This document shows, piece by piece, positions 1-64,000 of a stretch of DNA of 64,000 nt (positions are counted from its first letter, which is position 1; each line of letters begins with the position of its first letter). The translations under genes were made by a program, and so were the position numbers. Origin of the DNA: Oscillospiraceae bacterium (GTDB lineage Bacteria; Bacillota; Clostridia; Oscillospirales; Oscillospiraceae). Location: the NCBI GenBank assembly GCA_902778275.1, contig CACYXE010000010.1:1-64000 (forward strand). The letters run 5' to 3'. The notes below the pieces were generated by a model, which was not told the DNA's origin, did not search any database, and worked only from the letters and a program-made list of their open reading frames with translations.

Positions 1-150
1 CTGGTGCAGAAAGGGCGGGTATACCGCCCCCTGCTGCAGCAGTTGATCCGGGAGCAGATCCAGGAAAGCCTGGGCCGATACACGGTGCTGAAGGTCGGGC
101 AGGAGACCACGCTGCCCGGTTCTGCCGCCGCCGCGCTGCTGAACCTGTAA
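1..150 (+). CDS. C-terminal fragment of an unidentified protein (possibly sugar-kinase/BadF-like)
   Basis: Frame 1 is open from the window edge to TAA at 148-150, giving the last 49 residues of a protein whose start lies outside. The visible end has a helix rich in Gln, Leu and Arg followed by a strand and a Pro-Gly-Ser-Ala-Ala-Ala-Ala-Leu-Leu ending. This loosely resembles the C-terminus of BadF/ROK-type sugar kinases, where a PGxGAAxLA stretch is common. The resemblance is weak, so no function is claimed. It converges on spoVAE across a shared terminator. Confidence 0.4.
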   Translation: MVQKGRVYRPLLQQLIREQIQESLGRYTVLKVGQETTLPGSAAAALLNL

Positions 151-161
151 AATATGAATGG

Positions 162-205
162 AATAAGCGTCTGCCGGATTTGATGCCCGGCAGACGCTTA
201 TTTTT
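162..205. terminator. Bidirectional intrinsic terminator
   Basis: A perfect 16-bp stem (162-177 with 187-202) with a 9-nt loop is followed on the plus strand by a T-run. The 3' arm contains the spoVAE stop codon. It can serve the plus-strand gene ending at 150 and the minus-strand spoVAD-spoVAE unit. Confidence 0.8.
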
Positions 206-572
206 TGTTTTTGTCATTGGGGCGAAAGAGCAGCGATACCAGCAGACCGAAGAACATGGCGGCGCAGATGCCCCCGGCCGCGGAGCTGAAGCCTCCGGTA
301 AAAGCGCCCAGCAGCCCCTGATCCGCAATCGCCTGCTTCACGCCCTTGGCCAGATTGTTCCCGAAGCCTGTCAAAGGTACCGTGGCACCCGCTCCGGCCC
401 AATCCGCCAGGGGCTGGTAGAGGCCCAGCGCGCCCAACACCACCCCGGCTACCACGTAGGCTGTCAGGATCCGCGCGGGGGTCAGGCGGGTATAGTCGAT
501 CAGAAGCTGGCCCAGGGCGCAGAGCAGCCCGCCCACGGCAAAGGCTTTCAGATAGGTGAAGAACAGGTCCAT
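198..572 (-). CDS. spoVAE: Stage V sporulation protein AE
   Basis: This 124-residue, very hydrophobic protein has about four membrane segments and matches SpoVAE (SpoVAEb) in length and in its Gly-rich helices. SpoVA proteins form the spore inner-membrane channel that moves Ca-dipicolinate into the forespore during sporulation and out during germination. It lies 3 nt after spoVAD on the same strand. The C-terminus is short and Lys-rich, and the stop codon sits in the terminator stem. The family call is firm; the channel role is established for SpoVA proteins in general. Confidence 0.9.
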   Translation of the reverse strand: MDLFFTYLKAFAVGGLLCALGQLLIDYTRLTPARILTAYVVAGVVLGALGLYQPLADWAGAGATVPLTGFGNNLAKGVKQAIADQGLLGAFTGGFSSAAGGICAAMFFGLLVSLLFRPNDKNKK

Positions 573-575
573 GGT

Positions 576-1589
576 TCAATCCTCCCGCTCGATCACAAGG
601 GCATGGCAGATGCCGGGGATGCTGCTGCCCTGCTGGGCGCTGGTTGCGGAAAGCAGAGCGCCGGTGGCGGAAAACAGGACCCGTTTCCAAAGGCCCCGTT
701 CCATGGCGGGCAGAATATGGCTCGCCAATACCGCGGCGCAGCAGCCGCAGCCCGAGCCGCCGGCGTTCACGTCCTGCTTATCCGCGTCATAGATTAAAAC
801 GCCGCAGTCCATATAGCGCGGCCCCAGCTCTATGCCGTCGCCGCGAAAAAGGTCTTCCAGAATGTCATGTCCCAGGGCCCCCAGGTCGCCGGTAAAGATG
901 GCGTCGTAGTCCGCGGGACCTCGCCCGGCGTCGTCGAAATGGGCGCGAAGCGTATCATATGCGGCAGGGGCCATGGCGCTGCCCATGCTGTTGGCGTCGT
1001 CGATCCCGGCGTCCACGATCTTTCCGGCGGTGAGCTGCGTGATACGCAGGCTGCCGCCGCTTTTCCCAAGAATGACGGCTCCGGCTCCCGTAACGGTCCA
1101 CTGGGCCGTAGGCGGCCGTTGGCCACCGTACTCCAGAGGGAAGCGGTACTGCCGTTCAGCCGAGCAGAAATGCGAGCCGGTGATGGCGCAGGCGGTACCG
1201 GCATAGCCGCCGTCGATCAGCATGGCGGCCAGAGACAGGGACTCCGCCATGGTGGAGCAGGCGCCGTAAAGTCCCAGATACGGGGCGTTGCTGTCTTTCA
1301 TGGCGAAGGAGGAGCTGACACATTGGTTCAGCAGATCGCCGGCCAAAATGAAATCCAGCGAGGAGGGAGAAAGCCCCGCCCTGTCGCAGGCAATGGAGAA
1401 GCAGCGCTGCAGCATATGGCTCTCCGCTTTCTCCCAGGTCTGTTCCCCAAAATAGGAATCCTCCGAGATGAAATCAAGTTCGTTTTTCAGCGGCCCTTCT
1501 CCTTCTTTCTTCCCGGCCACACCGGCCCAGGAGAGGATGCGGGGCGCGTTCTCCAATACTATCGTTTGTTTTCCGAGGCGTTTGAGCAT
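576..1589 (-). CDS. spoVAD: Stage V sporulation protein AD
   Basis: A full-length (337 aa) SpoVAD, a thiolase-fold protein that binds dipicolinic acid and acts with the SpoVA membrane subunits in spore DPA uptake and release. The N-terminal QTIVLENAPRI-like stretch and the Gly- and Cys-rich thiolase-like core are typical. ATG at 1587-1589 is preceded by AAGGGG. In most spore formers spoVAC directly precedes spoVAD. Here only ~100 bp separate spoVAD from the potD terminator, so spoVAC is absent from this locus. Expression in the forespore (sigma G) is expected from the family; I see no convincing sigma G promoter. Confidence 0.93.
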   Translation of the reverse strand: MLKRLGKQTIVLENAPRILSWAGVAGKKEGEGPLKNELDFISEDSYFGEQTWEKAESHMLQRCFSIACDRAGLSPSSLDFILAGDLLNQCVSSSFAMKDSNAPYLGLYGACSTMAESLSLAAMLIDGGYAGTACAITGSHFCSAERQYRFPLEYGGQRPPTAQWTVTGAGAVILGKSGGSLRITQLTAGKIVDAGIDDANSMGSAMAPAAYDTLRAHFDDAGRGPADYDAIFTGDLGALGHDILEDLFRGDGIELGPRYMDCGVLIYDADKQDVNAGGSGCGCCAAVLASHILPAMERGLWKRVLFSATGALLSATSAQQGSSIPGICHALVIERED

Positions 1590-1630
1590 GCCGTTGGACC
1601 CCTTTGCATTGTTTCCGTTAGCATGCCCGG

Positions 1631-1670
1631 AAAAGATAAAAATAACCGCCGCAGCCTGCGCTGCGGCGGT
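1631..1670 (-). terminator. Intrinsic terminator of the potABCD operon
   Basis: An 11-bp GC-rich stem (1645-1655 with 1660-1670) with a 4-nt loop is followed on the minus strand by a T-rich run (complement of 1631-1644). It lies just downstream of the potD stop codon. Confidence 0.8.
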
Positions 1671-1685
1671 CGTCGCTTCAAATCG

Positions 1686-2795
1686 TCAGCTGATCTTCAG
1701 CTCTTCCCAGAGGGTGTTCACATAGTCCAGGGTCTCGGCGTCCAGATTGCGGTAGGCGTATTCGTTGTACAGGGCGCTGAAATCCTCGATGCCGGGATAT
1801 AGGATCTCCATGGCCTCTTCGCCCAGCTCGTCGGCGTAATCCGCATCCTCATACACGAGGGAATTGGGGGAAGCGTAGTAGATATACTCGGCGTTGGCGA
1901 TGGCAGGCTCGGCGGAGAGCATGTAATTGATGAAGATCTCGGCCAGTTCCTTGTTCTGGGCAGACTTGGGGATGCACATGGCGTCTACAAAGTAGTTGGT
2001 GGGCTCGGGATAATAGAACTGCAGGTCGATGTTGTCCGCCTGGGCGTCCAGCATGATGAAGTAATCGCCTGCATAGTAGGCGCCCACAGCGGCTTCGCCG
2101 GACTCCATCATGTTGTAGATCTCGTCCATCACATAGCTTTTCACCAGGGGAGCCTGGGTCTTGAGCTCCGCCAGGGCGGCGTCCCAGCTGGCCTTGGAAC
2201 TGTCGTTCACGTCAAGGCCCAGCTTGTACTGAGCGGTGGCAAAGGCGTCGCGGGAGTTGTTGAACTGGAGGATGTTCCCGGCGTACTTGCTGTTCCACAT
2301 CAGGTCCCAGCCGCCCACGTCGCCCTCATCCACCACGTTGGCGTTGTAGATGATGCCCACGATGCCGTAGGTGTAGGGGACGGTATACTGGTTGTCCGGG
2401 TCATAGTACAGGCCGCGGAAGCCCTCATCGATATACTGATAATTGGGGATGTTGTCAAAATCCAGAGGCAGGAGCATATCCTCGGCGATCATGCGCGCGA
2501 TCATATAGTCAGAGGGGATGATCACATCATAGCTGACGGCGCCGCTGGAGATCTTGCTGTACATATCCTCATTGCTGGCGTAGGTGTCATAGTTGACCTT
2601 CAGCTTCTGGCCGTAGTTGGCCTCATACCATTTCTCAAATTCCCGGATGGTGTCGAAGGAATCCTCGGCGCCGTCGGAGATATATTCACCCCAGTTGTAC
2701 ACGTTCAGGGTGAGCGTCTTGGACGAGCCGCAGCCGCTGAGCAGAAGCGCGCAGACCAGTGCGGCAAGGACAAAGAGAGAAACGAACTTTTTCAT
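1686..2795 (-). CDS. potD: Spermidine/putrescine ABC transporter, substrate-binding lipoprotein
   Basis: A 369-residue extracytoplasmic solute-binding protein of the PotD/PotF family. The N-terminus is a lipoprotein signal with a lipobox ending in Ser-Gly-Cys at Cys22, so the mature protein should be lipid-anchored outside the membrane. Residues after ~28 (LNVYNWGEYI) are the characteristic first strand of polyamine-binding proteins. AGGAGG precedes ATG at 2793-2795, and the start overlaps the potC stop by 4 nt (ATGA). It is the last gene of potABCD. Substrate preference among putrescine, spermidine and other amines cannot be read from the sequence alone. Confidence 0.93.
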   Translation of the reverse strand: MKKFVSLFVLAALVCALLLSGCGSSKTLTLNVYNWGEYISDGAEDSFDTIREFEKWYEANYGQKLKVNYDTYASNEDMYSKISSGAVSYDVIIPSDYMIARMIAEDMLLPLDFDNIPNYQYIDEGFRGLYYDPDNQYTVPYTYGIVGIIYNANVVDEGDVGGWDLMWNSKYAGNILQFNNSRDAFATAQYKLGLDVNDSSKASWDAALAELKTQAPLVKSYVMDEIYNMMESGEAAVGAYYAGDYFIMLDAQADNIDLQFYYPEPTNYFVDAMCIPKSAQNKELAEIFINYMLSAEPAIANAEYIYYASPNSLVYEDADYADELGEEAMEILYPGIEDFSALYNEYAYRNLDAETLDYVNTLWEELKIS

Positions 2796-3634
2796 GTGGA
2801 TACAGCCTCCTTAGCTTTTGCTTTTTTGCGTTTCGCTTTCTTCACGGTCTCGGCGCTGTCGCTGTCAGACAGGTTGGAGATCAGCAGCAGGGCCAGGATC
2901 ACAAAGAAGATGATGGTTGCCAGGGCGTACATTTTGGGCGTGACCGTTTTCTTGGTCATGTTGTAGATGCGGATCGGGAGAGTCTGGAAGCCGTTGCCGG
3001 CGGTAAAATAACTGATCACGAAATCATCCAGCGAGAGGGTGAAAGCCATGATCAGCCCGGTGATGACGCCGGGCAGGATCTCCGGGATCTCCACCTTGAA
3101 GAAGGCCCGCAGGGGCGTGCAGCCCAGATCCATGGCGGCCTCCGGCAGGGATCTGTCCATCTGCTGGAGCTTGGGCAGCACCTGCAGGATCACATAGGGC
3201 AGGCAGAAGGTCACATGGGCGATCAGCATGGTGGCGAAGTTCAGACTGGTGGCCGCGCCGAAAAGCCGGCCCACGAACACGAACATCAGCATCAGCGAGA
3301 TGCCGGTGATGATATCGGGGTTGATCATGGGGATATTGGTGACCGTGTCCATCATGGTGCGCAGGTACTTGCTGCGCAGCTTGTTGATGCCCACGGCGGC
3401 GGCTGTGCCCATGACGGTGGAGATCAGCGCCGCGCTGACGGCCAGCACCAGGGTGTTGCGCACCGCGCCCAGCGTCTCCGAATCCCGAAACAGCTCCCGG
3501 TACCAATAGAGAGAGAAGTGGGAGAACACGGAAAGACTCTTGGCCAAGTTGAAGGAAAAGACCAACAGAATGGCAATGGGAGCGAAAAGGAAGAGCATGA
3601 TCAGGGCCGTGTAGACCTTGGAAATGGGTTTCAA
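2792..3634 (-). CDS. potC: Spermidine/putrescine ABC transporter permease PotC
   Basis: A 280-residue inner-membrane permease with about six transmembrane segments. The EAA-type loop (EAAMDLGCTPLRAFFKVEIP) that docks on the ATPase is near residues 170-190. The start is TTG at 3632-3634, preceded by GGAGGGGACG at good spacing. It pairs with PotB to form the membrane channel of the importer. The C-terminal tail is Lys/Arg/Ala-rich and cytoplasmic. It lies 16 nt after potB and overlaps potD by 4 nt. Confidence 0.92.
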   Translation of the reverse strand: MKPISKVYTALIMLFLFAPIAILLVFSFNLAKSLSVFSHFSLYWYRELFRDSETLGAVRNTLVLAVSAALISTVMGTAAAVGINKLRSKYLRTMMDTVTNIPMINPDIITGISLMLMFVFVGRLFGAATSLNFATMLIAHVTFCLPYVILQVLPKLQQMDRSLPEAAMDLGCTPLRAFFKVEIPEILPGVITGLIMAFTLSLDDFVISYFTAGNGFQTLPIRIYNMTKKTVTPKMYALATIIFFVILALLLISNLSDSDSAETVKKAKRKKAKAKEAVST

Positions 3635-3650
3635 GTTCCGTCCCCTCCCT

Positions 3651-4521
3651 TCAGACCGCGGCCCGCCGGTTGGCGGAGCGCTGCATCACGGCCATGCACA
3701 CCAGCAGGATGACCATGAGGATAAAGGCGATGGCGGCGGCAAAGTGCAGATTGTTGGCCACGTACTGCCCTTCAATGGCGTCGCCGATCAGGTAGAACTT
3801 GCCGTTGCCCAGCTTCTGGGAGATGTAAAAGGTGCTGATGGAAGGGATGAGCACCATGGTGATCCCGGAGAAAACACCCGGCAGGCTCAGCGGCCAGATC
3901 ACCCGGCGCAGTACGCCGAAGCTGTTGCAGCCCAGGTCCCGGGCAGCCTCCAGGAGCTTGACATCCATCTTGGCCATAACGGAGTAGATGGGCAGGATCA
4001 TGTAGGGGAAATAGTCATAGACCATGCCGATGACCACGGCCCCCTCGGTGCCGATGATGTGGATGGGCTTCAAGCCCAGAAGCCCCAGCATGCCGTTGAA
4101 GATGCCGGTGTCCTGCAGGATGGTCATCCAGGCGTAGGTGCGGATCAGGAAGTTCATCCACATGGGGATCATGATCAGGGCGATCATGATCTTCTGGGTT
4201 CGGGCCGAGGCGGTGGAGATGATGTATGCCGCCGGATAACCCATAATCAGACAGATCACCGTGGAGATGACTGCCAGCTTCAGCGAACGCATGAAGATCA
4301 GCAGGTAGGTGTGGACCTCCCGGGTTCCGGCCTCATCGGTCACATTGGAGGTGGCGGTGAAAAAGCGCCGCACATTATCCAGCGTAAAGTTGAACGCGTT
4401 GTCGGTAAAGGCATAGTAGGCCACGAAGATCAGCGGCACCACGATGAAGAGCGCTGCCCACACGGAGTAGGGCGCCAGGCAGAGCCGCTGGATCAGGCTG
4501 CCGCGCCGGGCGGCCATGTTC

Positions 4522-4532
<11 letters not shown>
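3651..4532 (-). CDS. potB: Spermidine/putrescine ABC transporter permease PotB
   Basis: A 293-residue permease with about six membrane helices and the [20 protein letters not shown] coupling loop. The open frame extends upstream to 4712, but that part lies antiphase inside potA and does not look like protein. ATG at 4530-4532, preceded by GAGGTGG, fits the family N-terminus and overlaps the end of potA by 11 nt. A second in-frame ATG at 4515-4517 is possible. It forms the channel together with PotC. Confidence 0.9.
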
Positions 4533-5676
<1,144 letters not shown>

Positions 5677-6026
5677 GCCGTACCCTCCGAAAAACAAAAT
5701 GACGTATGCAAAAGCATACGTCACCTGGAAATCCTGCAAAGCGGCCCTCATCAGAAGGCTGCTATTTTCCCAATGGGTTTAGAGTCTATATAGCAAAGAT
5801 TACTTTTACTACTCTTATTGACCATTTTACAAGTTCGTATGCATTTAAGCACTGGTTTATAGTAACCAACTAGCAAAACTTGAGCTTTTAACTCAATCAA
5901 TAAGGCAACAGAAGTTGCCACCGCACCTGCGGTTTTCGGCATTCGACCCGGCTGTCCGTGTGGCCTTGGGCGCTCATAGAGCGGCGGTCGCTATCTTGCT
6001 TCGGATAAACTCTATCCAATTGAGAC
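5677..6026 (-). promoter_or_regulatory. Long structured 5' leader of potABCD (candidate riboswitch or attenuator)
   Basis: About 350 nt separate a consensus promoter from potA, with no convincing gene between. The minus-strand RNA can form an enclosing helix (6024-6019 with 5897-5892) around hairpins at 6017-6003, 5983-5971, 5932-5921 and 5919-5904 (6 bp, TTCT loop). The closing strand 5896-5892 could instead pair with 5884-5880. A later GCATACG (5842-5836) can pair with the terminator 5' arm. This is the layout of a metabolite- or factor-sensing attenuator. I could not match it to a riboswitch class from memory, and the structure is inferred by eye. Confidence 0.55.
5691..5723 (-). terminator. 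Leader terminator (putative attenuator) in front of potA
   Basis: On the minus strand a perfect 10-bp stem (5723-5714 with 5709-5700) with a TTTT loop is followed by ATTTTGTTTTT, then the potA ribosome-binding site. A terminator between promoter and first gene implies conditional read-through. The stem 5' arm contains CGTATGC, which is also perfectly complementary to GCATACG further upstream in the leader (5842-5836). Confidence 0.7.
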
Positions 6027-6031
6027 GACTT

Positions 6032-6060
6032 ATTTTAACAGTATTCTCCAACACTGTCAA
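6032..6060 (-). promoter_or_regulatory. Sigma-A promoter of potABCD
   Basis: On the minus strand TTGACA (6060-6055) and TAAAAT (6037-6032) are separated by exactly 17 bp. Transcription should start near 6025, giving a ~350-nt leader before potA. Confidence 0.8.
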
Positions 6061-6083
6061 TAGAAAAACGAATTGTAAGCATT

Positions 6084-6833
6084 TTACTTTTCGCCCTCAT
6101 AATTCACGTCCCAGAGGGTGAGCCCGTGGGCCGGAGCGGCAGGCCCGGCGAGGGCACGGTCCCGGCTTTCCAGGGCGCTCAGCACGCTCTCCGCTGTGCG
6201 TTGGTGAAGGCCCACTTCCAGCAGCGTTCCTGTCAGGATCCGCACCATGTTATATAGAAAACCATCGCCGGTAAAGATCAGACGGACTTCCTCGCCCGCT
6301 TGGACGATGCGAAGCTCACGAAGTTCCCGGACCGGGGATTTTTTCAGCTTTTTCAGAGAACAATAGGCGGAGAAATCATGCCTGCCAAGCAGAAGCCGCG
6401 CGGCCCTCTCCATAGCCACCAGATCCAGCCGGTCGGGAAGCTGCAGCATATAGCGCCGCCGGAACACATTGGGCGCTGCGCTGTTCCAGATCCGGTACAC
6501 GTAGGTCTTGCCCGTGCAGCTGAGGCGGGCGTGAAAGCGGGGCAGGGCGGGCTCCAGCGATACGGCGCCGATATCCTCCGGCAGATGCGTGCGCAGCTCC
6601 CGCAATAGCTCCTCACAGTTTCTGCCGGTGTCCGCATGGAAAGAGCAGACCTGACGCCGGGCGTGCACGCCCGCGTCGGTCCGGCCGCTGCCGGCCAGCT
6701 CGATCTCCTGGGAAAGCAGCCGGGAGAGGAGCGCTTCCATCCGCCCCTGTATGGTGTTGCCGGTGTTGCCCTGCTTCTGCCAGCCCCGGTACCGGGTGCC
6801 GTCGTAGCAGAGCACAAGCTTGAAGTTCTGCAT
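6084..6833 (-). CDS. truA: tRNA pseudouridine(38-40) synthase
   Basis: A 249-residue TruA that isomerises uridines 38-40 in the anticodon arm of many tRNAs. The catalytic Asp53 lies in the family motif GSGRTDAGVHA (residues 48-58). The N-terminal YDGTRYRGWQKQ and the C-terminal DGFLYNMVRIL are also diagnostic. It is encoded upstream of the pot promoter on the same strand, with no obvious terminator between. It is divergent from the DUF4914 gene. Confidence 0.95.
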   Translation of the reverse strand: MQNFKLVLCYDGTRYRGWQKQGNTGNTIQGRMEALLSRLLSQEIELAGSGRTDAGVHARRQVCSFHADTGRNCEELLRELRTHLPEDIGAVSLEPALPRFHARLSCTGKTYVYRIWNSAAPNVFRRRYMLQLPDRLDLVAMERAARLLLGRHDFSAYCSLKKLKKSPVRELRELRIVQAGEEVRLIFTGDGFLYNMVRILTGTLLEVGLHQRTAESVLSALESRDRALAGPAAPAHGLTLWDVNYEGEK

Positions 6834-6979
6834 GGCTCATGCCTCCTGCGGTCATTGTACCCCGGCGGCGGGACAAATGCAAGCGCATGCGGATCGGGAT
6901 GGGCCTCATATTGTGTATTCTATATATTTTTCACCCAAAAGCGGGAGCTTTCCCCCTGTATTTCCGTCTATTTTGTTCG

Positions 6980-7008
6980 TTGATGATTCTGCATAAAAAT
7001 GCTAAAAT
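6980..7008 (+). promoter_or_regulatory. Promoter of the DUF4914 gene
   Basis: TTGATG (6980-6985) and TAAAAT (7003-7008) are spaced by 17 bp, placing the start site ~35 nt before the ATG at 7049. Confidence 0.6.
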
Positions 7009-7048
7009 AATACCCGTGATATTAGATTCAGGCAGAGAGGTTGCGACT

Positions 7049-8947
7049 ATGTTTATCGATTCCTTTTTTAATCGTTTCGTACTGCCCGAGGACCTGAAAG
7101 AATCTCTGGGCAACAGCAGTTGGCGCTGCTATCCGGAGACCAAGGAGCAGCTGCTGGAGCTCTGCTATGGACCCACCCACAGCTCCCGCTATGATGTGAG
7201 CTACTCCATCCCCGGTATCGGCATCGTCAAGGAGGCGGAGGTGGTCCGCTGCAAGAACGGGCCTGTCGTCAACTTCATGGAGGACTATATGCGCCGCCGT
7301 GACCCGGACTGCATGCGCATCGGCGACGATCTGCCCACCGACAAGCCCCGTTTTAAAGATGTGTATGGCTATGAGTTTTCCAAGCTGCGGGCCGAAACCA
7401 TGCAGTGGTTCGAGACCCAGGGCGTGATCATGCTTCCTTTCCACGCGGGCGGCAAATATTATGGCTACGACGCGCTGATGATCTGCCCGGCCAACGCGGC
7501 CTTCTTCGCCCTCTCCCTGGCCAACATGCAGGGCTTTGTGAGCATCCACGACGTGCCCCGCGGCTATACGCCCCGGGCCATCATCTATGTGGCTCCGCCC
7601 TTCCGCATGACCCATTTTGCGGGCAAGCAGGTTGTGGTCCACCAGCGCAGCGAGAATCTGCATGAGGTGTTCGCCTACAACCTGTATCCCGGTCCCTCCG
7701 CCAAGAAAGGCGTGTTCTCCATGCTGCTGGATATCGGCGAGAACGAGGGCTGGGTGACCAACCACGCTTCCGCTGCTATCCTGGAGACGCCGTATGAAAA
7801 CGAAGTGGTCTTCATGCACGAAGGCGCTTCCGGCGGCGGCAAGAGCGAGATGCTGGAGGAGATCCACAAGGAAGAGGACGGCAAGATCCTCCTGGGCACC
7901 CATCTGGTCAGCGGCGAAGATTATTTCCTGACCATGCGTGAGACCTGTAAGATCCACCCCATCGCGGACGATATGATCATGAGCCACAAGAGCTTCCAGA
8001 ACGGCTCCGGGCACCTGGTCATCGCCGATGCGGAGGACGGCTGGTTTTTGCGCATGGACGGCGACAACTACTACGGCAACAGCCCCATGTATGAGCGCAT
8101 CAGCATCCATCCGCCCGAGCCCCTGGAGTTTTTCAACATGGACGGCACTCCTGGCGCCACCTGCCTGATCTGGGAGCATGTGCTGGAATCCACTGGCAAG
8201 CCCTGCACCAATCCCCGTGTGATCATTCCCCGGGACATGATCGAGAACATCGTGCCCGGCAACCAGCCTGTGGAAGTGGACGTCCGCTCTTTCGGCGTGC
8301 GCATGCCGCCCAGCACCGTTATGGAACCCAACTACGGCGTGATGGGCATGGTCCAGTTCGTGCCCACCTCCATCGCCTGGCTGTGGCGTCTGGTCTCCCC
8401 CCGCGGCTTCAAGAACCCCTCCATCGCCGACTCCGGCGCCGGCAGCGGTCTGAAGGCCGAGGGCGTGGGTTCGTATTGGCCTTTCTGCACCGGCAAGAAG
8501 GTCACCCAGGCCAATCTTCTGCTGCGGCAGATGCTGGATACGCCCAACACGCTGAACATCCTGATCCCCAACCAGCACATCGGCGCTTACCGTGTGGGCT
8601 TTATGGGCGAATGGCTGACCCGCGAGTACCTGGCTCGCCGCAACGGCACCGTGCGCATGAAGCATCTTGTCAAGGCCCGCTGCCCGCTGTTCGGATACTC
8701 CCTGGATGAGATGAAGATCGACGGCCAGTATGTGCGCCGGACCTTCCTGCGTCCGGAGCTTCAGTCCAAGCTGGGCTATGAGGGCTATGACGCCGGCGTG
8801 AAGATCCTCACTGACTTTATGAAGAATCAGCTGATGGAGTTCATCACCGATGAGCTGGATCCCATCGGCCGGCAGATCATCAATCTCTGCCTGCACGACG
8901 CCCCGCTGGAGGAGTATCTGGCCATCACCCCCATGAACATCAAGTAA
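7049..8947 (+). CDS. DUF4914-family P-loop protein
   Basis: A 632-residue protein that I recognise as the uncharacterised DUF4914 family of gut Clostridia. ATG at 7049 follows AGAGAGG at 8 nt; the frame is open further upstream, but the promoter at 6980-7008 excludes those starts. Residues 259-267 read GASGGGKSE, a P-loop of the GxSGxGKSE form seen in HPr kinase/phosphorylase and related to PEP carboxykinase. No signal peptide or membrane helix is evident, so it is probably a cytosolic nucleotide-binding enzyme. It is monocistronic, between its own promoter and terminator. Function is unknown; a phosphotransfer role is only a hypothesis from the P-loop. Confidence 0.8.
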   Translation: MFIDSFFNRFVLPEDLKESLGNSSWRCYPETKEQLLELCYGPTHSSRYDVSYSIPGIGIVKEAEVVRCKNGPVVNFMEDYMRRRDPDCMRIGDDLPTDKPRFKDVYGYEFSKLRAETMQWFETQGVIMLPFHAGGKYYGYDALMICPANAAFFALSLANMQGFVSIHDVPRGYTPRAIIYVAPPFRMTHFAGKQVVVHQRSENLHEVFAYNLYPGPSAKKGVFSMLLDIGENEGWVTNHASAAILETPYENEVVFMHEGASGGGKSEMLEEIHKEEDGKILLGTHLVSGEDYFLTMRETCKIHPIADDMIMSHKSFQNGSGHLVIADAEDGWFLRMDGDNYYGNSPMYERISIHPPEPLEFFNMDGTPGATCLIWEHVLESTGKPCTNPRVIIPRDMIENIVPGNQPVEVDVRSFGVRMPPSTVMEPNYGVMGMVQFVPTSIAWLWRLVSPRGFKNPSIADSGAGSGLKAEGVGSYWPFCTGKKVTQANLLLRQMLDTPNTLNILIPNQHIGAYRVGFMGEWLTREYLARRNGTVRMKHLVKARCPLFGYSLDEMKIDGQYVRRTFLRPELQSKLGYEGYDAGVKILTDFMKNQLMEFITDELDPIGRQIINLCLHDAPLEEYLAITPMNIK

Positions 8948-8959
8948 ACCTGACCATGA

Positions 8960-8987
8960 AAGGCCGCGCAGCCACGCGGCCTTTTCG
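8960..8987 (+). terminator. Intrinsic terminator after the DUF4914 gene
   Basis: A 9-bp stem (8960-8968 with 8975-8983) with a 6-nt loop ends in a TTTT run. Confidence 0.75.
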
Positions 8988-9000
8988 TCATAATTCGGTC

Positions 9001-9029
9001 TTGTACGAATAAGGTATTGATGGTATCTT
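9001..9029 (+). promoter_or_regulatory. Candidate promoter of ddl
   Basis: TTGTAC (9001-9006) and TATCTT (9024-9029) have 17-bp spacing, and a TG one base before the -10 makes it an extended -10 element. Confidence 0.5.
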
Positions 9030-9070
9030 ATGAAAGTGGATTTGAGTTTTGATCAGACAGGAGAAGCAGC

Positions 9071-10132
9071 ATGAAGATCGTTGTTTTGGGCGGCGGCATC
9101 AGCACGGAACGGCATGTGGCCCTGGTCACGGCCACTTCTGTGTGCAAGGCGCTGCGCAGCCTGGGCCATAAGGCCGTTTTTGTGGATATGTTTCTGGGCC
9201 TGGAGGACTATTCCGGCCCTCTGGAGGACGCCTTTGAGGCGCCGGACGGACTCTGCGGCCAGGTGGCCATCGAAAAGCAGATGCCGGATCTGGAGGCGGT
9301 CATCGCCTCACGCAAGCTGAAAAGCCCCAGTCGTCTGGGGAAAAACGTGCTGGAGATCTGCCAATTGGCAGACTGCGTGTTCCTGGGCCTCCACGGCGCG
9401 GACGGGGAGGACGGCAAGATCCAGGCCACACTGGATCTGCTGGGCGTGCCCTATACCGGCTCCGGCCCCCTGGGCAGCGCCATGGCCATGGATAAGGCCG
9501 TGGGCAAACGGATCATGGAGAGCGCCGGCGTGCTGACGCCCGCGTGGCAGGAGCTGGTTTACAGCGAGGAGGATATCCCGGCGCTGACCGAGACGCTGCC
9601 GCTGCCCTGCGCGGTGAAGGTGGTCAACGGCGGTTCGTCCCTGGGCGTGGCTCTGCCGGACACCCGGGAGGAGCTGGAGCGGGCGCTGCATGAGCTGCTG
9701 CACTATGGGAACCGTGTGGTGGTGGAGGAGAAGATCCGCGGCCGGGAGTTGACGGTTCCGGTGCTGGACGATCGGGCTCTGAGCGCCATCGAGATCATCC
9801 CGCCGGAGGGCACCAGCTTCGACTATGTGGCCAAATACCAGAGCGGGGCCGAGGGCGCCCGGGAGATCTGCCCGGCGAATATCACCGCGGAGGAACAGCA
9901 GCTGCTGGGAGACGCGGCGCTGCGCTTTCACAGGGCTCTGGGGCTGTCCGTCTATTCCCGCACGGATTTCATCCTGGACAAAGAGGGAAGGGCCTGGTGC
10001 CTGGAGGTGAACACCCTGCCCGGCATGACGCCCAACAGCCTGATTCCCCGGGCCGCGGCCGTGGAGGGGATGAGCTATGCCCAGCTGTGCGAGAAAATCG
10101 TCCTGTTATCTCTCGAGAAATACAAGTCTTGA
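9071..10132 (+). CDS. ddl: D-alanine--D-alanine ligase
   Basis: A 353-residue ATP-grasp ligase that joins two D-Ala residues for the peptidoglycan precursor. The N-terminal GGGISTERHVAL resembles the family GGxSxEHxVSL. The ATP-binding KVVNGGSSLGV, the ELTVPVL segment and the C-terminal EVNTLPGMTPNSLIP are clear. A ~40-residue insertion after residue 45 is common in clostridial enzymes. ATG at 9071 follows CAGGAG. The residues that separate D-Ala-D-Ala from D-Ala-D-Lac or D-Ala-D-Ser specificity were not resolved here, so the substrate is inferred from overall similarity. Confidence 0.92.
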   Translation: MKIVVLGGGISTERHVALVTATSVCKALRSLGHKAVFVDMFLGLEDYSGPLEDAFEAPDGLCGQVAIEKQMPDLEAVIASRKLKSPSRLGKNVLEICQLADCVFLGLHGADGEDGKIQATLDLLGVPYTGSGPLGSAMAMDKAVGKRIMESAGVLTPAWQELVYSEEDIPALTETLPLPCAVKVVNGGSSLGVALPDTREELERALHELLHYGNRVVVEEKIRGRELTVPVLDDRALSAIEIIPPEGTSFDYVAKYQSGAEGAREICPANITAEEQQLLGDAALRFHRALGLSVYSRTDFILDKEGRAWCLEVNTLPGMTPNSLIPRAAAVEGMSYAQLCEKIVLLSLEKYKS

Positions 10133-10150
10133 CGATATGTTAACAATTTC

Positions 10151-10181
10151 TTGATGTTTTGCTTTGCAAATGTGTTAAAAT
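10151..10181 (+). promoter_or_regulatory. Candidate promoter for the zinc-ribbon/DUF5685/DnaJ cluster
   Basis: An extended -10 (TGT followed by TAAAAT, 10176-10181) lies downstream of TTGATG (10151-10156). The 19-bp spacing is long, so recognition may depend mainly on the extended -10. Confidence 0.4.
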
Positions 10182-10215
10182 GTTAGCTTAGAAAATCATG
10201 CTGCAGGGTGAGTAC

Positions 10216-10620
10216 ATGAGAGAGCGTTTTGCAAGATTCATGGCCGGCAGAAACGGCAATGATCAACTGAATACTTTCTTACTTGTGATCACGGTGGCCC
10301 TGCTGGTTTTGGGGAGCATCTTCACAAAACGGTTGGGCGCGGTGCTCTATCCGCTGATGTTCGTGATCCTGGTTCTTGTGTATTTCAGGATGCTTTCCCG
10401 CAATGTCTACAAGAGGCAGGAGGAGAACGGAAAATATCTGCGCTGGCGGATGAAGCAGACCGGCAAGCTGAGACTGGCGAAAGAGCGCTGGCAGCAGCGG
10501 AAAGAGTATAAGTTCTTTACCTGCCCCTCCTGCAAGACGGTCCTGCGGGTGCCCAAGGGAAAAGGCAAGATCAAGTTGGTCTGCCGCAAGTGCGGTACCT
10601 CCTTTATGGGGAAATCCTGA
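10216..10620 (+). CDS. Membrane protein with C-terminal zinc ribbon
   Basis: A 134-residue protein with two hydrophobic helices near residues 17-55, a basic linker, and a C-terminal CPSC ... CRKC pair (residues ~107-128) that should bind one zinc. ATG at 10216 has AGGG at suitable distance; an in-frame ATG at 10198 lacks a good site. It is followed 3 nt later by the DUF5685 gene and then a J-domain gene, an arrangement I have seen as a conserved unit in related Clostridia. Function is unknown. The topology suggests a small membrane-anchored adaptor with the ribbon in the cytoplasm. Confidence 0.75.
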   Translation: MRERFARFMAGRNGNDQLNTFLLVITVALLVLGSIFTKRLGAVLYPLMFVILVLVYFRMLSRNVYKRQEENGKYLRWRMKQTGKLRLAKERWQQRKEYKFFTCPSCKTVLRVPKGKGKIKLVCRKCGTSFMGKS

Positions 10621-10623
10621 GAG

Positions 10624-11472
10624 ATGTTCGGTTACCTTGTGGCGGCGCCCGGCGACTTGACGGAGGCGGAATATGCCCGTTACCGCGCCTGCTACTGCGG
10701 GCTGTGCCGGAGCATCAAGGAGCGCCACGGGCAGCTGGCCCGGATGAGCCTGACCTATGATATGACCTTTCTGGTGCTGCTCCTGGGTTCTCTGTACGAG
10801 CCGGAGGAGACCGGCGGGGAGGAAACCTGTCTGCCCCATCCTATTGAGGCAAGGGCCTGGTGGCGCAGCGAGATCAGCGCCTACGCGGCCGACATGAACG
10901 TGGCTATGGCCTATTTAAAATGTCTGGACGACTGGGAGGACGACGGCAATGTGGGCGCCCTGGCGGAGGCAAAGCTGCTGCAGAAGCCCTATGAGCAGAT
11001 CCAGACTGCCTATCCCCGGCAGTGTGCGGTCATCCGGGAGAGTATGGACGCCCTGCACGCCCTGGAGAAGGCCCGCTGCGAGGAGCCGGACGCCGCAGCG
11101 GACAGCTTCGGCCGACTGATGTCGGAGCTTCTGGTTTATCGGGAGGACCGGTGGAGCGAAACCCTGCGTGCCTTGGGCTTTTCCCTGGGCCGCTTTATCT
11201 ATGTGATGGACGCCTGCATGGATCTGGACAGTGATACGATCCGCAGCCGCTACAATCCCTTCCGGCGCTATTACGGACTGGATGACAACGAGCAGCGCTT
11301 CCGGGACATTTTGAAGATGCTCCTGGGAGAAGGACTCATGGCATTTGACCGCCTGCCTCTGGTACAGGATTCGGGCATTTTGAAGAATATCCTCTGCGCC
11401 GGGCTATGGACGCAGTTCGATCAAAAATACAGCAGCAAGAAGGGACAGGCAGATGGTACAGGATCCGTATAA
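10624..11472 (+). CDS. DUF5685-family protein
   Basis: A 282-residue, mostly helical protein of the DUF5685 family. The N-terminus has a CYCGLC motif (residues ~20-25) followed by the conserved [10 protein letters not shown] segment, then acidic helices with a DACMDLDSD motif near residue 200 that could bind a metal. It begins 3 nt after the zinc-ribbon gene, and its last 20 nt overlap the J-domain gene, so the three are probably cotranscribed. No function is established. The Cys motif and Asp-rich helices suggest a metal-binding role. Confidence 0.78.
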
Positions 11473-12109
11473 AGTGCTTGGCGTCTCTCCGGGTGCCTCC
11501 GATGAAGAGATCAAAAAAGCCTATCGGGAACTTACAAAGAAATATCATCCGGACCTGAACCCCGGAGATCCCGGCGCCGCACAGAAGATGAACGACATCA
11601 ACGCGGCCTACGATCAGATCAAAAACGGCGGTGTCCAGCAGCAGGCTTACGGGCCTTCGGCCGGTGCCCAGCAGCAATACGGATGGTACGGATGGGACAG
11701 TTGGAATGGCTGGCAAGGCCAGCAGACCCAGCAGCAGACTGAGCGCAGCGAGTATACCGCCGCAAAGAATTATATCCGCAACGGGATGTACAAGGAAGCG
11801 CTCAACGCCCTGTCGGGCGTGCCTGTCCATGAACGGGACGGCAAGTGGTATTATCTCCACGCTGGCGCCAACATGTATCAGGGCAACAAGATCGCCGCTT
11901 TGGAATCTGCCAAGCGGGCGGTGGAGATCGATCCGGGCAATGAGGAATACCGTATGCTGCTCCATCAGCTGCAGAGCGGCGGCGACTTCTATAACAATTA
12001 CACCGTGCGCTACAGTCGGGGGCTCAGCCCCGACCGGCTTTGTCTGGCCATGTGCGCGGCCAATATGTGCCTCGGCCCCATGTGCGGCTACCGCTTTTTC
12101 TGCTGCTGA
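11453..12109 (+). CDS. J-domain (DnaJ-like) protein with Cys-rich C-terminus
   Basis: A 218-residue protein. Residues 4-60 are a J domain with the HPD motif at 32-34, which stimulates Hsp70 (DnaK) ATPase. A Gln/Gly/Tyr/Trp-rich linker (~62-95) and a TPR-like helical region (~98-165) follow. The last ~30 residues hold five Cys, ending Phe-Cys-Cys. The canonical DnaJ zinc-finger and substrate-binding domains are absent, so this is a specialised co-chaperone, probably serving the DUF5685 or membrane zinc-ribbon partner. It overlaps the upstream gene by 20 nt and is followed by a terminator. Confidence 0.85.
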
Positions 12110-12127
12110 GATATCGTGAATAAAAAA

Positions 12128-12160
12128 GATCAGCCTCCGGCTTTGGGCCGGAGGCTGTTT
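12128..12160. terminator. Bidirectional intrinsic terminator
   Basis: An 11-bp stem (12131-12141 with 12147-12157) with a 5-nt loop is flanked by an A-run on the left and a T-run on the right. It separates the convergent J-domain and P-loop ATPase genes. Confidence 0.8.
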
Positions 12161-12162
12161 TG

Positions 12163-13140
12163 TCAGCGGAAGAGCTCCGCAAGCAGAATGTCCGTATAAG
12201 CTGTGAGGGCGGGGAAATCCATATACCGTTTGTATATGGCCTCCATTTCATCATGGAGGGCCTTGGCCCGCCGCAGCTTGTCGAAGGCCAGCGCCAGACA
12301 GCGTTCCCTCAGCTGCCGGGTCTCTGCTTCTGCCGCGAGTACCGGCGTGGCCGGAACAAGGGAACGCCAGACCGGCAGCAGCCAGCCGCTGTCTACAAAG
12401 GCCAGCGAGCGCTTCGGGAGCAGGATCGCCTCCAGTGTTTCCGGATCCAGCGGGGAAGGGCACAGGATCGCCGTTTCCCTGCAGCTGCGGCTGATATATG
12501 TGAGGGCCGCCTGCCCGTCGACTTGAACAACTTGTTTACATAACTTTTGTATTTCTCCGTTGAGACGCACATCCCCCTGGCAAGTGAGCGCGTGGAGAAA
12601 GCGTCGGCTCCGCGCGCCGGTTTTACCGGACGGCTGGAGCAGGGAATCGATTTCCGCAAGCACGGCAGGCTCTGGTAATGCGCTCGGTTTCCCGGCTTTT
12701 CCCAGATCGGCCGCGGCGGACAGATAGCGGTAAGCCTCTCCGTAGAGTGCTTTGTAAGTGCGGCTGATGTGCGAAATTTTCTCTGCATCCGCAGCGGTAA
12801 AGGGAAGCCTGCAGAAGTGGCCTAAGTTTACATAATCTGAATCCACGCCAAATCGGCGCGGCTCAGCCGCGTGAGGCGCGGTCCCGTCGACCCAGGCGGC
12901 GCGCAGGGCGGGGAGGTAGACGCCGTCCAGGGAGTCGGGATCACCGGAGCATAGTACGTAATGAACGGCCATTCCGCGTTCCTGCGCCGCCTGGCCGATC
13001 CGGCGCATGAAGCTGGATTTCCCGGTGCCGGGTCCGCCTTTGATGATATGGAGAAAAACGCCTTCGTCCGGCGGGAACCCATCGTAGAGCGAGGCAAAGC
13101 CGTTTTTGGAATTTGCCCCGAGAAAATAGGTCTGTGTCAT
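12163..13140 (-). CDS. P-loop ATPase of the PRK06851-like family
   Basis: A 325-residue protein with a strong Walker A GGPGTGKSS at residues 35-43, preceded by a segment (ANSKNGFASLYD) typical of the PRK06851-type ATPases of Firmicutes. The remainder is helical. No helicase or transporter signature is visible. ATG at 13138-13140 follows AAGGAGG. It is a single-gene unit divergent from the HAD phosphatase. The biological role is unknown in this family. Confidence 0.72.
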   Translation of the reverse strand: MTQTYFLGANSKNGFASLYDGFPPDEGVFLHIIKGGPGTGKSSFMRRIGQAAQERGMAVHYVLCSGDPDSLDGVYLPALRAAWVDGTAPHAAEPRRFGVDSDYVNLGHFCRLPFTAADAEKISHISRTYKALYGEAYRYLSAAADLGKAGKPSALPEPAVLAEIDSLLQPSGKTGARSRRFLHALTCQGDVRLNGEIQKLCKQVVQVDGQAALTYISRSCRETAILCPSPLDPETLEAILLPKRSLAFVDSGWLLPVWRSLVPATPVLAAEAETRQLRERCLALAFDKLRRAKALHDEMEAIYKRYMDFPALTAYTDILLAELFR

Positions 13141-13192
13141 ACTCTGCCTCCTTGATCTGCTTCAACATCAGGATATGCACAGTTTGCCCGAG

Positions 13193-13221
13193 TTGACAAT
13201 GTTTCAGACGACAGGTATAAT
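13193..13221 (+). promoter_or_regulatory. Perfect consensus promoter of the HAD phosphatase gene
   Basis: TTGACA (13193-13198), 17-bp spacer, TATAAT (13216-13221). Transcription should begin near 13228, which rules out the in-frame ATG codons at 13175 and 13199 and supports a TTG start at 13244. Confidence 0.85.
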
Positions 13222-13243
13222 CTGCCCCAAAGGGGGCGGAACC

Positions 13244-13888
13244 TTGTACGAGACCATTTTATTTGATTTTGACGGGACGGTATTTGACACCATTGAGGGT
13301 ATCACCAAGTCCCTGCAATATGCCCTGCGCAAGCACGGGGTCGAGGCGGAACCCGCGGAGCTGCGCTGCTTTGCCGGGCCGCCGCTGATCGATATGCTCC
13401 TGGAGCGGTACCCGTTTTCGCGCGAAGAATCGGAACAGATCGTTGCAGATTTCCGGGAGCGCTATCAGCCCGTCGGCCTGTATGAGTGCCGCGTGTTCCC
13501 CGGGATCGGAGACTTGCTGGAGCATCTGCGGGCAGCCGGGAAAAAACTGGGCCTTGCCACCTCCAAGCCGGAACACCTGGCCAGACGCCTGCTGGAGCGG
13601 GAGGGACTGCTGGACCATTTTGATGTGATCTGCGGCACCCTGGGCGACGGGAACGACGCCAAGTGGCAGGTGGTGGAGCGGGCCATGGGGATCCTGGGCT
13701 CCGCGCGGGAGAGCACCGTGCTGATCGGCGATACCAAATGGGACGTGGCCGGCGCCCATCGCTGCGGCATCCCCTGCATCGGCGTGGGCTATGGCTACGC
13801 CGCACCCGGTGAGCTGGAGGCTGCGGGCGTGGACGGACAGGCAGCGGATATGCAGGTCCTGGAACAGCTGCTTTTAAAAGGCGAATAA
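13244..13888 (+). CDS. HAD-superfamily hydrolase (phosphoglycolate phosphatase-like)
   Basis: A 214-residue haloacid-dehalogenase phosphatase. Motif I DFDGTVFDT supplies Asp8 (nucleophile) and Asp10; motif II is the Thr in LATSKPE; motif III is a Lys near residue 142; motif IV is GDTKWDVAGA. A helical cap between motifs I and II marks subfamily IA, as in phosphoglycolate phosphatase and pyrophosphatase PpaX. The start is TTG at 13244 behind AGGGGGCGG, forced by the consensus promoter. The in vivo substrate is not determined by sequence. Confidence 0.88.
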   Translation: MYETILFDFDGTVFDTIEGITKSLQYALRKHGVEAEPAELRCFAGPPLIDMLLERYPFSREESEQIVADFRERYQPVGLYECRVFPGIGDLLEHLRAAGKKLGLATSKPEHLARRLLEREGLLDHFDVICGTLGDGNDAKWQVVERAMGILGSARESTVLIGDTKWDVAGAHRCGIPCIGVGYGYAAPGELEAAGVDGQAADMQVLEQLLLKGE

Positions 13889-13892
13889 AACG

Positions 13893-13920
13893 AAAAACCC
13901 CGGGAGTTCCCAGGGTTTTG
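13893..13920. terminator. Bidirectional intrinsic terminator
   Basis: AAAACCC (13894-13900) pairs with GGGTTTT (13913-13919), enclosing a second GGG/CCC helix across one C-A mismatch. It lies between the convergent HAD and CsoR-type genes. Confidence 0.65.
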
Positions 13921-13927
13921 TGCTGTC

Positions 13928-14284
13928 TTACGACATGAATTTGTCTATGGCTTCATTGAGGGCCTGGAGGTCCGGATTATCCGCCCCCGCGTCCGAGACG
14001 CAGTGTTCCAGATGATCCTTCAGAATCACTTTGGCGGTGCTGTTCAGGGCGGAGCGGACCGCCGCCAGCTGGACCAGGACCTCTGTGCAGTCCCGGCCGT
14101 CTTCCACCATGCGCTTAACGGATTCCAGGTGCCCGATGGCCCGGGAAAGGCGGTTGATGACCGCCTTGGTCTGGGTATGGGTATGACCGTGATCGTGGCT
14201 GTGCGCATGCTCGTGCTCAACCGGATGGCTGTGCACATGCCCGTCGCCGTGGTCGTGATAATAGACTTCCTGTTCGTCTGCCAT
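13928..14284 (-). CDS. CsoR/FrmR-family metal-sensing repressor with His-rich N-terminus
   Basis: A 118-residue protein of the DUF156 family. Residues 39-118 form the all-helical CsoR core with Cys66, His91 and Cys95 in the classic C-H-C metal-sensing arrangement. Residues 10-36 are a tail with 12 His alternating with other residues, likely to bind Ni, Co, Zn or Cu. Members bind DNA as tetramers and release it on metal binding. No metal transporter gene is adjacent, so targets other than its own promoter lie elsewhere. A C6G6 palindrome and a TACT...AGTA inverted repeat at its promoter are candidate operators. Confidence 0.88.
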   Translation of the reverse strand: MADEQEVYYHDHGDGHVHSHPVEHEHAHSHDHGHTHTQTKAVINRLSRAIGHLESVKRMVEDGRDCTEVLVQLAAVRSALNSTAKVILKDHLEHCVSDAGADNPDLQALNEAIDKFMS

Positions 14285-14313
14285 AAAGATCCCTGCCTTT
14301 ACCGGTTATACTT

Positions 14314-14342
14314 ACTATACAGTATTTTACAGGTTTTCACAA
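14314..14342 (-). promoter_or_regulatory. Promoter of the csoR-like gene with candidate operators
   Basis: On the minus strand TTGTGA (14342-14337) and TATAGT (14319-14314) are 17 bp apart. The -10 lies inside the inverted repeat TACT-GTAT-AGTA (14324-14313), and a perfect CCCCCCGGGGGG palindrome (14344-14355) sits one base upstream of the -35. Both resemble parts of known CsoR/RcnR operators, so autoregulation is likely. Confidence 0.6.
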
Positions 14343-14358
14343 GCCCCCCGGGGGGATA

Positions 14359-15039
14359 TCAGAGCCGGACCTCCACAGGCGCGTGCACCCGGAGACTGTC
14401 CGGCGTGACCGCACAGTCCAAGGCCAGGATGTGTACGCCCGCCTCCCGGGCTTCACAGAGCGCCCGGGCAAATTCCGGATGGGTGGCGCGGTTGGGCTCA
14501 AAGTACCGCACATCCCGCATCTGCACAATGAAAACGACCCAGGCTTCCAGTCCCTCGCGGACACAGTCGATCAGACCGTGGAGATGCTTGACGCCCCGCT
14601 GGGTGGGCGCGTCGGGAAAACGGACCACGCCGTTTTCCTCCAGGGTGACTCCCTTGACCTCGGCAAAGCAGCTGCGGCCATCCCGCACGAAGGAGAAGTC
14701 GAAACGGGAATCGCCGTGCCGCTGCTCGGCTTTGATCCAGGATGGGATAAAGCCCAGACCGCCGGCGGCCAGGTATTCCCTGAAGACCGCGTTGGGCGCC
14801 GCGGCGTCCATGTTGATGAGCCGACCGTTTTTCTCCACGGCGATCAGATCGTAGGCGGTTTTCCGGGCGGAGGAGTCGCTGTGCTGCACATATACGGCCG
14901 CGCCGGGGACCAGCAGTTCCCGGCAGCGGCCGGTATTCTTCACGTGGCATACGGTTTCCGCTCCGTTCAGCAGCACGTGGGCGATGAAGCGGTTGGGTCG
15001 GGCGAGGAAGATCGCCGGGCTGATCTGTTCATACTGCAT
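14359..15039 (-). CDS. sfsA: Sugar fermentation stimulation protein / DNA-RNA nuclease SfsA
   Basis: A 226-residue SfsA. The N-terminal FLARPNRFIAHV strand, CHVKNTGRCREL, the DFSF...CFAEVKGVTLE nuclease-like core (Asp and Glu-Val-Lys) and the FPDAPTQRGVKHL segment are family hallmarks. SfsA proteins bind DNA through an N-terminal OB-like fold and carry a PD-(D/E)XK-type nuclease centre; the cellular role is poorly defined. ATG at 15037-15039 lies 2 nt after the upstream stop; a TTG at 15045 overlaps that stop. It is cotranscribed behind the NTPase. Confidence 0.9.
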   Translation of the reverse strand: MQYEQISPAIFLARPNRFIAHVLLNGAETVCHVKNTGRCRELLVPGAAVYVQHSDSSARKTAYDLIAVEKNGRLINMDAAAPNAVFREYLAAGGLGFIPSWIKAEQRHGDSRFDFSFVRDGRSCFAEVKGVTLEENGVVRFPDAPTQRGVKHLHGLIDCVREGLEAWVVFIVQMRDVRYFEPNRATHPEFARALCEAREAGVHILALDCAVTPDSLRVHAPVEVRL

Positions 15040-15041
15040 GG

Positions 15042-15626
15042 TCAAACTGCGTACTGTTTGACCCAGGCATTTACCGCCGCCGCAGCGTCGGCGTCGTCGG
15101 GCCCCGTCATCTCCAGCACCAGTGTGTCCGCATCATCGGCCAGGGCCTGGTGCAGGCGGTCGCAGTGGAGGGTGAAGCGCTCTCCGATCCCCAGATATTG
15201 CCGGAACATCTCAGCCTCTTCCCTGGTTTTCAGGGCACCCAGAATGGGCACGTCCGTGTTCAGCAGATCCTCCAGGGCCTGCCGGAATTGCGGGATGATC
15301 AACTCAAAGCCGCCGATCTCATCCAGCACGGCAAAGGGATAGTAAGCGGCCTCGTTCAGAAGTCTGACGCCATAATTGCGGTACACTTCATTGTCGGTCT
15401 TGGGGCCCTGATCCAGAAAATACAGGAAACGCTGGGCTTCCAGTCCTTCGTAACCTGCCAGCGCCGCGGGGGGGAGAAGATCATAGCCCAGCATGGCGCC
15501 GTCGTCGGAGAGGGCCTGTCGGGTCACGAGTCCCCCGGCAAAACTCATTTGATCCCCCAGCGCTTTCCGGATCAAGCTGGATTTGCCGCTGCCCGTGGGG
15601 CCTGTCAGAAAAAGCCGTTTTTGCAT
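15042..15626 (-). CDS. Nucleoside-triphosphatase (THEP1-like) P-loop protein
   Basis: A 194-residue protein with Walker A GPTGSGKSS at residues 9-17 and a Walker-B-like AVLDEIGGFEL near 96-106, the pattern of THEP1 nucleoside-triphosphatases, which hydrolyse ATP, GTP and other NTPs. The start at 15624-15626 follows GGGAG; the frame upstream is antiphase to the GH3 gene. It is first in a two-gene unit with sfsA. The physiological role of these NTPases is unclear. Confidence 0.75.
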   Translation of the reverse strand: MQKRLFLTGPTGSGKSSLIRKALGDQMSFAGGLVTRQALSDDGAMLGYDLLPPAALAGYEGLEAQRFLYFLDQGPKTDNEVYRNYGVRLLNEAAYYPFAVLDEIGGFELIIPQFRQALEDLLNTDVPILGALKTREEAEMFRQYLGIGERFTLHCDRLHQALADDADTLVLEMTGPDDADAAAAVNAWVKQYAV

Positions 15627-15654
15627 CGTTGTACTCCCAAAGATGTTTTTCCAC

Positions 15655-15683
15655 ATTATAATCGGCCGACCGATCTCCGTCAA
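15655..15683 (-). promoter_or_regulatory. Promoter of the NTPase-sfsA unit
   Basis: On the minus strand TTGACG (15683-15678), 17-bp spacer, TATAAT (15660-15655), about 30 bp before the NTPase start codon. Confidence 0.75.
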
Positions 15684-15703
15684 GCGCACAGGGGACTGGC
15701 AAT

Positions 15704-15725
15704 CCACAGACTTCTGTGGTATGCT
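15704..15725 (+). promoter_or_regulatory. Extended -10 promoter and candidate operator of the GH3 gene
   Basis: The inverted repeat CCACAGA-CT-TCTGTGG (15704-15719) abuts and overlaps the TG of an extended -10 element (TGG then TATGCT, 15720-15725). There is only a weak -35. A repressor or activator bound at the repeat would directly control access to the promoter, as expected for a sugar-inducible glycosidase. Confidence 0.5.
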
Positions 15726-15758
15726 GTGTCCGGAAGAAAACATAAAGGAGAACAGCCC

Positions 15759-18224
15759 ATGGAGACCTACACCAAAGCAAGCCGCTCCGACGCGGTGAGC
15801 GAGCGGGAAAAGAGAAACCGCCAGGTGGCCTATCAAGCTGCGCTGGAAGGAGTCGTGCTGCTGAAGAACGAAGGGGCGCTGCCTTTCCAAACCAAGCGGG
15901 TCGCTCTGTACGGCGCTGGCGCTGCCAGGACCGTCAAGGGCGGCACCGGCTCCGGCGAGGTGAATGAGCGCTACAGCGTCAGCATCCTGGAGGGACTGAA
16001 GGACCGGGGGTTCCAGGTGACTACCGGCCGTTGGCTGCGGGATTATGAGGAAGAATACGCCCGGCAGCTGGCGGCGTATGAGAGGGAGCGCAGGCAGTTT
16101 TATAAACGGATCGGCGAGAAGTCGATCATCGATCTGATGATGACCAGCTTTCAGCTGCCGGGCGGCAGAGCCGTCTCCCGGCAGGATGTGGAGGAGAGCG
16201 CCACGGACAGCTGCGTCTATGTGGTCAGCCGCCAGGCGGGCGAGGGCGGCGACCGCCGCGCCGAGGCCGGGGACTATTATCTGACCGAAACGGAACTGAC
16301 CAGCATCCGCGTCTGCGCCGCCAACTACAGCCATTTCGTGCTGGCCATCAACTGCGGCTCCGGCATGGATATGGCTTTTCTGGACCGGATCGAGGGGATC
16401 GACGCGGTGGTCTACCTCTGCCAGCTGGGGACCGAGGGCGGTCACGCCTTTGCCGATCTGCTCTCCGGCGCGGCCACGCCCTCCGGCAAGCTGTCGGATA
16501 CCTGGGCCAGGACCTATACAGACATTCCCTTCGCCATGGAATACAGCTATCTCAACGGCGATTTGAAGGACGAGTTCTATCGGGAAGGCATCTACGTGGG
16601 CTACCGTTACTTTGACAGCTTCGGCAAAGAGCCCCTGTACCCCTTCGGCTTTGGATTGAGCTATACGGATTTCTCCGTGGAGGCTGAATCTGTTCAGATC
16701 GACGGAAAGCGGCTTTGCGTTTCCGCAAAGGTGCAGAATACCGGCGAGCGGTTCAGCGGCAAGGAGACCGCACAGCTCTATGTCAGCGCGCCCAATGGGC
16801 GGCTGTACAAGGAGTATCAGAGCCTGGCCGCCTTTGCCAAGACCAAACTGCTGGCGCCGGGGGAGACGGAAACACTGTCTCTGAGCTTCTCTATGGAGGA
16901 TCTTGCCAGCTATGACGAGGGTTCCGGCCGCTACGTGCTGGAGGCGGGGGACTATATCCTGCGCCTGGGGAACTCGTCCCGCTCGGCGAAGCCTGTCGCA
17001 GTTGTGTACCTGGATCGGGAAGTCACGGTCTCCGAGCATGAGGCCGTTTGCCCGCTGAACCGCCCCATGACGGAGCTGAAGGCAGCTGCCTTTGCCTTTG
17101 AGCGGACAGGCGATCTGCCGCGCTGTGAGCTGAAGGCCGGGGACTTTAAGACGGCGCGATATCACTATGAGACGCCAGCGGTCAGCGGAGATCCCCGGGT
17201 GCGCGCTTTCCTGGAGAGCCTCAGCCTGGAGGAGATGGCGGAAATCGTCGTAGGCGTGGGCATGTTCGGCAAAAGCCGTTTCGACCTGCCCGGTTCGGTG
17301 GGCAATACCACCTCCCGCTTCTGGGATCGGGGCCTGGCCAATGCGGCGCTGTGCGACGGCCCGGCGGGACTGCGGATCCAGAGCCGCTCCGCATTGGATA
17401 AGAAAGGCCGCATCAAGCCTCTGCAGATGTCCCTTACCGTTTTGGAGATGCTGCCCGAGATCGTGAAGAAGCCCATGCTGGGCGACCCAGAGAAGGACAC
17501 GCCCCTCTACCAGTACAGCACCGCTTTCCCGGTGGCCACGGCCCTGGCCCAGACCTGGAATACGCCCCTGCTCCGGGAGATCGGGCAGGCGGTCTATGAG
17601 GAGATGAAGGAATACGGCTGCACCTTCTGGCTGGCACCGGCCATGAACATCCACCGCAATCCGCTCTGCGGCCGGAACTTCGAATATTTCTCCGAGGACC
17701 CGTACCTGAGCGGACAGATGGCGGCGGCTCTGTGCCGGGGGGTTCAGCGGGAGGAGGGCTATTATGCCACCGTCAAGCACTTCGCCTGCAACAACCAGGA
17801 GGAGAACCGCAACGGCGTATCCAGCAATGTGAGCGAGCGGGCGCTGCGGGAGATCTATCTGAAGGGCTTCTCCATTGCGGTGCGCCAAGGCGGGGCCAAG
17901 GCGGTCATGACCTCCTACAACCGCCTCAACGGCGTCTATACCCCCAACAGCTATGATCTGTGCACCAAGGTGCTGCGCAACGAGTGGGGCTTTGACGGCG
18001 TGGTGATGACAGACTGGTTTTCCACCATGAAGGGGCAGGGGGACACGGCCTTGGCCATGGCGGCGGGGAACGATCTGATCATGCCCGGCGGCAGGTCATA
18101 CAAGAACGCGATCCTGAAGGCCGTACAGCAGGGGAGGATCGGTATGGCGGACGTGGCCCGCTGCTGCGGCAACGTGCTGCGGGCGATCCTGAACAGCCAG
18201 ACCCAGCGGGACTACATCGCTTGA
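15759..18224 (+). CDS. Glycoside hydrolase family 3 enzyme with permuted domain order
   Basis: An 821-residue GH3 beta-glycosidase in which the usual C-terminal domain comes first (residues ~25-300, beginning AALEGVVLLKNEGALPF). A fibronectin-III-like domain follows (~305-400), and the TIM-barrel catalytic domain is last (~480-821). The barrel carries KHFACNNQE and the nucleophile Asp in GVVMTDWFS. There is no signal peptide, so it is probably cytoplasmic and acts on imported oligosaccharides. AAAGGAG precedes ATG at 15759. The reversed order is known from Ruminococcus and Butyrivibrio beta-glucosidases. Sugar specificity cannot be told from sequence. Confidence 0.9.
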   Translation: METYTKASRSDAVSEREKRNRQVAYQAALEGVVLLKNEGALPFQTKRVALYGAGAARTVKGGTGSGEVNERYSVSILEGLKDRGFQVTTGRWLRDYEEEYARQLAAYERERRQFYKRIGEKSIIDLMMTSFQLPGGRAVSRQDVEESATDSCVYVVSRQAGEGGDRRAEAGDYYLTETELTSIRVCAANYSHFVLAINCGSGMDMAFLDRIEGIDAVVYLCQLGTEGGHAFADLLSGAATPSGKLSDTWARTYTDIPFAMEYSYLNGDLKDEFYREGIYVGYRYFDSFGKEPLYPFGFGLSYTDFSVEAESVQIDGKRLCVSAKVQNTGERFSGKETAQLYVSAPNGRLYKEYQSLAAFAKTKLLAPGETETLSLSFSMEDLASYDEGSGRYVLEAGDYILRLGNSSRSAKPVAVVYLDREVTVSEHEAVCPLNRPMTELKAAAFAFERTGDLPRCELKAGDFKTARYHYETPAVSGDPRVRAFLESLSLEEMAEIVVGVGMFGKSRFDLPGSVGNTTSRFWDRGLANAALCDGPAGLRIQSRSALDKKGRIKPLQMSLTVLEMLPEIVKKPMLGDPEKDTPLYQYSTAFPVATALAQTWNTPLLREIGQAVYEEMKEYGCTFWLAPAMNIHRNPLCGRNFEYFSEDPYLSGQMAAALCRGVQREEGYYATVKHFACNNQEENRNGVSSNVSERALREIYLKGFSIAVRQGGAKAVMTSYNRLNGVYTPNSYDLCTKVLRNEWGFDGVVMTDWFSTMKGQGDTALAMAAGNDLIMPGGRSYKNAILKAVQQGRIGMADVARCCGNVLRAILNSQTQRDYIA

Positions 18225-18245
18225 GCCGAAAAACAGACTCATCTG

Positions 18246-18289
18246 CCCGGAAGTGGGACCAAATCGGCCCCGCTCCCGGGTCGATTTTT
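18246..18289 (+). terminator. Intrinsic terminator after the GH3 gene
   Basis: A 12-bp stem with one mismatch and one G-U (18246-18257 with 18269-18280), then TCGATTTTTA. Confidence 0.65.
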
Positions 18290-18341
18290 ATGTCAATATA
18301 AACAAACTGTTAAAATTTTAAAAGTATTTTGGGCTTTGAAA

Positions 18342-18370
18342 TTGATTTTGCAAAATCATTAGAGTATAAT
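18342..18370 (+). promoter_or_regulatory. Promoter of the activase/dehydratase pair
   Basis: TTGATT (18342-18347), 17-bp spacer, TATAAT (18365-18370), in a clearly AT-rich stretch. Confidence 0.75.
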
Positions 18371-18431
18371 ATGCTCTCGTGCGACAGACGAAAACTGTCA
18401 CAGAATGCCGAAGGAAAGGATAGACGGCGGC

Positions 18432-21383
18432 ATGTGGAAAGCAGGGCTGGACATTGGCTCCACTACCATCAAATGCGTTGTGCTGGATGAAGAGGATCAA
18501 CTGATCTACACCAGCTACGAGCGCCATTACAGTCATATCGTGGAAAAAGCCGAAGAGCTTCTTCGCAAGATGGATTCGGACTTTCTGCACGGCAGGCAGG
18601 TGCTGCTGTCCATCTCCGGCTCCGCGGGCATGGGCCTTGCCAAGAGCTGCGGCGTGCCCTTCGTGCAGGAGGTGTTTGCCACCCGCGTGGCGGTGAACCG
18701 GCTGCAGCCGGGGACCGACTGCGTGATCGAACTGGGCGGCGAGGATGCCAAGATCCTGTTTTTGACCAACGGCCTGGAGGTTCGGATGAACGGCAGCTGC
18801 GCCGGCGGCACCGGCGCCTTCATCGATCAGATGGCAACGCTGCTGAAAATGGGCGCGGATGAGATGAACGAGGCTGCCCGCGGCGCCGCAAGGATCTATA
18901 CCATCGCCAGCCGCTGCGGCGTGTTTGCCAAAAGCGACGTACAGCCCCTCATTAACCAGGGCGGCCAGATCGGCGACATCGCCGCCAGCATCTACAAGGC
19001 GGTAGTGAACCAGACCATCGCGGGCCTGGCCCAGGGCCGCCCCATCCGGGGCAAGGTACTGTATCTGGGCGGACCGCTGACCTTCTCCGACGTGCTGCGC
19101 AAGAGCTTTGACGAATCTCTGGGCGTCACGGGCCTCTGCCCGGAAAACAGCCTTTACTATGTGGGCATGGGCGCGGCCTTTTATTCCGATACGGCCTTCG
19201 ACCCGCTGGAAGTGGCGCAGCGGCTGAAGAATTACAGCGCCACGGCCACCTATGCCAGCGAGCCGCCGCTGTTTGAAAACGCTGAGGAGCTTGCGGCGTT
19301 TCGGGCGCGGCATGCCAGGGCAAGCGTGCCCACGGTGCCTTTCGTGGAGGACTGCGGACCGGTACATATCGGCATCGACTCCGGCTCCACCACGGTGAAG
19401 CTGGTGGTCATCGACGGGGAAGGCCGGATCGTATACACCAACTACCAGCCCAATCTGGGCAACCCTCTGCCGCTGATCCGGGAGCAGCTGATGAAGCTGT
19501 ACCGGGAGCATCCGGGGCTGCGCATCGCCAGCGCCACCACCACCGGATACGGCGAGGAGCTGGTGAAAAACGCCTTCCACACGGACTACGGACTGGTGGA
19601 GACGGTGGCCCATTTTACCGCGGCCAAGACCTTCCTGCCCCAGGTGGATTTCATCATCGACATCGGCGGCCAGGATATGAAATGCTTCAAGATCGAGGAC
19701 GGAGCCATCAGCAATATCTTTCTCAACGAGGCCTGTTCCTCCGGCTGCGGCAGCTTCCTGCAGACCTTTGCCCAGGCGCTGGGCTATGACGTGAAGGACT
19801 TCACGGCCCTTGGGCTCTTTGCCGACCGGCCTGTGGATCTGGGCAGCCGCTGCACGGTGTTTATGAATTCCAGCGTCAAGCAGGCCCAGAAGGACGGCGC
19901 CTCGGTGGAAAACATCTCCGCCGGCCTGTCCATCAGCGTGGTCAAGAACGCGCTGTATAAGGTCATCCGCGCTTCCAGCCCTGAGGAGCTGGGGCGGAAC
20001 ATTGTGGTGCAGGGCGGCACCTTCTATAACGAAGCGGTGCTGCGGGCATTTGAAAAAGAGATGGGTGTGGAGGTCATCCGACCGGATATCGCGGGGCTGA
20101 TGGGCGCCTACGGCGCGGCCCTGCACGGGGCAAAGCTCACATCCCCGGAGCATATCAGCACCATCCTTGATCTGCAGGCCCTGGAGGGCTTTACCCAGAA
20201 GGTGCGCAGCATGCAGTGCGGCGGCTGTACCAACCACTGCCAGCTGACGGTCAACACCTTTGCCGATGGGGCGCGCTTCGTGTCCGGCAACCGCTGCGAA
20301 CGACCTGTCACCGGCAAGGCCACCGATGAGAGCATGAATCTGTATGCCTATAAGCGGGAGCTTCTGTCAGCCTATACGCCTCAAGAGGGGAAGCGGGGGC
20401 GCATCGGCATCCCCCTGTGCCTCAACATGTATGAGCTGCTGCCCTTCTGGCATCGCTTCTTTACGGAGCTGGGCTTTTCTGTGGTGACCAGTCCGGTCTC
20501 CTCCCGAAAGCTGTACCTTGACGGACAGGCGACCATCCCCAGTGACACAGCCTGCTTCCCGGCAAAGCTGGCCCACGGCCACATCAAGGCCTTGAGCGAG
20601 ATGAATCTGGACGCCATTTTCTACCCCTGCCTGACCTATAACATGGACGAGCAGCTGGGGGACAACCACTATAACTGCCCGGTGGTGGCTTATTATCCCG
20701 AGGTCCTGGCGGGCAACTGCCCGGAGCTGGAGAATACCAGATTCATCTATGATTATGTGGGCATCCACCGCCCGGCGGATTTTGTGCGGCACATGACGAA
20801 GATCCTGGAAAAGTATTTCCCGGGGATCGCCAGAGCGGAAGTGAGCCGTGCCGCGGATGCGGCCTATGCCGAGTACCAGAGGCATATGCAGCAGCTTCGG
20901 CAGCGGGGCAGGGAGATCATTGAGCGGGCCCGCGCGGAGGGCCGGCGCATCATCATCCTTGCCGGGCGGCCCTACCATGTTGACCCGGAGATCAATCACG
21001 GGATCGATTCCCTGGTGGCGCGCTACGGCGCCGCCGTGGTCAGTGAGGACAGTGTCAGCTGGATGGAGCATAAGTTCCCCACCTCGGTCCTCAACCAGTG
21101 GACCTACCATTCCCGGCTGTACGCCGCGGCCCGGCTCTGCACCGAGCAGCGGGATCTGAACCTGGTGCAGCTGGTCAGCTTCGGCTGCGGGCTGGACGCC
21201 ATCACCACCGACGAGACCCGAGAGATCCTGCAGCGGGGCAATAAGCTCTATACCCAGATCAAGATCGACGAGATCACGAATCTGGGCGCGGTGAACATCC
21301 GGCTGCGCAGCCTGCTGGCCGCACTGGATGAGCAGGACCGGCTCAAGAGCGCCGGTGAACAAAAGGAGTTGGCCTATGCCTGA
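18432..21383 (+). CDS. Acyl-CoA dehydratase activase-like protein (double BadF/HgdC domain plus DUF2229)
   Basis: A 983-residue protein with two tandem ASKHA ATPase domains of the 2-hydroxyglutaryl-CoA dehydratase activator type. The first starts LDIGSTTIK (~5-260) and has GSCAGGTGAF; the second starts GIDSGSTTVK (~315-575) and has ACSSGCGSFL. The Cys in these loops can hold a bridging [4Fe-4S] cluster. Residues ~600-983 are a DUF2229-like region. ATG at 18432 follows a GGAAAGGA site; ATG at 18405 lacks one. Activators of this class couple ATP hydrolysis to electron transfer into a partner dehydratase, here likely the protein encoded 8 nt overlapping downstream. The substrate is unknown. Confidence 0.82.
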   Translation: MWKAGLDIGSTTIKCVVLDEEDQLIYTSYERHYSHIVEKAEELLRKMDSDFLHGRQVLLSISGSAGMGLAKSCGVPFVQEVFATRVAVNRLQPGTDCVIELGGEDAKILFLTNGLEVRMNGSCAGGTGAFIDQMATLLKMGADEMNEAARGAARIYTIASRCGVFAKSDVQPLINQGGQIGDIAASIYKAVVNQTIAGLAQGRPIRGKVLYLGGPLTFSDVLRKSFDESLGVTGLCPENSLYYVGMGAAFYSDTAFDPLEVAQRLKNYSATATYASEPPLFENAEELAAFRARHARASVPTVPFVEDCGPVHIGIDSGSTTVKLVVIDGEGRIVYTNYQPNLGNPLPLIREQLMKLYREHPGLRIASATTTGYGEELVKNAFHTDYGLVETVAHFTAAKTFLPQVDFIIDIGGQDMKCFKIEDGAISNIFLNEACSSGCGSFLQTFAQALGYDVKDFTALGLFADRPVDLGSRCTVFMNSSVKQAQKDGASVENISAGLSISVVKNALYKVIRASSPEELGRNIVVQGGTFYNEAVLRAFEKEMGVEVIRPDIAGLMGAYGAALHGAKLTSPEHISTILDLQALEGFTQKVRSMQCGGCTNHCQLTVNTFADGARFVSGNRCERPVTGKATDESMNLYAYKRELLSAYTPQEGKRGRIGIPLCLNMYELLPFWHRFFTELGFSVVTSPVSSRKLYLDGQATIPSDTACFPAKLAHGHIKALSEMNLDAIFYPCLTYNMDEQLGDNHYNCPVVAYYPEVLAGNCPELENTRFIYDYVGIHRPADFVRHMTKILEKYFPGIARAEVSRAADAAYAEYQRHMQQLRQRGREIIERARAEGRRIIILAGRPYHVDPEINHGIDSLVARYGAAVVSEDSVSWMEHKFPTSVLNQWTYHSRLYAAARLCTEQRDLNLVQLVSFGCGLDAITTDETREILQRGNKLYTQIKIDEITNLGAVNIRLRSLLAALDEQDRLKSAGEQKELAYA

Positions 21384-22644
21384 TTTTGATCCGGGACAGT
21401 ATCCCCGGTTTACCAAGGAAATGAAGCAGACCCACACCATCCTGATCCCCAATATGGCGGTGCTGCATTTCCGGCTGATGAAGATCGCTCTGGAGCAGGC
21501 CGGATACCATGTGGAGGTGTTGGGAAACTGCGGCAGCCAGGTGGCGCAGCTGGGGCTGAAATATGTCCACAACGACACCTGCTACCCCGCACTGCTTGTG
21601 ATCGGGCAGTTCCTGGACGCGCTGAACAGCGGCCAATATGACCTGGATCACACAGCCCTGCTGATCACCCAGACCGGCGGCGGCTGCCGTGCCTCCAACT
21701 ACATCCATCTGCTGCGGAAAGCCCTGGTGAAGGCGGGCTATCCCCAGATCCCCGTGGCCTCGCTGAACTTCTCCGGTCTGGAGAAGGACAGCGGCTTTCA
21801 GCTGACGCTGCCGCTGATCCGACGGCTGCTGGCCTGTATCTTTTACGGCGATTTGCTGATGACCCTGCGCAATCAGGTGGCGCCCTATGAGGACACGCCG
21901 GGCCAGGCGGATGCGCTGACGGACCGCTGGATCCAGGAACTGGGCAACCGCTTTGCCCTGGGACGCGGCATCTCCGCCGGAGAGATGAAGCGGGCCTTCC
22001 CCGGGATCGTGCAGGACTTTGCCGCCATCCCCATTACGCATGTGCCCAAGGTGAAGGTGGGCGTGGTGGGGGAGATCTATGTGAAATATTCCCCCCTGGG
22101 CAACAACAGCCTGGAGGAGTTTCTGGCAAGCGAGGGCTGTGAGGTCAATGTGCCCGGGCTCATGGGCTTCTGCCAGTACTGCATCTTCAACATGTCCGAG
22201 ACCAAGCGGCTGTACGGCGGCAAGGCCTGGGAGGAGTTTGCCCCGGAGTTCCTGCTCAGCTATCTGGACGGCATCGAGGTGGCCATGGGTGATGCCTTGA
22301 GGGCCGGTGGTTTTCACGCACCGGCACGCTTCAAGGAGCTGATCAAACTGCCGGATGGGATCATCAGTCTGGGCGCCAAGATGGGCGAGGGCTGGCTGCT
22401 GACCGCGGAGATGATCGAGCTGGTCGAAAGCGGCTATGAGAACATCGTCTGCGCGCAGCCCTTCGGCTGCCTGCCCAACCACATCGTGGGCAAGGGCATG
22501 GTCAGCAAGATCCGCGCAGAATACCCGACAGCCAACATTACCCCCATCGATTACGACCCCAGCGCCACCAAGGTCAACCAGGAAAACCGCATCAAGCTGA
22601 TGCTGGCTGTAGCCCGGGAGCGGCTGGAAGCGAAAGCGCAGTAA
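21376..22644 (+). CDS. 2-hydroxyacyl-CoA dehydratase-like protein (HgdB/COG3581-like)
   Basis: A 422-residue protein of the 2-hydroxyglutaryl-CoA dehydratase subunit fold. It has conserved Cys in GNCGSQVAQ, NDTCYPALLV, GGCRASNY and GFCQYCIFN that could ligate an iron-sulfur cluster, and a C-terminal CAQPFGCLPNHI motif typical of COG3581. AAAAGGAG precedes ATG at 21376, which overlaps the activase stop by 8 nt, indicating translational coupling. In many Clostridia the equivalent regions are fused into one ~1,400-residue polypeptide. No CoA-substrate enzymes are encoded nearby, so the reaction is unknown. Confidence 0.8.
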   Translation: MPDFDPGQYPRFTKEMKQTHTILIPNMAVLHFRLMKIALEQAGYHVEVLGNCGSQVAQLGLKYVHNDTCYPALLVIGQFLDALNSGQYDLDHTALLITQTGGGCRASNYIHLLRKALVKAGYPQIPVASLNFSGLEKDSGFQLTLPLIRRLLACIFYGDLLMTLRNQVAPYEDTPGQADALTDRWIQELGNRFALGRGISAGEMKRAFPGIVQDFAAIPITHVPKVKVGVVGEIYVKYSPLGNNSLEEFLASEGCEVNVPGLMGFCQYCIFNMSETKRLYGGKAWEEFAPEFLLSYLDGIEVAMGDALRAGGFHAPARFKELIKLPDGIISLGAKMGEGWLLTAEMIELVESGYENIVCAQPFGCLPNHIVGKGMVSKIRAEYPTANITPIDYDPSATKVNQENRIKLMLAVARERLEAKAQ

Positions 22645-22647
22645 AGG

Positions 22648-22682
22648 AAAAAGCACAGACGATGATTCGTCTGTGCTTTTTA
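22648..22682. terminator. Bidirectional intrinsic terminator
   Basis: A near-perfect 14- to 15-bp stem (22648-22662 with 22667-22681) with a TGAT loop is flanked by A- and T-runs, between the convergent dehydratase and L,D-transpeptidase genes. Confidence 0.85.
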
Positions 22683-22685
22683 TAT

Positions 22686-24212
22686 TCAGGAGTTTTCAGA
22701 ATCGGGGTCTTCGCCGGGCTCGTCCGATTCCGTACTGGGTTCGGGCGAGGGCTCCGCTGAGGGCTCGGGGCTGGGTTCTGTCGTGGGTTCCGCGGACGGT
22801 TCGACAGACGGCTCCGTGCTGGGCTCCGGTTCCGTACTGGGCTCGGGCGAGGGCTCGGCAGAAGGCTCGGCAGAAGGCTCAGTGGAAGGCTCCGTACTGA
22901 CTTCCGGCGAAGGCGAGGGCTCCTCCGGCGTCGGATCCGGCTGAAGGAGTTCCGAAGGCCCCGGCGAGGGATCGGGAGTCAGGGTGGCTTCCGGCGTGGG
23001 CGTAGCCGACGGACTTGGGGTGGGGCTTGGCGAAGGCGTCGGAGAGGGTGTGGGCGTCGGTGTTGGCTTTGGCGTGGGCGTCGGTTCGCGGTTCCAGGGA
23101 TTGGCAGGGTCCGGATCGCTGGGGTCCCAGCCGCGGCAGCGTTTGTTGCCGGAGATCTTGGGAGCGGAAGGCTTGCCCATGGGGCCGGGATCCGAGGAAC
23201 TGTAAAACTCTACGCCGGCGATGCTGTCCCGGTTGTCGTAGACCCACTGGGCATCCTTTACCTGCAGACGCACACAGCCTGCCGAGCAGCTGGTCCCCAG
23301 CTTGTCAAACTCCCAGTATTCCAGGGAACCCTTGTCACCGAACACGGTATAGGGGACGGAGTGAAAGAGGATATTCCCGGTGATCTGGGTCACATATTGT
23401 CCGTAAACCTCGCCGAAAAGCGTCTGCCAGGTCTGCCGCCAGCCCAGCGAATAGATGCCGGAGCCGGGTGTGGCAGAGCCTGTGGAGCAGATCATGGCCC
23501 GAACGGGAACCGTATACTCGTTGTTGTCGTCACACATATAGACGGTGACGGTGTTGGCCTGGACGTTTACTTTCAGATAGTAGCCGCCCGGCCAGATCAC
23601 CGGAGCGGCTTCCACGGCCTGAGCAGGCGCGGCTTCTTCTTCGGCAACATCCGCGGCCACTTCCGCAGGCGGCGGCGTGGCAGTGACTGCCGGAATATCG
23701 GAAGGGCGCGGAGACGGTTTCGGCGTGGGCGTCGGGGCCGATGTGGGACTGCCGATCACCGCTGTGTTTGCGGGCAGAATGACCGTTTCCGCCTGCGAGA
23801 CTGTCGCCTGATGGAGCAGGACGAGACAAAATACGATAATGCCCAGGAACACGACGCTCAGGATCAGGAGCAGCCAGTCCCGGAACGAGAGCTTTGCCTG
23901 TTTGACGGGAGATACGGGGGAGGACTCATCCTCCGCCTCGGCGGGATCCGGAGCCTCGTCGACCTGGCCGGCGGCCTGCGGGGACGCTGGCTCCTCCGGG
24001 GCTTTTTCTCCCTTGGCCAGGCGCAGGAGCGTATCCATGATTGCTGCTTCCTGCGTCAGCAGGAAGGCGTCGATCTCCGCCTGCCCGGTGCCCTTGGGGA
24101 CCGTGACCGTCAGGGAGCCGTCGGCAGCAATATCCAGTTCCGGCGCTTCAACGTGAGCGCGGTTCAGGCGGTATCGGATCTGACGCCCGTTGAATTCGAT
24201 CTTTCGATTCAC
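22686..24212 (-). CDS. L,D-transpeptidase (YkuD) with cytoplasmic N-domain and Pro/Ser/Glu repeat tail
   Basis: A 508-residue protein. Residues 1-60 resemble the N-terminal strands of YgjP/DUF45-type proteins ([11 protein letters not shown] ... LTVTVPKG) but lack a metalloprotease motif. One membrane helix lies at 113-134, then a Pro/Thr linker, and an extracellular YkuD domain at ~211-345 with His284 and catalytic Cys313 (SxGCVRL). It should form 3-3 or lipoprotein cross-links in peptidoglycan, or a spore-cortex variant. Residues 377-412 are Pro-Thr-rich and 439-495 are repeated Glu-Pro-Ser units, presumably a wall-spanning or disordered tail. It is convergent with the dehydratase gene. Confidence 0.85.
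22728..22898. repeat. Tandem 9-12 bp coding repeats (Glu-Pro-Ser units)
   Basis: In-gene repeats encoding alternating (Thr/Ala/Ser/Pro)-Glu-Pro-Ser units in the L,D-transpeptidase tail. A second, Pro-Thr-rich coding repeat covers 22977-23084. Such arrays are prone to length change by slippage. Confidence 0.8.
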
Positions 24213-24350
24213 GAGGATCTCCTGTTCCAGCGTTTTCTTTCTTTTTCAGTATTATACGAAGTTTTCCGCACAGCGTCAATACGGGTAAGCTGACGAAGCC
24301 GCGCGAATTTGGACCGGCGGTATTTGCATAGGATGACTCGAGGTGATCCT

Positions 24351-25049
24351 ATGCTGGAAACTGCATTTATCCTTTTGCTCAACAGTCTGCTGTTCATGCT
24401 CCGCATCGCACCGGGGGATTCCTTTCCCAAGCCCCTGAGCCGACAGGAGGAGAGAGAATGCCTTGCCCGTTGGGCGGAGGGGGATATCGAAGCGCGCAAT
24501 CATCTGGTGGAGCACAATCTGCGCCTGGTGGCCCATATCGTGAAAAAGTATTATGCGCAGGCCGACGACGTGGATGATCTGATCTCCATCGGGACTGTGG
24601 GACTGATCAAAGGCATCAATACCTACAAGCCCGAACGGGGCGTGCGCCTTGCAACCTACGCGTCCCGCTGCATCGAAAACGAGATCCTGATGCACTTTCG
24701 CAGCCAGCGCAAAAACGCCGGCGATCTGAGCCTGTCGGAAGCCCTGGACACCGACGGCGACGGCAGCGGCCTGTCGGTCATGGACGTGATCGCCCAGGAG
24801 GACGATATGGCCGAGCGATTGGGCAGCGCAGAGATCTGCGGCCGTCTGCGGGACTGCATCGACACGGTACTTACTCCGCGGGAGGCGCGGATCGTCCGGC
24901 TGCGATATGGCCTGGATGGGCTGCCGCCCAGGACCCAGCGGGACACGGCGGCGCTTTGCGGCATCAGCCGCTCCTATGTCTCGCGGCTCGAGAAGCGGGC
25001 GCTGGAAAAGCTGCGCACGGCACTGGGAGAAGACGCAAATCCCGGATGA
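24351..25049 (+). CDS. sigK: RNA polymerase sporulation sigma factor SigK
   Basis: A 232-residue sigma-70-family factor closest to Bacillus sigma K: LIEHNLRLVAHIVKK-like region 2.1, DLISIGTIGLIKGI-like region 2.2-2.3, TYASRCIENEILMHFR in 2.4, and the ISRSYVSRLEKRAL helix-turn-helix in region 4.2. The hydrophobic N-terminal ~20 residues resemble the pro-sequence removed by a SpoIVFB-type protease. ATG at 24351 follows GAGGTG. The gene is continuous, with no skin-like insertion. It should direct late mother-cell transcription during sporulation. Confidence 0.92.
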   Translation: MLETAFILLLNSLLFMLRIAPGDSFPKPLSRQEERECLARWAEGDIEARNHLVEHNLRLVAHIVKKYYAQADDVDDLISIGTVGLIKGINTYKPERGVRLATYASRCIENEILMHFRSQRKNAGDLSLSEALDTDGDGSGLSVMDVIAQEDDMAERLGSAEICGRLRDCIDTVLTPREARIVRLRYGLDGLPPRTQRDTAALCGISRSYVSRLEKRALEKLRTALGEDANPG

Positions 25050-25068
25050 TCAACAAAAAGACCGGGTA

Positions 25069-25097
25069 TTGAACAAAAAACCAGTTCGTGATATAAT
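25069..25097 (+). promoter_or_regulatory. Promoter of the VanY-like carboxypeptidase gene
   Basis: TTGAAC (25069-25074), 17-bp spacer, TATAAT (25092-25097). An in-frame ATG at 25096 overlaps the -10, so translation must start downstream, at GTG 25135. Confidence 0.8.
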
Positions 25098-25134
25098 GAC
25101 ACGAAATCTTGAGAAAAAGGCAGGTGAGAGCAAA

Positions 25135-25950
25135 GTGCAAAGAAGGCGTGTGTTATGGCTGCTGTGCATGGCGGGGCTGTGCCTGGTGCTGTACACCATT
25201 GTGATCTCCCGCGTGGAGAACCGCACAGACGTGATCTTCGGCGGCGCCGACGGCGCGTATATCCGCAGCGACAGCGTTTCCTTCCTGGACCCCAACACGG
25301 TGGAGACGCCGGAGCCCACGGAGGATATCTGGCCGCAGATCGACATTACCCTCACCCAGTATTCCATGGTCAACGTGGACAATCTGCTCTCACCCCGTTA
25401 TACCCCGGACGTGGATACGATCAGCATCACCAACTATCAGCTGTTCAGTACCGCGGCCATGCCTTATCTGGACGCACTGATCGAGGATTTGCAGGAGCAC
25501 GGCTTCAGTGTCTATGTGGCGGGCGCCTACCGCTCCTACTCTTATCAGGAGAAGCTCTTCAACGGCAAGGCCAGCCAGATCGCCGCCGGCATGGGCGTCA
25601 CGGATTATATGGATCCCCGCTATCAGGAAGCGGTGGAGGAGGCGAAGACCATCACGGCCTTCCCAGGCGGCAGCGAGCACCAGCTGGGGCTGGCGGTGGA
25701 TCTGATGGATCGGCCCTACAACAAGCTGATCTATGAGAACATGAACCATTCCTTCTTCGAGTATCTGGACAGCATCTGTTTCAAGTATGGCTTTATCAAA
25801 CGCTATCCCACCCGCAAGCTGCTGCTGACCGGCTGGGATGAGCCCTGGCATTACCGCTACGTGGGGGAGGAGGCCGCCACCTTCATCATGGAAAACGGCT
25901 TGTGCTACGAGGAGTTCTATGCGCATTATGTGCCGGACTTCCGCTATTGA
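25135..25950 (+). CDS. Membrane-anchored D-alanyl-D-alanine carboxypeptidase (M15B, VanY-like)
   Basis: A 271-residue protein with an N-terminal membrane anchor (residues ~5-22) and an extracellular M15 peptidase domain. The zinc motifs are SEHQLGLAVDL (His and Asp ligands) and DEPWHYRYVG (catalytic Glu/Asp region and His ligand), preceded by the family AGAYRSYSYQ segment. It should trim the terminal D-Ala from peptidoglycan pentapeptides. GTG at 25135 has CAGGTGAG upstream and is supported by the promoter position. It follows sigK by ~85 bp but has its own promoter. No van resistance genes are adjacent, so a housekeeping or sporulation role is more likely than glycopeptide resistance. Confidence 0.88.
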   Translation: MQRRRVLWLLCMAGLCLVLYTIVISRVENRTDVIFGGADGAYIRSDSVSFLDPNTVETPEPTEDIWPQIDITLTQYSMVNVDNLLSPRYTPDVDTISITNYQLFSTAAMPYLDALIEDLQEHGFSVYVAGAYRSYSYQEKLFNGKASQIAAGMGVTDYMDPRYQEAVEEAKTITAFPGGSEHQLGLAVDLMDRPYNKLIYENMNHSFFEYLDSICFKYGFIKRYPTRKLLLTGWDEPWHYRYVGEEAATFIMENGLCYEEFYAHYVPDFRY

Positions 25951-25956
25951 ATCGTT

Positions 25957-25989
25957 TTTTGCGGCGGCGTTGCGTACGCCGCCGCAAAA
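25957..25989 (+). terminator. GC-rich hairpin, possible terminator
   Basis: A 13-bp stem (25957-25969 with 25977-25989) immediately follows the carboxypeptidase stop. The T-run after it is weak and delayed. Confidence 0.5.
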
Positions 25990-26014
25990 TGCGCTTTTCC
26001 CCTATAAAAAATGC

Positions 26015-26043
26015 TTGCAAACTACAAAGGATAGTGTTATAGT
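26015..26043 (+). promoter_or_regulatory. Promoter of the rimP-nusA-infB operon
   Basis: TTGCAA (26015-26020), 17-bp spacer, TATAGT (26038-26043). It gives a ~110-nt leader before rimP. Confidence 0.7.
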
Positions 26044-26069
26044 AGCACAGTAAGGATCAAGGTTTAGTC

Positions 26070-26096
26070 AGAGTGGGTTGCGGCCCACTCTTTTTT
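26070..26096 (+). terminator. Leader terminator upstream of rimP (attenuator)
   Basis: AGAGTGGG (26070-26077) pairs with CCCACTCT (26084-26091), followed by TTTTTT, between the promoter and rimP. A short GTGGG/CCCAC terminator hairpin here is a recurring feature of Firmicutes rimP-nusA operons and probably allows feedback by NusA. Confidence 0.75.
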
Positions 26097-26158
26097 CGGG
26101 GCTTTTGGTCCTGCAAGCCGCTTCTCTGCGGCTGGGAAAACAACAGGAAGTGAACATC

Positions 26159-26614
26159 ATGAGTAAAGTCACGGATCAGATCTTCACGATGGCAAAGCCG
26201 GTTGTGGAGGAAGAAGGCTGCTCCCTCTGGAATGTGGAATATGTGCGTGAGGCCGGCACCTGGTATCTGCGCGTGTTTATCGACAAAGAGGGCGGCGTCG
26301 GCATCGACGATTGTGAGCGTATCAGCCGCCGGCTGGATCCCATGCTGGATGAGGCCGACCCCATCGCGGGCAGCTATGTGTTTGAAGTGGGTTCCGCGGG
26401 AGCGGAGCGGGAGCTGAAGCGCCCCTCGGACTTCGAGCAGTTTTTGGGCAGCGAGGTGGAAGTGAAGCTCTATCAGCCCATGGATGGCCGGAAGGCTTTC
26501 GTGGGCACGCTGCAGAGCTATGCCGACGGCGTGGTCGTCATCTTGGACGGCAAGCAGGAACGCCGTTTCGTCTCGGGCCAGTACGCGCAGGTCCGGCTGC
26601 ATGTGAGTATATAA
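26159..26614 (+). CDS. rimP: Ribosome maturation factor RimP
   Basis: A 151-residue RimP, needed for 30S subunit maturation. The N-terminal domain has the VEYVREAGTWYLRVFID strand pair and a GIDDCERISRRLDP segment; the C-terminal SH3-like domain has the GSAGAERELKRPSDF signature. The ATG at 26159 follows AGGAAG. It is the first gene of the operon with nusA, ylxR, ylxQ, infB and rbfA. Confidence 0.95.
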   Translation: MSKVTDQIFTMAKPVVEEEGCSLWNVEYVREAGTWYLRVFIDKEGGVGIDDCERISRRLDPMLDEADPIAGSYVFEVGSAGAERELKRPSDFEQFLGSEVEVKLYQPMDGRKAFVGTLQSYADGVVVILDGKQERRFVSGQYAQVRLHVSI

Positions 26615-26647
26615 CAAGGATTTCATCTGATAGAATGGAGAAGGGCA

Positions 26648-27700
26648 ATGAACGCAGAATTTTTTGACGCCATTGAAATGATCGAAAAGGAAAAGGGCAT
26701 CCCCAGGGGATATATGTATGACAAGATCAAGCAGGCCATGCTGACGGCTTTCCGCAAGGATTACCCCGAGTGCGAGGACAATGTGGAGATCGTCCTGGAC
26801 GAGGAGAAAAAGCGGATCGAGATGCACATCAACAAGACCGTCGTGGACCAGGTGGAGGATCCCAGCCATGAGATCATCATGGAGGCGGCCAAGAAGATCA
26901 GCCGTCGGGCCAAGCTCGGGGAGACTCTGGCCGTCCCCGTGGATACCACCAAGTTCGGCCGTATCGCCGCCCAGTCGGCAAAGCAGGTCATCATCCAGGG
27001 AATTCGCGAGGCTGAGCGCGGCATCATCTATGAGGAGTTCACTTCCAAGGAGCATGAGATCCTGACCGGCGTGGTCTCCCATGTGGAGCCCCGCAACGGC
27101 AGCGTTTCCATCCGCATCTCCTCCAACAGCGAGTTCACCGAGGCTATGCTGGCTCCCAATGAACGCATCAAGACCGAGGAACTGGTGGAGGGAGACCGGA
27201 TCAAGGTCTATGTGGTAGAAGTCCGCAATTCCACCCGCGGGCCCCAGGTACTCATCAGCCGCACCCACCCCGGCCTGGTCAAACGCCTGTTCGAGCTGGA
27301 AGTGCCCGAGATCTTCGACGGCACGGTGGAGATCAAGTCCATCGCCCGTGAGGCGGGCAGCCGCACCAAGATGGCCGTCTGGTCCTCGGATCCCAATGTG
27401 GATCCCATCGGCGCCTGCGTGGGACCCAGAGGCGGCCGTGTGGCCAGCATCGTGAACGAGCTGGGCGGCGAGAAGATCGACATCGTCAATTACAGCGACT
27501 ATCCCGAGGAATATATCGCCGCGGCCCTCTCGCCCTCTGAGGTGATCAGCGTCACCATGCTGGAGGACGGCAAAAGCTGCCGCGTGATCGTGCCGGATTC
27601 CCAGCTGTCCCTGGCCATCGGCAAGGAGGGCCAGAACGCCCGCCTGGCGGCGAAGCTGACCGGCTACAAGATCGACATCAAGCCTGAGAGCGAGGCTTAA
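26648..27700 (+). CDS. nusA: Transcription termination/antitermination factor NusA
   Basis: A 350-residue NusA of the short Firmicutes type. It has the N-terminal RNA-polymerase-binding domain (1-~130), an S1 domain (~133-198, starting [14 protein letters not shown]), and two KH domains with [11 protein letters not shown] and [13 protein letters not shown]. The C-terminal acidic repeats of proteobacterial NusA are absent. It binds nascent RNA and modulates pausing, termination and antitermination, and may control its own operon through the rimP leader terminator. SD-like GGAGAAGG precedes the ATG. Confidence 0.96.
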
Positions 27701-27725
27701 TCCCATCCGAAAGAAGGTGGCCAAA

Positions 27726-27992
27726 GTGCAGAAGAAGATCCCCATGCGGCAGTGCCTTGGCTGCCGTGAAATGAAACCCAAGCGGGAACTGATCCGGGTC
27801 GTCCGCTCTCCGGAAGGGGAAATCAGCCTGGACTTCAGGGGCAAGGCCAACGGCCGGGGCGCTTATCTGTGCCCCAACGCCGAATGCCTGAAGAAGGCGG
27901 TAAAGGCCAGGGCCCTGGAGCGGGCTTTCTCCGCCCAGATCCCGGATGCGGTATACGATAAGCTCAATCAGGAAATGGAGGCCGGCGAGTGA
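27726..27992 (+). CDS. ylxR: YlxR/RnpM family RNA-binding protein
   Basis: An 88-residue member of the YlxR family, with the IPMRQCLGCREMKPKRELIR N-terminus and the GRGAYLCPNAECLKKA motif. The Bacillus homologue (RnpM) binds RNase P RNA and modulates its activity. Of two GTG codons (27717 and 27726), the second is better spaced from AAGGTGG and matches the family start. It overlaps ylxQ by 4 nt. Confidence 0.9.
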   Translation: MQKKIPMRQCLGCREMKPKRELIRVVRSPEGEISLDFRGKANGRGAYLCPNAECLKKAVKARALERAFSAQIPDAVYDKLNQEMEAGE

Positions 27993-28417
27993 GAGAGAAA
28001 ACGCTCAATTTGCTTGGCTTGATGCGAAGGGCGAACGCCATCGCCCTGGGGGAGGACAACACCGGCGCTGCCGCTCAGAGCGGGAAGACAAGGCTCCTGC
28101 TGCTGGCGGCGGATGCCTCCGACAATGCCCGCAAGCGGGCGGAGGCTTTTTCCCGCGGGCACAGCTTTCCGGTGGTTGAACTGCCCTTCAGTAAGGAAGA
28201 AATATCAGCCCATACCGGCGTGGGCGGCTGCTCCATGGCGGCTGTCACGGATATGGGTTTTGCGGATGCGCTGATGCGTCTGCTCGCCGAACAGTGGCCG
28301 GAGACCTATGGGGAGACGGCCCGGGAGACGGCGGCGCGCCTGGCCAGAATGAAACGGCGCAAGCGCGGAGCAGACAGCAAAAGCAAGAGGATCGGAAAAA
28401 GGAGGACTAACGTATGA
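27989..28417 (+). CDS. ylxQ: L7Ae/L30e-family protein YlxQ
   Basis: A 142-residue protein whose first ~95 residues form the L7Ae/L30e/S12e/Gadd45 fold ([19 protein letters not shown] ... [15 protein letters not shown]), a kink-turn RNA-binding module placed between ylxR and infB in Firmicutes. The C-terminal ~40 residues are very basic (Arg/Lys), longer than in Bacillus YlxQ, and likely add RNA affinity. It starts with GTG overlapping ylxR by 4 nt and overlaps infB by 4 nt. Confidence 0.88.
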
Positions 28418-30774
28418 GCATGATCAAATACAGAGTGCACGAGGTGGCAAAGGATTTCAATGTGACGAGTAAGGTGATATCCCAGATACTCACCGATTAT
28501 ATCGCCCCGCCCAAGAACCACATGCAGGTGCTGGAGAATCATGAGCTGGACGTTATCTTCGAGTACATGACCCAGCACAATCAGGCGGAGAGTCTGGAGG
28601 CAATCTTCAAGAACGCCCCCGCGCCCCAGCCTGCCAAGAAACAGCCGGAGGCCAAGGCGGAGACCAAGGCTCCCGCCCAGCAGAGCGCGCCGTCCAAGGG
28701 CGCCCAGCAGCCTGTACAGCGGCAGGCGGCGCCTGCGGAGCAGCCCAAGGCGGAGAAGAAGGATAAGCCCTTCGTGCCCCGCAAGGTGGCGGAGAAGCGC
28801 GTGGTGGATACCCGCGGCGGTGCGGCGGTCAACATCGAGAAATACAACGAGAAGTTTGAAAACCTGGCCGGTACCAAGGCCAACAACAGCAACATGCGCC
28901 GCGGCAACAAGGAAAAGATCACCAGCAAGGCCAAGCAGCGCGGCCAGCAGAGCCCCTCTGCCAAGCGCCGCCAGGAGGAGCGGGACAAGATGAACCGCCT
29001 CCAGCTGGAGATCGCCCGCAAGCAGCAGGTGAAGGTGGAGATCCCGGACGAGATCAGCGTGGGGGAACTTGCTTCCCGCATGAAGAAAAGCGCCAGCGAG
29101 GTCATCAAGCAGCTGTTCAAGATGGGCGTGTTCGCCTCGGTATCTGAGATCATCGACTATGACACTGCCGCGCTGGTCGCCATGGAGCTGGGCTGCAAGG
29201 TGGAGAAGGAAGTCATCGTCACAGTGGAAGAGCGGCTGATCGACGACCACGAGGACAAGGAAGAGGATCTGCTGCCCCGCGCCCCGGTGGTCGTGGTCAT
29301 GGGCCACGTGGACCACGGCAAGACCTCTCTGCTGGACTACATCCGCCATGCCAATGTGGTCTCCGGCGAGGCCGGCGGCATCACGCAGCATATCGGCGCC
29401 TATACCGTTGAGATCAACGGCAGCCCCATCACCTTCCTGGATACCCCGGGCCATGAGGCCTTTACCTCTATGCGTGCCCGCGGCGCCATGGTCACCGATA
29501 TCGCCATCCTGGTGGTTGCGGCGGACGACGGCATCATGCCCCAGACCGTTGAGAGCATCAACCATGCCAAGGCGGCCAATATCCCTGTAGTGGTGGCCAT
29601 CAACAAGATGGATACCGTCGGCGCCAACCCCGAACGCATCAAGCAGCAGCTGACCGAGTATGACCTGGTCGCTGAGGAGTGGGGCGGCGAGACCATCGTC
29701 TGCCCGATCTCCGCCAAGACCGGCATGGGCATCGACAACCTTTTGGAGAACCTGGTCCTGCTGGCTGAGGTGCAGGAGTTGAAGGCCAATCCCAACCGGG
29801 CGGCCAGGGGCACCGTCATCGAGGCGCGCCTGGACAAGGGCCGCGGCCCCATCATGACCGTCCTGGTGCAGAACGGCACCCTGAAGCTGGGCGACATCAT
29901 CATCGCCGGAACCGCCGTGGGCCGTGTGCGCACCATGATCAACGACAAGGGCCAGCGGGTCACCGAGGCCGGCCCCTCCACGCCTGTGGAGATCTCGGGC
30001 CTGTCCGAAGTTCCCAGCGCGGGCGACGTGTTCAACGCCGTTGCCGATGAGCGTATGGCCAGAGAGCTGGCGGAGGAGCGCCGTATCCAGCAGGCCAGCA
30101 ACGCCATGCCCGGCACCAAGAAGGTGAGCCTGGAGGATCTGTTCAACCAGATCCAGGCCGGTGAGATGAAGACCCTGAACCTGATCGTCAAGGCCGACGT
30201 GCAGGGCTCCGCCGAGGCGGTCAAGACTTCGCTGGAGAAGATCTCCAACGACGAGGTCCGCGTGAAGGTCATCCACAGCGCGGTGGGCGCCATCAACGAG
30301 TCCGACGTGATGCTGGCCGCCACTTCCGGCGCCATCATCGTGGGCTTCAACGTTCGCCCGGACAACGCCGCCCGGGACAGCGCCGCCCGCAGCAATGTGG
30401 ATATGCGCATGTACCGCGTCATCTACGACTGCATCAATGAGATCGAAGCCGCCATGAAGGGCATGCTCGCGCCCAAGTTCCGCGAGGCGGTCATCGGCCA
30501 CGCGGAGGTACGTGAGACCTACAAGGTCTCCAAGGTGGGCACTGTCTGCGGCTGCTACTGCACCGACGGCAAGATCCAGCGCGGCTGCGAAGTCCGCGTC
30601 CTGCGGGACAACATCGTGATCCATGAGGGCAATCTGGCTTCTCTGCGCCGCTTCAAGGACGACGTCAGGGAAGTTGCCAGCGGCTATGAGTGCGGTATGC
30701 AGGTGGAGAAGTTCAACGACATCAAGGTGGGCGACATCATTGAATGCTTCGTGATGGAGCAGATCACAGAATAA
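28414..30774 (+). CDS. infB: Translation initiation factor IF-2
   Basis: A 786-residue GTPase that delivers initiator tRNA to the 30S subunit. Residues ~60-200 are an Ala/Lys/Gln-rich linker after an N-terminal IF2N domain, and a second IF2N motif ([21 protein letters not shown]) precedes the G domain. The G motifs are GHVDHGKT (297-304), DTPGHEAF and NKMD. Domains II-IV follow to the usual C-terminal EQ end. AAAGGAGG precedes ATG 28414, which overlaps ylxQ by 4 nt. Confidence 0.97.
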
Positions 30775-30852
30775 GGATCCCACAACACGACATGCGGGCG
30801 CTCCCTCCGGGTGGTGCCCGCATCGTTTCGAGCGAAAATCGAGGTGAATGAC

Positions 30853-31218
30853 ATGCCTTCCAACAAACTGGCAAGGACCAACGACGATATCCAGCGTGTG
30901 CTGTCCGCACACCTGCGCAACATCAAGGACCCCCGCGTACAGCAGGGGATGATCAGCGTGACCCGGGTGGAGACCACCGGGGATCTGCGCTATGCCAAGG
31001 TCTGGCTTTCCGTGCTGGGCCTGGAGAATGAAAAAGAGTTCAAAAAGGGCCTCAAGTCCGCCTCCGGCTGGCTGCGGCGGGAACTGGGCCGCTCGCTGGA
31101 GCTGCGCTACACGCCGGAGCTGGTGTTCGAACTGGACCACAGCATCGAGTACGGCGCACACATCAACGAGGTCATCAATTCCCTGAACATCGACAGCAGC
31201 GAGAGCATCGAGGAGTGA
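30853..31218 (+). CDS. rbfA: Ribosome-binding factor A
   Basis: A 121-residue KH-fold RbfA that assists late 16S rRNA processing and cold adaptation. It has ISVTRVETTGDLRYAKVWLSVLG and LRRELGRSLELRYTPELVFELDHSIEYG. ATG at 30853 follows GAGGTG; the frame upstream to 30811 is not coding. The 78-nt gap after infB contains a TGCGGGC/GCCCGCA hairpin (about 30791-30820) without a T-run, perhaps an RNA-processing site. Confidence 0.94.
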   Translation: MPSNKLARTNDDIQRVLSAHLRNIKDPRVQQGMISVTRVETTGDLRYAKVWLSVLGLENEKEFKKGLKSASGWLRRELGRSLELRYTPELVFELDHSIEYGAHINEVINSLNIDSSESIEE

Positions 31219-31222
31219 TCGT

Positions 31223-32158
31223 ATGAATTTTCGGGAATGTGCCAAGCTGTTGAAGGAGCACGACGGCTTCCTGCTGGTGACCCATAAAAACCCGGACGGC
31301 GACACGGTATGCAGCGCTGCAGCGCTGTGCAGCGCGCTGCGCCGGGCGGGGAAGACGGCCTATCTCTACCCCAATCCCCAGATCATCGAGAAGATGCAGG
31401 CCTACGCCGCTCCCTACTACGCACCGGACGGCTTTGCGCCGGCCTATCATGTGGCGGTGGACGTGGCCACGGAGGAGCTGTTCCCCCGGGGTTTCGCAGG
31501 GCGGGTCGACCTGTGTGTCGACCACCATCCCACCAACTCCCATTACGCCGGGGAGGAGCTTATCCGGGCGGAGAAATCCTCCTGCGGGGAGATTGTTCTG
31601 GACCTGATCAAATCTCTGTGCGGGGACGTGACCAGGGAGGAGGCAACCATGCTGTATGTGGCCGTCACCACGGACACCGGCTGTTTCCAGTATGCCAATA
31701 CCTCTTACCAGACCCTGGGGGCCGGGGCGGAGCTGCTGCGCCTGGGGGCCGACGGCTATGCCGTGACCCAGGCCTTTTTCCGCAAGGTGTCCATCGCCCG
31801 GATGAAGCTGGAGGGAATGATCTACTCCAACATGAGCTTCCACCGGGACGGCAAGGTGGTGATCGCCCTGGTCACGCTGGACATGATGGACAGGGCCAGC
31901 GCCACCGAGGACGACTGTGACGATCTGGCCGGGCTCTCCGGCCGGGCCGAGGGCTGTGATATCAACGTGACCATCCGGGAACTGAAGGACGGCAGCAGCA
32001 AGATCTCCGTCCGCTCGGTGCCGGGTGTCAGCAGTACCGAGATCTGCGCCGCCTTTGGCGGCGGCGGCCATGAGATGGCCGCGGGCTGCACCATCCCCTG
32101 TGCCCCCGAGCGGGCCAGGGAGATGCTGCTGGCCGTTATCGACGAGGTTTATAAATGA
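31223..32158 (+). CDS. nrnA: DHH-family phosphoesterase NrnA (oligoribonuclease/pAp phosphatase)
   Basis: A 311-residue DHH-DHHA1 protein. Motif I is THKNPDGDTV, motif III is the DHH in VDHHPTN, and the DHHA1 end has AAFGGGGHEMAAGC. Homologues degrade nano-RNAs and dephosphorylate pAp, and the gene commonly sits between rbfA and truB in Firmicutes, as here. ATG at 31223 is 4 nt after the rbfA stop; its end overlaps truB by 4 nt. Confidence 0.9.
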   Translation: MNFRECAKLLKEHDGFLLVTHKNPDGDTVCSAAALCSALRRAGKTAYLYPNPQIIEKMQAYAAPYYAPDGFAPAYHVAVDVATEELFPRGFAGRVDLCVDHHPTNSHYAGEELIRAEKSSCGEIVLDLIKSLCGDVTREEATMLYVAVTTDTGCFQYANTSYQTLGAGAELLRLGADGYAVTQAFFRKVSIARMKLEGMIYSNMSFHRDGKVVIALVTLDMMDRASATEDDCDDLAGLSGRAEGCDINVTIRELKDGSSKISVRSVPGVSSTEICAAFGGGGHEMAAGCTIPCAPERAREMLLAVIDEVYK

Positions 32159-33036
32159 CAGGCATCCTGCTGATTGACAAGCCCCAGGGCTGGACCAGCA
32201 GCGACGTGGTGGCCAAGCTCCGGGGCATTCTGCATGAGCGGCGCATCGGTCATTCCGGCACACTGGACCCCCTGGCAACGGGCTTGCTGGTGGTCTTCGT
32301 AGGCCGGGCCACCCGCGCGGTCTCCTTTGCCGAGGGGCACGATAAGCGCTACCTGGCGGGACTGCGCCTGGGGGTCGAGACCGACACCCAGGACGTGACA
32401 GGTACCCGGACCGGCGGCGATCCGCGCCCGGTGACGGAGGCGGAACTGGAGGCGGCCCTTGCACAGTTTCGGGGCCCGATCCAACAGATCCCGCCCATGT
32501 ATTCCGCCATCAAGGTGGGCGGCAAAAAGCTCTACGAGATCGCCCGCCGGGGCGGGGAAGTGGAGCGCAAGCCCCGTCCCGTTACGATCCATGAGCTGCG
32601 GCTTGCGGGCCGCGAGGGAGAGGACTGGCTGCTGGATGTGGCCTGCTCCAAGGGCACCTATGTGCGCACCCTGTGCCATGACCTGGGCCGGAGCCTGGGC
32701 TGCGGCGGCTGTATGAGTTCCCTGCGGCGTGTGCAGGCGGGGGACTTTTCTGTTGCGCAGGCTCACACCCTGGATCAGGTCCAGGCGGCTGCGGACCGGG
32801 GCGAGGCGGAGGCGCTGCTCCTGCCGGTGGACAGCCTGTTTGCCGGGCATCCGGCGCTGACTGTATCGCCTGCCCAGGAGAAGAAGCTCCGCACCGGAGC
32901 CGTCCTTGTGACGGCCGAAGCCTGCAGCGGCCCGTACCGCGTGTATGGGGCGGGCGGTGATTTCCTTGCGCTGTGCGAAGCCCGGGCAGGGCAGCTGAAA
33001 ACGATAAAAAGCTTTTTCGAGGTAGACAGAGAATGA
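32155..33036 (+). CDS. truB: tRNA pseudouridine(55) synthase
   Basis: A 293-residue TruB that makes pseudouridine 55 in the T arm of tRNAs. Catalytic Asp38 is in the HSGTLDPLATGLL motif; GILLIDKPQGWTS at the N-terminus and KGTYVRTLCHDLG are also diagnostic. A PUA-like C-terminal region (~235-293) is present. It is coupled by 4-nt overlaps to nrnA and ribF. Confidence 0.95.
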   Translation: MTGILLIDKPQGWTSSDVVAKLRGILHERRIGHSGTLDPLATGLLVVFVGRATRAVSFAEGHDKRYLAGLRLGVETDTQDVTGTRTGGDPRPVTEAELEAALAQFRGPIQQIPPMYSAIKVGGKKLYEIARRGGEVERKPRPVTIHELRLAGREGEDWLLDVACSKGTYVRTLCHDLGRSLGCGGCMSSLRRVQAGDFSVAQAHTLDQVQAAADRGEAEALLLPVDSLFAGHPALTVSPAQEKKLRTGAVLVTAEACSGPYRVYGAGGDFLALCEARAGQLKTIKSFFEVDRE

Positions 33037-33938
33037 CGAAGATCAAGAGAGCGATCGCGCTGGGATTCTTTGACGGACTGCACCTGGGCCACGCGGCCCT
33101 GCTGAACCGGACCAAGGAGCGGGCGGAGCAGGAGGGGGCGACCCCTTCGGTGATGACCTTTGACGTGCACCCGGACACCCTGGTGTTCGGCAAGGAGGTG
33201 CCGCTGATCAACAGCGCCCTGGGGCGGGAGGATATCATCCGCCGGGAGTTCGGCATCAACAATGTGTTTTTTCTGCACTTCAACCAGCATTTGATGCGCA
33301 TGCCCTGGCGGGATTTCCTGGACTCCATCCTGGCGGAGCTGAATATCTGCTGGATCGTTGTGGGACACGACTTCTGCTTCGGCTACCGGGGCGAGGGCAC
33401 GCCGGAAAAACTGAGGGATTACTGCGAAGAGCATGGCATCGGCTGCGACGTAATCCCCGCCGTGAAGCTGGACGGGCGGATCGTCAGCTCCACCTATATC
33501 CGCGATTTGCTCTTGAACGGAGACATGGAACAGGCCAACCGCTACCTGGGTCATCCCCATACGCTGGCGGACACGGTGCGCTCCGGCTATCACCTGGGCG
33601 CCAAGCTGGGCACGCCCACCATCAACATGGTGTTCCCGGAGGGGGTGCTGGTGCCGAAGCACGGCGTTTACGCCACCAAGGTCTACCTGGAGGACGGCAG
33701 CAGTTATATGGCCGTGACCAATGTGGGTGTGCGGCCCACGGTCAGCGAGCAGAACAAGGTCAGCGTGGAGAGCCACCTGCTGGACTATTCCGGCAATCTC
33801 TACGGCCGCCAGGCCCGTGTGGATTTCTATCACTTCCTGCGGGAGGAGGTTCGCTTTGAGAGCTTTGAGGCCCTGTCCCGGCAAATCAAAAAGGACGCCG
33901 AAGCGGCCCGGACCTACTTCGCCGGGAACGGAGAATGA
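33033..33938 (+). CDS. ribF: Bifunctional riboflavin kinase / FAD synthetase
   Basis: A 301-residue protein that converts riboflavin to FMN and FAD. The N-terminal FAD-synthetase nucleotidyltransferase domain (1-~170) has FFDGLHLGH and VVGHDFCFGYRGEG. The C-terminal riboflavin-kinase domain (~180-301) has a LGTPTINM strand and GVYATKVYLEDG. ATG at 33033 overlaps truB by 4 nt. The order truB-ribF is widespread in Firmicutes. Confidence 0.94.
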   Translation: MTKIKRAIALGFFDGLHLGHAALLNRTKERAEQEGATPSVMTFDVHPDTLVFGKEVPLINSALGREDIIRREFGINNVFFLHFNQHLMRMPWRDFLDSILAELNICWIVVGHDFCFGYRGEGTPEKLRDYCEEHGIGCDVIPAVKLDGRIVSSTYIRDLLLNGDMEQANRYLGHPHTLADTVRSGYHLGAKLGTPTINMVFPEGVLVPKHGVYATKVYLEDGSSYMAVTNVGVRPTVSEQNKVSVESHLLDYSGNLYGRQARVDFYHFLREEVRFESFEALSRQIKKDAEAARTYFAGNGE

Positions 33939-34002
33939 GAGATTCCAGACGGCCTGAGCCGACGGGTTCGATAAGTGGATGAACAAGAGAATAACAAACA
34001 CA

Positions 34003-34032
34003 CAAGGGCGGGAGCCGAAGCTCCCGCCCTTG
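34003..34032. terminator. Strong hairpin between convergent ribF and nitroreductase genes
   Basis: A perfect 13-bp stem (34003-34015 with 34020-34032) capped by a CGAA tetraloop. The T-rich flank lies on the minus-strand exit side, so it best terminates the nitroreductase gene, but its stability could also stop the ribF operon. Confidence 0.7.
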
Positions 34033-34065
34033 CGCGCGTGAGAGGATTCTTTGAAAGGATTTGGA

Positions 34066-34881
34066 TCAGGCAAAGCAATAAGTGGCAATGTACTCCGTCC
34101 CGGCTTCCGTGGGCAGCTGCGGATCTGCCAGCTCGAAGCGGAGGGGAAGCCCTCTTTCCGCAGCAGCCAGGGCAAAGTGCGCCAGGGCGATGCCCATGTC
34201 GATCTTCTGCATATCGCCATTGGTCTGGCTGACAAAGCCCTTGCTGGTTTTCTTGTAGAAGTGGGCGGCCGTATCGGTCACGACGACGCGCCAGGGCTGT
34301 TTGTTCACCGCCGAGGGGGCCAGGCGCACAGCCTCCAGCACCTCCGCCAGGACCCCGGCCTTCTCCGGCGTCAGCGCTTTGTCAAAGCTGCCGTCGAAGA
34401 ACACTTCGCCAAAGGAGAGGCGGTTGTCGGCCTTTACACCCTTGCGCATCATGATCTCCCGCACCGCCATCTTCTCCGCCGGATAGCCGATGGGGAACAT
34501 GCACAGCATCCGCTCCTCCGCCGTCAGGTCCATGGCCTTCTCAAAGGCGGCGCGGTTCATGGTCCCGCCGACCCAGACGGTGCCGATCCCCAGGGACTGG
34601 GCATAGAGCACGACCTGCTCCAGGGAATAGCCGAAGGCCTCCTCCGCGTGGGAGACAAGCCGGATCTTGGTGCCGAGAAACTGTTCCGTCCCGGTGACGA
34701 CGGGGCATTTCAACTGCTGCTCTCTCGCGTCCAGCAAACGGAAGCTGACCGGGATCCCGTAGGGGTTTTCCACTTCCACCATACAGGCCTTGAGCTTTTC
34801 CAGATCCGTCCCACTAAGCCGCTGACCGTTGAAGGTTCTGACGCTGCGCCGCTGCCGGGCAAGCTGCAAAATGTTTTCCAT
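34066..34881 (-). CDS. Nitroreductase-family protein
   Basis: A 271-residue member of the FMN-dependent nitroreductase superfamily. The N-terminal ARQRRSVRTFNGQ and the central EAVRLAPSAVNKQPWRVV are the conserved flavin-binding signatures. They occur here in a longer variant in which a first half (to ~130) carries LGIGTVWVGGTMNR. ATG at 34879-34881 is preceded by GGAGGTG; the longer upstream frame crosses the promoter and is excluded. Substrate is unknown. It follows an XRE regulator gene and has a perfect consensus promoter abutting a 37-bp palindrome, suggesting specific control. Confidence 0.85.
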   Translation of the reverse strand: MENILQLARQRRSVRTFNGQRLSGTDLEKLKACMVEVENPYGIPVSFRLLDAREQQLKCPVVTGTEQFLGTKIRLVSHAEEAFGYSLEQVVLYAQSLGIGTVWVGGTMNRAAFEKAMDLTAEERMLCMFPIGYPAEKMAVREIMMRKGVKADNRLSFGEVFFDGSFDKALTPEKAGVLAEVLEAVRLAPSAVNKQPWRVVVTDTAAHFYKKTSKGFVSQTNGDMQKIDMGIALAHFALAAAERGLPLRFELADPQLPTEAGTEYIATYCFA

Positions 34882-34911
34882 AGACACCTCCGGATGTACT
34901 GATTTTATTTG

Positions 34912-34940
34912 ATTATATAGCACGCAATCAATGCTGTCAA
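34912..34940 (-). promoter_or_regulatory. Perfect consensus promoter of the nitroreductase gene
   Basis: On the minus strand TTGACA (34940-34935), 17-bp spacer, TATAAT (34917-34912). The -35 directly touches a 37-bp palindrome. Confidence 0.85.
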
Positions 34941-34977
34941 GTACAATGCCCGGGCCGATTCGGCCCGGGCATTGTAC
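34941..34977. promoter_or_regulatory. 37-bp palindrome next to the nitroreductase promoter (operator or terminator)
   Basis: Two perfect 18-nt arms around one central base run from 34941 to 34977. The right end lies 22 bp from the XRE-regulator stop and the left end abuts the nitroreductase -35. With no T-run on the exit side it is a poor classical terminator, so an operator function is at least as plausible. Confidence 0.6.
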
Positions 34978-34999
34978 GTCGAACAGCTTCGGCGCCGCC

Positions 35000-35764
35000 T
35001 CATCTTTTCTTATAGAGAACAAGCTCGGGGTCCGCGCCGCCCTCCGCATAGGTACAGATCAGGATAAAGTCCATGTTTGCCAGCACCCCGAAGCAGCGGT
35101 CTCCGCCATACTCCGGCTCCAGCTGGTTTCCCAGATAGGTCGTCCCGTCATCCAGAAATTTGACAAGCTGACCGTTGGGCAGCCGGTATTCGAGATTGAC
35201 GTAGCTTCCCACAAGGGCGTTGAGTTTTTCCACTTTGGGCATGCCCTCGATATGAAGCGCGTTGATCTCTTCGATCAGCTGCGCCTTGAAGGCTTCAAAT
35301 TGCCCGTGGTCGCTGAGCTCCTCGTAGTGCTTCCAATACTTGAGCTGGGGCAGCCTGTGTTTCAGATAGGCGCGGGCCTGGCCCTCGGAGAAATTGTCGC
35401 CGGCCATATGTGTGACGCAGACGTCGATCAGATCATCCATGTTGCTGTAGGTGTATGTACCGTCAGCATAGCACCATTTGCAGTATTCTTCATTCATGGA
35501 CCCGTCTTTGTTCCTGCCGATGATCGTATCTTCAAGCGGCATGCCGCAGCACTGGCAGATCAGCTGCTGCGGGGCCCCGAGCAGCGTGTTGATGGAAACG
35601 TTGAAAAGCGCGGACAGGGTCTTCAAGGTCTCTGTATTCGGGACGGTTTCACCGGTCTCCCAACGCGAAACAGCCTGCCGTGTCACAAACACTTTTTCGG
35701 CAAGCTCATCCTGGGACAGACCGTTCTTCGTCCTCAACTCGTAAATAACGTCTTTCGTATGCAT
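35000..35764 (-). CDS. XRE-family transcriptional regulator with zinc-ribbon domain
   Basis: A 254-residue protein. Residues 5-60 form an XRE helix-turn-helix (GLSQDELAEKVFVTRQAVSRWETG). Residues ~70-105 hold CQCCGMPL ... EEYCKWCYADG, a putative zinc ribbon of the PF12674 type. The remaining ~150 residues contain a helical region and a C-terminal beta-rich segment of unknown function. ATG is at 35762-35764. It precedes the nitroreductase gene on the same strand, and the palindrome between them is a candidate binding site. The signal sensed is unknown. Confidence 0.82.
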   Translation of the reverse strand: MHTKDVIYELRTKNGLSQDELAEKVFVTRQAVSRWETGETVPNTETLKTLSALFNVSINTLLGAPQQLICQCCGMPLEDTIIGRNKDGSMNEEYCKWCYADGTYTYSNMDDLIDVCVTHMAGDNFSEGQARAYLKHRLPQLKYWKHYEELSDHGQFEAFKAQLIEEINALHIEGMPKVEKLNALVGSYVNLEYRLPNGQLVKFLDDGTTYLGNQLEPEYGGDRCFGVLANMDFILICTYAEGGADPELVLYKKR

Positions 35765-35864
35765 AAGAGCACCCCCTTGTAATGCATTCTACCACCGGAT
35801 AAGCGATATGAAAAGCAACCCGCTGTTGCTCTTCTCGGGCAGAGAGCCACAGGATGGAAATGCG

Positions 35865-35895
35865 AAAAAAGGCCCGCGGGCAGCGGGCCTTTTTT
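35865..35895 (-). terminator. Intrinsic terminator of luxS
   Basis: A 13-bp stem (35865-35877 with 35883-35895) with a 5-nt loop carries A- and T-runs at both ends, 28 nt downstream of the luxS stop. Confidence 0.8.
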
Positions 35896-35922
35896 GACCG
35901 GCGGAAAGGAAGGGCTATGCCG

Positions 35923-36447
35923 TCAGGAATCGTAAAATTCCTGCCCGTCCTCCAGCTTCAGCTTTTCCGCTTTGGGGTATTCGAAGATGCGGCTCTTGTC
36001 GGCGTTCTCGAGATAGTCCACATATCTCGCTGCCTCCCACTTGGCCATGGGCAGATCGTGCATCAGATAGGTGCCGCAGTTAACGGGCGTCGCGCCGGGC
36101 ACCTCGCCCTCATAATCGCGCATGTACCGGAAGGAGTCCAGCATGATGGGATACATTTCAGAGGCAGCAGGGCGGCCTTTCACGATGATGTAAAAGCCGG
36201 TGAGGCAGCCCATGGGACCCCAGTAGATGAGCTTGTCCTTCCACTCGGGGTGGTTGCGCAGATAGGTGGCGATCACATGCTCCATGGTGTGCATGGCGGC
36301 GGGGGCGATCGCCGGCTCCGCATTGGGCGTCTTGATCCGGATGTCAAAGGTGGTGACCAGCTCCTCACCCAGGACGTCCACCCGGCTCTCATAAATGCCG
36401 GGGATGATTTTTGTGTGGTCGATGGAAAAACTGGGGATCAGTTCCAC
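35923..36447 (-). CDS. luxS: S-ribosylhomocysteine lyase (AI-2 synthase)
   Basis: A 174-residue LuxS that cleaves S-ribosylhomocysteine to homocysteine and DPD, the precursor of autoinducer-2, in the activated methyl cycle. The metal-binding motif is His53-x3-His57 (HTMEH) with Cys124 as third ligand, and Cys81 in GCLTGFY is the catalytic Cys. GTG at 36445-36447 follows GGGAGGAA. No pfs (MTA/SAH nucleosidase) gene is adjacent. The gene stands alone between the ssrA terminator and its own terminator. Confidence 0.95.
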   Translation of the reverse strand: MELIPSFSIDHTKIIPGIYESRVDVLGEELVTTFDIRIKTPNAEPAIAPAAMHTMEHVIATYLRNHPEWKDKLIYWGPMGCLTGFYIIVKGRPAASEMYPIMLDSFRYMRDYEGEVPGATPVNCGTYLMHDLPMAKWEAARYVDYLENADKSRIFEYPKAEKLKLEDGQEFYDS

Positions 36448-36519
36448 AGCGTGTTCCTCCCTTTATGAGAATAATAATCGACGGATAAAAGGGGAGCTTA
36501 TACGAACTCCCGTGTCCCA

Positions 36520-36555
36520 CCGATTCGGAGCCCGGCGTCAGCGGGTCCGAATCGG
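36520..36555 (-). other. Hairpin between ssrA terminator and luxS
   Basis: A 10-bp stem (36520-36529 with 36546-36555) extended by an inner CCCG/CGGG helix across a one-base bulge. It could be a second terminator for ssrA or a structured element in a luxS leader; no promoter for luxS is convincing nearby. Confidence 0.5.
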
Positions 36556-36561
36556 AAAGGA

Positions 36562-36601
36562 AGAAGGACGCAGCGGAAACAAAATAGAACTGCGTCCTTC
36601 T
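36562..36601 (-). terminator. Terminator of ssrA
   Basis: A perfect 12-bp stem (36562-36573 with 36590-36601) with a 16-nt loop begins 4 nt after the CCA end of tmRNA on the minus strand, followed by a pyrimidine-rich tract. Confidence 0.65.
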
Positions 36602-36605
36602 GACG

Positions 36606-36955
36606 TGGTGGAGATGGGGGGAGTTGAACCCCCGTCCGAAAGCACTTTAACAGGAACTTCTCCGGGCGCAGACGGTCATTTCCATTCCCTCGTCCCGGCG
36701 CGGACCGTCACGCTCGAGGACTTGGTAGCTTCATGATGCATGGTATGCGCAAAGCTTAGCATACGCACGTTCACCACTCATCGACGCTCCATCCCGGGCC
36801 GTGGTACTCCCGGGTGGAACGCTCGCTAATTAAGCAGCGAGAAGAACAGTGTTATCGTTGTTCTTTAATTTATAAAGGTCGCCCATTTTAAGGATGGTAG
36901 GCGCATCCGCCCGCTATTCCTGCCTCCACACCCCCGTCGAAACCGTTACATCCCC
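36606..36955 (-). ncRNA. ssrA: Transfer-messenger RNA (tmRNA)
   Basis: About 350 nt on the minus strand. The 5' end GGGGATG (36955-36949) pairs with the 3' CATCTCC (one G-U) before A and an encoded CCA (36608-36606). The T arm GGGGGTTCAACTCCCCC and the 5' ACGGTTTCGACGG are standard tmRNA sequences. The tag reading frame ends NDNTVLLAA followed by TAA at 36832-36830, a typical Ala-Ala proteolysis tag; the resume codon is uncertain but lies ~5-8 codons before Asn-Asp-Asn. tmRNA rescues stalled ribosomes with SmpB, encoded just upstream on the same strand. Confidence 0.95.
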
Positions 36956-37021
36956 ACGAGGCGGACGCAAACCGCGTCCGCTGAGCTTACAAGGTTTTGA
37001 CGCTTGGTCAGGCAAAAGGTT

Positions 37022-37540
37022 TCAGCACTTCTCCGGCTCGGGATACGCTACGCCGAAGGTCTCAACGGTGACCTTCTTCATCACCTGGGGGATGCGGGGC
37101 TTGTCGTTGTAGTCGGTGCGCACGGCACAGACATGGTCTACAGCCTCGATGCCCTCGATGACCTTGCCGAAGGCGGCATACTGGCCGTCCAGATGGGGGG
37201 CATTCTCGTGCATGATGAAGAACTGGCTGCCGGCGGAGTTGGGGTCCATGGCGCGGGCCATGGAGAGTACGCCGCGGTCATGCTTCAAGTCGTTGGGGAA
37301 GCGGTTGGCGGCAAATTCGCCCTTGATGGAGTAGCCGGGGCCGCCAATGCCGATACCTTTGGGGTCGCCGCCCTGGATCATAAAGCCGGGGATGACCCGG
37401 TGGAAGATCAGGCCGTCATAAAAGCCCTTGCTGACCAGGGAGATAAAGTTGTTCACGGTGTTGGGCGCGATCTCGGGATAGAGTTCCGCCTTGATCACGT
37501 CGCCGTTTTCCATTTCAAAGGTTACGATAGGATTGCTCAT
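37022..37540 (-). CDS. Peptidyl-prolyl cis-trans isomerase (cyclophilin type)
   Basis: A 172-residue cytoplasmic cyclophilin without a signal peptide. It has the core FHRVIPGFMIQGGDP, the MARAMDPNSAGSQFFI active-site strand and a LDGQYAAFGKV segment. It speeds prolyl isomerisation in protein folding. Its ATG overlaps the smpB stop by 4 nt, and ssrA begins ~65 nt after its own stop, so it sits inside the trans-translation gene group. Confidence 0.94.
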   Translation of the reverse strand: MSNPIVTFEMENGDVIKAELYPEIAPNTVNNFISLVSKGFYDGLIFHRVIPGFMIQGGDPKGIGIGGPGYSIKGEFAANRFPNDLKHDRGVLSMARAMDPNSAGSQFFIMHENAPHLDGQYAAFGKVIEGIEAVDHVCAVRTDYNDKPRIPQVMKKVTVETFGVAYPEPEKC

Positions 37541-38010
37541 TGGTAATTCTTCTCCTTCATGATTCTGTCTATGTCGCGTTTGGACTGTCGGTCCGCCTCG
37601 CTGCTGCGCTTGTCGTACAGCTTTTTGCCCTTACACAGGCCCAGCTCCACTTTGACCCGGCTGTCCTTGAAGTACAGGGACAGGGGGATCAGCGCCACGC
37701 CGTCCTGCATGATGCGCGCGTGCAGCTTCAGGATCTCCCGCTTGTGCATCAGCAGCCGCCGGGGCCGCACAGGGTCTTTGTTGAAGATGTTCCCGTGCTC
37801 GTAAGGGCTGATGTGCATACCGCGGACAAACAGCTCGCCGTCCTTTACGGTGCAGAAGGAATCCTTCAGATTGACCTGACCGGCCCGGATGGATTTGACC
37901 TCCGTACCCGCGAGCTCGATCCCGGCCTCGAAGCGGTCCAGCACAAAGTATTCATGAAATGCCTTGCGGTTGTCGGCGATCTTCTTTACGCCCTGCTGCT
38001 TCGGCGCCAC
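37537..38010 (-). CDS. smpB: SsrA-binding protein SmpB
   Basis: A 157-residue SmpB that binds tmRNA and brings it to stalled ribosomes. It has KKIADNRKAFHEYFVLDRFEAGIELAGTEVKSIR at the start of its OB fold and a basic C-terminal tail (DKRSSEADRQSKRDIDR). GTG at 38008-38010 has AAGGAAGTGAG at suitable distance and matches the family N-terminus (Ala-Pro-Lys-Gln). An ATG at 38031 has no ribosome-binding site. Its gene is cotranscribed with the cyclophilin gene and probably ssrA. Confidence 0.94.
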   Translation of the reverse strand: MAPKQQGVKKIADNRKAFHEYFVLDRFEAGIELAGTEVKSIRAGQVNLKDSFCTVKDGELFVRGMHISPYEHGNIFNKDPVRPRRLLMHKREILKLHARIMQDGVALIPLSLYFKDSRVKVELGLCKGKKLYDKRSSEADRQSKRDIDRIMKEKNYQ

Positions 38011-38061
38011 ATCTCTCACTTCCTTCCACATGCGGAGAAATAAATAAAAATAAAAGAAGAA

Positions 38062-38090
38062 AATATAAAGAGTAAGAGGGGACCGATCAA
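38062..38090 (-). promoter_or_regulatory. Promoter of the smpB-ppi-ssrA group
   Basis: On the minus strand TTGATC (38090-38085), 17-bp spacer, TATATT (38067-38062). It lies in a strongly AT-rich region between the divergent smpB and Nudix genes. Confidence 0.6.
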
Positions 38091-38222
38091 AGCTGTAACC
38101 GGATTGTTTCCAAAAAGACAAGAAAAGTAATCAAAATGATGGATTAATGTTTTAATATGACGGTTTTTCACGAAAAAAATTTGATTTTTCATGGAAAAAG
38201 GATGGAAATCATCAGCAAGCTG

Positions 38223-38231
38223 TGCTATACT
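38223..38231 (+). promoter_or_regulatory. Extended -10 of the Nudix gene
   Basis: TGC followed by TATACT (38226-38231), with no good -35, about 80 bp before the TTG start. The surrounding ~280 bp between smpB and this gene is AT-rich and holds nothing else that I recognise. Confidence 0.4.
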
Positions 38232-38313
38232 CTTTAATGCAATTATGTAAATCATTTTCGTTATGCGACAGGTACTGCGGACGCGCCGCTGTCTCTCGCG
38301 GGAAGGAGCACGC

Positions 38314-38853
38314 TTGGATTATTTTGAAAAGCGCCTGGATGGCGAGGAGAAGTACAGGGGCGTGATCGTCAACGTGCGCCTGGACCGGGCGGAACTGGTC
38401 AACGGCGCCGTGGTCCGGCGGGAGGTGGTGGAGCACCCCGGAGGTGTGACCATCTTACCGGTGGACGAAAACGGCGACTGCTATATGGTCCGTCAGTTCC
38501 GTTACCCCTTCGGCCGCATGATGCTGGAGGCCCCGGCCGGGAAGCTGGACGGGAAAGAAGATCCGGATCTGGCCGCTGTGCGGGAGCTGTCCGAAGAAAC
38601 GGGCTTCACCGCAGATGAGATGATCTACATGGGCAGCTGCTGTACCTCGCCCGGCTTTTCCACAGAGCTGCTGCATATCTATCTGGCTCTTGGCCTGCGT
38701 GCGGGAGAGAGCCATCCGGATGAAAACGAGTTTCTCAATGTGGAAAAGATCAGCCTGAAAGAATTGAGCCGTATGGTTATGGCCAATGAGATCGATGACG
38801 GCAAAACCATCGTGGCGATCCTGAAGGCGGAGAAGTATCTGCAAAACCGCTGA
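38314..38853 (+). CDS. Nudix hydrolase (ADP-ribose pyrophosphatase-like)
   Basis: A 179-residue Nudix enzyme. The Nudix box runs from GKLDGKED through RELSEETGF (GX5EX7REUXEEXGU, residues ~76-98) and binds Mg2+. The flanking VRQFRYPFGRMMLEAPAG and the CTSPGFSTELLHIYLA loop are typical of ADP-ribose pyrophosphatases of the NudF type, which split ADP-ribose to AMP and ribose-5-phosphate. TTG at 38314 follows GGAAGGAG at ideal spacing; the upstream frame has no site. Confidence 0.9.
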   Translation: MDYFEKRLDGEEKYRGVIVNVRLDRAELVNGAVVRREVVEHPGGVTILPVDENGDCYMVRQFRYPFGRMMLEAPAGKLDGKEDPDLAAVRELSEETGFTADEMIYMGSCCTSPGFSTELLHIYLALGLRAGESHPDENEFLNVEKISLKELSRMVMANEIDDGKTIVAILKAEKYLQNR

Positions 38854-38887
38854 ATCTGTTCCAAAGCAAGGGCAAACAGGAAAATGC

Positions 38888-38916
38888 TTGCTTAATTCCC
38901 CTATACATGTTAAAAT
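38888..38916 (+). promoter_or_regulatory. Promoter of the murA operon
   Basis: TTGCTT (38888-38893), 17-bp spacer, extended -10 TGT-TAAAAT (38911-38916). Confidence 0.7.
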
Positions 38917-38970
38917 CATAAATCGGCGTCACACAATGCGCGGCGCCGAGAGTATTGGAAGGTGCATACT

Positions 38971-40275
38971 TTGGATAAATATGTCATCAACGGCGGCACT
39001 GCGCTGCACGGAGAAGTGGAGATCAGCGGGGCGAAAAACGCTGCGGTCGCCATCATTCCTGCGGCCCTCCTGGTAGAAGGCGTCTGCCGGATTGAAAATA
39101 TACCCCAGATCAGCGATACCGATATGCTGCTTACCATCCTGGCGGAGCTGGGGGCGAAGGTCAGCTTTATCAATCGCTCGACCATTGAGATCGACTGCAC
39201 GGACGCCCGGTATCAGGACGCCCCCTATGATCTCATGCGCAAAATCCGCGCGTCCTATTATCTGATTGGCTCTATGCTGGGCCGCTTCGGCAGCGCCAAG
39301 ACCACCATGCCCGGCGGCTGCAATTTCGGCGTGCGTCCCATTGATCAGCATATCAAGGGCATGACGGCTCTGGGCGCGGAAGTGAACATCAAGAACGGTT
39401 TCGTGTATGCCGACGCTCTGGACGGGCGGCTGCATGGCGCGCGTATTTATTTGGACAAGGTCTCCGTCGGCGCAACCATGAACATCATGATCGCATCGGT
39501 TCTGGCAACCGGCCGCACCATCATCGAAAATGCGGCGCGTGAACCCCATATCGTGGATCTGGCCAACTTCCTCAACTCCATGGGCGCCGATGTGCGCGGC
39601 GCCGGCACCGACACCATCAAGGTCAACGGCGTGGACAAGCTCCACGGCGGTACCTATACGATTATTCCCGATCAGATCGAAGCGGGCACCTATATGGTCG
39701 CCGCCGCCGCCACCGGCGGTGAGGTCCTGGTGAAGAATGTGATCCCCAAGCATCTGGAGTGCATCAGCGCCAAGCTGCGCGAGACCGGCACGATCGTGCA
39801 GGAGTATGAGGATTCCGTCCTGGTCAAGGGAGCCAGTACTCTGCGCAAGGCCAATGTAAAAACCATGCCTTATCCCGGCTTCCCCACGGATATGCAGCCG
39901 CAGATGGGCGTGCTCATGTGCCTGGCCAACGGCACCTCCGTGATCACCGAGGGTATCTATGATAACCGCTTTAAGTATGTCAACGAGCTGCGCAAGATGG
40001 GCGCGGAGATCCAGGTGGATGGCCGCATCGCCGTGATCGAGGGCGGCCGGCGTCTGACCGGCGCACTGGTACAGGCCTGCGATCTGCGTGCGGGCGCGGC
40101 GATGGTCATCGCCGGCATGTGCGCGGCCGGGCGGACCGAAGTGGAGGATATCCACTATATCGAGCGCGGGTATGAAAATTTTGTAGGCAAGCTCAAATCC
40201 TTGGGCGCGGACATTGAAGTGATCAGCGAAGCGGAAAATGCTGAGCGCGCTGAAAAAATCATTTCCATCGGTTGA
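38971..40275 (+). CDS. murA: UDP-N-acetylglucosamine 1-carboxyvinyltransferase
   Basis: A 434-residue MurA, which transfers enolpyruvate from PEP to UDP-GlcNAc in the first committed step of peptidoglycan synthesis. Cys117 in MPGGCNFGVRPIDQH is the PEP-reactive, fosfomycin-targeted residue. GGTALHGEVEISGAKNAA at the N-terminus is also diagnostic. TTG at 38971 has GGAAGGTG at 6 nt; a GTG at 38962 overlaps that site. It heads an operon with walJ, rlmH, a small protein, pgm and two chromate transporters. Confidence 0.95.
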   Translation: MDKYVINGGTALHGEVEISGAKNAAVAIIPAALLVEGVCRIENIPQISDTDMLLTILAELGAKVSFINRSTIEIDCTDARYQDAPYDLMRKIRASYYLIGSMLGRFGSAKTTMPGGCNFGVRPIDQHIKGMTALGAEVNIKNGFVYADALDGRLHGARIYLDKVSVGATMNIMIASVLATGRTIIENAAREPHIVDLANFLNSMGADVRGAGTDTIKVNGVDKLHGGTYTIIPDQIEAGTYMVAAAATGGEVLVKNVIPKHLECISAKLRETGTIVQEYEDSVLVKGASTLRKANVKTMPYPGFPTDMQPQMGVLMCLANGTSVITEGIYDNRFKYVNELRKMGAEIQVDGRIAVIEGGRRLTGALVQACDLRAGAAMVIAGMCAAGRTEVEDIHYIERGYENFVGKLKSLGADIEVISEAENAERAEKIISIG

Positions 40276-41057
40276 TGAAGATATACGTATTCGCAAGCGG
40301 TTCCAGCGGAAATTGTCTCTTGTTGTCCAGCGGGGACACCAATATTTTGATCGACGCCGGAATTTCCATGCGCCGGATAGAAGATTCTTTGGCGCAGACA
40401 GGACGTACAATGCGAGATATCGGCGGAGTGCTCATTACACATGAGCACTCCGATCATATTTCCGGGCTGAAGATGCTGATCAAATACTACAGAGTTCCGG
40501 TGTACGCGCCGCGTACAGTGGCGTCCAGACTCTGCGGCATGCTGCCGGAGATCGAGGGCTGCCTCCGGGTGATCCCGGTGGGGGAGAGCTTCCTTCTGGG
40601 CCGGCTGTTCGTCAAGGCCTTCCATACCCCCCACGACACGGATGAGAGCGTGGGTTATCGCGTGGAAGGGGACGGGGTGTTCGCTCTGGCTACGGATATG
40701 GGCTGCGTCACCGACGAGGTCATGGAAGGGCTCCGGGGCGCTGAGGCGGTCCTGATCGAGGCAAACCATGACGAAGAAATGCTCCGGTACGGCCCATATC
40801 CGGTGTACTTGAAGCGGCGCATCCTGTCCGAGCACGGCCATCTGTCCAACGATAACTGCGCTCGGCTGGCCAGAGAGCTCACTCTGAACGGCACGAGACA
40901 GATCATCCTGGGGCATCTGAGCCGGGAGAACAACACGCCCATGCGGGCGATGGATACGGTACGCGGGGCTTTGCCTGACTGCCCGGCGTCGCTGTACTGC
41001 GCACCGGTTTCCGGCTGCCTGGAGCTGCATGTGGGAGAAAAGCTATGCTTTCGGTAA
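40275..41057 (+). CDS. walJ: MBL-fold metallohydrolase (WalJ/YycJ-like)
   Basis: A 260-residue metallo-beta-lactamase-fold protein with the metal motif THEHSDHISG and further His in FHTPHDTDES, plus SEHGHLSNDNCA near the C-terminus. It resembles WalJ (YycJ), which in Firmicutes is linked to cell-wall and DNA-replication coordination and has 5'-exonuclease activity in some species. ATG at 40275 shares one base with the murA TGA. Its 3' end overlaps rlmH by 13 nt. The order walJ-rlmH is widespread. Confidence 0.85.
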   Translation: MKIYVFASGSSGNCLLLSSGDTNILIDAGISMRRIEDSLAQTGRTMRDIGGVLITHEHSDHISGLKMLIKYYRVPVYAPRTVASRLCGMLPEIEGCLRVIPVGESFLLGRLFVKAFHTPHDTDESVGYRVEGDGVFALATDMGCVTDEVMEGLRGAEAVLIEANHDEEMLRYGPYPVYLKRRILSEHGHLSNDNCARLARELTLNGTRQIILGHLSRENNTPMRAMDTVRGALPDCPASLYCAPVSGCLELHVGEKLCFR

Positions 41058-41527
41058 CTTTTATCTGTGTCGGCAAAATGCGGGAGCGTTTTTACACGGA
41101 TGCTTTTGCCGAATATGCCAAACGTCTGGGCGCTTACTGCCGCTTTACGTGCGTGGAACCAGCCGAGGTCAAGTTGCCAGAGAAACCTTCTCAGGCGGAA
41201 ATGCAAGCAGCACTTGCCAAAGAGGCGGTTGATATAGTAAAATATATCCCACAGGACGCTTATGTGGTCGCCATGTGTGTGGAAGGCAGGCAGATGCCCA
41301 GTGAGGGCATGGCGCGGCTGATCCAGGAACGGGAGAATTCCGGAAAGCCCAAGCTCTGTTTTCTGATTGGCGGATCCTACGGTCTCGCGGATTCCGTGAA
41401 GAACCGTGCGGACCTGAAACTGAGTATGTCGGAGATGACCTTTCCCCACCATCTGGCGCGCGTGATGCTGGCCGAGCAGCTGTATCGCGGCTTCAAGATC
41501 AGGGAAGGCTCCCGATACCACAAGTAG
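41045..41527 (+). CDS. rlmH: 23S rRNA (pseudouridine1915-N3)-methyltransferase
   Basis: A 160-residue SPOUT methyltransferase that modifies helix 69 of 23S rRNA. It has LCFLIGGSYGLADSV (SAM-binding knot), LKLSMSEMTFPHHLARVMLAEQLYRGF, and the C-terminal Gly-Ser-Arg-Tyr-His-Lys that contributes to catalysis. It is complete and coupled to walJ by a 13-nt overlap. Confidence 0.95.
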   Translation: MLSVTFICVGKMRERFYTDAFAEYAKRLGAYCRFTCVEPAEVKLPEKPSQAEMQAALAKEAVDIVKYIPQDAYVVAMCVEGRQMPSEGMARLIQERENSGKPKLCFLIGGSYGLADSVKNRADLKLSMSEMTFPHHLARVMLAEQLYRGFKIREGSRYHK

Positions 41528-41541
41528 AAATGGGGATGAAT

Positions 41542-41859
41542 ATGGGAGAGCGATTTGAACTTTCCTGGGGAAAGGCCCGCGCAGGCGAACTGTTGGAAAA
41601 CTGGCCCAGGAGCGAGGACGGAGGGCCGGAGGAGCCGGTGCTGCTGTGCCATTGTGAATGTCTGGACATGTCCGACCAACTGCGGATGAACATGCTCAAG
41701 GCTTACGGGATCCCCTGTCTCAGCGTTGATCACGGAGACGGGAATTTCGGAAGACTGATCCTGGGCATGAGCGGTGAGGGTGTGGACATTTTTGTACCCA
41801 AAAGCTTACTGGAAGACGCCCTGGCATTATGTGAGGAGGAAAACAATGAGGAACTATAA
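41542..41859 (+). CDS. Small acidic protein, DUF2007-like
   Basis: A ~105-residue acidic protein with a central strand-helix pattern (EPVLLCHCECLDMSDQLRMNMLKAYGIPCL) that resembles DUF2007 putative signal-transducing proteins, which have a ferredoxin-like fold. Three in-frame ATGs occur at 41530, 41536 and 41542; the last is best spaced from GGGG. It overlaps pgm by 14 nt. Function is unknown, but cotranscription links it to phosphosugar metabolism. Confidence 0.6.
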   Translation: MGERFELSWGKARAGELLENWPRSEDGGPEEPVLLCHCECLDMSDQLRMNMLKAYGIPCLSVDHGDGNFGRLILGMSGEGVDIFVPKSLLEDALALCEEENNEEL

Positions 41860-43573
41860 GGAAGAGTACCAGCGCTGGTTAGACAGCCCCGCCCTCAGTG
41901 AGCAGGAGTGGGAAGAGCTCAACGGGATCGCCGATGACGAGAAGGAGATCGAAAGCCGTTTCTTCGCTCCCCTTGAATTCGGCACGGCCGGTCTTCGCGG
42001 GACCATGAAGGTGGGTCTGCATCACATGAACGTCCATGTGATCCGCTGGGCCACCCAGGCCTTCGCCAACGTGATCGTTGCGGAGGGTCAGGAGGCTATG
42101 GACAAGGGCATCGTCATTGCCCATGACTGCCGCCTCAACGGCGTGGAGTTTTCCCAGGAAGCCGCCTGCGTCATGGCGGCAAACGGCATCAAGGTGCGGA
42201 TCTTCGACGCGCTGCGTCCCACACCCGAGCTGAGCTTTGCGGTGCGTTATTACGGCACCACCGCCGGCCTCAACATCACCGCCAGCCATAACCCCAAGGA
42301 GTACAACGGCTATAAGGTGTACTGGTCCGACGGCGCCCAGCTGCCGCCCCAGCATGCGGAAGCCATCGCCGCCCAGATGGACGCCATCGACATCTTTACC
42401 GGCTTCAAGACCTGCGATTATGCGCAAGCCGTCAAGGACGGCAAGATCCAGGTGATCGGCGAAGAGACCGATGAGGCCTTCCTGAAGGAGGTCATGGCCC
42501 AGGCCATTGACCTGGACGCCGTCAAGGCGGCCGCGGACGATCTGAAGATCGTCTATACACCCTTCCACGGCTGCGGTTATAAACTTGTCCCCGAGGCCCT
42601 GCGCCGCCTGGGCATCAAGCATCTGTATCCCGTGCCGGAGCAGATGGTCATCGACGGCAATTTCCCCACGGTGGAAAGTCCCAACCCGGAGAATCCCGAG
42701 GGCTTCTACCTGGCGGTGGATCTGGCCAAGAAAGTTGGCAGCGACCTGATCATCGGCACCGACCCCGACTCTGACCGCATCGGCACCATGGTCCGCGACG
42801 GCGACAACTACGTGACCATCACAGGCAACCAGATGGGCGTGCTGCTGCTGGACTATATCATCAAAGCCAGAAAGAGCACCGGCACCATGCCCGAAAATCC
42901 CGGCGCCGTGTCCAGCATCGTCTCCACCTCTATGGCCCGTACCGTGGCAGAGGCCAACGGTGTACATTTTGAGGACACCTTCACCGGCTTTAAGTTCATG
43001 GCCGAGCGGATTGCCTCCTGGGAGGCTGCCGGCAGCTATTCCTATATCTTCGCATTTGAAGAGAGCTATGGCTATATGCTGGGCGACTATGTGCGCGACA
43101 AGGACGCGGTCACCGCTTCCATGCTGGTGGCCGAGATGGCCGCCCATTATCAGCAGAAGGGCATGACCCTTCTGGACGCCATCAACGCCCTGTATGAGCA
43201 GTACGGCTGGTTCCAGGAGAAGACCGTGAACCTGGTCATGCCGGGGCTGGACGGCCTGCAGAAGATGAAAGCGCTGATGGACAGCCTGCGCTCCGATCCT
43301 CCCGAGGAGATCGGCGGCGTGGAGGTCATCCGCCTGCGGGACTATCTGGACGGCAGCATCGCGGTCAAGGGCCTGGGCAAGGTGGACAAGACGCCCTTCG
43401 CCGGCTCCAACGTGCTCTATTTCGAGCTGGCCGACGGCAGCAGCTACATCGTGCGCCCCTCCGGCACCGAGCCGAAGATCAAGGTCTATCTGCTGGTCCG
43501 CGGCAAGAGCAGGGAAGACTGCCTGGCCAAGGCGGACAAGTACAGGGAATTTACCGAGGCGCTCGGTAAATGA
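41846..43573 (+). CDS. Phospho-sugar mutase (phosphoglucomutase/phosphomannomutase)
   Basis: A 575-residue alpha-D-phosphohexomutase of the PgcA type. The phospho-Ser lies in TASHNPKEYNGYK (~residue 143), the Mg2+ loop is GTDPDSDRIG, the sugar-binding FAFEESYGYM loop follows, and RPSGTEPKIKVY closes domain 4. It interconverts glucose-1-phosphate and glucose-6-phosphate (or the mannose forms), feeding cell-envelope sugars. ATG at 41846 follows GAGGAGGA; the longer frame to 41774 is inside the preceding gene. Confidence 0.93.
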   Translation: MRNYKEEYQRWLDSPALSEQEWEELNGIADDEKEIESRFFAPLEFGTAGLRGTMKVGLHHMNVHVIRWATQAFANVIVAEGQEAMDKGIVIAHDCRLNGVEFSQEAACVMAANGIKVRIFDALRPTPELSFAVRYYGTTAGLNITASHNPKEYNGYKVYWSDGAQLPPQHAEAIAAQMDAIDIFTGFKTCDYAQAVKDGKIQVIGEETDEAFLKEVMAQAIDLDAVKAAADDLKIVYTPFHGCGYKLVPEALRRLGIKHLYPVPEQMVIDGNFPTVESPNPENPEGFYLAVDLAKKVGSDLIIGTDPDSDRIGTMVRDGDNYVTITGNQMGVLLLDYIIKARKSTGTMPENPGAVSSIVSTSMARTVAEANGVHFEDTFTGFKFMAERIASWEAAGSYSYIFAFEESYGYMLGDYVRDKDAVTASMLVAEMAAHYQQKGMTLLDAINALYEQYGWFQEKTVNLVMPGLDGLQKMKALMDSLRSDPPEEIGGVEVIRLRDYLDGSIAVKGLGKVDKTPFAGSNVLYFELADGSSYIVRPSGTEPKIKVYLLVRGKSREDCLAKADKYREFTEALGK

Positions 43574-44112
43574 AAAAGCTGCTGCAGCTTTTTGTCGCCT
43601 TCGCCAGGGTCGGCGTCATGACCTTTGGCGGAGGCTACGCCATGATCCCCATGCTGGAGCGGGAGATCGTGGATAAGCGCAAATGGGCCAGCAGCGAGGA
43701 GATCATGGACTATTACGCGGTGGGACAGTGTACGCCGGGGGTCATAGCCGTCAACACGGCAACCTTTATCGGGTACAGCCGGGCGGGTATCCCGGGCGGG
43801 ATCTTTGCCACCCTGGGGGTCATCTTTCCCTCGCTGGTCATTATCTGTGTCATAGCCGGTATCCTGAGCAATTTTGCGGACATCCCCGCTGTGAAAAGCG
43901 CCTTTGCCGGAATTCGTGTCTGCGTATGCGTGCTGATCTTCAACGCGGTCACGAAGCTCTGGAAAGGGGCGATCAAAGACAAAGCCGCGCTGCTGCTGTG
44001 CCTTGCGGTATTCGTCCTTTCGGTTTTCTTTGACATTTCTCCCGTGGTTTTCGTCATTTGCTGCGCAGCCGCCGGCATCCTCTTTACACAATTGGGGGTG
44101 CGCGGGAAATGA
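43570..44112 (+). CDS. Chromate transporter, short-chain subunit 1
   Basis: A 180-residue membrane protein with about five to six helices and the ChrA-family motifs FGGGYAMIPMLEREIV and QCTPGVIAVNTATFIGY. Short ChrA proteins are half-length and are usually encoded as an adjacent pair that acts together, as here. Chromate efflux is the named family function, but in anaerobes the natural anion is uncertain. It overlaps pgm and its partner by 4 nt each. Confidence 0.87.
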   Translation: MKKLLQLFVAFARVGVMTFGGGYAMIPMLEREIVDKRKWASSEEIMDYYAVGQCTPGVIAVNTATFIGYSRAGIPGGIFATLGVIFPSLVIICVIAGILSNFADIPAVKSAFAGIRVCVCVLIFNAVTKLWKGAIKDKAALLLCLAVFVLSVFFDISPVVFVICCAAAGILFTQLGVRGK

Positions 44113-44687
44113 TGCTGTATCTTCGTCTGTTTTTTGAGTTTTTCAAAACCGGTATGTTCGCCATCGGCGGGGGTATGGCAACGCTGCCGTTTCTCTATGA
44201 TATCTCCACCAAAACCGGCTGGTTCACCGAAGCGCAGCTTGCGGATATGATCGCGGTCTCCGAATCCACACCGGGGCCCATCGGCGTGAATATGGCCACC
44301 TACGTGGGCTTTACCACCGCGGGGATCCCAGGAGCGATCATCGCCACCTTGGGGCTTGTAACACCCTCTGTGATCGTGATATTGATCGTTGCCCGTGTGC
44401 TGCAGGCCTTCCGGCAGAACCGCTATGTGGACGCGGCGTTCTATGGCTTGCGTCCCTGTTCTGTGGGGCTGATCGCCGCTGCCGGTATTCTGGTGGTCAG
44501 GATTGCCATGTTCCGAACGGAGTTCTATGCCCAGACCGGAGTGATCGCAGATCTGTTCAATGGAAAGGCCCTGCTTCTGGCGGCGGCCCTGGTGCTGTTG
44601 ACCCGCTACGTCAAGAAGACCAAGGGACTGCATCCCATCGTGTTCATCTTTGCGTCCGCCGCCGTGGGGGTCCTGTTCCGCTTTTAA
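44109..44687 (+). CDS. Chromate transporter, short-chain subunit 2
   Basis: A 192-residue partner of the previous gene with the paralogous motifs IGGGMATLPFLYDI and ESTPGPIGVNMATYVGF. ATG at 44109 overlaps subunit 1 by 4 nt. Its stop overlaps the stop of the convergent YlbJ-like gene, and its terminator (44742-44776) lies within that gene. Confidence 0.87.
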   Translation: MMLYLRLFFEFFKTGMFAIGGGMATLPFLYDISTKTGWFTEAQLADMIAVSESTPGPIGVNMATYVGFTTAGIPGAIIATLGLVTPSVIVILIVARVLQAFRQNRYVDAAFYGLRPCSVGLIAAAGILVVRIAMFRTEFYAQTGVIADLFNGKALLLAAALVLLTRYVKKTKGLHPIVFIFASAAVGVLFRF

Positions 44688-45643
44688 AACCACATCGTAG
44701 CTGCCGCGAAGCCAAGTGCCGCGGCGATGCAAGCGCTGATCAGGCGCCCTGCGAAATGCAGGGCGCCTTTTATTTTGCTTTCCGAGAGGACGGAAAGGGT
44801 CTGACAATGGACGGAGAGCCCGCCCCAGCTGAGCAGACCGGAGGCCAGCGCCAGATTGCGGGCGCTGAGCGGCAGCCCGCGCATGGCCCCGGCGCCGCTG
44901 CCCAGCTCCAAAAGGCCGCAGAGCAGCGCCCGGCACCAGTGCAGTTCCGCGCCCGTGGTGGCGGCCAGGCGCCCGGTGAGCGCGGAGAAGAAGCCGTTGG
45001 TATCCAGCAGACCGGTAAACACGGTAAAGCAGACAACGAAACCGCACACGCTGAGAACAGAGATCACCGCCTGCTGTATCGCTTCCGGCAGAGCCTGGGA
45101 GAGCGGGAGGACGAGCGGGGCTTCGCACGGACCTTTGATTTCGGACGCGCCGATTCTGCGAAGAAGCAGCCCGGTGCCGACGGCTGCGCAGATGTGGATC
45201 AGATAGAGCGTCAGCCCCGCTTTGGCGGAGCCGAACACACCGAGGCCCACCGCGCCGATAATAAAGGCGGGACCGGAGTTGTTGCAGAAAGCCAGGAGAC
45301 GTTCCGCCTCCTCCGTAGAAACAGCGCCCGATTTTTCCATATCTGCGATGTATGCGGCCCCCAGGGGATAGCCGCCGGTCAAGCCGATCAGAAAGGCGGA
45401 GGCGCCTTCACCGGAGATGCGGAACAGTTTGGCGGCGGCAGGGGCGAGCAGACGGCCAAGCATCGCCGGAAAGCCCAGCCGCGAGAGCAGGATGGACACG
45501 ACGAAAAAGGGAAACAGGGAGGGCAGGATCAATTCCACACACAGCTGTAGCCCATAGCGGCAGCTGCTGATCACCTGAGACGATGCGCCGATCATGGCCG
45601 CCATGGCGCACAGGGCGGCCATGATCGCAAGTTTGTTATTCAT
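44684..45643 (-). CDS. Nucleoside-recognition (Gate) domain membrane protein, YlbJ-like
   Basis: A 319-residue membrane protein with about eight helices and the Gate motifs GLTGGYPLGA and a Cys/Asn-rich FCNNSGPAFIIGAVG. It resembles YlbJ, a sporulation protein needed for spore dipicolinate accumulation (SpoVV) in Bacillus. The start at 45641-45643 follows GGAGGTG. It is divergent from yqfC and yqfD, which supports a sporulation role. The gene's 3' end contains the opposing operon's terminator. Confidence 0.75.
   Translation of the reverse strand: MNNKLAIMAALCAMAAMIGASSQVISSCRYGLQLCVELILPSLFPFFVVSILLSRLGFPAMLGRLLAPAAAKLFRISGEGASAFLIGLTGGYPLGAAYIADMEKSGAVSTEEAERLLAFCNNSGPAFIIGAVGLGVFGSAKAGLTLYLIHICAAVGTGLLLRRIGASEIKGPCEAPLVLPLSQALPEAIQQAVISVLSVCGFVVCFTVFTGLLDTNGFFSALTGRLAATTGAELHWCRALLCGLLELGSGAGAMRGLPLSARNLALASGLLSWGGLSVHCQTLSVLSESKIKGALHFAGRLISACIAAALGFAAATMWF
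44742..44776 (+). terminator. Terminator of the murA-chrA operon inside the opposing gene
   Basis: A perfect 11-bp stem (44742-44752 with 44758-44768) and a T-rich run (TTTATTTT) lie within the coding end of the YlbJ-like gene on the other strand. Confidence 0.8.
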
Positions 45644-45726
45644 AGGCACCTCCGGTTTTCCGCACCTTGTCCGTGTATCAAACTATGAGCGCTTTCATAG
45701 ATTTATACGGACGGGAGGTGGCAGCA

Positions 45727-45999
45727 CTGAAAAAAGGGAAAAGCCTGGCGGCGGATCTGAGTGAGCGGCTCCAGTTGCCGGAGGAAGCGCTGTTCGGGGC
45801 GGCAAAGCTGTCGGTGACTGCAGGCCGCCGGATCCTGATCGAAAACCACTGCGGTATCTTGGCCTACGGCAGGGAGTATATTGCCGTGCGAATAAAAGGC
45901 GGGCAGATCGGTATCCGCGGCGATGAGCTGCGGTTGTTGGCCATAAGCGGAAAGGAGCTGCTGATCGGCGGCAGTGTCCGGAACATAGAGTGGAGTTGA
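45727..45999 (+). CDS. yqfC: Sporulation protein YqfC
   Basis: A ~90-residue YabP/YqfC-family protein. It has the LQLPEEALFGAAKLSV and ILIENHCGILAYGREYI core. In Bacillus, yqfC is a mother-cell sporulation gene next to yqfD, as here. GGGAGGTGG (45712-45720) is spaced ideally for a CTG at 45727, which gives a protein of normal length beginning Lys-Lys-Gly-Lys. The only other candidates are GTG 45718, which overlaps the site, and ATG 45685, which has none. Confidence 0.83.
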   Translation: MKKGKSLAADLSERLQLPEEALFGAAKLSVTAGRRILIENHCGILAYGREYIAVRIKGGQIGIRGDELRLLAISGKELLIGGSVRNIEWS

Positions 46000-46002
46000 A
46001 GC

Positions 46003-47181
46003 ATGCGGATCGTTGACAGAGTACGGGGAAATGTGCGGGTAGAGATCCGCGGTGTTTTTCCGGAGAAGATATTGAACGCCTGCGCCATGCAGGCGGTGGC
46101 ACTGTGGGACCTGGAATCTCTGGACTCCTATACGTTTCGGGCCACGGCGGAGGAGCGGCAGCTTGCGGAGCTGACGGCGATTGCCGGGCAGGCAATGTGT
46201 GATCTTAAGGTGCTGAGAAGGCAGGGGGGCGGCAGTACCCTCCGGTTTTTCAGACGCAGACTCCTTTTGCTGGCAGCTGCGGCCTTGATACTTGGGCTGC
46301 TGCTCTTTTCCTCCCTGTTCATTTGGGAGATCCGTGTGCAGGGCTGTGAACGATTGAGCCAGGGGCAGGTACTCCGGGCGCTGGCCGACTGCGGGGTCGA
46401 ACAGGGAACTTACTGGCCCGGCCTGTCCATGGATCTGCTGCGCAGCAGGATGCTTACGGAGATGCCGGAACTGGCCTGGATGACCGTGAACATCAGCGGC
46501 TCCCGGGCCACTGTTCTCATCATGGAGCGTCAGGAAAAGCCGGAGATCTATAAGGAAGACGCGGCAGCGGATCTGATCGCAGGAAAAACGGGGATCATCA
46601 CCCGCTTGTCCGTATTGAACGGCAGGGCCCTGGTGCAGCCCGGACAGACGGTATTGGAAGGAGATACTCTGGTCAGCGGGACTCTGGAAAGTCTGAGCAA
46701 TCCGCCCCGACAGATCCGCGCACAGGGACGTGTCATGGCGGATACCTGGTACGAACTGACGGCGGTCTGCCCGCTGGACGTGGGGCAAAAAGGGGAGATC
46801 AAAAGCAGGAGAAGCCGCTTCGCACTGAAAATCGGCAAAAGACGGATCAATTTTTACGGTCACAGCAAAATGACGCTTGACGGATATGATACAATTGTGC
46901 ATGAATATAACATGGGGATCGAAGGGCTGTTCGCCCTGCCAATCAGCTTGCTCCGGGAAGAGAAGATCCGCTATCGGGGATCCTCCGAAACGTCGGAGCC
47001 GGAACAGGAGATGGGCGCTGCCCTGCGCAGCGCGCTCCAGGAGCGCATCGACGGGGAGATAGTCTCCTCTCAGATCAGCGTCGACCGGGGTGAGGGGCTT
47101 GTTTACGTGACGCTTTTTGCCCAATGCAATGAAAACATCGCCGTACCAATCGAAACCCAGGGGGCGTCTGCGCCTCCGTGA
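46003..47181 (+). CDS. yqfD: Sporulation protein YqfD
   Basis: A 392-residue YqfD protein with an N-terminal cytoplasmic domain, one membrane helix (~85-107) and a large C-terminal domain that starts WEIRVQGCERLSQGQVLRAL, a POTRA-like segment. yqfD is expressed in the mother cell during sporulation in Bacillus. It lies 3 nt after yqfC and overlaps the GTG region before phoH, so it probably belongs to the same unit. Confidence 0.88.
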   Translation: MRIVDRVRGNVRVEIRGVFPEKILNACAMQAVALWDLESLDSYTFRATAEERQLAELTAIAGQAMCDLKVLRRQGGGSTLRFFRRRLLLLAAAALILGLLLFSSLFIWEIRVQGCERLSQGQVLRALADCGVEQGTYWPGLSMDLLRSRMLTEMPELAWMTVNISGSRATVLIMERQEKPEIYKEDAAADLIAGKTGIITRLSVLNGRALVQPGQTVLEGDTLVSGTLESLSNPPRQIRAQGRVMADTWYELTAVCPLDVGQKGEIKSRRSRFALKIGKRRINFYGHSKMTLDGYDTIVHEYNMGIEGLFALPISLLREEKIRYRGSSETSEPEQEMGAALRSALQERIDGEIVSSQISVDRGEGLVYVTLFAQCNENIAVPIETQGASAPP

Positions 47182-47192
47182 AAGGACTGCCA

Positions 47193-48197
47193 ATGATAGA
47201 AAAAACCATCGAAGTGGAAAGAATGGAACACGTGATCAGCGTGTTCGGCTCCTTTGACCAGAACCTGAGGATCATCGAGAGCGAGCTGGGCGTCAAGGTC
47301 CTGGACCGGGACGATCAGATCCATATCTGCGGCGAGGCCGAGGCGGTCATGCTGGCGGAGAAGGCCATCAACGGCCTGCTGACCCTGGCGGCCAAGGGCG
47401 AAAGCATCGACGCGCAGAATGTGCGTTACATCCTCAAGCTGGTATCCGAGGGCAAGGAGACCAAGATCCAGGAACTGGCCGGGGACGTGATCTGCATCAC
47501 GGCCAAGGGCAAGCCCATCAAGGCCAAGACCCTGGGCCAGAAGCAGTATTGCGACGCCATAGCGGAGAACACCATCACCTTGGGGATCGGCCCCGCCGGC
47601 ACCGGCAAGACCTATCTTGCCGTGGCAGCGGCGGTGGCGGCCTTCCGGGCGGAGGAGGTCAACCGCATCATCCTCACGCGGCCCGCTGTGGAAGCGGGAG
47701 AGCGGCTGGGCTTTCTGCCCGGCGACCTGCAGAGCAAGGTGGATCCTTATCTGAGGCCCCTCTATGACGCACTGTTCGACATGCTGGGTGCGGATACCTA
47801 TCAGAAGTATCTGGAGCGGGGCAACATCGAGGTGGCGCCCCTGGCCTACATGCGCGGCCGTACCCTGGACGACAGCTTCATCATCCTGGACGAGGCGCAG
47901 AACACCTCCCGGGAGCAGATGAAGATGTTCCTGACCCGATTGGGTTTCGGTTCCAAGGTGGTCATCACCGGCGACATCACCCAGATCGACCTGCCGGAGG
48001 ACAAGACCAGCGGCCTGAAGGTGGCCATGAAGGTGCTGGACGGCATCGACGATATCGCCATCTGCACGCTGACCGGTGCGGACGTGGTGCGCCATCGGCT
48101 GGTACAGAAGATCATCGAGGCCTATGAGGATTTCGATCAGAAGCACCCGGCGGGGCCTGTAAAAAAACAGCCGCCGAAGCGCTATAAGAGAGGATAA
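47193..48197 (+). CDS. phoH: PhoH-family ATPase
   Basis: A 334-residue PhoH-like protein. The N-terminal ~100 residues contain a KH-like segment; Walker A GPAGTGKT is at 133-140 and Walker B FIILDEAQNT follows. It is a cytosolic P-loop ATPase often encoded with the rRNA-processing nuclease YbeY, as here, suggesting an RNA-related role. ATG at 47193 is preferred over GTG at 47178. Confidence 0.92.
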   Translation: MIEKTIEVERMEHVISVFGSFDQNLRIIESELGVKVLDRDDQIHICGEAEAVMLAEKAINGLLTLAAKGESIDAQNVRYILKLVSEGKETKIQELAGDVICITAKGKPIKAKTLGQKQYCDAIAENTITLGIGPAGTGKTYLAVAAAVAAFRAEEVNRIILTRPAVEAGERLGFLPGDLQSKVDPYLRPLYDALFDMLGADTYQKYLERGNIEVAPLAYMRGRTLDDSFIILDEAQNTSREQMKMFLTRLGFGSKVVITGDITQIDLPEDKTSGLKVAMKVLDGIDDIAICTLTGADVVRHRLVQKIIEAYEDFDQKHPAGPVKKQPPKRYKRG

Positions 48198-48200
48198 AGC

Positions 48201-48683
48201 ATGGAGCATGAGATCTATGTGAGCCGTGAGGTGAAAAACCTGGGTCACCGGAACGCAGCGGCCCTGATCAAAAAGGCCGTCCGAATGGCTCTGGACGCGG
48301 AAGGGATCCGGGTCCCCTGCATCCTCAGCGTGATGCTGACCGACGAGGAGGGGATCCGCGCGGTCAACCGGGAATTCCGAAACGTGGACAGCGCCACCGA
48401 TGTGCTGTCTTTCCCCCTCAATGAGCTGACGCCCGGCGCCTTTGACCCGGAGGCCTGTGAGCGGGACCTGGATACCGGCGCGATCCTGCTGGGGGATATG
48501 ATGATCTCTCTGCCCCGCTGTGAAAAGCAGGGGGAGGAATACGGCCACGGCTTTGAGCGGGAGATCATGTATCTGACGGTCCATTCCGTGCTGCATCTGC
48601 TGGGCTATGACCACGTGGATGAGGGGGAAAAGAAGCGGCAGATGCGCCTGAGAGAAAAAACGATCATGGGAGATACGATATGA
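48201..48683 (+). CDS. ybeY: Endoribonuclease YbeY (rRNA maturation)
   Basis: A 160-residue YbeY with the zinc motif HSVLHLLGYDH near the C-terminus and the TDVLSFPLNE segment. It is needed for 16S rRNA 3'-end maturation and ribosome quality control. It lies between phoH and era and overlaps era by 4 nt. The diacylglycerol kinase and cytidine deaminase genes often found here in Bacillus are absent. Confidence 0.94.
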   Translation: MEHEIYVSREVKNLGHRNAAALIKKAVRMALDAEGIRVPCILSVMLTDEEGIRAVNREFRNVDSATDVLSFPLNELTPGAFDPEACERDLDTGAILLGDMMISLPRCEKQGEEYGHGFEREIMYLTVHSVLHLLGYDHVDEGEKKRQMRLREKTIMGDTI

Positions 48684-49567
48684 CAAAAGCAGCGATGATA
48701 ACTGTATGCGGGCGGCCCAATGTGGGCAAGTCCACGCTGACCAACGCTCTCGTGGGGGAAAAGGTGGCCATTGTGTCCAATAAGCCCCAGACCACCCGCA
48801 ACCGGATCACAGCCATCGTGAGCCGGGGCGACACCCAGTTTGTATTGATGGACACGCCGGGCTTCCACAAGCCCCGTACCCGGCTGGGGGATTATATGGT
48901 GAACGTGGTGAAGGAGAGCGTGGCAGATGTGGACTGTGTGCTGCTGCTGGTGGAGCCCATCGCTTCCATCGGCCCTCAGGAGGAGGCGCTGATCGAGCGG
49001 CTGAAGCAGACCGGCGCCCCAGCGATCCTGGTGATCAACAAGATCGACACGGTGGACAAGACCCGGCTGCTGGAGGTCATGGCGGTCTATGCCGCAGCCT
49101 ATGCCTTTGACGCGATCCTGCCTGTTTCCGCCCTGACCGGCGACGGCCTGGACGAGCTGCTGGACGAGCTGGAAAAGTACGCCGAGGAGGGGCCGCATCT
49201 CTTTCCGGAGGATATGATCACCGACCAGCCGGAGCGGCAGATCTGCGCCGAACTGGTGCGGGAAAAGCTGCTCCAATGTCTGGATAAGGAGATCCCTCAC
49301 GGCACGGCCGTGGAGGTGACCCGTTTCCATGAACGCGACGATGGGATCATCGACCTGGAGGTCACCATCTATTGCGAAAAGGACAGCCATAAGGGCATCA
49401 TCATCGGCAAAAAAGGGGCGATGCTCAAGAAGATCGGGGAGCTTGCCCGGACGGATATCGAGGAATTCATGGGCGCCAAGGTCTATCTGCAGACCTGGGT
49501 CAAGGTCAAGGAGAACTGGCGGGATTCCGCGGCACAGCTGCGCAATTTCGGGTTTACGGAGCTATAA
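48680..49567 (+). CDS. era: GTPase Era
   Basis: A 295-residue Era that binds the 3' end of 16S rRNA and acts in 30S assembly. G1 is GRPNVGKST (11-19), G3 is DTPGFHKP, and G4 is NKID. The C-terminal KH domain includes KKGAMLKKIGELARTDIEEFMG. ATG at 48680 overlaps ybeY by 4 nt. Confidence 0.96.
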   Translation: MTKAAMITVCGRPNVGKSTLTNALVGEKVAIVSNKPQTTRNRITAIVSRGDTQFVLMDTPGFHKPRTRLGDYMVNVVKESVADVDCVLLLVEPIASIGPQEEALIERLKQTGAPAILVINKIDTVDKTRLLEVMAVYAAAYAFDAILPVSALTGDGLDELLDELEKYAEEGPHLFPEDMITDQPERQICAELVREKLLQCLDKEIPHGTAVEVTRFHERDDGIIDLEVTIYCEKDSHKGIIIGKKGAMLKKIGELARTDIEEFMGAKVYLQTWVKVKENWRDSAAQLRNFGFTEL

Positions 49568-49636
49568 AATATACGCACAAAAACTGCCAACATTTTGCCC
49601 CAACAAACGGCAGATACTACTGCCGAGGTGAAATGG

Positions 49637-49756
49637 ATGGAAAACAATCCTCTGTGGCAGGCCTTTGCCGAAACCGGAGATCCGATCTGTTACATGCTGT
49701 ATAAGGCAGCTCAAAAGTATAAAGCGAATCAAGCGCGGGCGGGACGCAGGTCCTGA
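49637..49756 (+). CDS. yqzL: YqzL-family small protein
   Basis: A 39-residue frame starting ATG at 49637 behind GAGGTG at 6-nt spacing and ending TGA at 49754-49756. It encodes a short helix-rich peptide (Leu-Trp-Gln-Ala-Phe-Ala-Glu-Thr-Gly-Asp-Pro then Tyr-Met-Leu-Tyr-Lys), similar to Bacillus YqzL, which occupies the same place between era and recO. The tail is Arg/Ala-rich. Function is unknown. It is easily missed because of its size. Confidence 0.75.
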   Translation: MENNPLWQAFAETGDPICYMLYKAAQKYKANQARAGRRS

Positions 49757-49779
49757 CCGCCGGGTAAGGTTTACATACT

Positions 49780-50532
49780 ATGTACAAGACCACAAAAGCC
49801 CTGGTGCTGCGCCATGTGCGTTATAAGGAAGCCGACCGCATCCTGACCCTGTTCAGCTCCACCGACGGGAAGATCACCGCCAAGGCCCGGGGGGCGCTGC
49901 GGAAAAGCAGCAAGATCGCAGCGGCCACGCAGCAGCTGTGTTACGCGGAAATGACGCTGTTCGGCAACCGGGGAAAATGGACCGTCAACGAGGCGATGAT
50001 CATCGAACCCTTCACCGCGCTGCAGACGGACCTGGAGCGCTTCGCCCTGGGCTGTTATTTTGCCGAGTGTCTGGAAGCCCTCAGTGTGGAGGAACAGCCG
50101 GATGCGGAACTGCTGCAGTTGGGGCTCAACAGTCTGTTTGCCCTCGGCAGCGGAAAATATGATCCGCGTCTGGTGAAGGCCGCCTTTGAATTTCGGCTCA
50201 TGTGCCTGTCGGGCTACGCCCCCAGCGTACAAGCCTGCGCGGTCTGCGGCAAAGAGACGATGGACGAGCCTTGCCTGAGCGTAGACAACGGCTGTGTATT
50301 CTGCCGCGGCTGCCGAAATGCGTCTCTGGGCTTTTCCCTGCCTCTCTGTGCGGATTCCCTGGCCGCCCTGCGTTATGTGGTGTCTGCCCCGGCCAAGCAG
50401 CTCTTCTCGTTCCAGATCGGCGAGGAGGCCCTGCGGCGGCTGGGAGATGCGGCGGAGCGATATCTGCTCTCCCACGCGGAGCGTCGGTTTCCCACATTGG
50501 AGTACTGGAAAAGCGTCCGTACCACGGCATGA
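49780..50532 (+). CDS. recO: DNA repair protein RecO
   Basis: A 250-residue RecO with an N-terminal OB fold (ALVLRHVRYKEADRILTLFS) and a helical domain carrying a zinc-binding CAVCG ... CRGC pair (~residues 149-172). It loads RecA at gaps in the RecFOR pathway. It follows yqzL by 23 nt and precedes mutS2 by 48 nt. Confidence 0.94.
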   Translation: MYKTTKALVLRHVRYKEADRILTLFSSTDGKITAKARGALRKSSKIAAATQQLCYAEMTLFGNRGKWTVNEAMIIEPFTALQTDLERFALGCYFAECLEALSVEEQPDAELLQLGLNSLFALGSGKYDPRLVKAAFEFRLMCLSGYAPSVQACAVCGKETMDEPCLSVDNGCVFCRGCRNASLGFSLPLCADSLAALRYVVSAPAKQLFSFQIGEEALRRLGDAAERYLLSHAERRFPTLEYWKSVRTTA

Positions 50533-50580
50533 CGGGCATGGAGCAGCAAGAAAGAAAAGAACGATCATTGGGGGAAGAAA

Positions 50581-52956
50581 ATGGATTATTTTGAAAAATC
50601 CCTCCATACTTTGGAACTGCCGTCTGTGCTGGGAATGCTGGCACAGCAGGCGGTGGGGGAGACGGCCAAGGAGCGCGCTCTGGCGCTGACGCCCTCCCCG
50701 GACGCCGCTGAGGTCCGCCGCCGTCTGCAGGAGACCACGGCGGCCAAGACCATGATGACGGTGCGCGGCAGTCCGTCCTTTGCCGGGGTGAAGGATGTGA
50801 GGCCCTCCCTGTCCCGCGCGGACCTGGGCGGCGCGCTGAACACCCGGGAGCTGCTGGACATTGCCAGAGTCCTGCAATGCGCCAGACTGGTGCGCTCTTA
50901 TATCGCCGATGACAGCGTGGGCAAGACAAGCATCGACTATCTGTTCCACGGGCTGCATGCCAACAAGTTCCTGGAGGAGAAGATCAGCACCTCTATCGTG
51001 GGGGAGGACGAGATCGCCGACGGCGCATCGCCGGAGCTGGCAACGATCCGCCGCCAGATGAGGGCGGCGGCGGCCCGGGCCAGGGAAGCGCTGCAGAAGA
51101 TCATCTCCTCGCCGTCCTATGCCAAGGCGCTGCAGGAGCCGATCATCACCATGCGCTCGGACCGCTATGTGGTGCCAGTCAAGGCGGATCACAAGGGCGC
51201 GGTGCCCGGCCTGGTGCATGATATCTCCGCTTCGGGCATGACGCTTTTCGTGGAGCCCATGGCGGCGGTCAAGGCCAACAACGAACTGCGGGAACTGGCC
51301 GCCAAGGAAAAACTGGAGATCGAACGTATTCTGGCGGAACTGTCCGCGGACTGCGCCGAGCATAAAGAGGACATTGCCACCAGCTTTGAGCTCCTGGTGC
51401 GGCTGGACCTGATCTTTGCCAAGGCCAAGCTCTCCTATAAGCTGGACTGCCAGGAAGCGTCCATGGAGGCCAAGGGCATCGTACTCCGGAGGGCCAGACA
51501 TCCGCTGCTGGATCAGGCAACGGCAGTGCCCATCGACCTGGAGCTGGGGGAGAACTACGATACCCTGGTCATCACAGGGCCCAATACCGGCGGCAAGACG
51601 GTTTCGCTCAAGACCATAGGCCTGCTGTCGGTGATGCACCAGTGCGGCCTGCATATTCCGGCGGCGGACGGCAGCAATCTGCCTGTGTTCCGCAATATCC
51701 TGGCGGACATCGGCGACGAGCAGAGCATCGAGCAGAGCCTGTCCACCTTCTCCGCCCATATGACCAACATCGTGAGCATCCTGGCCGACTGCGACGAGCG
51801 GTCCCTGCTGCTGTTCGATGAGCTGGGCGCGGGCACCGATCCCACCGAGGGCGCGGCATTGGCCATCGCCGTTATCGAGCATGCACGCCGCCTGGGCGCC
51901 ATGATCGCCGCCACCACCCACTATGCGGAGCTGAAGGTCTACGCCACCAACGAGGCGCGGGTACAGAACGCTTCCTGTGAGTTCGATGTGGAGACCCTGC
52001 GGCCCACATACCGGCTGCTGGTGGGCATCCCCGGCAAATCCAACGCTTTTGCCATTTCCAAGCGGCTCGGACTGAGCGACGAGATCATCGAGGACGCAAA
52101 GGGACGCGTCAGCTCCGACAGCGCCAGCTTTGAATCCACCATCGAGAAGCTGGAGCAGACCCGGCTTCTGCTGGAGAAGGACAGAAACGAAGTGGCCTTG
52201 AAGCTGCGCCAGGCGGAGGAGAACGCCAAAAAGTCCGCCTTCCTGAAAGCGGAGCTGGAGGTGCGCCTGGAGAAGGCGGATCTGAAATCCCGCCGGGAGG
52301 CGGAGCGGATCATCGCTGAGGCCAGAGAGACGGCCGAACAGGTGTTCCGGGAGCTGGACGAGATGAAAAAGCATCTCAACGAAGAGGAAAATACCCAGCG
52401 CATCAATGAGGCGCGCAGCGAACTGCGGCGGAGGCTGAACCAATCGGAGGAAAATTTGCGCCGGGACGTGCCGGAGCCGGAGATGCAGCAGACTTCTTCC
52501 AGACCGATCCGTCCCGGAGATGCGGTGCAGATCAAGTCCATGGGCATGAAGGCGGAGGTGATCTCCGTTTCGCCGGACCGGGTTTTGAACCTTCGGGCGG
52601 GAATCATGAACGTGACGGCCAAAGAGGACGAGGTACTGCTTCTGGAGGGCGTGTCCGCGCAGACCAGGAAGAACGTCGGCGCCAGCAGCGCCGCACAATT
52701 GCGCAGCATGAGCATCGAGCCGCAGGTCGATCTCAGGGGCATGGAGGCCCTGGAGGCTGTGCTGGCCGCGGAACGATATCTGGACAGCGCCGTTATGGCG
52801 AAGCTCAAAACGGTCACCATCATCCACGGAAAGGGGACCGGCGCCCTGCGCACGGCGATCCAGCAGATGCTCAGGAAAAACAAAGCTGTTAAATCCTTCC
52901 GCCTGGGGCGCTACGGCGAGGGAGAAAGCGGAGTGACCGTTGTCGAACTGAAATAA
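50581..52956 (+). CDS. mutS2: Endonuclease MutS2
   Basis: A 791-residue MutS2. It lacks the mismatch-recognition domain of MutS and has core and clamp helices (~1-300), the ABC-type ATPase with Walker A GPNTGGKT (333-340), STFSAHM and DELGAGTDPTEGAALA, a long coiled coil (~510-620), and a C-terminal Smr domain (~715-791; VDLRGMEALEA ... IIHGKGTGALR). MutS2 proteins suppress homologous recombination and, in Bacillus, also split collided ribosomes. ATG at 50581 follows GGGGGAAG. Confidence 0.95.
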   Translation: MDYFEKSLHTLELPSVLGMLAQQAVGETAKERALALTPSPDAAEVRRRLQETTAAKTMMTVRGSPSFAGVKDVRPSLSRADLGGALNTRELLDIARVLQCARLVRSYIADDSVGKTSIDYLFHGLHANKFLEEKISTSIVGEDEIADGASPELATIRRQMRAAAARAREALQKIISSPSYAKALQEPIITMRSDRYVVPVKADHKGAVPGLVHDISASGMTLFVEPMAAVKANNELRELAAKEKLEIERILAELSADCAEHKEDIATSFELLVRLDLIFAKAKLSYKLDCQEASMEAKGIVLRRARHPLLDQATAVPIDLELGENYDTLVITGPNTGGKTVSLKTIGLLSVMHQCGLHIPAADGSNLPVFRNILADIGDEQSIEQSLSTFSAHMTNIVSILADCDERSLLLFDELGAGTDPTEGAALAIAVIEHARRLGAMIAATTHYAELKVYATNEARVQNASCEFDVETLRPTYRLLVGIPGKSNAFAISKRLGLSDEIIEDAKGRVSSDSASFESTIEKLEQTRLLLEKDRNEVALKLRQAEENAKKSAFLKAELEVRLEKADLKSRREAERIIAEARETAEQVFRELDEMKKHLNEEENTQRINEARSELRRRLNQSEENLRRDVPEPEMQQTSSRPIRPGDAVQIKSMGMKAEVISVSPDRVLNLRAGIMNVTAKEDEVLLLEGVSAQTRKNVGASSAAQLRSMSIEPQVDLRGMEALEAVLAAERYLDSAVMAKLKTVTIIHGKGTGALRTAIQQMLRKNKAVKSFRLGRYGEGESGVTVVELK

Positions 52957-53012
52957 AATCCGCCCGGGGAAAACGCAATAAATGTTGAAAACAACGAAAC
53001 ATTTGAAAGCGG

Positions 53013-53041
53013 TTGACGATTGGACGGAAATTTGATAAAGT
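53013..53041 (+). promoter_or_regulatory. Promoter of the HPr gene
   Basis: TTGACG (53013-53018), 17-bp spacer, TAAAGT (53036-53041), in an AT-rich 150-bp intergenic region. Confidence 0.65.
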
Positions 53042-53105
53042 AAGTGCGTATCATATCTTATTCAATTCGTAATAATTAATTTGAAATAATTAAGGAGTGG
53101 CGAGT

Positions 53106-53369
53106 ATGATAACCAAAGAAGTAGTCATCAACAATCAGGTAGGCCTCCATGCCAGACCCGCGACTTTTTTCATTCAGAAAGCCAACGAGTTCAAGAGCAG
53201 CATCTGGGTTGAGAAGGAAGAGCGGCGTGTAAATGCCAAGAGCCTTCTGGGCGTGCTTTCTCTGGGCATCGTTAAGGGAACTGCGATCACCATCATTGCG
53301 GATGGCGCCGACGAGGATGCGGCCATTGCTACCCTGTCCGAACTGATCGATTCTGACTTCTCCGAATAA
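53106..53369 (+). CDS. ptsH: HPr-family phosphocarrier protein
   Basis: An 87-residue HPr. His15 in GLHARPAT is the site phosphorylated by enzyme I, and Ser46 in AKSLLGVLSLG is the site used by HPr kinase for catabolite control. ATG at 53106 follows AAGGAGTGG. It is a single gene between its promoter and terminator; ptsI is not adjacent, as in many Clostridia. It could be the sugar PTS HPr or the catabolite co-repressor Crh, but the His at position 15 favours HPr. Confidence 0.93.
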   Translation: MITKEVVINNQVGLHARPATFFIQKANEFKSSIWVEKEERRVNAKSLLGVLSLGIVKGTAITIIADGADEDAAIATLSELIDSDFSE

Positions 53370-53395
53370 GATTCTTATAGCGAATGGATAAACAC

Positions 53396-53426
53396 GGGCT
53401 GTGCTTTTATGGCACAGCCCTGTTTT
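53396..53426 (+). terminator. Terminator after the HPr gene
   Basis: A 9-bp stem (53396-53404 with 53412-53420) is followed by TGTTTT. Confidence 0.75.
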
Positions 53427-53452
53427 CAAATTCGCGTATTTTCGAGGTGCCT

Positions 53453-54313
53453 ATGAAAAAGGAAAATCTCGCCGTGATCGAGATGCTCACCTGTGCGGCG
53501 CTGTGGAGCATCGCCGGCATCTTCATGAAGCTGATCCCATGGAACGGCTTTGCCGTGGCCGGGATGCGCAGCCTGATCGCCGGGATCACCATCGCGCTGT
53601 ACATGATCCTCAAGCACTACCGTTTTGTGTTCAACCGGCAGACCTTTGTCTCCGGCGTATTTGCCGGGCTCACCTATACCTGCTTTACCGTCGCAAACAA
53701 GCTCACCACGGCGGCCAACGCCATCGTGCTGCAGTTCACATCTCCCGTATTCATCGTGGTCTTTTCGGCTCTGTTCCTGAAAAGCAGGATCCGGAAGGCC
53801 GACCTGACGGTGGTACTGCTGACCCTGGCGGGCATCGCTCTGTTTTTCTTCGACCAGCTCAAGCCCGGCTATGTGGCGGGCAACTTTGTTGCCATAGCGG
53901 CGGGCATGTTCATGGCGGGGATGTATATGACCATCGGTGAGATGCAGGGCCAGGAGAGGTTCAGCGCCATCGTCATCGCACAGTTCCTGACCTTCCTGAT
54001 CGGGCTGCCGTTCATCTTGACCACGCACCCGGTCTTCAATGGGACGACCGTCAGCTGTATCCTCATCCTCGGCGTATTCCAACTGGGAATTTCGTATATC
54101 CTCTATGTAAAGGCGAGCCGCTACTGCCCGCCCCTGGCCTGCTGCCTGCTGGGCGCGGTGGAGCCCCTGCTCAATCCTGTCTGGGTGCTGATTTTTGACG
54201 GGGAGCGTCCCGGCATCTTTGCGCTGATCGGCGCGGTGATCGTGGTGGTCTCCATCACGGTCTGGTGTATTTACGGCCAGGATAAAGAAACGATGGAGAA
54301 AGCGGATGCTTGA
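53453..54313 (+). CDS. DMT-superfamily (EamA) transporter
   Basis: A 286-residue membrane protein with about ten helices in two EamA repeats (~8-135 and ~148-277), the pattern of drug/metabolite transporters. Typical signs are ALWSIAGIFMKLI in helix 1 and AVEPLLNPVWVLIF near helix 9. ATG at 53453 is preceded by CGAGGTG. Its end overlaps uvrC by 8 nt, an unusual neighbour for a transporter. The substrate is unknown. Confidence 0.85.
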   Translation: MKKENLAVIEMLTCAALWSIAGIFMKLIPWNGFAVAGMRSLIAGITIALYMILKHYRFVFNRQTFVSGVFAGLTYTCFTVANKLTTAANAIVLQFTSPVFIVVFSALFLKSRIRKADLTVVLLTLAGIALFFFDQLKPGYVAGNFVAIAAGMFMAGMYMTIGEMQGQERFSAIVIAQFLTFLIGLPFILTTHPVFNGTTVSCILILGVFQLGISYILYVKASRYCPPLACCLLGAVEPLLNPVWVLIFDGERPGIFALIGAVIVVVSITVWCIYGQDKETMEKADA

Positions 54314-56156
54314 GACTTTACGGGAAAAAGCGAATAATCTCCCGCTGCTGCCCGGGGTGTATATCATGCTGGACGAGCATGGGGAAGTCATCTATGTGGG
54401 CAAGGCGAAGAAGCTGAAAAACCGCGTCAGCAGCTATTTCCACGGGGAACACCTGCCCAAGGTGGCGGCCATGGTGGAAAAGGTGGCGGATTTCAACGTG
54501 ATCGTGGCGGGCAGCGAGTTTGAAGCGCTGGTGCTGGAAAACTCGCTGATCAAGCGGCACAAGCCCCACTACAACATTCTTCTCAAGGACGATAAGGGCT
54601 ATCCCTTCATCCGTGTTGACGTGAAGAGCGAATACCCCGGCATGAGCATTGCCAGCCGCGCGGGAAAGGACGGCGCCCGTTACTATGGCCCCTATGGCGG
54701 ACGCAGCCAGACCAGGGACATCATCAATACCATCAGCAAGGCGCTGCTGCTGCCGGATTGCTCCCGGAAGTTTCCCCGGGATATCGGCAAAGAGCGGCCC
54801 TGCCTGAACTATCACATGGGCACCTGCGCGGGCTGGTGTCTCAAGGACAGCAGCGCGGAGGATTACCGCGGCCGCATGCAGCAGGCTCTGCTGATCCTGG
54901 AAGGGAAAAGTGCCGAGCTCATAGAGGACCTGCGCGGTCAGATGGAGCAGGCGGCGGAAGAGCTGCGCTTTGAACGGGCTGCGGAGATCCGGGACCGGCT
55001 GCGTGCCATCGAGGGACTGGCCCACAAGCAGCTGGTCATTTCCACCGCCTTTGCGGACACCGACGCGGTGGGCTTCTGCCGCGGCGCCAAGAGCTGTTTC
55101 GCGGTTCTCCACTTTGTGGACGGTGACCTGGCGGGCAAGGATGTGGAAATGATGGAGGAGCCGCTGGAAGAGGACAGCGAGGCCGTCTCCGATCTGGTGC
55201 GTCAGTATTATACAGGCCAGCGAAGTACCTGGCCCAAGACCATCCTGCTGCCCTGTGAGATCGAGGATCGGGAGGAATTGGAGCAGCTGCTGGGCCAACA
55301 GGCCGGGCGGAGGGTCCATATCGAAAACCCCAAGCGTGGGGAACGCCTGCGCCTGATCGAGAGCGCGGGGCTGAACGCCCGGGAGGAGATCCAGCGGCGC
55401 ACCACGGCGGCACAACGCCGTTCCAAGACCCTGGAGTGGCTGCAGAAGGCCTTGGAGCTGGACCGTTTTCCCGGCCGCATCGAGGCTTTTGATATCTCCA
55501 ATCTGGGCGACACGGGCATCGTTGCCGCCATGACGGTCCATGTGGACGGGAGACCCCTGAAACGGGACTATCGGAAATTCCGTATCCGGGATCTGGAGAT
55601 CCGGGACGATTACGCTAGCATGTACCAGGCGGTGTATCGCCGCTTCAAGCACTATGTGGATGGGGACGAGAAATTCGCGCCCCTGCCGGACCTGCTGCTC
55701 ATCGACGGCGGCGATACCCACGCGGCCACTGCGGAGCGGGCCGCCAGAGATCTGGGCGTCTCCGTACCGATCTTCGGTATGGTCAAGGACGACCGGCACC
55801 GCACCCGCGCGCTCATCACCTCGGATGGCCGGGAGATCGGGATCAACAACAACCAGGCGGTCTTCGCCCTGATCGGCAATATCCAGGAGGAGACCCACCG
55901 CAGCGCCATCGGCTACCAACGGCTTCTGCGCCGGGAGAGCTACGGCTCCACCCTGGACAAGATCAAGGGCGTGGGCCCCAAGCGCCGGGATGAGCTGCTG
56001 CGCGCCTTCAAATCGGTCAAGGCCATTCGGGAGGCCAGTGTGGAACAGCTGCGGCAGGCGGTGCCCATCAGCACAGCACGGGCCGTCTATGATTACTTCC
56101 ATCGGGAGGATACAGAATGCGCGTCATCACAGGTTCAGCCAGAGGAAGAAAACTGA
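54306..56156 (+). CDS. uvrC: Excinuclease ABC subunit C
   Basis: A 616-residue UvrC, the dual-incision nuclease of nucleotide excision repair. It has the GIY-YIG domain (GVYIMLDEHGEVIYVGKAK, ~18-95), a UvrB-interacting UVR motif (~205-240), the RNase-H-like C-terminal nuclease with IEAFDISNLGD and LLLIDGGDTHA, and helix-hairpin-helix motifs at the end (KIKGVGPKRRDELL). The catalytic-core order is complete. It overlaps rsmD by 40 nt. Confidence 0.95.
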   Translation: MLETLREKANNLPLLPGVYIMLDEHGEVIYVGKAKKLKNRVSSYFHGEHLPKVAAMVEKVADFNVIVAGSEFEALVLENSLIKRHKPHYNILLKDDKGYPFIRVDVKSEYPGMSIASRAGKDGARYYGPYGGRSQTRDIINTISKALLLPDCSRKFPRDIGKERPCLNYHMGTCAGWCLKDSSAEDYRGRMQQALLILEGKSAELIEDLRGQMEQAAEELRFERAAEIRDRLRAIEGLAHKQLVISTAFADTDAVGFCRGAKSCFAVLHFVDGDLAGKDVEMMEEPLEEDSEAVSDLVRQYYTGQRSTWPKTILLPCEIEDREELEQLLGQQAGRRVHIENPKRGERLRLIESAGLNAREEIQRRTTAAQRRSKTLEWLQKALELDRFPGRIEAFDISNLGDTGIVAAMTVHVDGRPLKRDYRKFRIRDLEIRDDYASMYQAVYRRFKHYVDGDEKFAPLPDLLLIDGGDTHAATAERAARDLGVSVPIFGMVKDDRHRTRALITSDGREIGINNNQAVFALIGNIQEETHRSAIGYQRLLRRESYGSTLDKIKGVGPKRRDELLRAFKSVKAIREASVEQLRQAVPISTARAVYDYFHREDTECASSQVQPEEEN

Positions 56157-56689
56157 AAACACCGGCCAACTACGACATCCGTCCGACCACCGATAATGTG
56201 AAGGAAGCAGTTTTCAACATCATTCAGTTCGATATCGAGGGCCGGCGGGTGCTGGACCTGTTCGCCGGCACGGGGCAGCTGGGGATCGAATGCCTGAGCC
56301 GCGGTGCCGCGGAGGCGGTCTTTATTGACCAGAGCCGGGATGCCGTCAGGATCATCAAGGACAATCTGAAAAGCTGCGGCCTGCAGGGGGCGGTCCTGCA
56401 GACGGACGCGCTCCAATTCCTGCAGCGCGGGGGAAAATTTGATTTGATTTTTGTGGACCCGCCTTATGATGCAAATCTCTATGATAACGTGCTAAAAACC
56501 ATCAATTTGGTTGACATATTGTCGGATGGTGGTATAATCATCTGTGAAGCACGCCGTGAAAAGACTCTTCCCGATATGGAACCGCCCTATCGGAAAGAGA
56601 AAGAGTATCGCTACGGCAAGGTCAAAATTTGTATCTATAAGAAGGAAAGCAATACAGATGAGAACCGCTATCTGTCCGGGCAGCTTTGA
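56117..56689 (+). CDS. rsmD: 16S rRNA (guanine966-N2)-methyltransferase
   Basis: A 190-residue RsmD with the SAM-binding LDLFAGTGQLGIECLSRGA and the catalytic DPPY motif (VDPPYDANLYDN). The N-terminal MRVITGSARGRKL is typical. It starts 40 nt inside uvrC and its last 32 nt overlap coaD, so translation is likely coupled across all three genes. Confidence 0.93.
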   Translation: MRVITGSARGRKLKTPANYDIRPTTDNVKEAVFNIIQFDIEGRRVLDLFAGTGQLGIECLSRGAAEAVFIDQSRDAVRIIKDNLKSCGLQGAVLQTDALQFLQRGGKFDLIFVDPPYDANLYDNVLKTINLVDILSDGGIIICEARREKTLPDMEPPYRKEKEYRYGKVKICIYKKESNTDENRYLSGQL

Positions 56690-57158
56690 CCCGATCACGC
56701 TGGGCCACCTGAATATCATCCGCCGCGCCTCCCAGATTTTTGACCAGGTCGTGGTCTGCATCATGCAGAATTCCACCAAAAAGACCCCCATGTTTACCGT
56801 GGAGGAGAAAATGGACATGGCCAGGCGTGCGGTGGCAAAGTATCCTAACGTCATTGTAGATGCTTCCGATATCCTGGTGGCGGAATACGCCAAAAAGTAC
56901 GAAGGGGCTGTCCTGGTCAAGGGCCTGCGTGTGGCTTCGGATTTTGAGTACGAGTTCCAGATGGATCTGATCAACAAGAACATCAATCCCGCTCTGGAGA
57001 CCATGTTCCTGACCTCGGGCGCCAGATATACGTTTTTGAGTTCCTCCGTAGTAAGGGAGCTTGCCATGTACGGGGCCGACCTCACCGGTCTGGTACCGGA
57101 CGAGCTGATCGATGAAATAGAGAAAAAGGCTGCACAATGGAGGCTGAGCAATGGATAA
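56658..57158 (+). CDS. coaD: Phosphopantetheine adenylyltransferase
   Basis: A 166-residue CoaD that makes dephospho-CoA from 4'-phosphopantetheine and ATP. The nucleotidyltransferase motif is PGSFDPITLGHLNII (T/HxGH type), with LVKGLRVASDFEYE and FLSSSVVRELA further on. ATG at 56658 overlaps rsmD by 32 nt. The order rsmD-coaD is widely conserved. Confidence 0.95.
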   Translation: MRTAICPGSFDPITLGHLNIIRRASQIFDQVVVCIMQNSTKKTPMFTVEEKMDMARRAVAKYPNVIVDASDILVAEYAKKYEGAVLVKGLRVASDFEYEFQMDLINKNINPALETMFLTSGARYTFLSSSVVRELAMYGADLTGLVPDELIDEIEKKAAQWRLSNG

Positions 57159-57651
57159 CCATGATGTGATCGCACTGCTGGACACCCTGTATAACATGGT
57201 GACCGAAGCCTGGGGCGTCCCGCTGGGAAACGATAAGTGCATTATCGAGCGGGAACGTGCCATTGACATCATCAACCAGATCAAGGCGAATCTGCCCTCT
57301 GCTATTGCCGAGGCCAAACGGCTGGTGGCCGCCAGAGATGAGTTTATCGGCAACGCCAAGCGGGAGGCTGAGGCCTTGCGCAAGAGCGCGGAGGACAAAG
57401 CAAGTACTATGGTCTCCGAGCAGGAGATCGTACGCGTGGCCAAGGCCAGAAGCGCGGAAATGATCGCCTCCGCTGAGGCCAAGTCCAAGGAACTGCGCCG
57501 CGTGGCCAGTGAATATGTGGACGATATCATGCGTCAGGCTGAGGAGAGCATGAGCAACGCCCTGCAGACAGTGCAGTCGGCGCATAATGCTTTCAGCACC
57601 GCGGAGTCTTCCTCCAAGCGAGTCAGCGTCCGCAAGGAAAAGGACGAGTAA
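57151..57651 (+). CDS. Coiled-coil protein of unknown function
   Basis: A 166-residue soluble protein dominated by a long coiled coil (~residues 35-150) rich in Ala, Glu, Lys and Arg, superficially like the b subunit of F-type ATP synthase or DivIVA-type proteins, but with no membrane anchor. It overlaps coaD by 8 nt. Proteins like this follow coaD in related Clostridia, so a link to envelope growth or division is possible but unproven. Confidence 0.65.
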   Translation: MDNHDVIALLDTLYNMVTEAWGVPLGNDKCIIERERAIDIINQIKANLPSAIAEAKRLVAARDEFIGNAKREAEALRKSAEDKASTMVSEQEIVRVAKARSAEMIASAEAKSKELRRVASEYVDDIMRQAEESMSNALQTVQSAHNAFSTAESSSKRVSVRKEKDE

Positions 57652-57674
57652 AACCATATTGTTGTTTCAAAAAT

Positions 57675-57709
57675 GCCCGGTCATCGCGGTGGATGACCGG
57701 GCGTTTTTT
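57675..57709 (+). terminator. Terminator of the uvrC-coaD unit
   Basis: A perfect 11-bp stem (57675-57685 with 57692-57702) with a 6-nt loop is followed by G and TTTTTT. Confidence 0.85.
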
Positions 57710-57780
57710 GCCTTCAGAGCGGGGAACGAGGACCCATGAATGATGCAAGAAAAAAGACGAAAAACGTCAAAAAGTTTCAC

Positions 57781-57809
57781 TTGCTTTTTGCTGTTTGCTC
57801 CCCTATAAT
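57781..57809 (+). promoter_or_regulatory. Promoter of the dcw cluster (Pmra)
   Basis: TTGCTT (57781-57786), 17-bp spacer, TATAAT (57804-57809), directly followed by MraZ-type repeats. Confidence 0.8.
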
Positions 57810-57810
57810 G

Positions 57811-57850
57811 GTAGTGAAAAGTGGTTTGAAGTGGTGGAAAATGGTGCGAT
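57811..57850 (+). promoter_or_regulatory. Four 10-bp direct repeats, MraZ operator
   Basis: Four repeats of the form (G/A)T(G/A)GT followed by an A/G-rich spacer occur in exact 10-bp register at 57811, 57821, 57831 and 57841. They begin 2 bp after the -10, where MraZ is known to bind TGG-type repeats upstream of mraZ to repress the dcw operon. Confidence 0.75.
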
Positions 57851-57882
57851 TTTCCACATGGCGATATAGGGGGAGCGTTTCC

Positions 57883-58299
57883 GTGACAGGCGAATATCAA
57901 CACTCTCTTGACAACAAGGGACGTCTTTTTATACCTGCTAAACTCCGCGATGAGTTGGGCGAGGTTTTTTTCATCACCATCTCGATGGATCGCTGCCTCT
58001 GCGCGTACAGCAGCGAGAACTGGAAGGTGTTTTCCGAGAAGGTCAATTCCATGCCGTATATCAAGCAGCGGAAGATGCGCCCGCTGTTTGCTCATGCCGC
58101 CCGCTGCGAGCTGGATAACCAAGGCCGTGCGCTGATCCCGCAAAATCTGAGGGAATATGCAGGCTTTAGCAAAAATGTCACTGTCGTGGGCTGCAACAAT
58201 CATGCGGAATTCTGGGATAGCGAAGCCTGGAGCTCGGTGTTCGAGGCGGAGACCACACCGGAAAATATTGCGGCAGTGATGGAGGAACTGGAATTTTGA
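57883..58299 (+). CDS. mraZ: Transcriptional regulator MraZ
   Basis: A 138-residue MraZ made of two AbrB-like SpoVT motifs: GEYQHSLDNKGRLFIPAKLRD at the N-terminus and ARCELDNQGRALIPQNLREYAG at ~70-90. It forms an octameric ring and represses its own operon. GTG at 57883 follows AGGGGGAG; the frame upstream covers the promoter and is not translated. It begins the division and cell-wall cluster. Confidence 0.95.
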   Translation: MTGEYQHSLDNKGRLFIPAKLRDELGEVFFITISMDRCLCAYSSENWKVFSEKVNSMPYIKQRKMRPLFAHAARCELDNQGRALIPQNLREYAGFSKNVTVVGCNNHAEFWDSEAWSSVFEAETTPENIAAVMEELEF

Positions 58300-59234
58300 C
58301 AGAGCAGCCGAAACATGTATCCGTACTCCTGCGGGAGTGCCTGGAATACCTGAATATCAAACCGAATGGGATCTATCTGGACGGCACTTTGGGTCTCGGC
58401 GGGCATTCCTACGAGATCGCTTCCCGCCTGACCACAGGGCGCCTGATCGGGATCGACCGGGATGAGACCGCGATCGACCGGGCAGGAAAACGTCTTGCCC
58501 CGTTTGCAGATAAAATTACACTGGTGCATGGCAATTTCTGTGATGCCGCCGCGATCCTGGATGAGCTTGGGATCGGGGGCGTAGACGGCATGCTGTTTGA
58601 CCTCGGTGTGTCTTCGCCCCAATTGGACGAGGCACAGCGGGGTTTTTCTTATCAGCAGGACGCGCCGCTGGATATGCGGATGGACGGCACTGCGGCGCTG
58701 ACGGCCTGGGATGTGGTGAACACCTGGGATGAAAACCGGCTCAACCGCATCTTGTGGGATTACGGCGAGGAACGCTATGCCCGGCGTATCACCGGGGCGA
58801 TCCTGAAGCGGCGGGAGCAAAAACCCATTGAAAGCACCCTGGAGCTGGTGGATGTGATCAAGAGCGCCATGCCGGCCGCGGCGCTGCGGGAAAAGCAGCA
58901 TCCCGCCAAGCGCAGCTTCCAGGCGATCCGCATCGCGGTCAATGACGAACTGGGCGCTGTCGCCGCCATGTTCGAGACTGCGCCGGACAAGCTGAATATT
59001 GGCGGCAGACTTTGCGTGATCAGCTTTCATTCTCTGGAGGACCGCATCGTTAAAAGCGGTATCCATGCCCGGGAAGACGGCTGTACCTGCCCGAGGGAAG
59101 CGCCGGTGTGTACCTGCGGCTTTCATCAGACGCTCAAAAGCGTCAGGCGCAAGCCTATCCTCCCCAGCGAGGAGGAGATCCGAGATAATCCCCGCGCCCG
59201 CAGTGCAAAGCTCCGTGTGGCGGAAAGGGTATAA
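58296..59234 (+). CDS. rsmH: 16S rRNA (cytosine1402-N4)-methyltransferase
   Basis: A 312-residue RsmH (MraW). It has HVSVLLRECLEYL, the SAM site GTLGLGGHSYEI, VSSPQLDEAQRGFSYQQDAPLDMRMD, and ISFHSLEDRIVK. It methylates C1402 in the decoding centre of 16S rRNA. The start is TTG at 58296, overlapping the mraZ stop, with GGAGG about 11 nt upstream. Confidence 0.94.
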   Translation: MTEQPKHVSVLLRECLEYLNIKPNGIYLDGTLGLGGHSYEIASRLTTGRLIGIDRDETAIDRAGKRLAPFADKITLVHGNFCDAAAILDELGIGGVDGMLFDLGVSSPQLDEAQRGFSYQQDAPLDMRMDGTAALTAWDVVNTWDENRLNRILWDYGEERYARRITGAILKRREQKPIESTLELVDVIKSAMPAAALREKQHPAKRSFQAIRIAVNDELGAVAAMFETAPDKLNIGGRLCVISFHSLEDRIVKSGIHAREDGCTCPREAPVCTCGFHQTLKSVRRKPILPSEEEIRDNPRARSAKLRVAERV

Positions 59235-59238
59235 AGAC

Positions 59239-59529
59239 TTGAGGAGACTATCTGAGATCGTCTTCTGCACGGTCTGTTTTAGCTTTGCTGCGGTTTTGCT
59301 GGTGCTGTCGTTGCTGGGCGCCGTCCGTCTGGCGTCACTCAGTGATGAGGATGCGGGGCTGGAGCAGGAGCTCGAGACGCTGAAAGACGAGACCCAGGCT
59401 TTACGCGTGACATATGAATCGATGCTTCAGCTGGACGAGATCGAGAGATATGCCGTCGAGGAATTGGGGCTGCAGCATTGTTCGCCCGGGCAGATCGTTT
59501 ATATAGATCCGGTCGGGGCTGGGAAATAG
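59239..59529 (+). CDS. FtsL/DivIC-like septum formation protein
   Basis: A 96-residue bitopic protein with one membrane helix (~8-32), a coiled coil (~38-65) and a conserved IERYAVEELGLQHCSPGQIVYI end, the plan of FtsL/DivIC proteins that bind the divisome and recruit PBPs. It sits in the standard ftsL position between rsmH and the PBP gene. TTG at 59239 has AAAGGG upstream. FtsL is favoured over DivIC from position. Confidence 0.83.
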   Translation: MRRLSEIVFCTVCFSFAAVLLVLSLLGAVRLASLSDEDAGLEQELETLKDETQALRVTYESMLQLDEIERYAVEELGLQHCSPGQIVYIDPVGAGK

Positions 59530-59595
59530 AAGGTATGGCTTAATTGGATAAGCTTCTGAATATAGATAGGATATATCTGTTTTCAGGAGTGGATC

Positions 59596-61929
59596 ATGAA
59601 AGAGAACCAAACAAAGGCAGCTGCGGCCCAGTCGCCGCCCAACCGGCAAATGCTTCGCCGTGCTCTGTTTTTGATGGCCCTGTTCGGGATCGCGGCCTTC
59701 CTTGTGCTTTTCGCCCGCCTGTATCAGCTGCAGATCCTGGAGCATGACCGATATGAGAAGCTGGCCATCGAACAGCAGCTGCGCCAGGCGCCTTCTTCTA
59801 CCGCAAGAGGGATCATATACGACACCAATATGAACGTGCTGGCGATCAGCGCTTCGGTGGATAACGTGTATCTAAGCCCTGCGGAGATCGAGTTCTATGG
59901 AGAGGACAAGGAACTGATCGCCCGGGAGCTGGCCAAGATCCTGGATCTGGACGAAGCGGAGATCTTGCGGAAGACTTCCCAGACGGGCTCATGGTATGTG
60001 ACGGTGGCCAGGAAAGTCGAGCGGGAGCAGGCTGACCAGGTGCGGCAGTTGAAGAATCGCTACGGTCTGCGGGGCGTCCGTCTGGAGACGGATACCAAGC
60101 GTTATTACCCGAATTCCACTTTGGCCTGCCATCTGATCGGCTTTGTGGGTACGGATAATTACGGCCTGGAGGGGATTGAGGCACGCTATGACTCCTATCT
60201 CTCCGGTACTGCGGGCAGAACAGTCCGGGCGACCAACGCCTTCGGAACGGATCTGCTGTTCGCCCAGTTCGAGGAGTATCAGCCCGGGCAGGATGGTTAC
60301 GATATCGTGACCACCGTGGATTCCACCATTCAATATTATGTGGAAAAGCACCTGAAGCAGGCGGTCCAGGACTACGACATCCAAAACGGCGCCGGCGCCA
60401 TCGCCATGGACGTGAATACCGGCGCGGTGTTGGCGATGGCTTCTCTGGACAACTACGACCTGAATCATTTTCTGGACGTGAGCGACGAGGCCCGGGCGGC
60501 CATTGACGCCGCTGAAGACGCGGATCAGGCGCAGGCCCTGCTCAGCGAGGCGCAGACCCGCCAGTGGCGGAACAAAGCCCTTTCGGATACCTATGAGCCG
60601 GGCTCAACTTTTAAGATCATAACCCTGTCCATGGCGCTGGAAGAAGGCGCGGTGGACCTGAACAGCAGCTTCTACTGCGGCGGGCACGTGAACGTCAAGG
60701 GCAGGACCAGCCCGATCCGCTGTTGGAAAGACGGCGGACACGGTTCCCAGAATCTGACCCAGGCGGTGCAGCATTCCTGCAATGTGGCGTTTGTCAATAT
60801 CGGCCAGCGCATCGGCGCAGAGGCCTTTTACCGTTATTGTGAGGCGTTCGGATTCCTGGAACTGAGCCAGGATCCGGATGTGAATCTGACCGCGACGACA
60901 GGGATCGACCTGTCGGGTGAGAGCGGAAGCATCTGGTGGAGCCAGAATACCTTCTGTTCGCAGAAAAACCTGTCACAGCTTGCGGCGGCTTCCTTTGGAC
61001 AGACCTTTACCATCACGCCCCTGCAGTTGATCACGGCGGTCAGCGCCTGTGTCAATGGCGGCTATTTGATGCAGCCCTATGTGGTGCGGGAGATGCTGAA
61101 CCCGGATGGGACACTTGCCTATGAGCGAAAGCCGACGCTGCGGCGGCAGGTGATCAGTGAGGAGACCAGCGCCGCGGTCCGCGGCATCCTGGAGCAGGTG
61201 GTTGGCGATCCCAACGACGGCACCGGTCGGAACGCGGCGGTAGCCGGTTACCGCATCGGCGGCAAGACGGGCACCAGTGAAAAGGTCAGTCTGGAGGCCC
61301 AGACGGGCGTCAAGGAATACATCGTCTCCTTCATCGGATTTGCCCCGGCGGATGACCCGAAGATCGCGGTGCTGATCTTCCTGGATACCCCGTCCAACGC
61401 TTCCGGCGTCTATGTGAGCGGCGGCCAGATGGCGGCGCCCGTAGTGGGCAGAATGATGGCGGATATCCTGCCGTATCTGGGTGTGGAACCGGATCTGAGT
61501 CAGGAAGAAGCGGCAAACATGGATGTAAACATGCCGTCCCTCAGCGGCCTCAGTCTCCACGAGGCTGTGGAACGACTGAACGATTCCGGCCTGAGATACC
61601 GCACCATCGGGACGGGGGACTTCGTCACCGGACAGCTGCCCCGGGCGGGTGTGAGCATCGCCGGAGGGACCCAGGTGATCCTGTATCTTGACTCACAGGT
61701 GTCAGCGGATCTGGAAACTGTGCCGGAATTGAGCGGAATGACTTACCGGGAGGCACGCGACACGCTGTCCTACTATGGGCTGTATATCCAGACGGCGAGC
61801 CCCGTGACCGATGCGGAGAATCAGCTGGTGAGCAGTCAAAGTATCCCGGCGGGAACGGCTCTGGAGCACGGCGCTGTAATCAGCGTATCTCTGATCAGCG
61901 GAGACGAGTCCATGTTGGGCAAATATTAG
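59596..61929 (+). CDS. Penicillin-binding protein with PASTA domains (FtsI/SpoVD-type)
   Basis: A 777-residue class B transpeptidase with one N-terminal membrane helix (~22-42), a PBP dimerisation domain, and the catalytic domain with Ser337 (STFK), Ser394 (SCN) and Lys557 (KTG). Two C-terminal PASTA domains lie at about 645-708 and 712-772. This is the PBP2B/SpoVD architecture. Position between ftsL and murE supports a septal role; the duplicated PASTA tail and presence in a spore former leave SpoVD (cortex synthesis) possible. Start ATG 59596 follows CAGGAG. Confidence 0.92.
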   Translation: MKENQTKAAAAQSPPNRQMLRRALFLMALFGIAAFLVLFARLYQLQILEHDRYEKLAIEQQLRQAPSSTARGIIYDTNMNVLAISASVDNVYLSPAEIEFYGEDKELIARELAKILDLDEAEILRKTSQTGSWYVTVARKVEREQADQVRQLKNRYGLRGVRLETDTKRYYPNSTLACHLIGFVGTDNYGLEGIEARYDSYLSGTAGRTVRATNAFGTDLLFAQFEEYQPGQDGYDIVTTVDSTIQYYVEKHLKQAVQDYDIQNGAGAIAMDVNTGAVLAMASLDNYDLNHFLDVSDEARAAIDAAEDADQAQALLSEAQTRQWRNKALSDTYEPGSTFKIITLSMALEEGAVDLNSSFYCGGHVNVKGRTSPIRCWKDGGHGSQNLTQAVQHSCNVAFVNIGQRIGAEAFYRYCEAFGFLELSQDPDVNLTATTGIDLSGESGSIWWSQNTFCSQKNLSQLAAASFGQTFTITPLQLITAVSACVNGGYLMQPYVVREMLNPDGTLAYERKPTLRRQVISEETSAAVRGILEQVVGDPNDGTGRNAAVAGYRIGGKTGTSEKVSLEAQTGVKEYIVSFIGFAPADDPKIAVLIFLDTPSNASGVYVSGGQMAAPVVGRMMADILPYLGVEPDLSQEEAANMDVNMPSLSGLSLHEAVERLNDSGLRYRTIGTGDFVTGQLPRAGVSIAGGTQVILYLDSQVSADLETVPELSGMTYREARDTLSYYGLYIQTASPVTDAENQLVSSQSIPAGTALEHGAVISVSLISGDESMLGKY

Positions 61930-61942
61930 GATGGAAACAAGC

Positions 61943-63400
61943 ATGAAACTGAGACAACTCCTTCAAGACATAAGGATATTGGACATGAAAGCGGACCTGG
62001 AAATGGAGATTTCCGGCGTCTGCTATGACTCCCGCGAGGCAAAGCCTGGCGACTTGTTCGTGGCTGTACGGGGCTTTGAAGCGGATGGTCATCGCTTCAT
62101 CCCCGGTGCGGTCAAAAAAGGAGCGGTAGCTGTGCTGTGCGAGACAGCCCCGGAGACAGATGTCCCGTGGGTGCGGACGGATGACTGCCGCCTGGGGCTT
62201 GCGCTGGTGAGCAGAGCCTGGTTCGGCAATCCGGCCGGAAAGATGAAAATCATCGGCTTTACGGGCACAAGCGGGAAGACCAGTTCCACCTATATCCTCA
62301 AGCATTTGCTGGAGAGCGCCCTGGGAGCCAAGGTAGGTCTCATCGGTACGAACGGCAATATGATTGGTGAAAAGCAGTTTCACACGGAGCGTACTACTCC
62401 GGAAAGCTATGAACTCCAAAAGCTTTTCCGCCAGATGGCGGATGAAGGCTGCAGCCATGTGGTGATGGAGGTCTCCTCCCATTCGCTCGCACTTGAAAGA
62501 GTTGCAGGCATCACCTTTGATGTGGCTGTGTTTACCAATCTTTCGCAGGACCACCTGGATCTGCATGGCACGATGGCGGAATACGCCGCAGCCAAGAAAA
62601 AGATTTTTTCCCAGTGCCGGATCGGCTGCATCAATGCTGATGACGATCAGGCCGGCTTTATGGCACAGGGGGACCGCTGCCCGATTTTTACGTACTCCGC
62701 CAAATCCAATGACGCGGATCTGATCGCAAAAGACATTCGATTGAATGCTGCGGGAGTACGGTTTGCCGCGGTGAGGGGAGAAGAGATCGCGCTGACAAGG
62801 TTTGCCGTTCCCGGAGTGTTTTCCGTATATAACGCGCTGAGCGTGATGGCAGCGGGCTTGTGCCTTGGGATAAGTCTTTCTGCCTGTGCAGAAGGGATCA
62901 GCACGGCAAAAGGGGTCAAGGGCAGAATGGAATCTGTCCCGACCGACGGAGATTACAGTGTGATCATCGATTACTCCCATAAACCGGACGCATTGGAAAA
63001 GGCTTTGAAAACGCTGCGCCCGGTGACCCGCGGGCGCCTGATCGTGCTCTTTGGCTGCGGCGGGGACCGGGATAAGGGGAAGCGGCCCATTATGGGACGG
63101 ATCGCAGAGCAGAACGCTGATTTCTGCATCGTGACCAGCGATAACCCCAGAACGGAAGATCCCATGACGATCATCGATGAGATCATGGCGGGCATGAAGA
63201 ACAGCCGCTCCCAAGTGAAGATGATCTGCGACCGCGTGGAGGCGATCCACTGGGCTATTGACAATGCGGCGGCCGGTGATGTAATATTGCTTGCCGGAAA
63301 AGGGCACGAGGATTATCAGGAAGTGGGGCATGAAAAACACCACATGGATGAGAGGGAACTCGTGGCCGCATACCTGGAAAAGAGAAAAAATGCGCGCTGA
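61943..63400 (+). CDS. murE: UDP-MurNAc-tripeptide synthetase (meso-DAP-adding)
   Basis: A 485-residue Mur ligase. It has the P-loop GFTGTSGKTSSTYIL, DYSHKPDALEKAL, and the DNPR motif (TSDNPRTEDP), which marks meso-diaminopimelate specificity rather than lysine. It adds the third residue of the peptidoglycan stem peptide. ATG at 61943 fits the family N-terminus (MKLRQLL); an in-frame ATG at 61931 would add four residues. murF is not between it and mraY here, as in Bacillus. Confidence 0.94.
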   Translation: MKLRQLLQDIRILDMKADLEMEISGVCYDSREAKPGDLFVAVRGFEADGHRFIPGAVKKGAVAVLCETAPETDVPWVRTDDCRLGLALVSRAWFGNPAGKMKIIGFTGTSGKTSSTYILKHLLESALGAKVGLIGTNGNMIGEKQFHTERTTPESYELQKLFRQMADEGCSHVVMEVSSHSLALERVAGITFDVAVFTNLSQDHLDLHGTMAEYAAAKKKIFSQCRIGCINADDDQAGFMAQGDRCPIFTYSAKSNDADLIAKDIRLNAAGVRFAAVRGEEIALTRFAVPGVFSVYNALSVMAAGLCLGISLSACAEGISTAKGVKGRMESVPTDGDYSVIIDYSHKPDALEKALKTLRPVTRGRLIVLFGCGGDRDKGKRPIMGRIAEQNADFCIVTSDNPRTEDPMTIIDEIMAGMKNSRSQVKMICDRVEAIHWAIDNAAAGDVILLAGKGHEDYQEVGHEKHHMDERELVAAYLEKRKNAR

Positions 63401-63427
63401 GGCGTGCTGAGAATACTGGAGTACACC

Positions 63428-64000
63428 ATGTTGATAAAGCTGATCTGCGCGTTTGTACTGGCCTTCCTGTTCGCGACGGCCTTCGGAAAGTTTTATATCC
63501 CCTGGCTGAGAAAGCAGAAAGCCGGACAGGAGATCCGCGAGGACGGTCCTACCTGGCATCTGTCCAAGAGCGGCACCCCCACCATGGGCGGTGTGATCTT
63601 CATCGGCGGCGTGACTCTGGTCTGTCTGACTTTAGGCTTTGAGGGAATGCTGCACGGGGAATTTGTCCACATCTTTGTTCTGCTTTTTGCCCTCGTATAT
63701 GGTGTGATCGGTTTCCTGGACGACTGGGAGAAGATCAAAAAGAAGCAAAATCTGGGTCTGACCGCCAGAATGAAATTCCTGCTGCAGCTGGTGGCTGCGC
63801 TGGTCTTCGTGCTGCTGATGCGGCAGATCGGTTATCTGCGGCCCAACCTCTACGTACCGTTCTTCCATACCACCATCCACATGCCGGAGTGGCTGTATTT
63901 CGTATTTGCGGCCTTCGTCATCGTGGGCACGGTCAACGCCGTGAACATCACCGACGGCGTGGACGGCCTTGCCACCGGTACCTCCATTCCTGTGTTCCTG
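63428..64000 (+). CDS. mraY: Phospho-N-acetylmuramoyl-pentapeptide-transferase (partial)
   Basis: The first 191 residues of MraY, cut by the window edge. It transfers phospho-MurNAc-pentapeptide to undecaprenyl phosphate to form lipid I. It is a membrane enzyme with about five helices visible so far. The motifs GTPTMGG, FLDDWEKIKKKQNLGL (catalytic Asp pair) and NAVNITDGVDGLATG are clear. ATG at 63428 follows CTGGAG. Confidence 0.95.
   Translation, partial: MLIKLICAFVLAFLFATAFGKFYIPWLRKQKAGQEIREDGPTWHLSKSGTPTMGGVIFIGGVTLVCLTLGFEGMLHGEFVHIFVLLFALVYGVIGFLDDWEKIKKKQNLGLTARMKFLLQLVAALVFVLLMRQIGYLRPNLYVPFFHTTIHMPEWLYFVFAAFVIVGTVNAVNITDGVDGLATGTSIPVFL

Follow-up and report, generated by a model that had tools for sequence, protein, structure and literature searches.

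The locus considered here lies in the window, by which we mean the whole 64,000-nt stretch of DNA that was analysed, and it raises the question of what signal is read by a long structured leader that ends in a terminator directly before the first gene of a polyamine importer operon. A preliminary description had proposed a riboswitch or a protein-controlled attenuator tied to amines, and this proposal is supported by the conservation and covariation of the leader, by its all-polyamine gene association and by an antiterminator pairing kept in relatives. These comparative grounds make the leader RNA a strong candidate for a polyamine sensor that occurs in many related bacteria.

Promoter, terminator and operon

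The features that define the locus are as follows.

6032–6060, minus strand: sigma-70 type promoter TTGACA-17-TAAAAT (read 6060–6032), an 11/12 match with an extended −10 (TG precedes the −10)
5697–5726, minus strand: intrinsic terminator, 13 pairs and then a T run
4522–5676, minus strand: potA, spermidine/putrescine ABC transporter ATP-binding protein (NF043075, 568.5 bits, cut-off 550)
3651–4712, minus strand: potB-like permease, coordinates of the called ORF (PotB the top match, E 7.6e-56, under the curated cut-off)
2792–3634, minus strand: potC-like permease (PotC, E 2.7e-62, under the curated cut-off)
1686–2795, minus strand: potD-like substrate-binding protein (PotD, E 1.5e-44, under the curated cut-off)

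Both the consensus promoter and the leader ending in a terminator just before potA had been read correctly in the preliminary description; the terminator is followed by CGGAGGG and then by the potA ATG at 5676. A promoter matching at least 10 of the 12 consensus positions also stands upstream of the element described below in 86 of 99 dissimilar relatives, compared to 5.1 expected from shuffles. The folding energy of the leader is −120.7 kcal/mol, compared to −95.9 ± 5.3 kcal/mol in shuffles (z −4.70), and none of 100 shuffles was as low. By its sequence, the first gene can firmly be assigned to potA. The true start of the potB-like gene probably lies inside the ORF as called, and for the potC-like ORF a fused permease/binding-protein model (NF043073) scored slightly above PotC, also under its own cut-off. 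Because searches of the window's genome (84% complete) for decarboxylases and SpeE gave matches of only 25.4 and 24 bits, with no clear orthologue, the organism may depend on PotABCD for its polyamines. Elsewhere in the window, an ordinary tmRNA (RF00023, 161.7 bits) is found at 36606–36955 and an ordinary tRNA-Lys gene at 43451–43535, both on the minus strand.

A conserved element of about 230 nt

That the leader belongs to no known class, as had been stated, is right for most of its length but not for positions 5990–5936 (minus strand), where the proposed cmscan search against Rfam returned RF02440 over the full model length (58.9 bits, cut-off 37.2). Among other Rfam classes, a search of 5600–6100 at E up to 10 gave only two matches, far under their cut-offs. 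This Rfam match is one quarter of a larger element whose parts, all on the minus strand, are listed here.

5781–6013, minus strand: whole conserved element (candidate aptamer), about 230 nt, closed by helix P0; from the alignment of 92 sequences (A1), pair counts and the P0 test
5936–5990, minus strand: 5′ domain, RF02440 (SpF59 / ldcC RNA)
5990–5986/5948–5944, minus strand: P1, outer pair varying between U-A, C-G and G-C
5985–5979/5975–5969, minus strand: P2, with one C-C mismatch, closing pair varying between G-C and A-U
5965–5963/5952–5950, minus strand: P3, pairs varying between G-C and A-U and between G-C and C-G
5958–5956/5939–5937, minus strand: possible CGG:CCG pseudoknot in the 5′ domain, near-invariant
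5920–5933, minus strand: P4a hairpin ACCGC/GCGGU, an insert carried by 27 of the 92 members aligned in A1
5904–5919, minus strand: P4 hairpin GGCAAC/GUUGCC, double changes at four of six pairs
5781–5903, minus strand: 3′ domain (model R1), about 125 nt, with covariation and without an Rfam match
5903–5897/5821–5815, minus strand: P5, part of the 3′ domain
5896–5892/5884–5880, minus strand: P6, a hairpin that covaries
5878–5868/5835–5825, minus strand: P7, part of the 3′ domain, with one U-U mismatch in the window
5867–5864/5857–5854, minus strand: P8, part of the 3′ domain
5851–5849/5842–5840, minus strand: P9, part of the 3′ domain
within 5781–5903, minus strand: conserved joining strand AAGAGUAGUAAAAGU

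In the aligned relatives, UGCCGA is followed by a variable hairpin and then by the strongly conserved UUAUUGAUUGAG... UUUUAUAAGUUGGUUAC... ACUUGUGAAA..GUCAAUAAGAGUAGUAAAAGU... UUGCUAUAUAGACUCU. In none of the five sequences scanned did the 3′ domain match an Rfam model, and the R1 score of the window (127.2 bits, E 7.2e-26) is not independent, as the window sequence is one of the 62 rows of that model. The pairing of 5896–5892 with 5884–5880, which had been described as a competing one, is present as P6. Since the possible CGG:CCG pseudoknot hardly varies, covariation says nothing for or against it.

Several members of the window's genus depart from this layout. In five of them (L003, L006, L007, L015 and L083), long stretches of extra sequence separate conserved strands of the 3′ domain, which suggests that insertions are tolerated in its peripheral hairpins. 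Two others located before potA (L092 and L028) carry deletions that damage the 3′ domain, with an R1 score of 25.2 bits in L092, and in a third locus before potA (L004) a diverged 3′ domain of 66.6 bits lies about 0.3 kb past the 5′ core; these damaged domains reflect either decay or assembly error.

Compensatory changes in the paired regions

The alignments were drawn from a pool of 241 loci (123 + 118), from which four were set aside: L105, a contig end; L107 (G068), a 38.5-bit RF02440 match in which no core was found; and L150 and L179, which look like chance matches inside coding sequence. Of the remaining 237 loci, 210 were usable, having an exact CGGACAG, a 3′ strand located within 200 nt and enough flank, a filter that excluded members in which inserts were long, the core had diverged or the contig ended. 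Alignment A1 holds representatives below 86% identity and includes 92 of 97 references, L028, L030, L162, L207 and L216 being left out for deletions or insertions. Alignment A2, of the 3′ domain, holds 62 of 83 references, the other 21 having been omitted by eye as degenerate, indel-bearing or uncertain at the 3′ end.

Covariation and conservation among relatives, whose absence the preliminary description had named as grounds for abandoning its proposal, are both strong. Over the 55-pair structure, 92.5% of the cells of A1 are paired, and changes on both sides occur in 32 of the 55 pairs, compared to 15.0 ± 2.2 in shuffled alignments, with 243 double-change cells compared to 75 ± 13; neither value was reached in any of 500 shuffles. 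When partners were slid by one to three columns, pairing fell to 30–44% (at most 43.8%), a control biased toward the structure because the structure was drawn from the same sequences used for counting. The 3′ domain taken alone (A2, 62 sequences) has double changes in 12 of 31 pairs, compared to 4.2 ± 1.2 (0 of 500 shuffles). Pairing is weak in P9 (64.5% of cells in A2) and in the first three columns of P0b (66.9% in A1).

A helix enclosing the element

The element is closed by a helix, P0, formed by the strand before GACC with the strand before and including GACUCU.

6009–6013, minus strand: P0a AGAGU, with partner ACUCU at 5785–5781; supported by own versus permuted duplex energy and present in the minimum-energy fold
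5993–5999, minus strand: P0b GCAAGAU, with partner 5800–5793 and one bulge; supported by the duplex test, with its first three columns on a variable, gappy strand

Across 99 representatives, the mean duplex energy of P0 is −13.5 kcal/mol for each sequence's own partner and −11.2 ± 0.26 kcal/mol for permuted partners (z −8.9), and the median rank of the own partner is 17 of 99. When composition was controlled by subtracting the mean of dinucleotide shuffles, own partners gave −4.42 and swapped partners −2.29 to −2.47, while a distant negative-control region gave −0.22. Since swapped partners also beat shuffles, part of the pairing signal is plain sequence conservation. In the minimum-energy fold of the window, P0 extends outward to 6025–6019/5774–5768, an extension with weaker support (−1.72 compared to −0.13 to −0.89 for swapped partners). 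A local hairpin, AGAGUAG..ACUCU, found with RNAalifold, competes with P0a and is the less preferred alternative because the variable 5′ strand of P0 tracks its 3′ strand.

An enclosing helix had also been claimed in the preliminary description, and the element does have one in P0. The helix presumably meant there, CUCAAU 6024–6019 with 5897–5892, lacks covariation support and was dropped, since 5903–5892 belongs to P5 and P6, which show double changes; its identity was deduced from the one strand that had been given.

Mutually exclusive pairings at the terminator

The end of the element is connected to the terminator by a short complementary strand.

5836–5842, minus strand: antiterminator strand GCAUACG, adjacent to the P7 3′ strand; 7 bp with 5720–5714, a pairing kept across relatives

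As the preliminary description had noticed, GCATACG at 5842–5836 is perfectly complementary, over 7 bp, to 5720–5714 in the terminator's 5′ arm. Of 210 elements, 205 have a terminator-like hairpin after them, compared to 87 of 210 segments shuffled by dinucleotides and 40 of 196 regions lying 730–1000 nt further downstream; the count for the elements is 203 of 210 when the strand at the 3′ side of P7 is required as well. The criterion is a loose one, as 41% of shuffled segments pass it, and a few of the terminator picks (L058, L085 and L239) look like coding sequence. The duplex between the strand at the 3′ side of P7 and the terminator 5′ arm has a mean energy of −13.2 kcal/mol for own partners and −11.1 ± 0.24 kcal/mol for permuted partners (z −8.5, 93 representatives, including L118, L205 and L224, in which the antiterminator strand looks misplaced). 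Dropping three loci on a crude motif check (L002, L018 and L207) left 90 representatives and a z of −8.1. With composition controlled, own partners gave −3.26 and swapped partners −1.31 to −2.04; the median rank of the own partner is 28 of 93. Among loci scored singly, the antiterminator was better than shuffles at fractions of 0.018 to 0.09 in L273, L276, L277, L278, L280 and L129 and no better than shuffles in L272 and L279; L274, L275 and L185 were not scorable.

In the leader of the window, the antiterminator form is predicted to be less stable than the P7 form by 5.9 kcal/mol when the terminator 5′ arm has just been made, by 7.8 kcal/mol midway and by 18.3 kcal/mol at full length. Because it is less stable throughout, the default of the window leader in this energy model would be OFF even without ligand. 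Judged by comparison across relatives, the mutually exclusive pairings appear to constitute an expression platform; the energies computed for the window favour the terminator form. The antiterminator strand adjoins and overlaps P7 and P9, so that the folded element would free the terminator and, if a ligand stabilises the fold, the device would be an OFF switch.

Taken together, the leader probably controls transcription in cis, as an attenuator of the riboswitch type that shuts polyamine genes off at high polyamine levels. A transcript from the promoter at 6060–6032 would begin with the P0-closed RNA of about 230 nt, consisting of the RF02440 domain and the 3′ domain of about 125 nt, and the strand at the 3′ side of P7 could have either of two partners, one within the folded domain and one in the terminator 5′ arm ahead of potA. 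Ligand would stabilise the fold, P7 and P9 would hold the strand, the terminator would form and transcription would stop; without ligand, the strand would pair with the terminator arm and RNA polymerase would read into potABCD.

Distribution of the element

RF02440 was found in 63 of the 99 genomes of the relatives search: the window's genus accounts for 55 of these (out of 61, counting the window's own genome) and the rest of the order for 8 (out of 38). Searches of larger genome sets found it in 47 genomes out of 393 in the window's class, 18 out of 398 in the phylum and 24 out of 299 in the class of G782, with one match per genome listed. Judged from named look-alikes, the window's class is taken as Clostridia and that of G782 as Bacilli. 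A pattern scan of named genomes gave at least 118 loci, including the two apparent chance matches, and among the pattern matches listed are Paenibacillus, Bacillus, Neobacillus, Acidaminococcus, Phascolarctobacterium, Blautia and a Spirochaetes MAG (L185), in which the 3′ domain is marginal (22.5 bits).

The 3′-domain model, R1, identified 55 genomes among the 393 of the window's class and 30 among the 299 of the class of G782; these include every genome found with RF02440, 47 of 47 in the first class and 24 of 24 in the second. The first agreement is not independent, as at least 20 of the 47 genomes gave a row of A2 by locus; none of the 24 did so, and contigs of the same species among the named genomes are possible. 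Fourteen genomes were found by R1 only. In all of them polyamine genes come after the element, immediately in 13 and at a distance of 2.3 kb in the other. By eye, the core is still recognisable in G972, G1015 and G1145, the 5′ domain is diverged in L273, L275, L276 and L278, and no 5′ domain is recognisable in L274, L277, L279 and L280, which precede SpeD or decarboxylase operons; cmscan at E up to 1 found no RF02440 in L277 and L280. These four loci suggest that the part modelled in Rfam is dispensable. In a further locus, L272 (family f212), whose genome we guess to be a Streptococcus, a weak RF02440 match of 39.8 bits and a 3′ domain of 53.8 bits stand before a decarboxylase.

In three genomes (G1005, G942 and G704; loci L298, L299 and L300), the RF02440 domain is replaced by a stretch common to all three, AACAGAUUUGA.GU.GUA..GGGGCU..CGCGCCCAUUGAAGAGAU, followed by the 3′ domain and then by decarboxylase-SpeE-SpeB genes. 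These are perhaps a subclass with another ligand or a different accessory domain. Since some members have no recognisable 5′ domain, the 3′ domain with P0 is probably the core sensor.

Polyamine genes downstream of the element

After collapsing 266 loci to the 241 with distinct first 200 nt, among which near-identical loci remain, a polyamine uptake or synthesis gene was found downstream in all 233 loci with enough downstream DNA. The first downstream match was PotA in 86, PotB in 1, SpeD in 57, a decarboxylase in 55 and a carboxynorspermidine synthase in 34, and the eight loci without a match have at most 267 nt of downstream sequence. The match starts within about 700 nt in 232 of the 233, the exception being L275 at 2.3 kb. 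These assignments come from blastx against nine polyamine reference proteins, which a short unrelated intervening ORF would escape, and the decarboxylase and carboxynorspermidine-synthase names are by best match, as representatives fall under the NCBIfam curated cut-offs. In a tally of first ORFs covering 121 of 123 loci (L105 and L107 left out), 62 were PotA, 27 SpeD, 20 decarboxylase, 9 carboxynorspermidine synthase and 3 others, namely a small ORF before potA in L007 and L076 and PotB called first in L014. The ORF between the element and potA in L076 encodes 130 aa and, we presume, resembles a PII-type protein.

The ligand would most likely be spermidine or a close relative, as this is what cells obtain through PotABCD uptake, through the SpeD/SpeE route and through the carboxynorspermidine-type route alike.

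Alternative readings of the leader

The same RNA might be an attenuator that responds to a bound regulatory protein and not to a small molecule, as the terminator/antiterminator wiring is silent on what stabilises the fold and the element is large. The near-invariant unpaired stretches and the complex multi-helix fold kept across two classes are more typical of a riboswitch aptamer, and we regard a protein sensor as unlikely. A riboswitch that senses some non-polyamine compound, such as agmatine, arginine, decarboxylated SAM or MTA, is a still weaker prospect: such compounds are handled by the decarboxylase and SpeD operons, whereas the PotABCD loci, including that of the window, share only polyamine supply with the other loci. 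Sensing of a precursor would also make little sense in the window's genome, given the lack of a clear decarboxylase or SpeE orthologue in the 84% of it that is covered.

Rfam gives the type of RF02440 as 'Gene; sRNA' and F59 is counted among pneumococcal sRNAs, and a terminated leader would itself resemble an sRNA in RNA-seq. In all 233 testable loci, the element nevertheless has a cis position, preceding polyamine genes on their own strand, and its end is connected to a terminator located ahead of the gene, which makes a trans-acting small RNA very improbable. We give equally little credit to the absence of any specific sensor, with polyamines, which bind RNA non-specifically (PMC10853860), acting by general RNA binding or the structure serving as a stability element; sequence conservation and the exclusive association with polyamine genes speak against this. 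Next to no weight can be given to a ribosome-mediated leader-peptide attenuator starting at the AUG of AAUGCCGA, since its 63-aa ORF (5942–5751), although open in the window and reminiscent of the translated leader ORF that controls Salmonella speF (PMC6386406), has an unconserved start codon, with AUG at that site in 33 of 92 aligned members and ACUG, AACG or AAAG in most others, and this one ORF was rejected.

The riboswitch-type attenuator is thus the reading we carry forward. In its broadest form, to which we assign about even chances, it would represent a second, widespread class of polyamine riboswitch unrelated to SAM-I, in which the P0-closed 3′ domain is the sensor and RF02440 is a detachable module, lacked or replaced in some members and possibly the second sensor of a two-part device. 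The R1 element stands upstream of polyamine genes wherever this was checked, and complete, testable constructs are available.

Comparison with known systems

Other leaders of polyamine genes resemble this one in part. The Salmonella speF leader with orf34 is also a case of leader-based control of a polyamine gene, but it acts via translation of a short ORF (PMC6386406), and the candidate ORF in the window leader is unconserved. The odc1, speF and potE motifs are likewise RNA elements preceding polyamine genes, with the speF motif found in alphaproteobacteria and the potE motif in Veillonella (PMC8632094, PMC11477304); cmscan gave no match to them in the window, as far as Rfam models them, and no covariance-model match to a T-box. 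In Borrelia, excess spermidine leads to truncated potABCD transcripts and less importer mRNA, the same direction as proposed here, but the transcripts end within the potB ORF and the spermidine concentration at which the effect appeared was 10 mM (PMC10319736). The passages of that paper covered here describe no leader element of this kind; the two systems are set apart by description and not by sequence.

The validated spermidine riboswitch is a variant of SAM-I that acts as a terminator/antiterminator OFF switch and, like the present element, precedes polyamine genes, including ldcC of Trichococcus ilyis (PMC10853860). Its architecture is one of four stems, whereas the fold and the conserved bases of the window leader differ, and the window leader has no SAM-I match even at E 10.

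As far as the literature search tells, what is new is the layout of the complete element, its 3′ domain and the wiring of the switch: the titles and passages covered, mostly from outside the subscription literature, describe neither this 3′ domain nor a comparable cis switch. The existence of the motif is not new, as the Rfam name ldcC RNA implies that it had been catalogued earlier. We take the name 'ldcC motif' to come from the 2017 list of 224 candidate RNAs, and a cis role for the motif may already have been published, for example in that list.

RF02440 itself offers the closest likeness, with its full-model match in the window and its position upstream of polyamine genes; the difference is that Rfam models 54 nt as an sRNA, and here these form the 5′ quarter of a cis element of about 230 nt. 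In pneumococcus, F59 (= srn235 = SN20; alias srn235 also in PMC12323649) is located between SP0915 and SP0916 (PMC3395615), SP_0916 being an arginine decarboxylase (PMC7531197), and it is listed among sRNAs with a lung phenotype (PMC4387999). The present comparison suggests that RF02440, catalogued as an sRNA, is one piece of a cis switch, with consequences for the interpretation of the pneumococcal F59 data.
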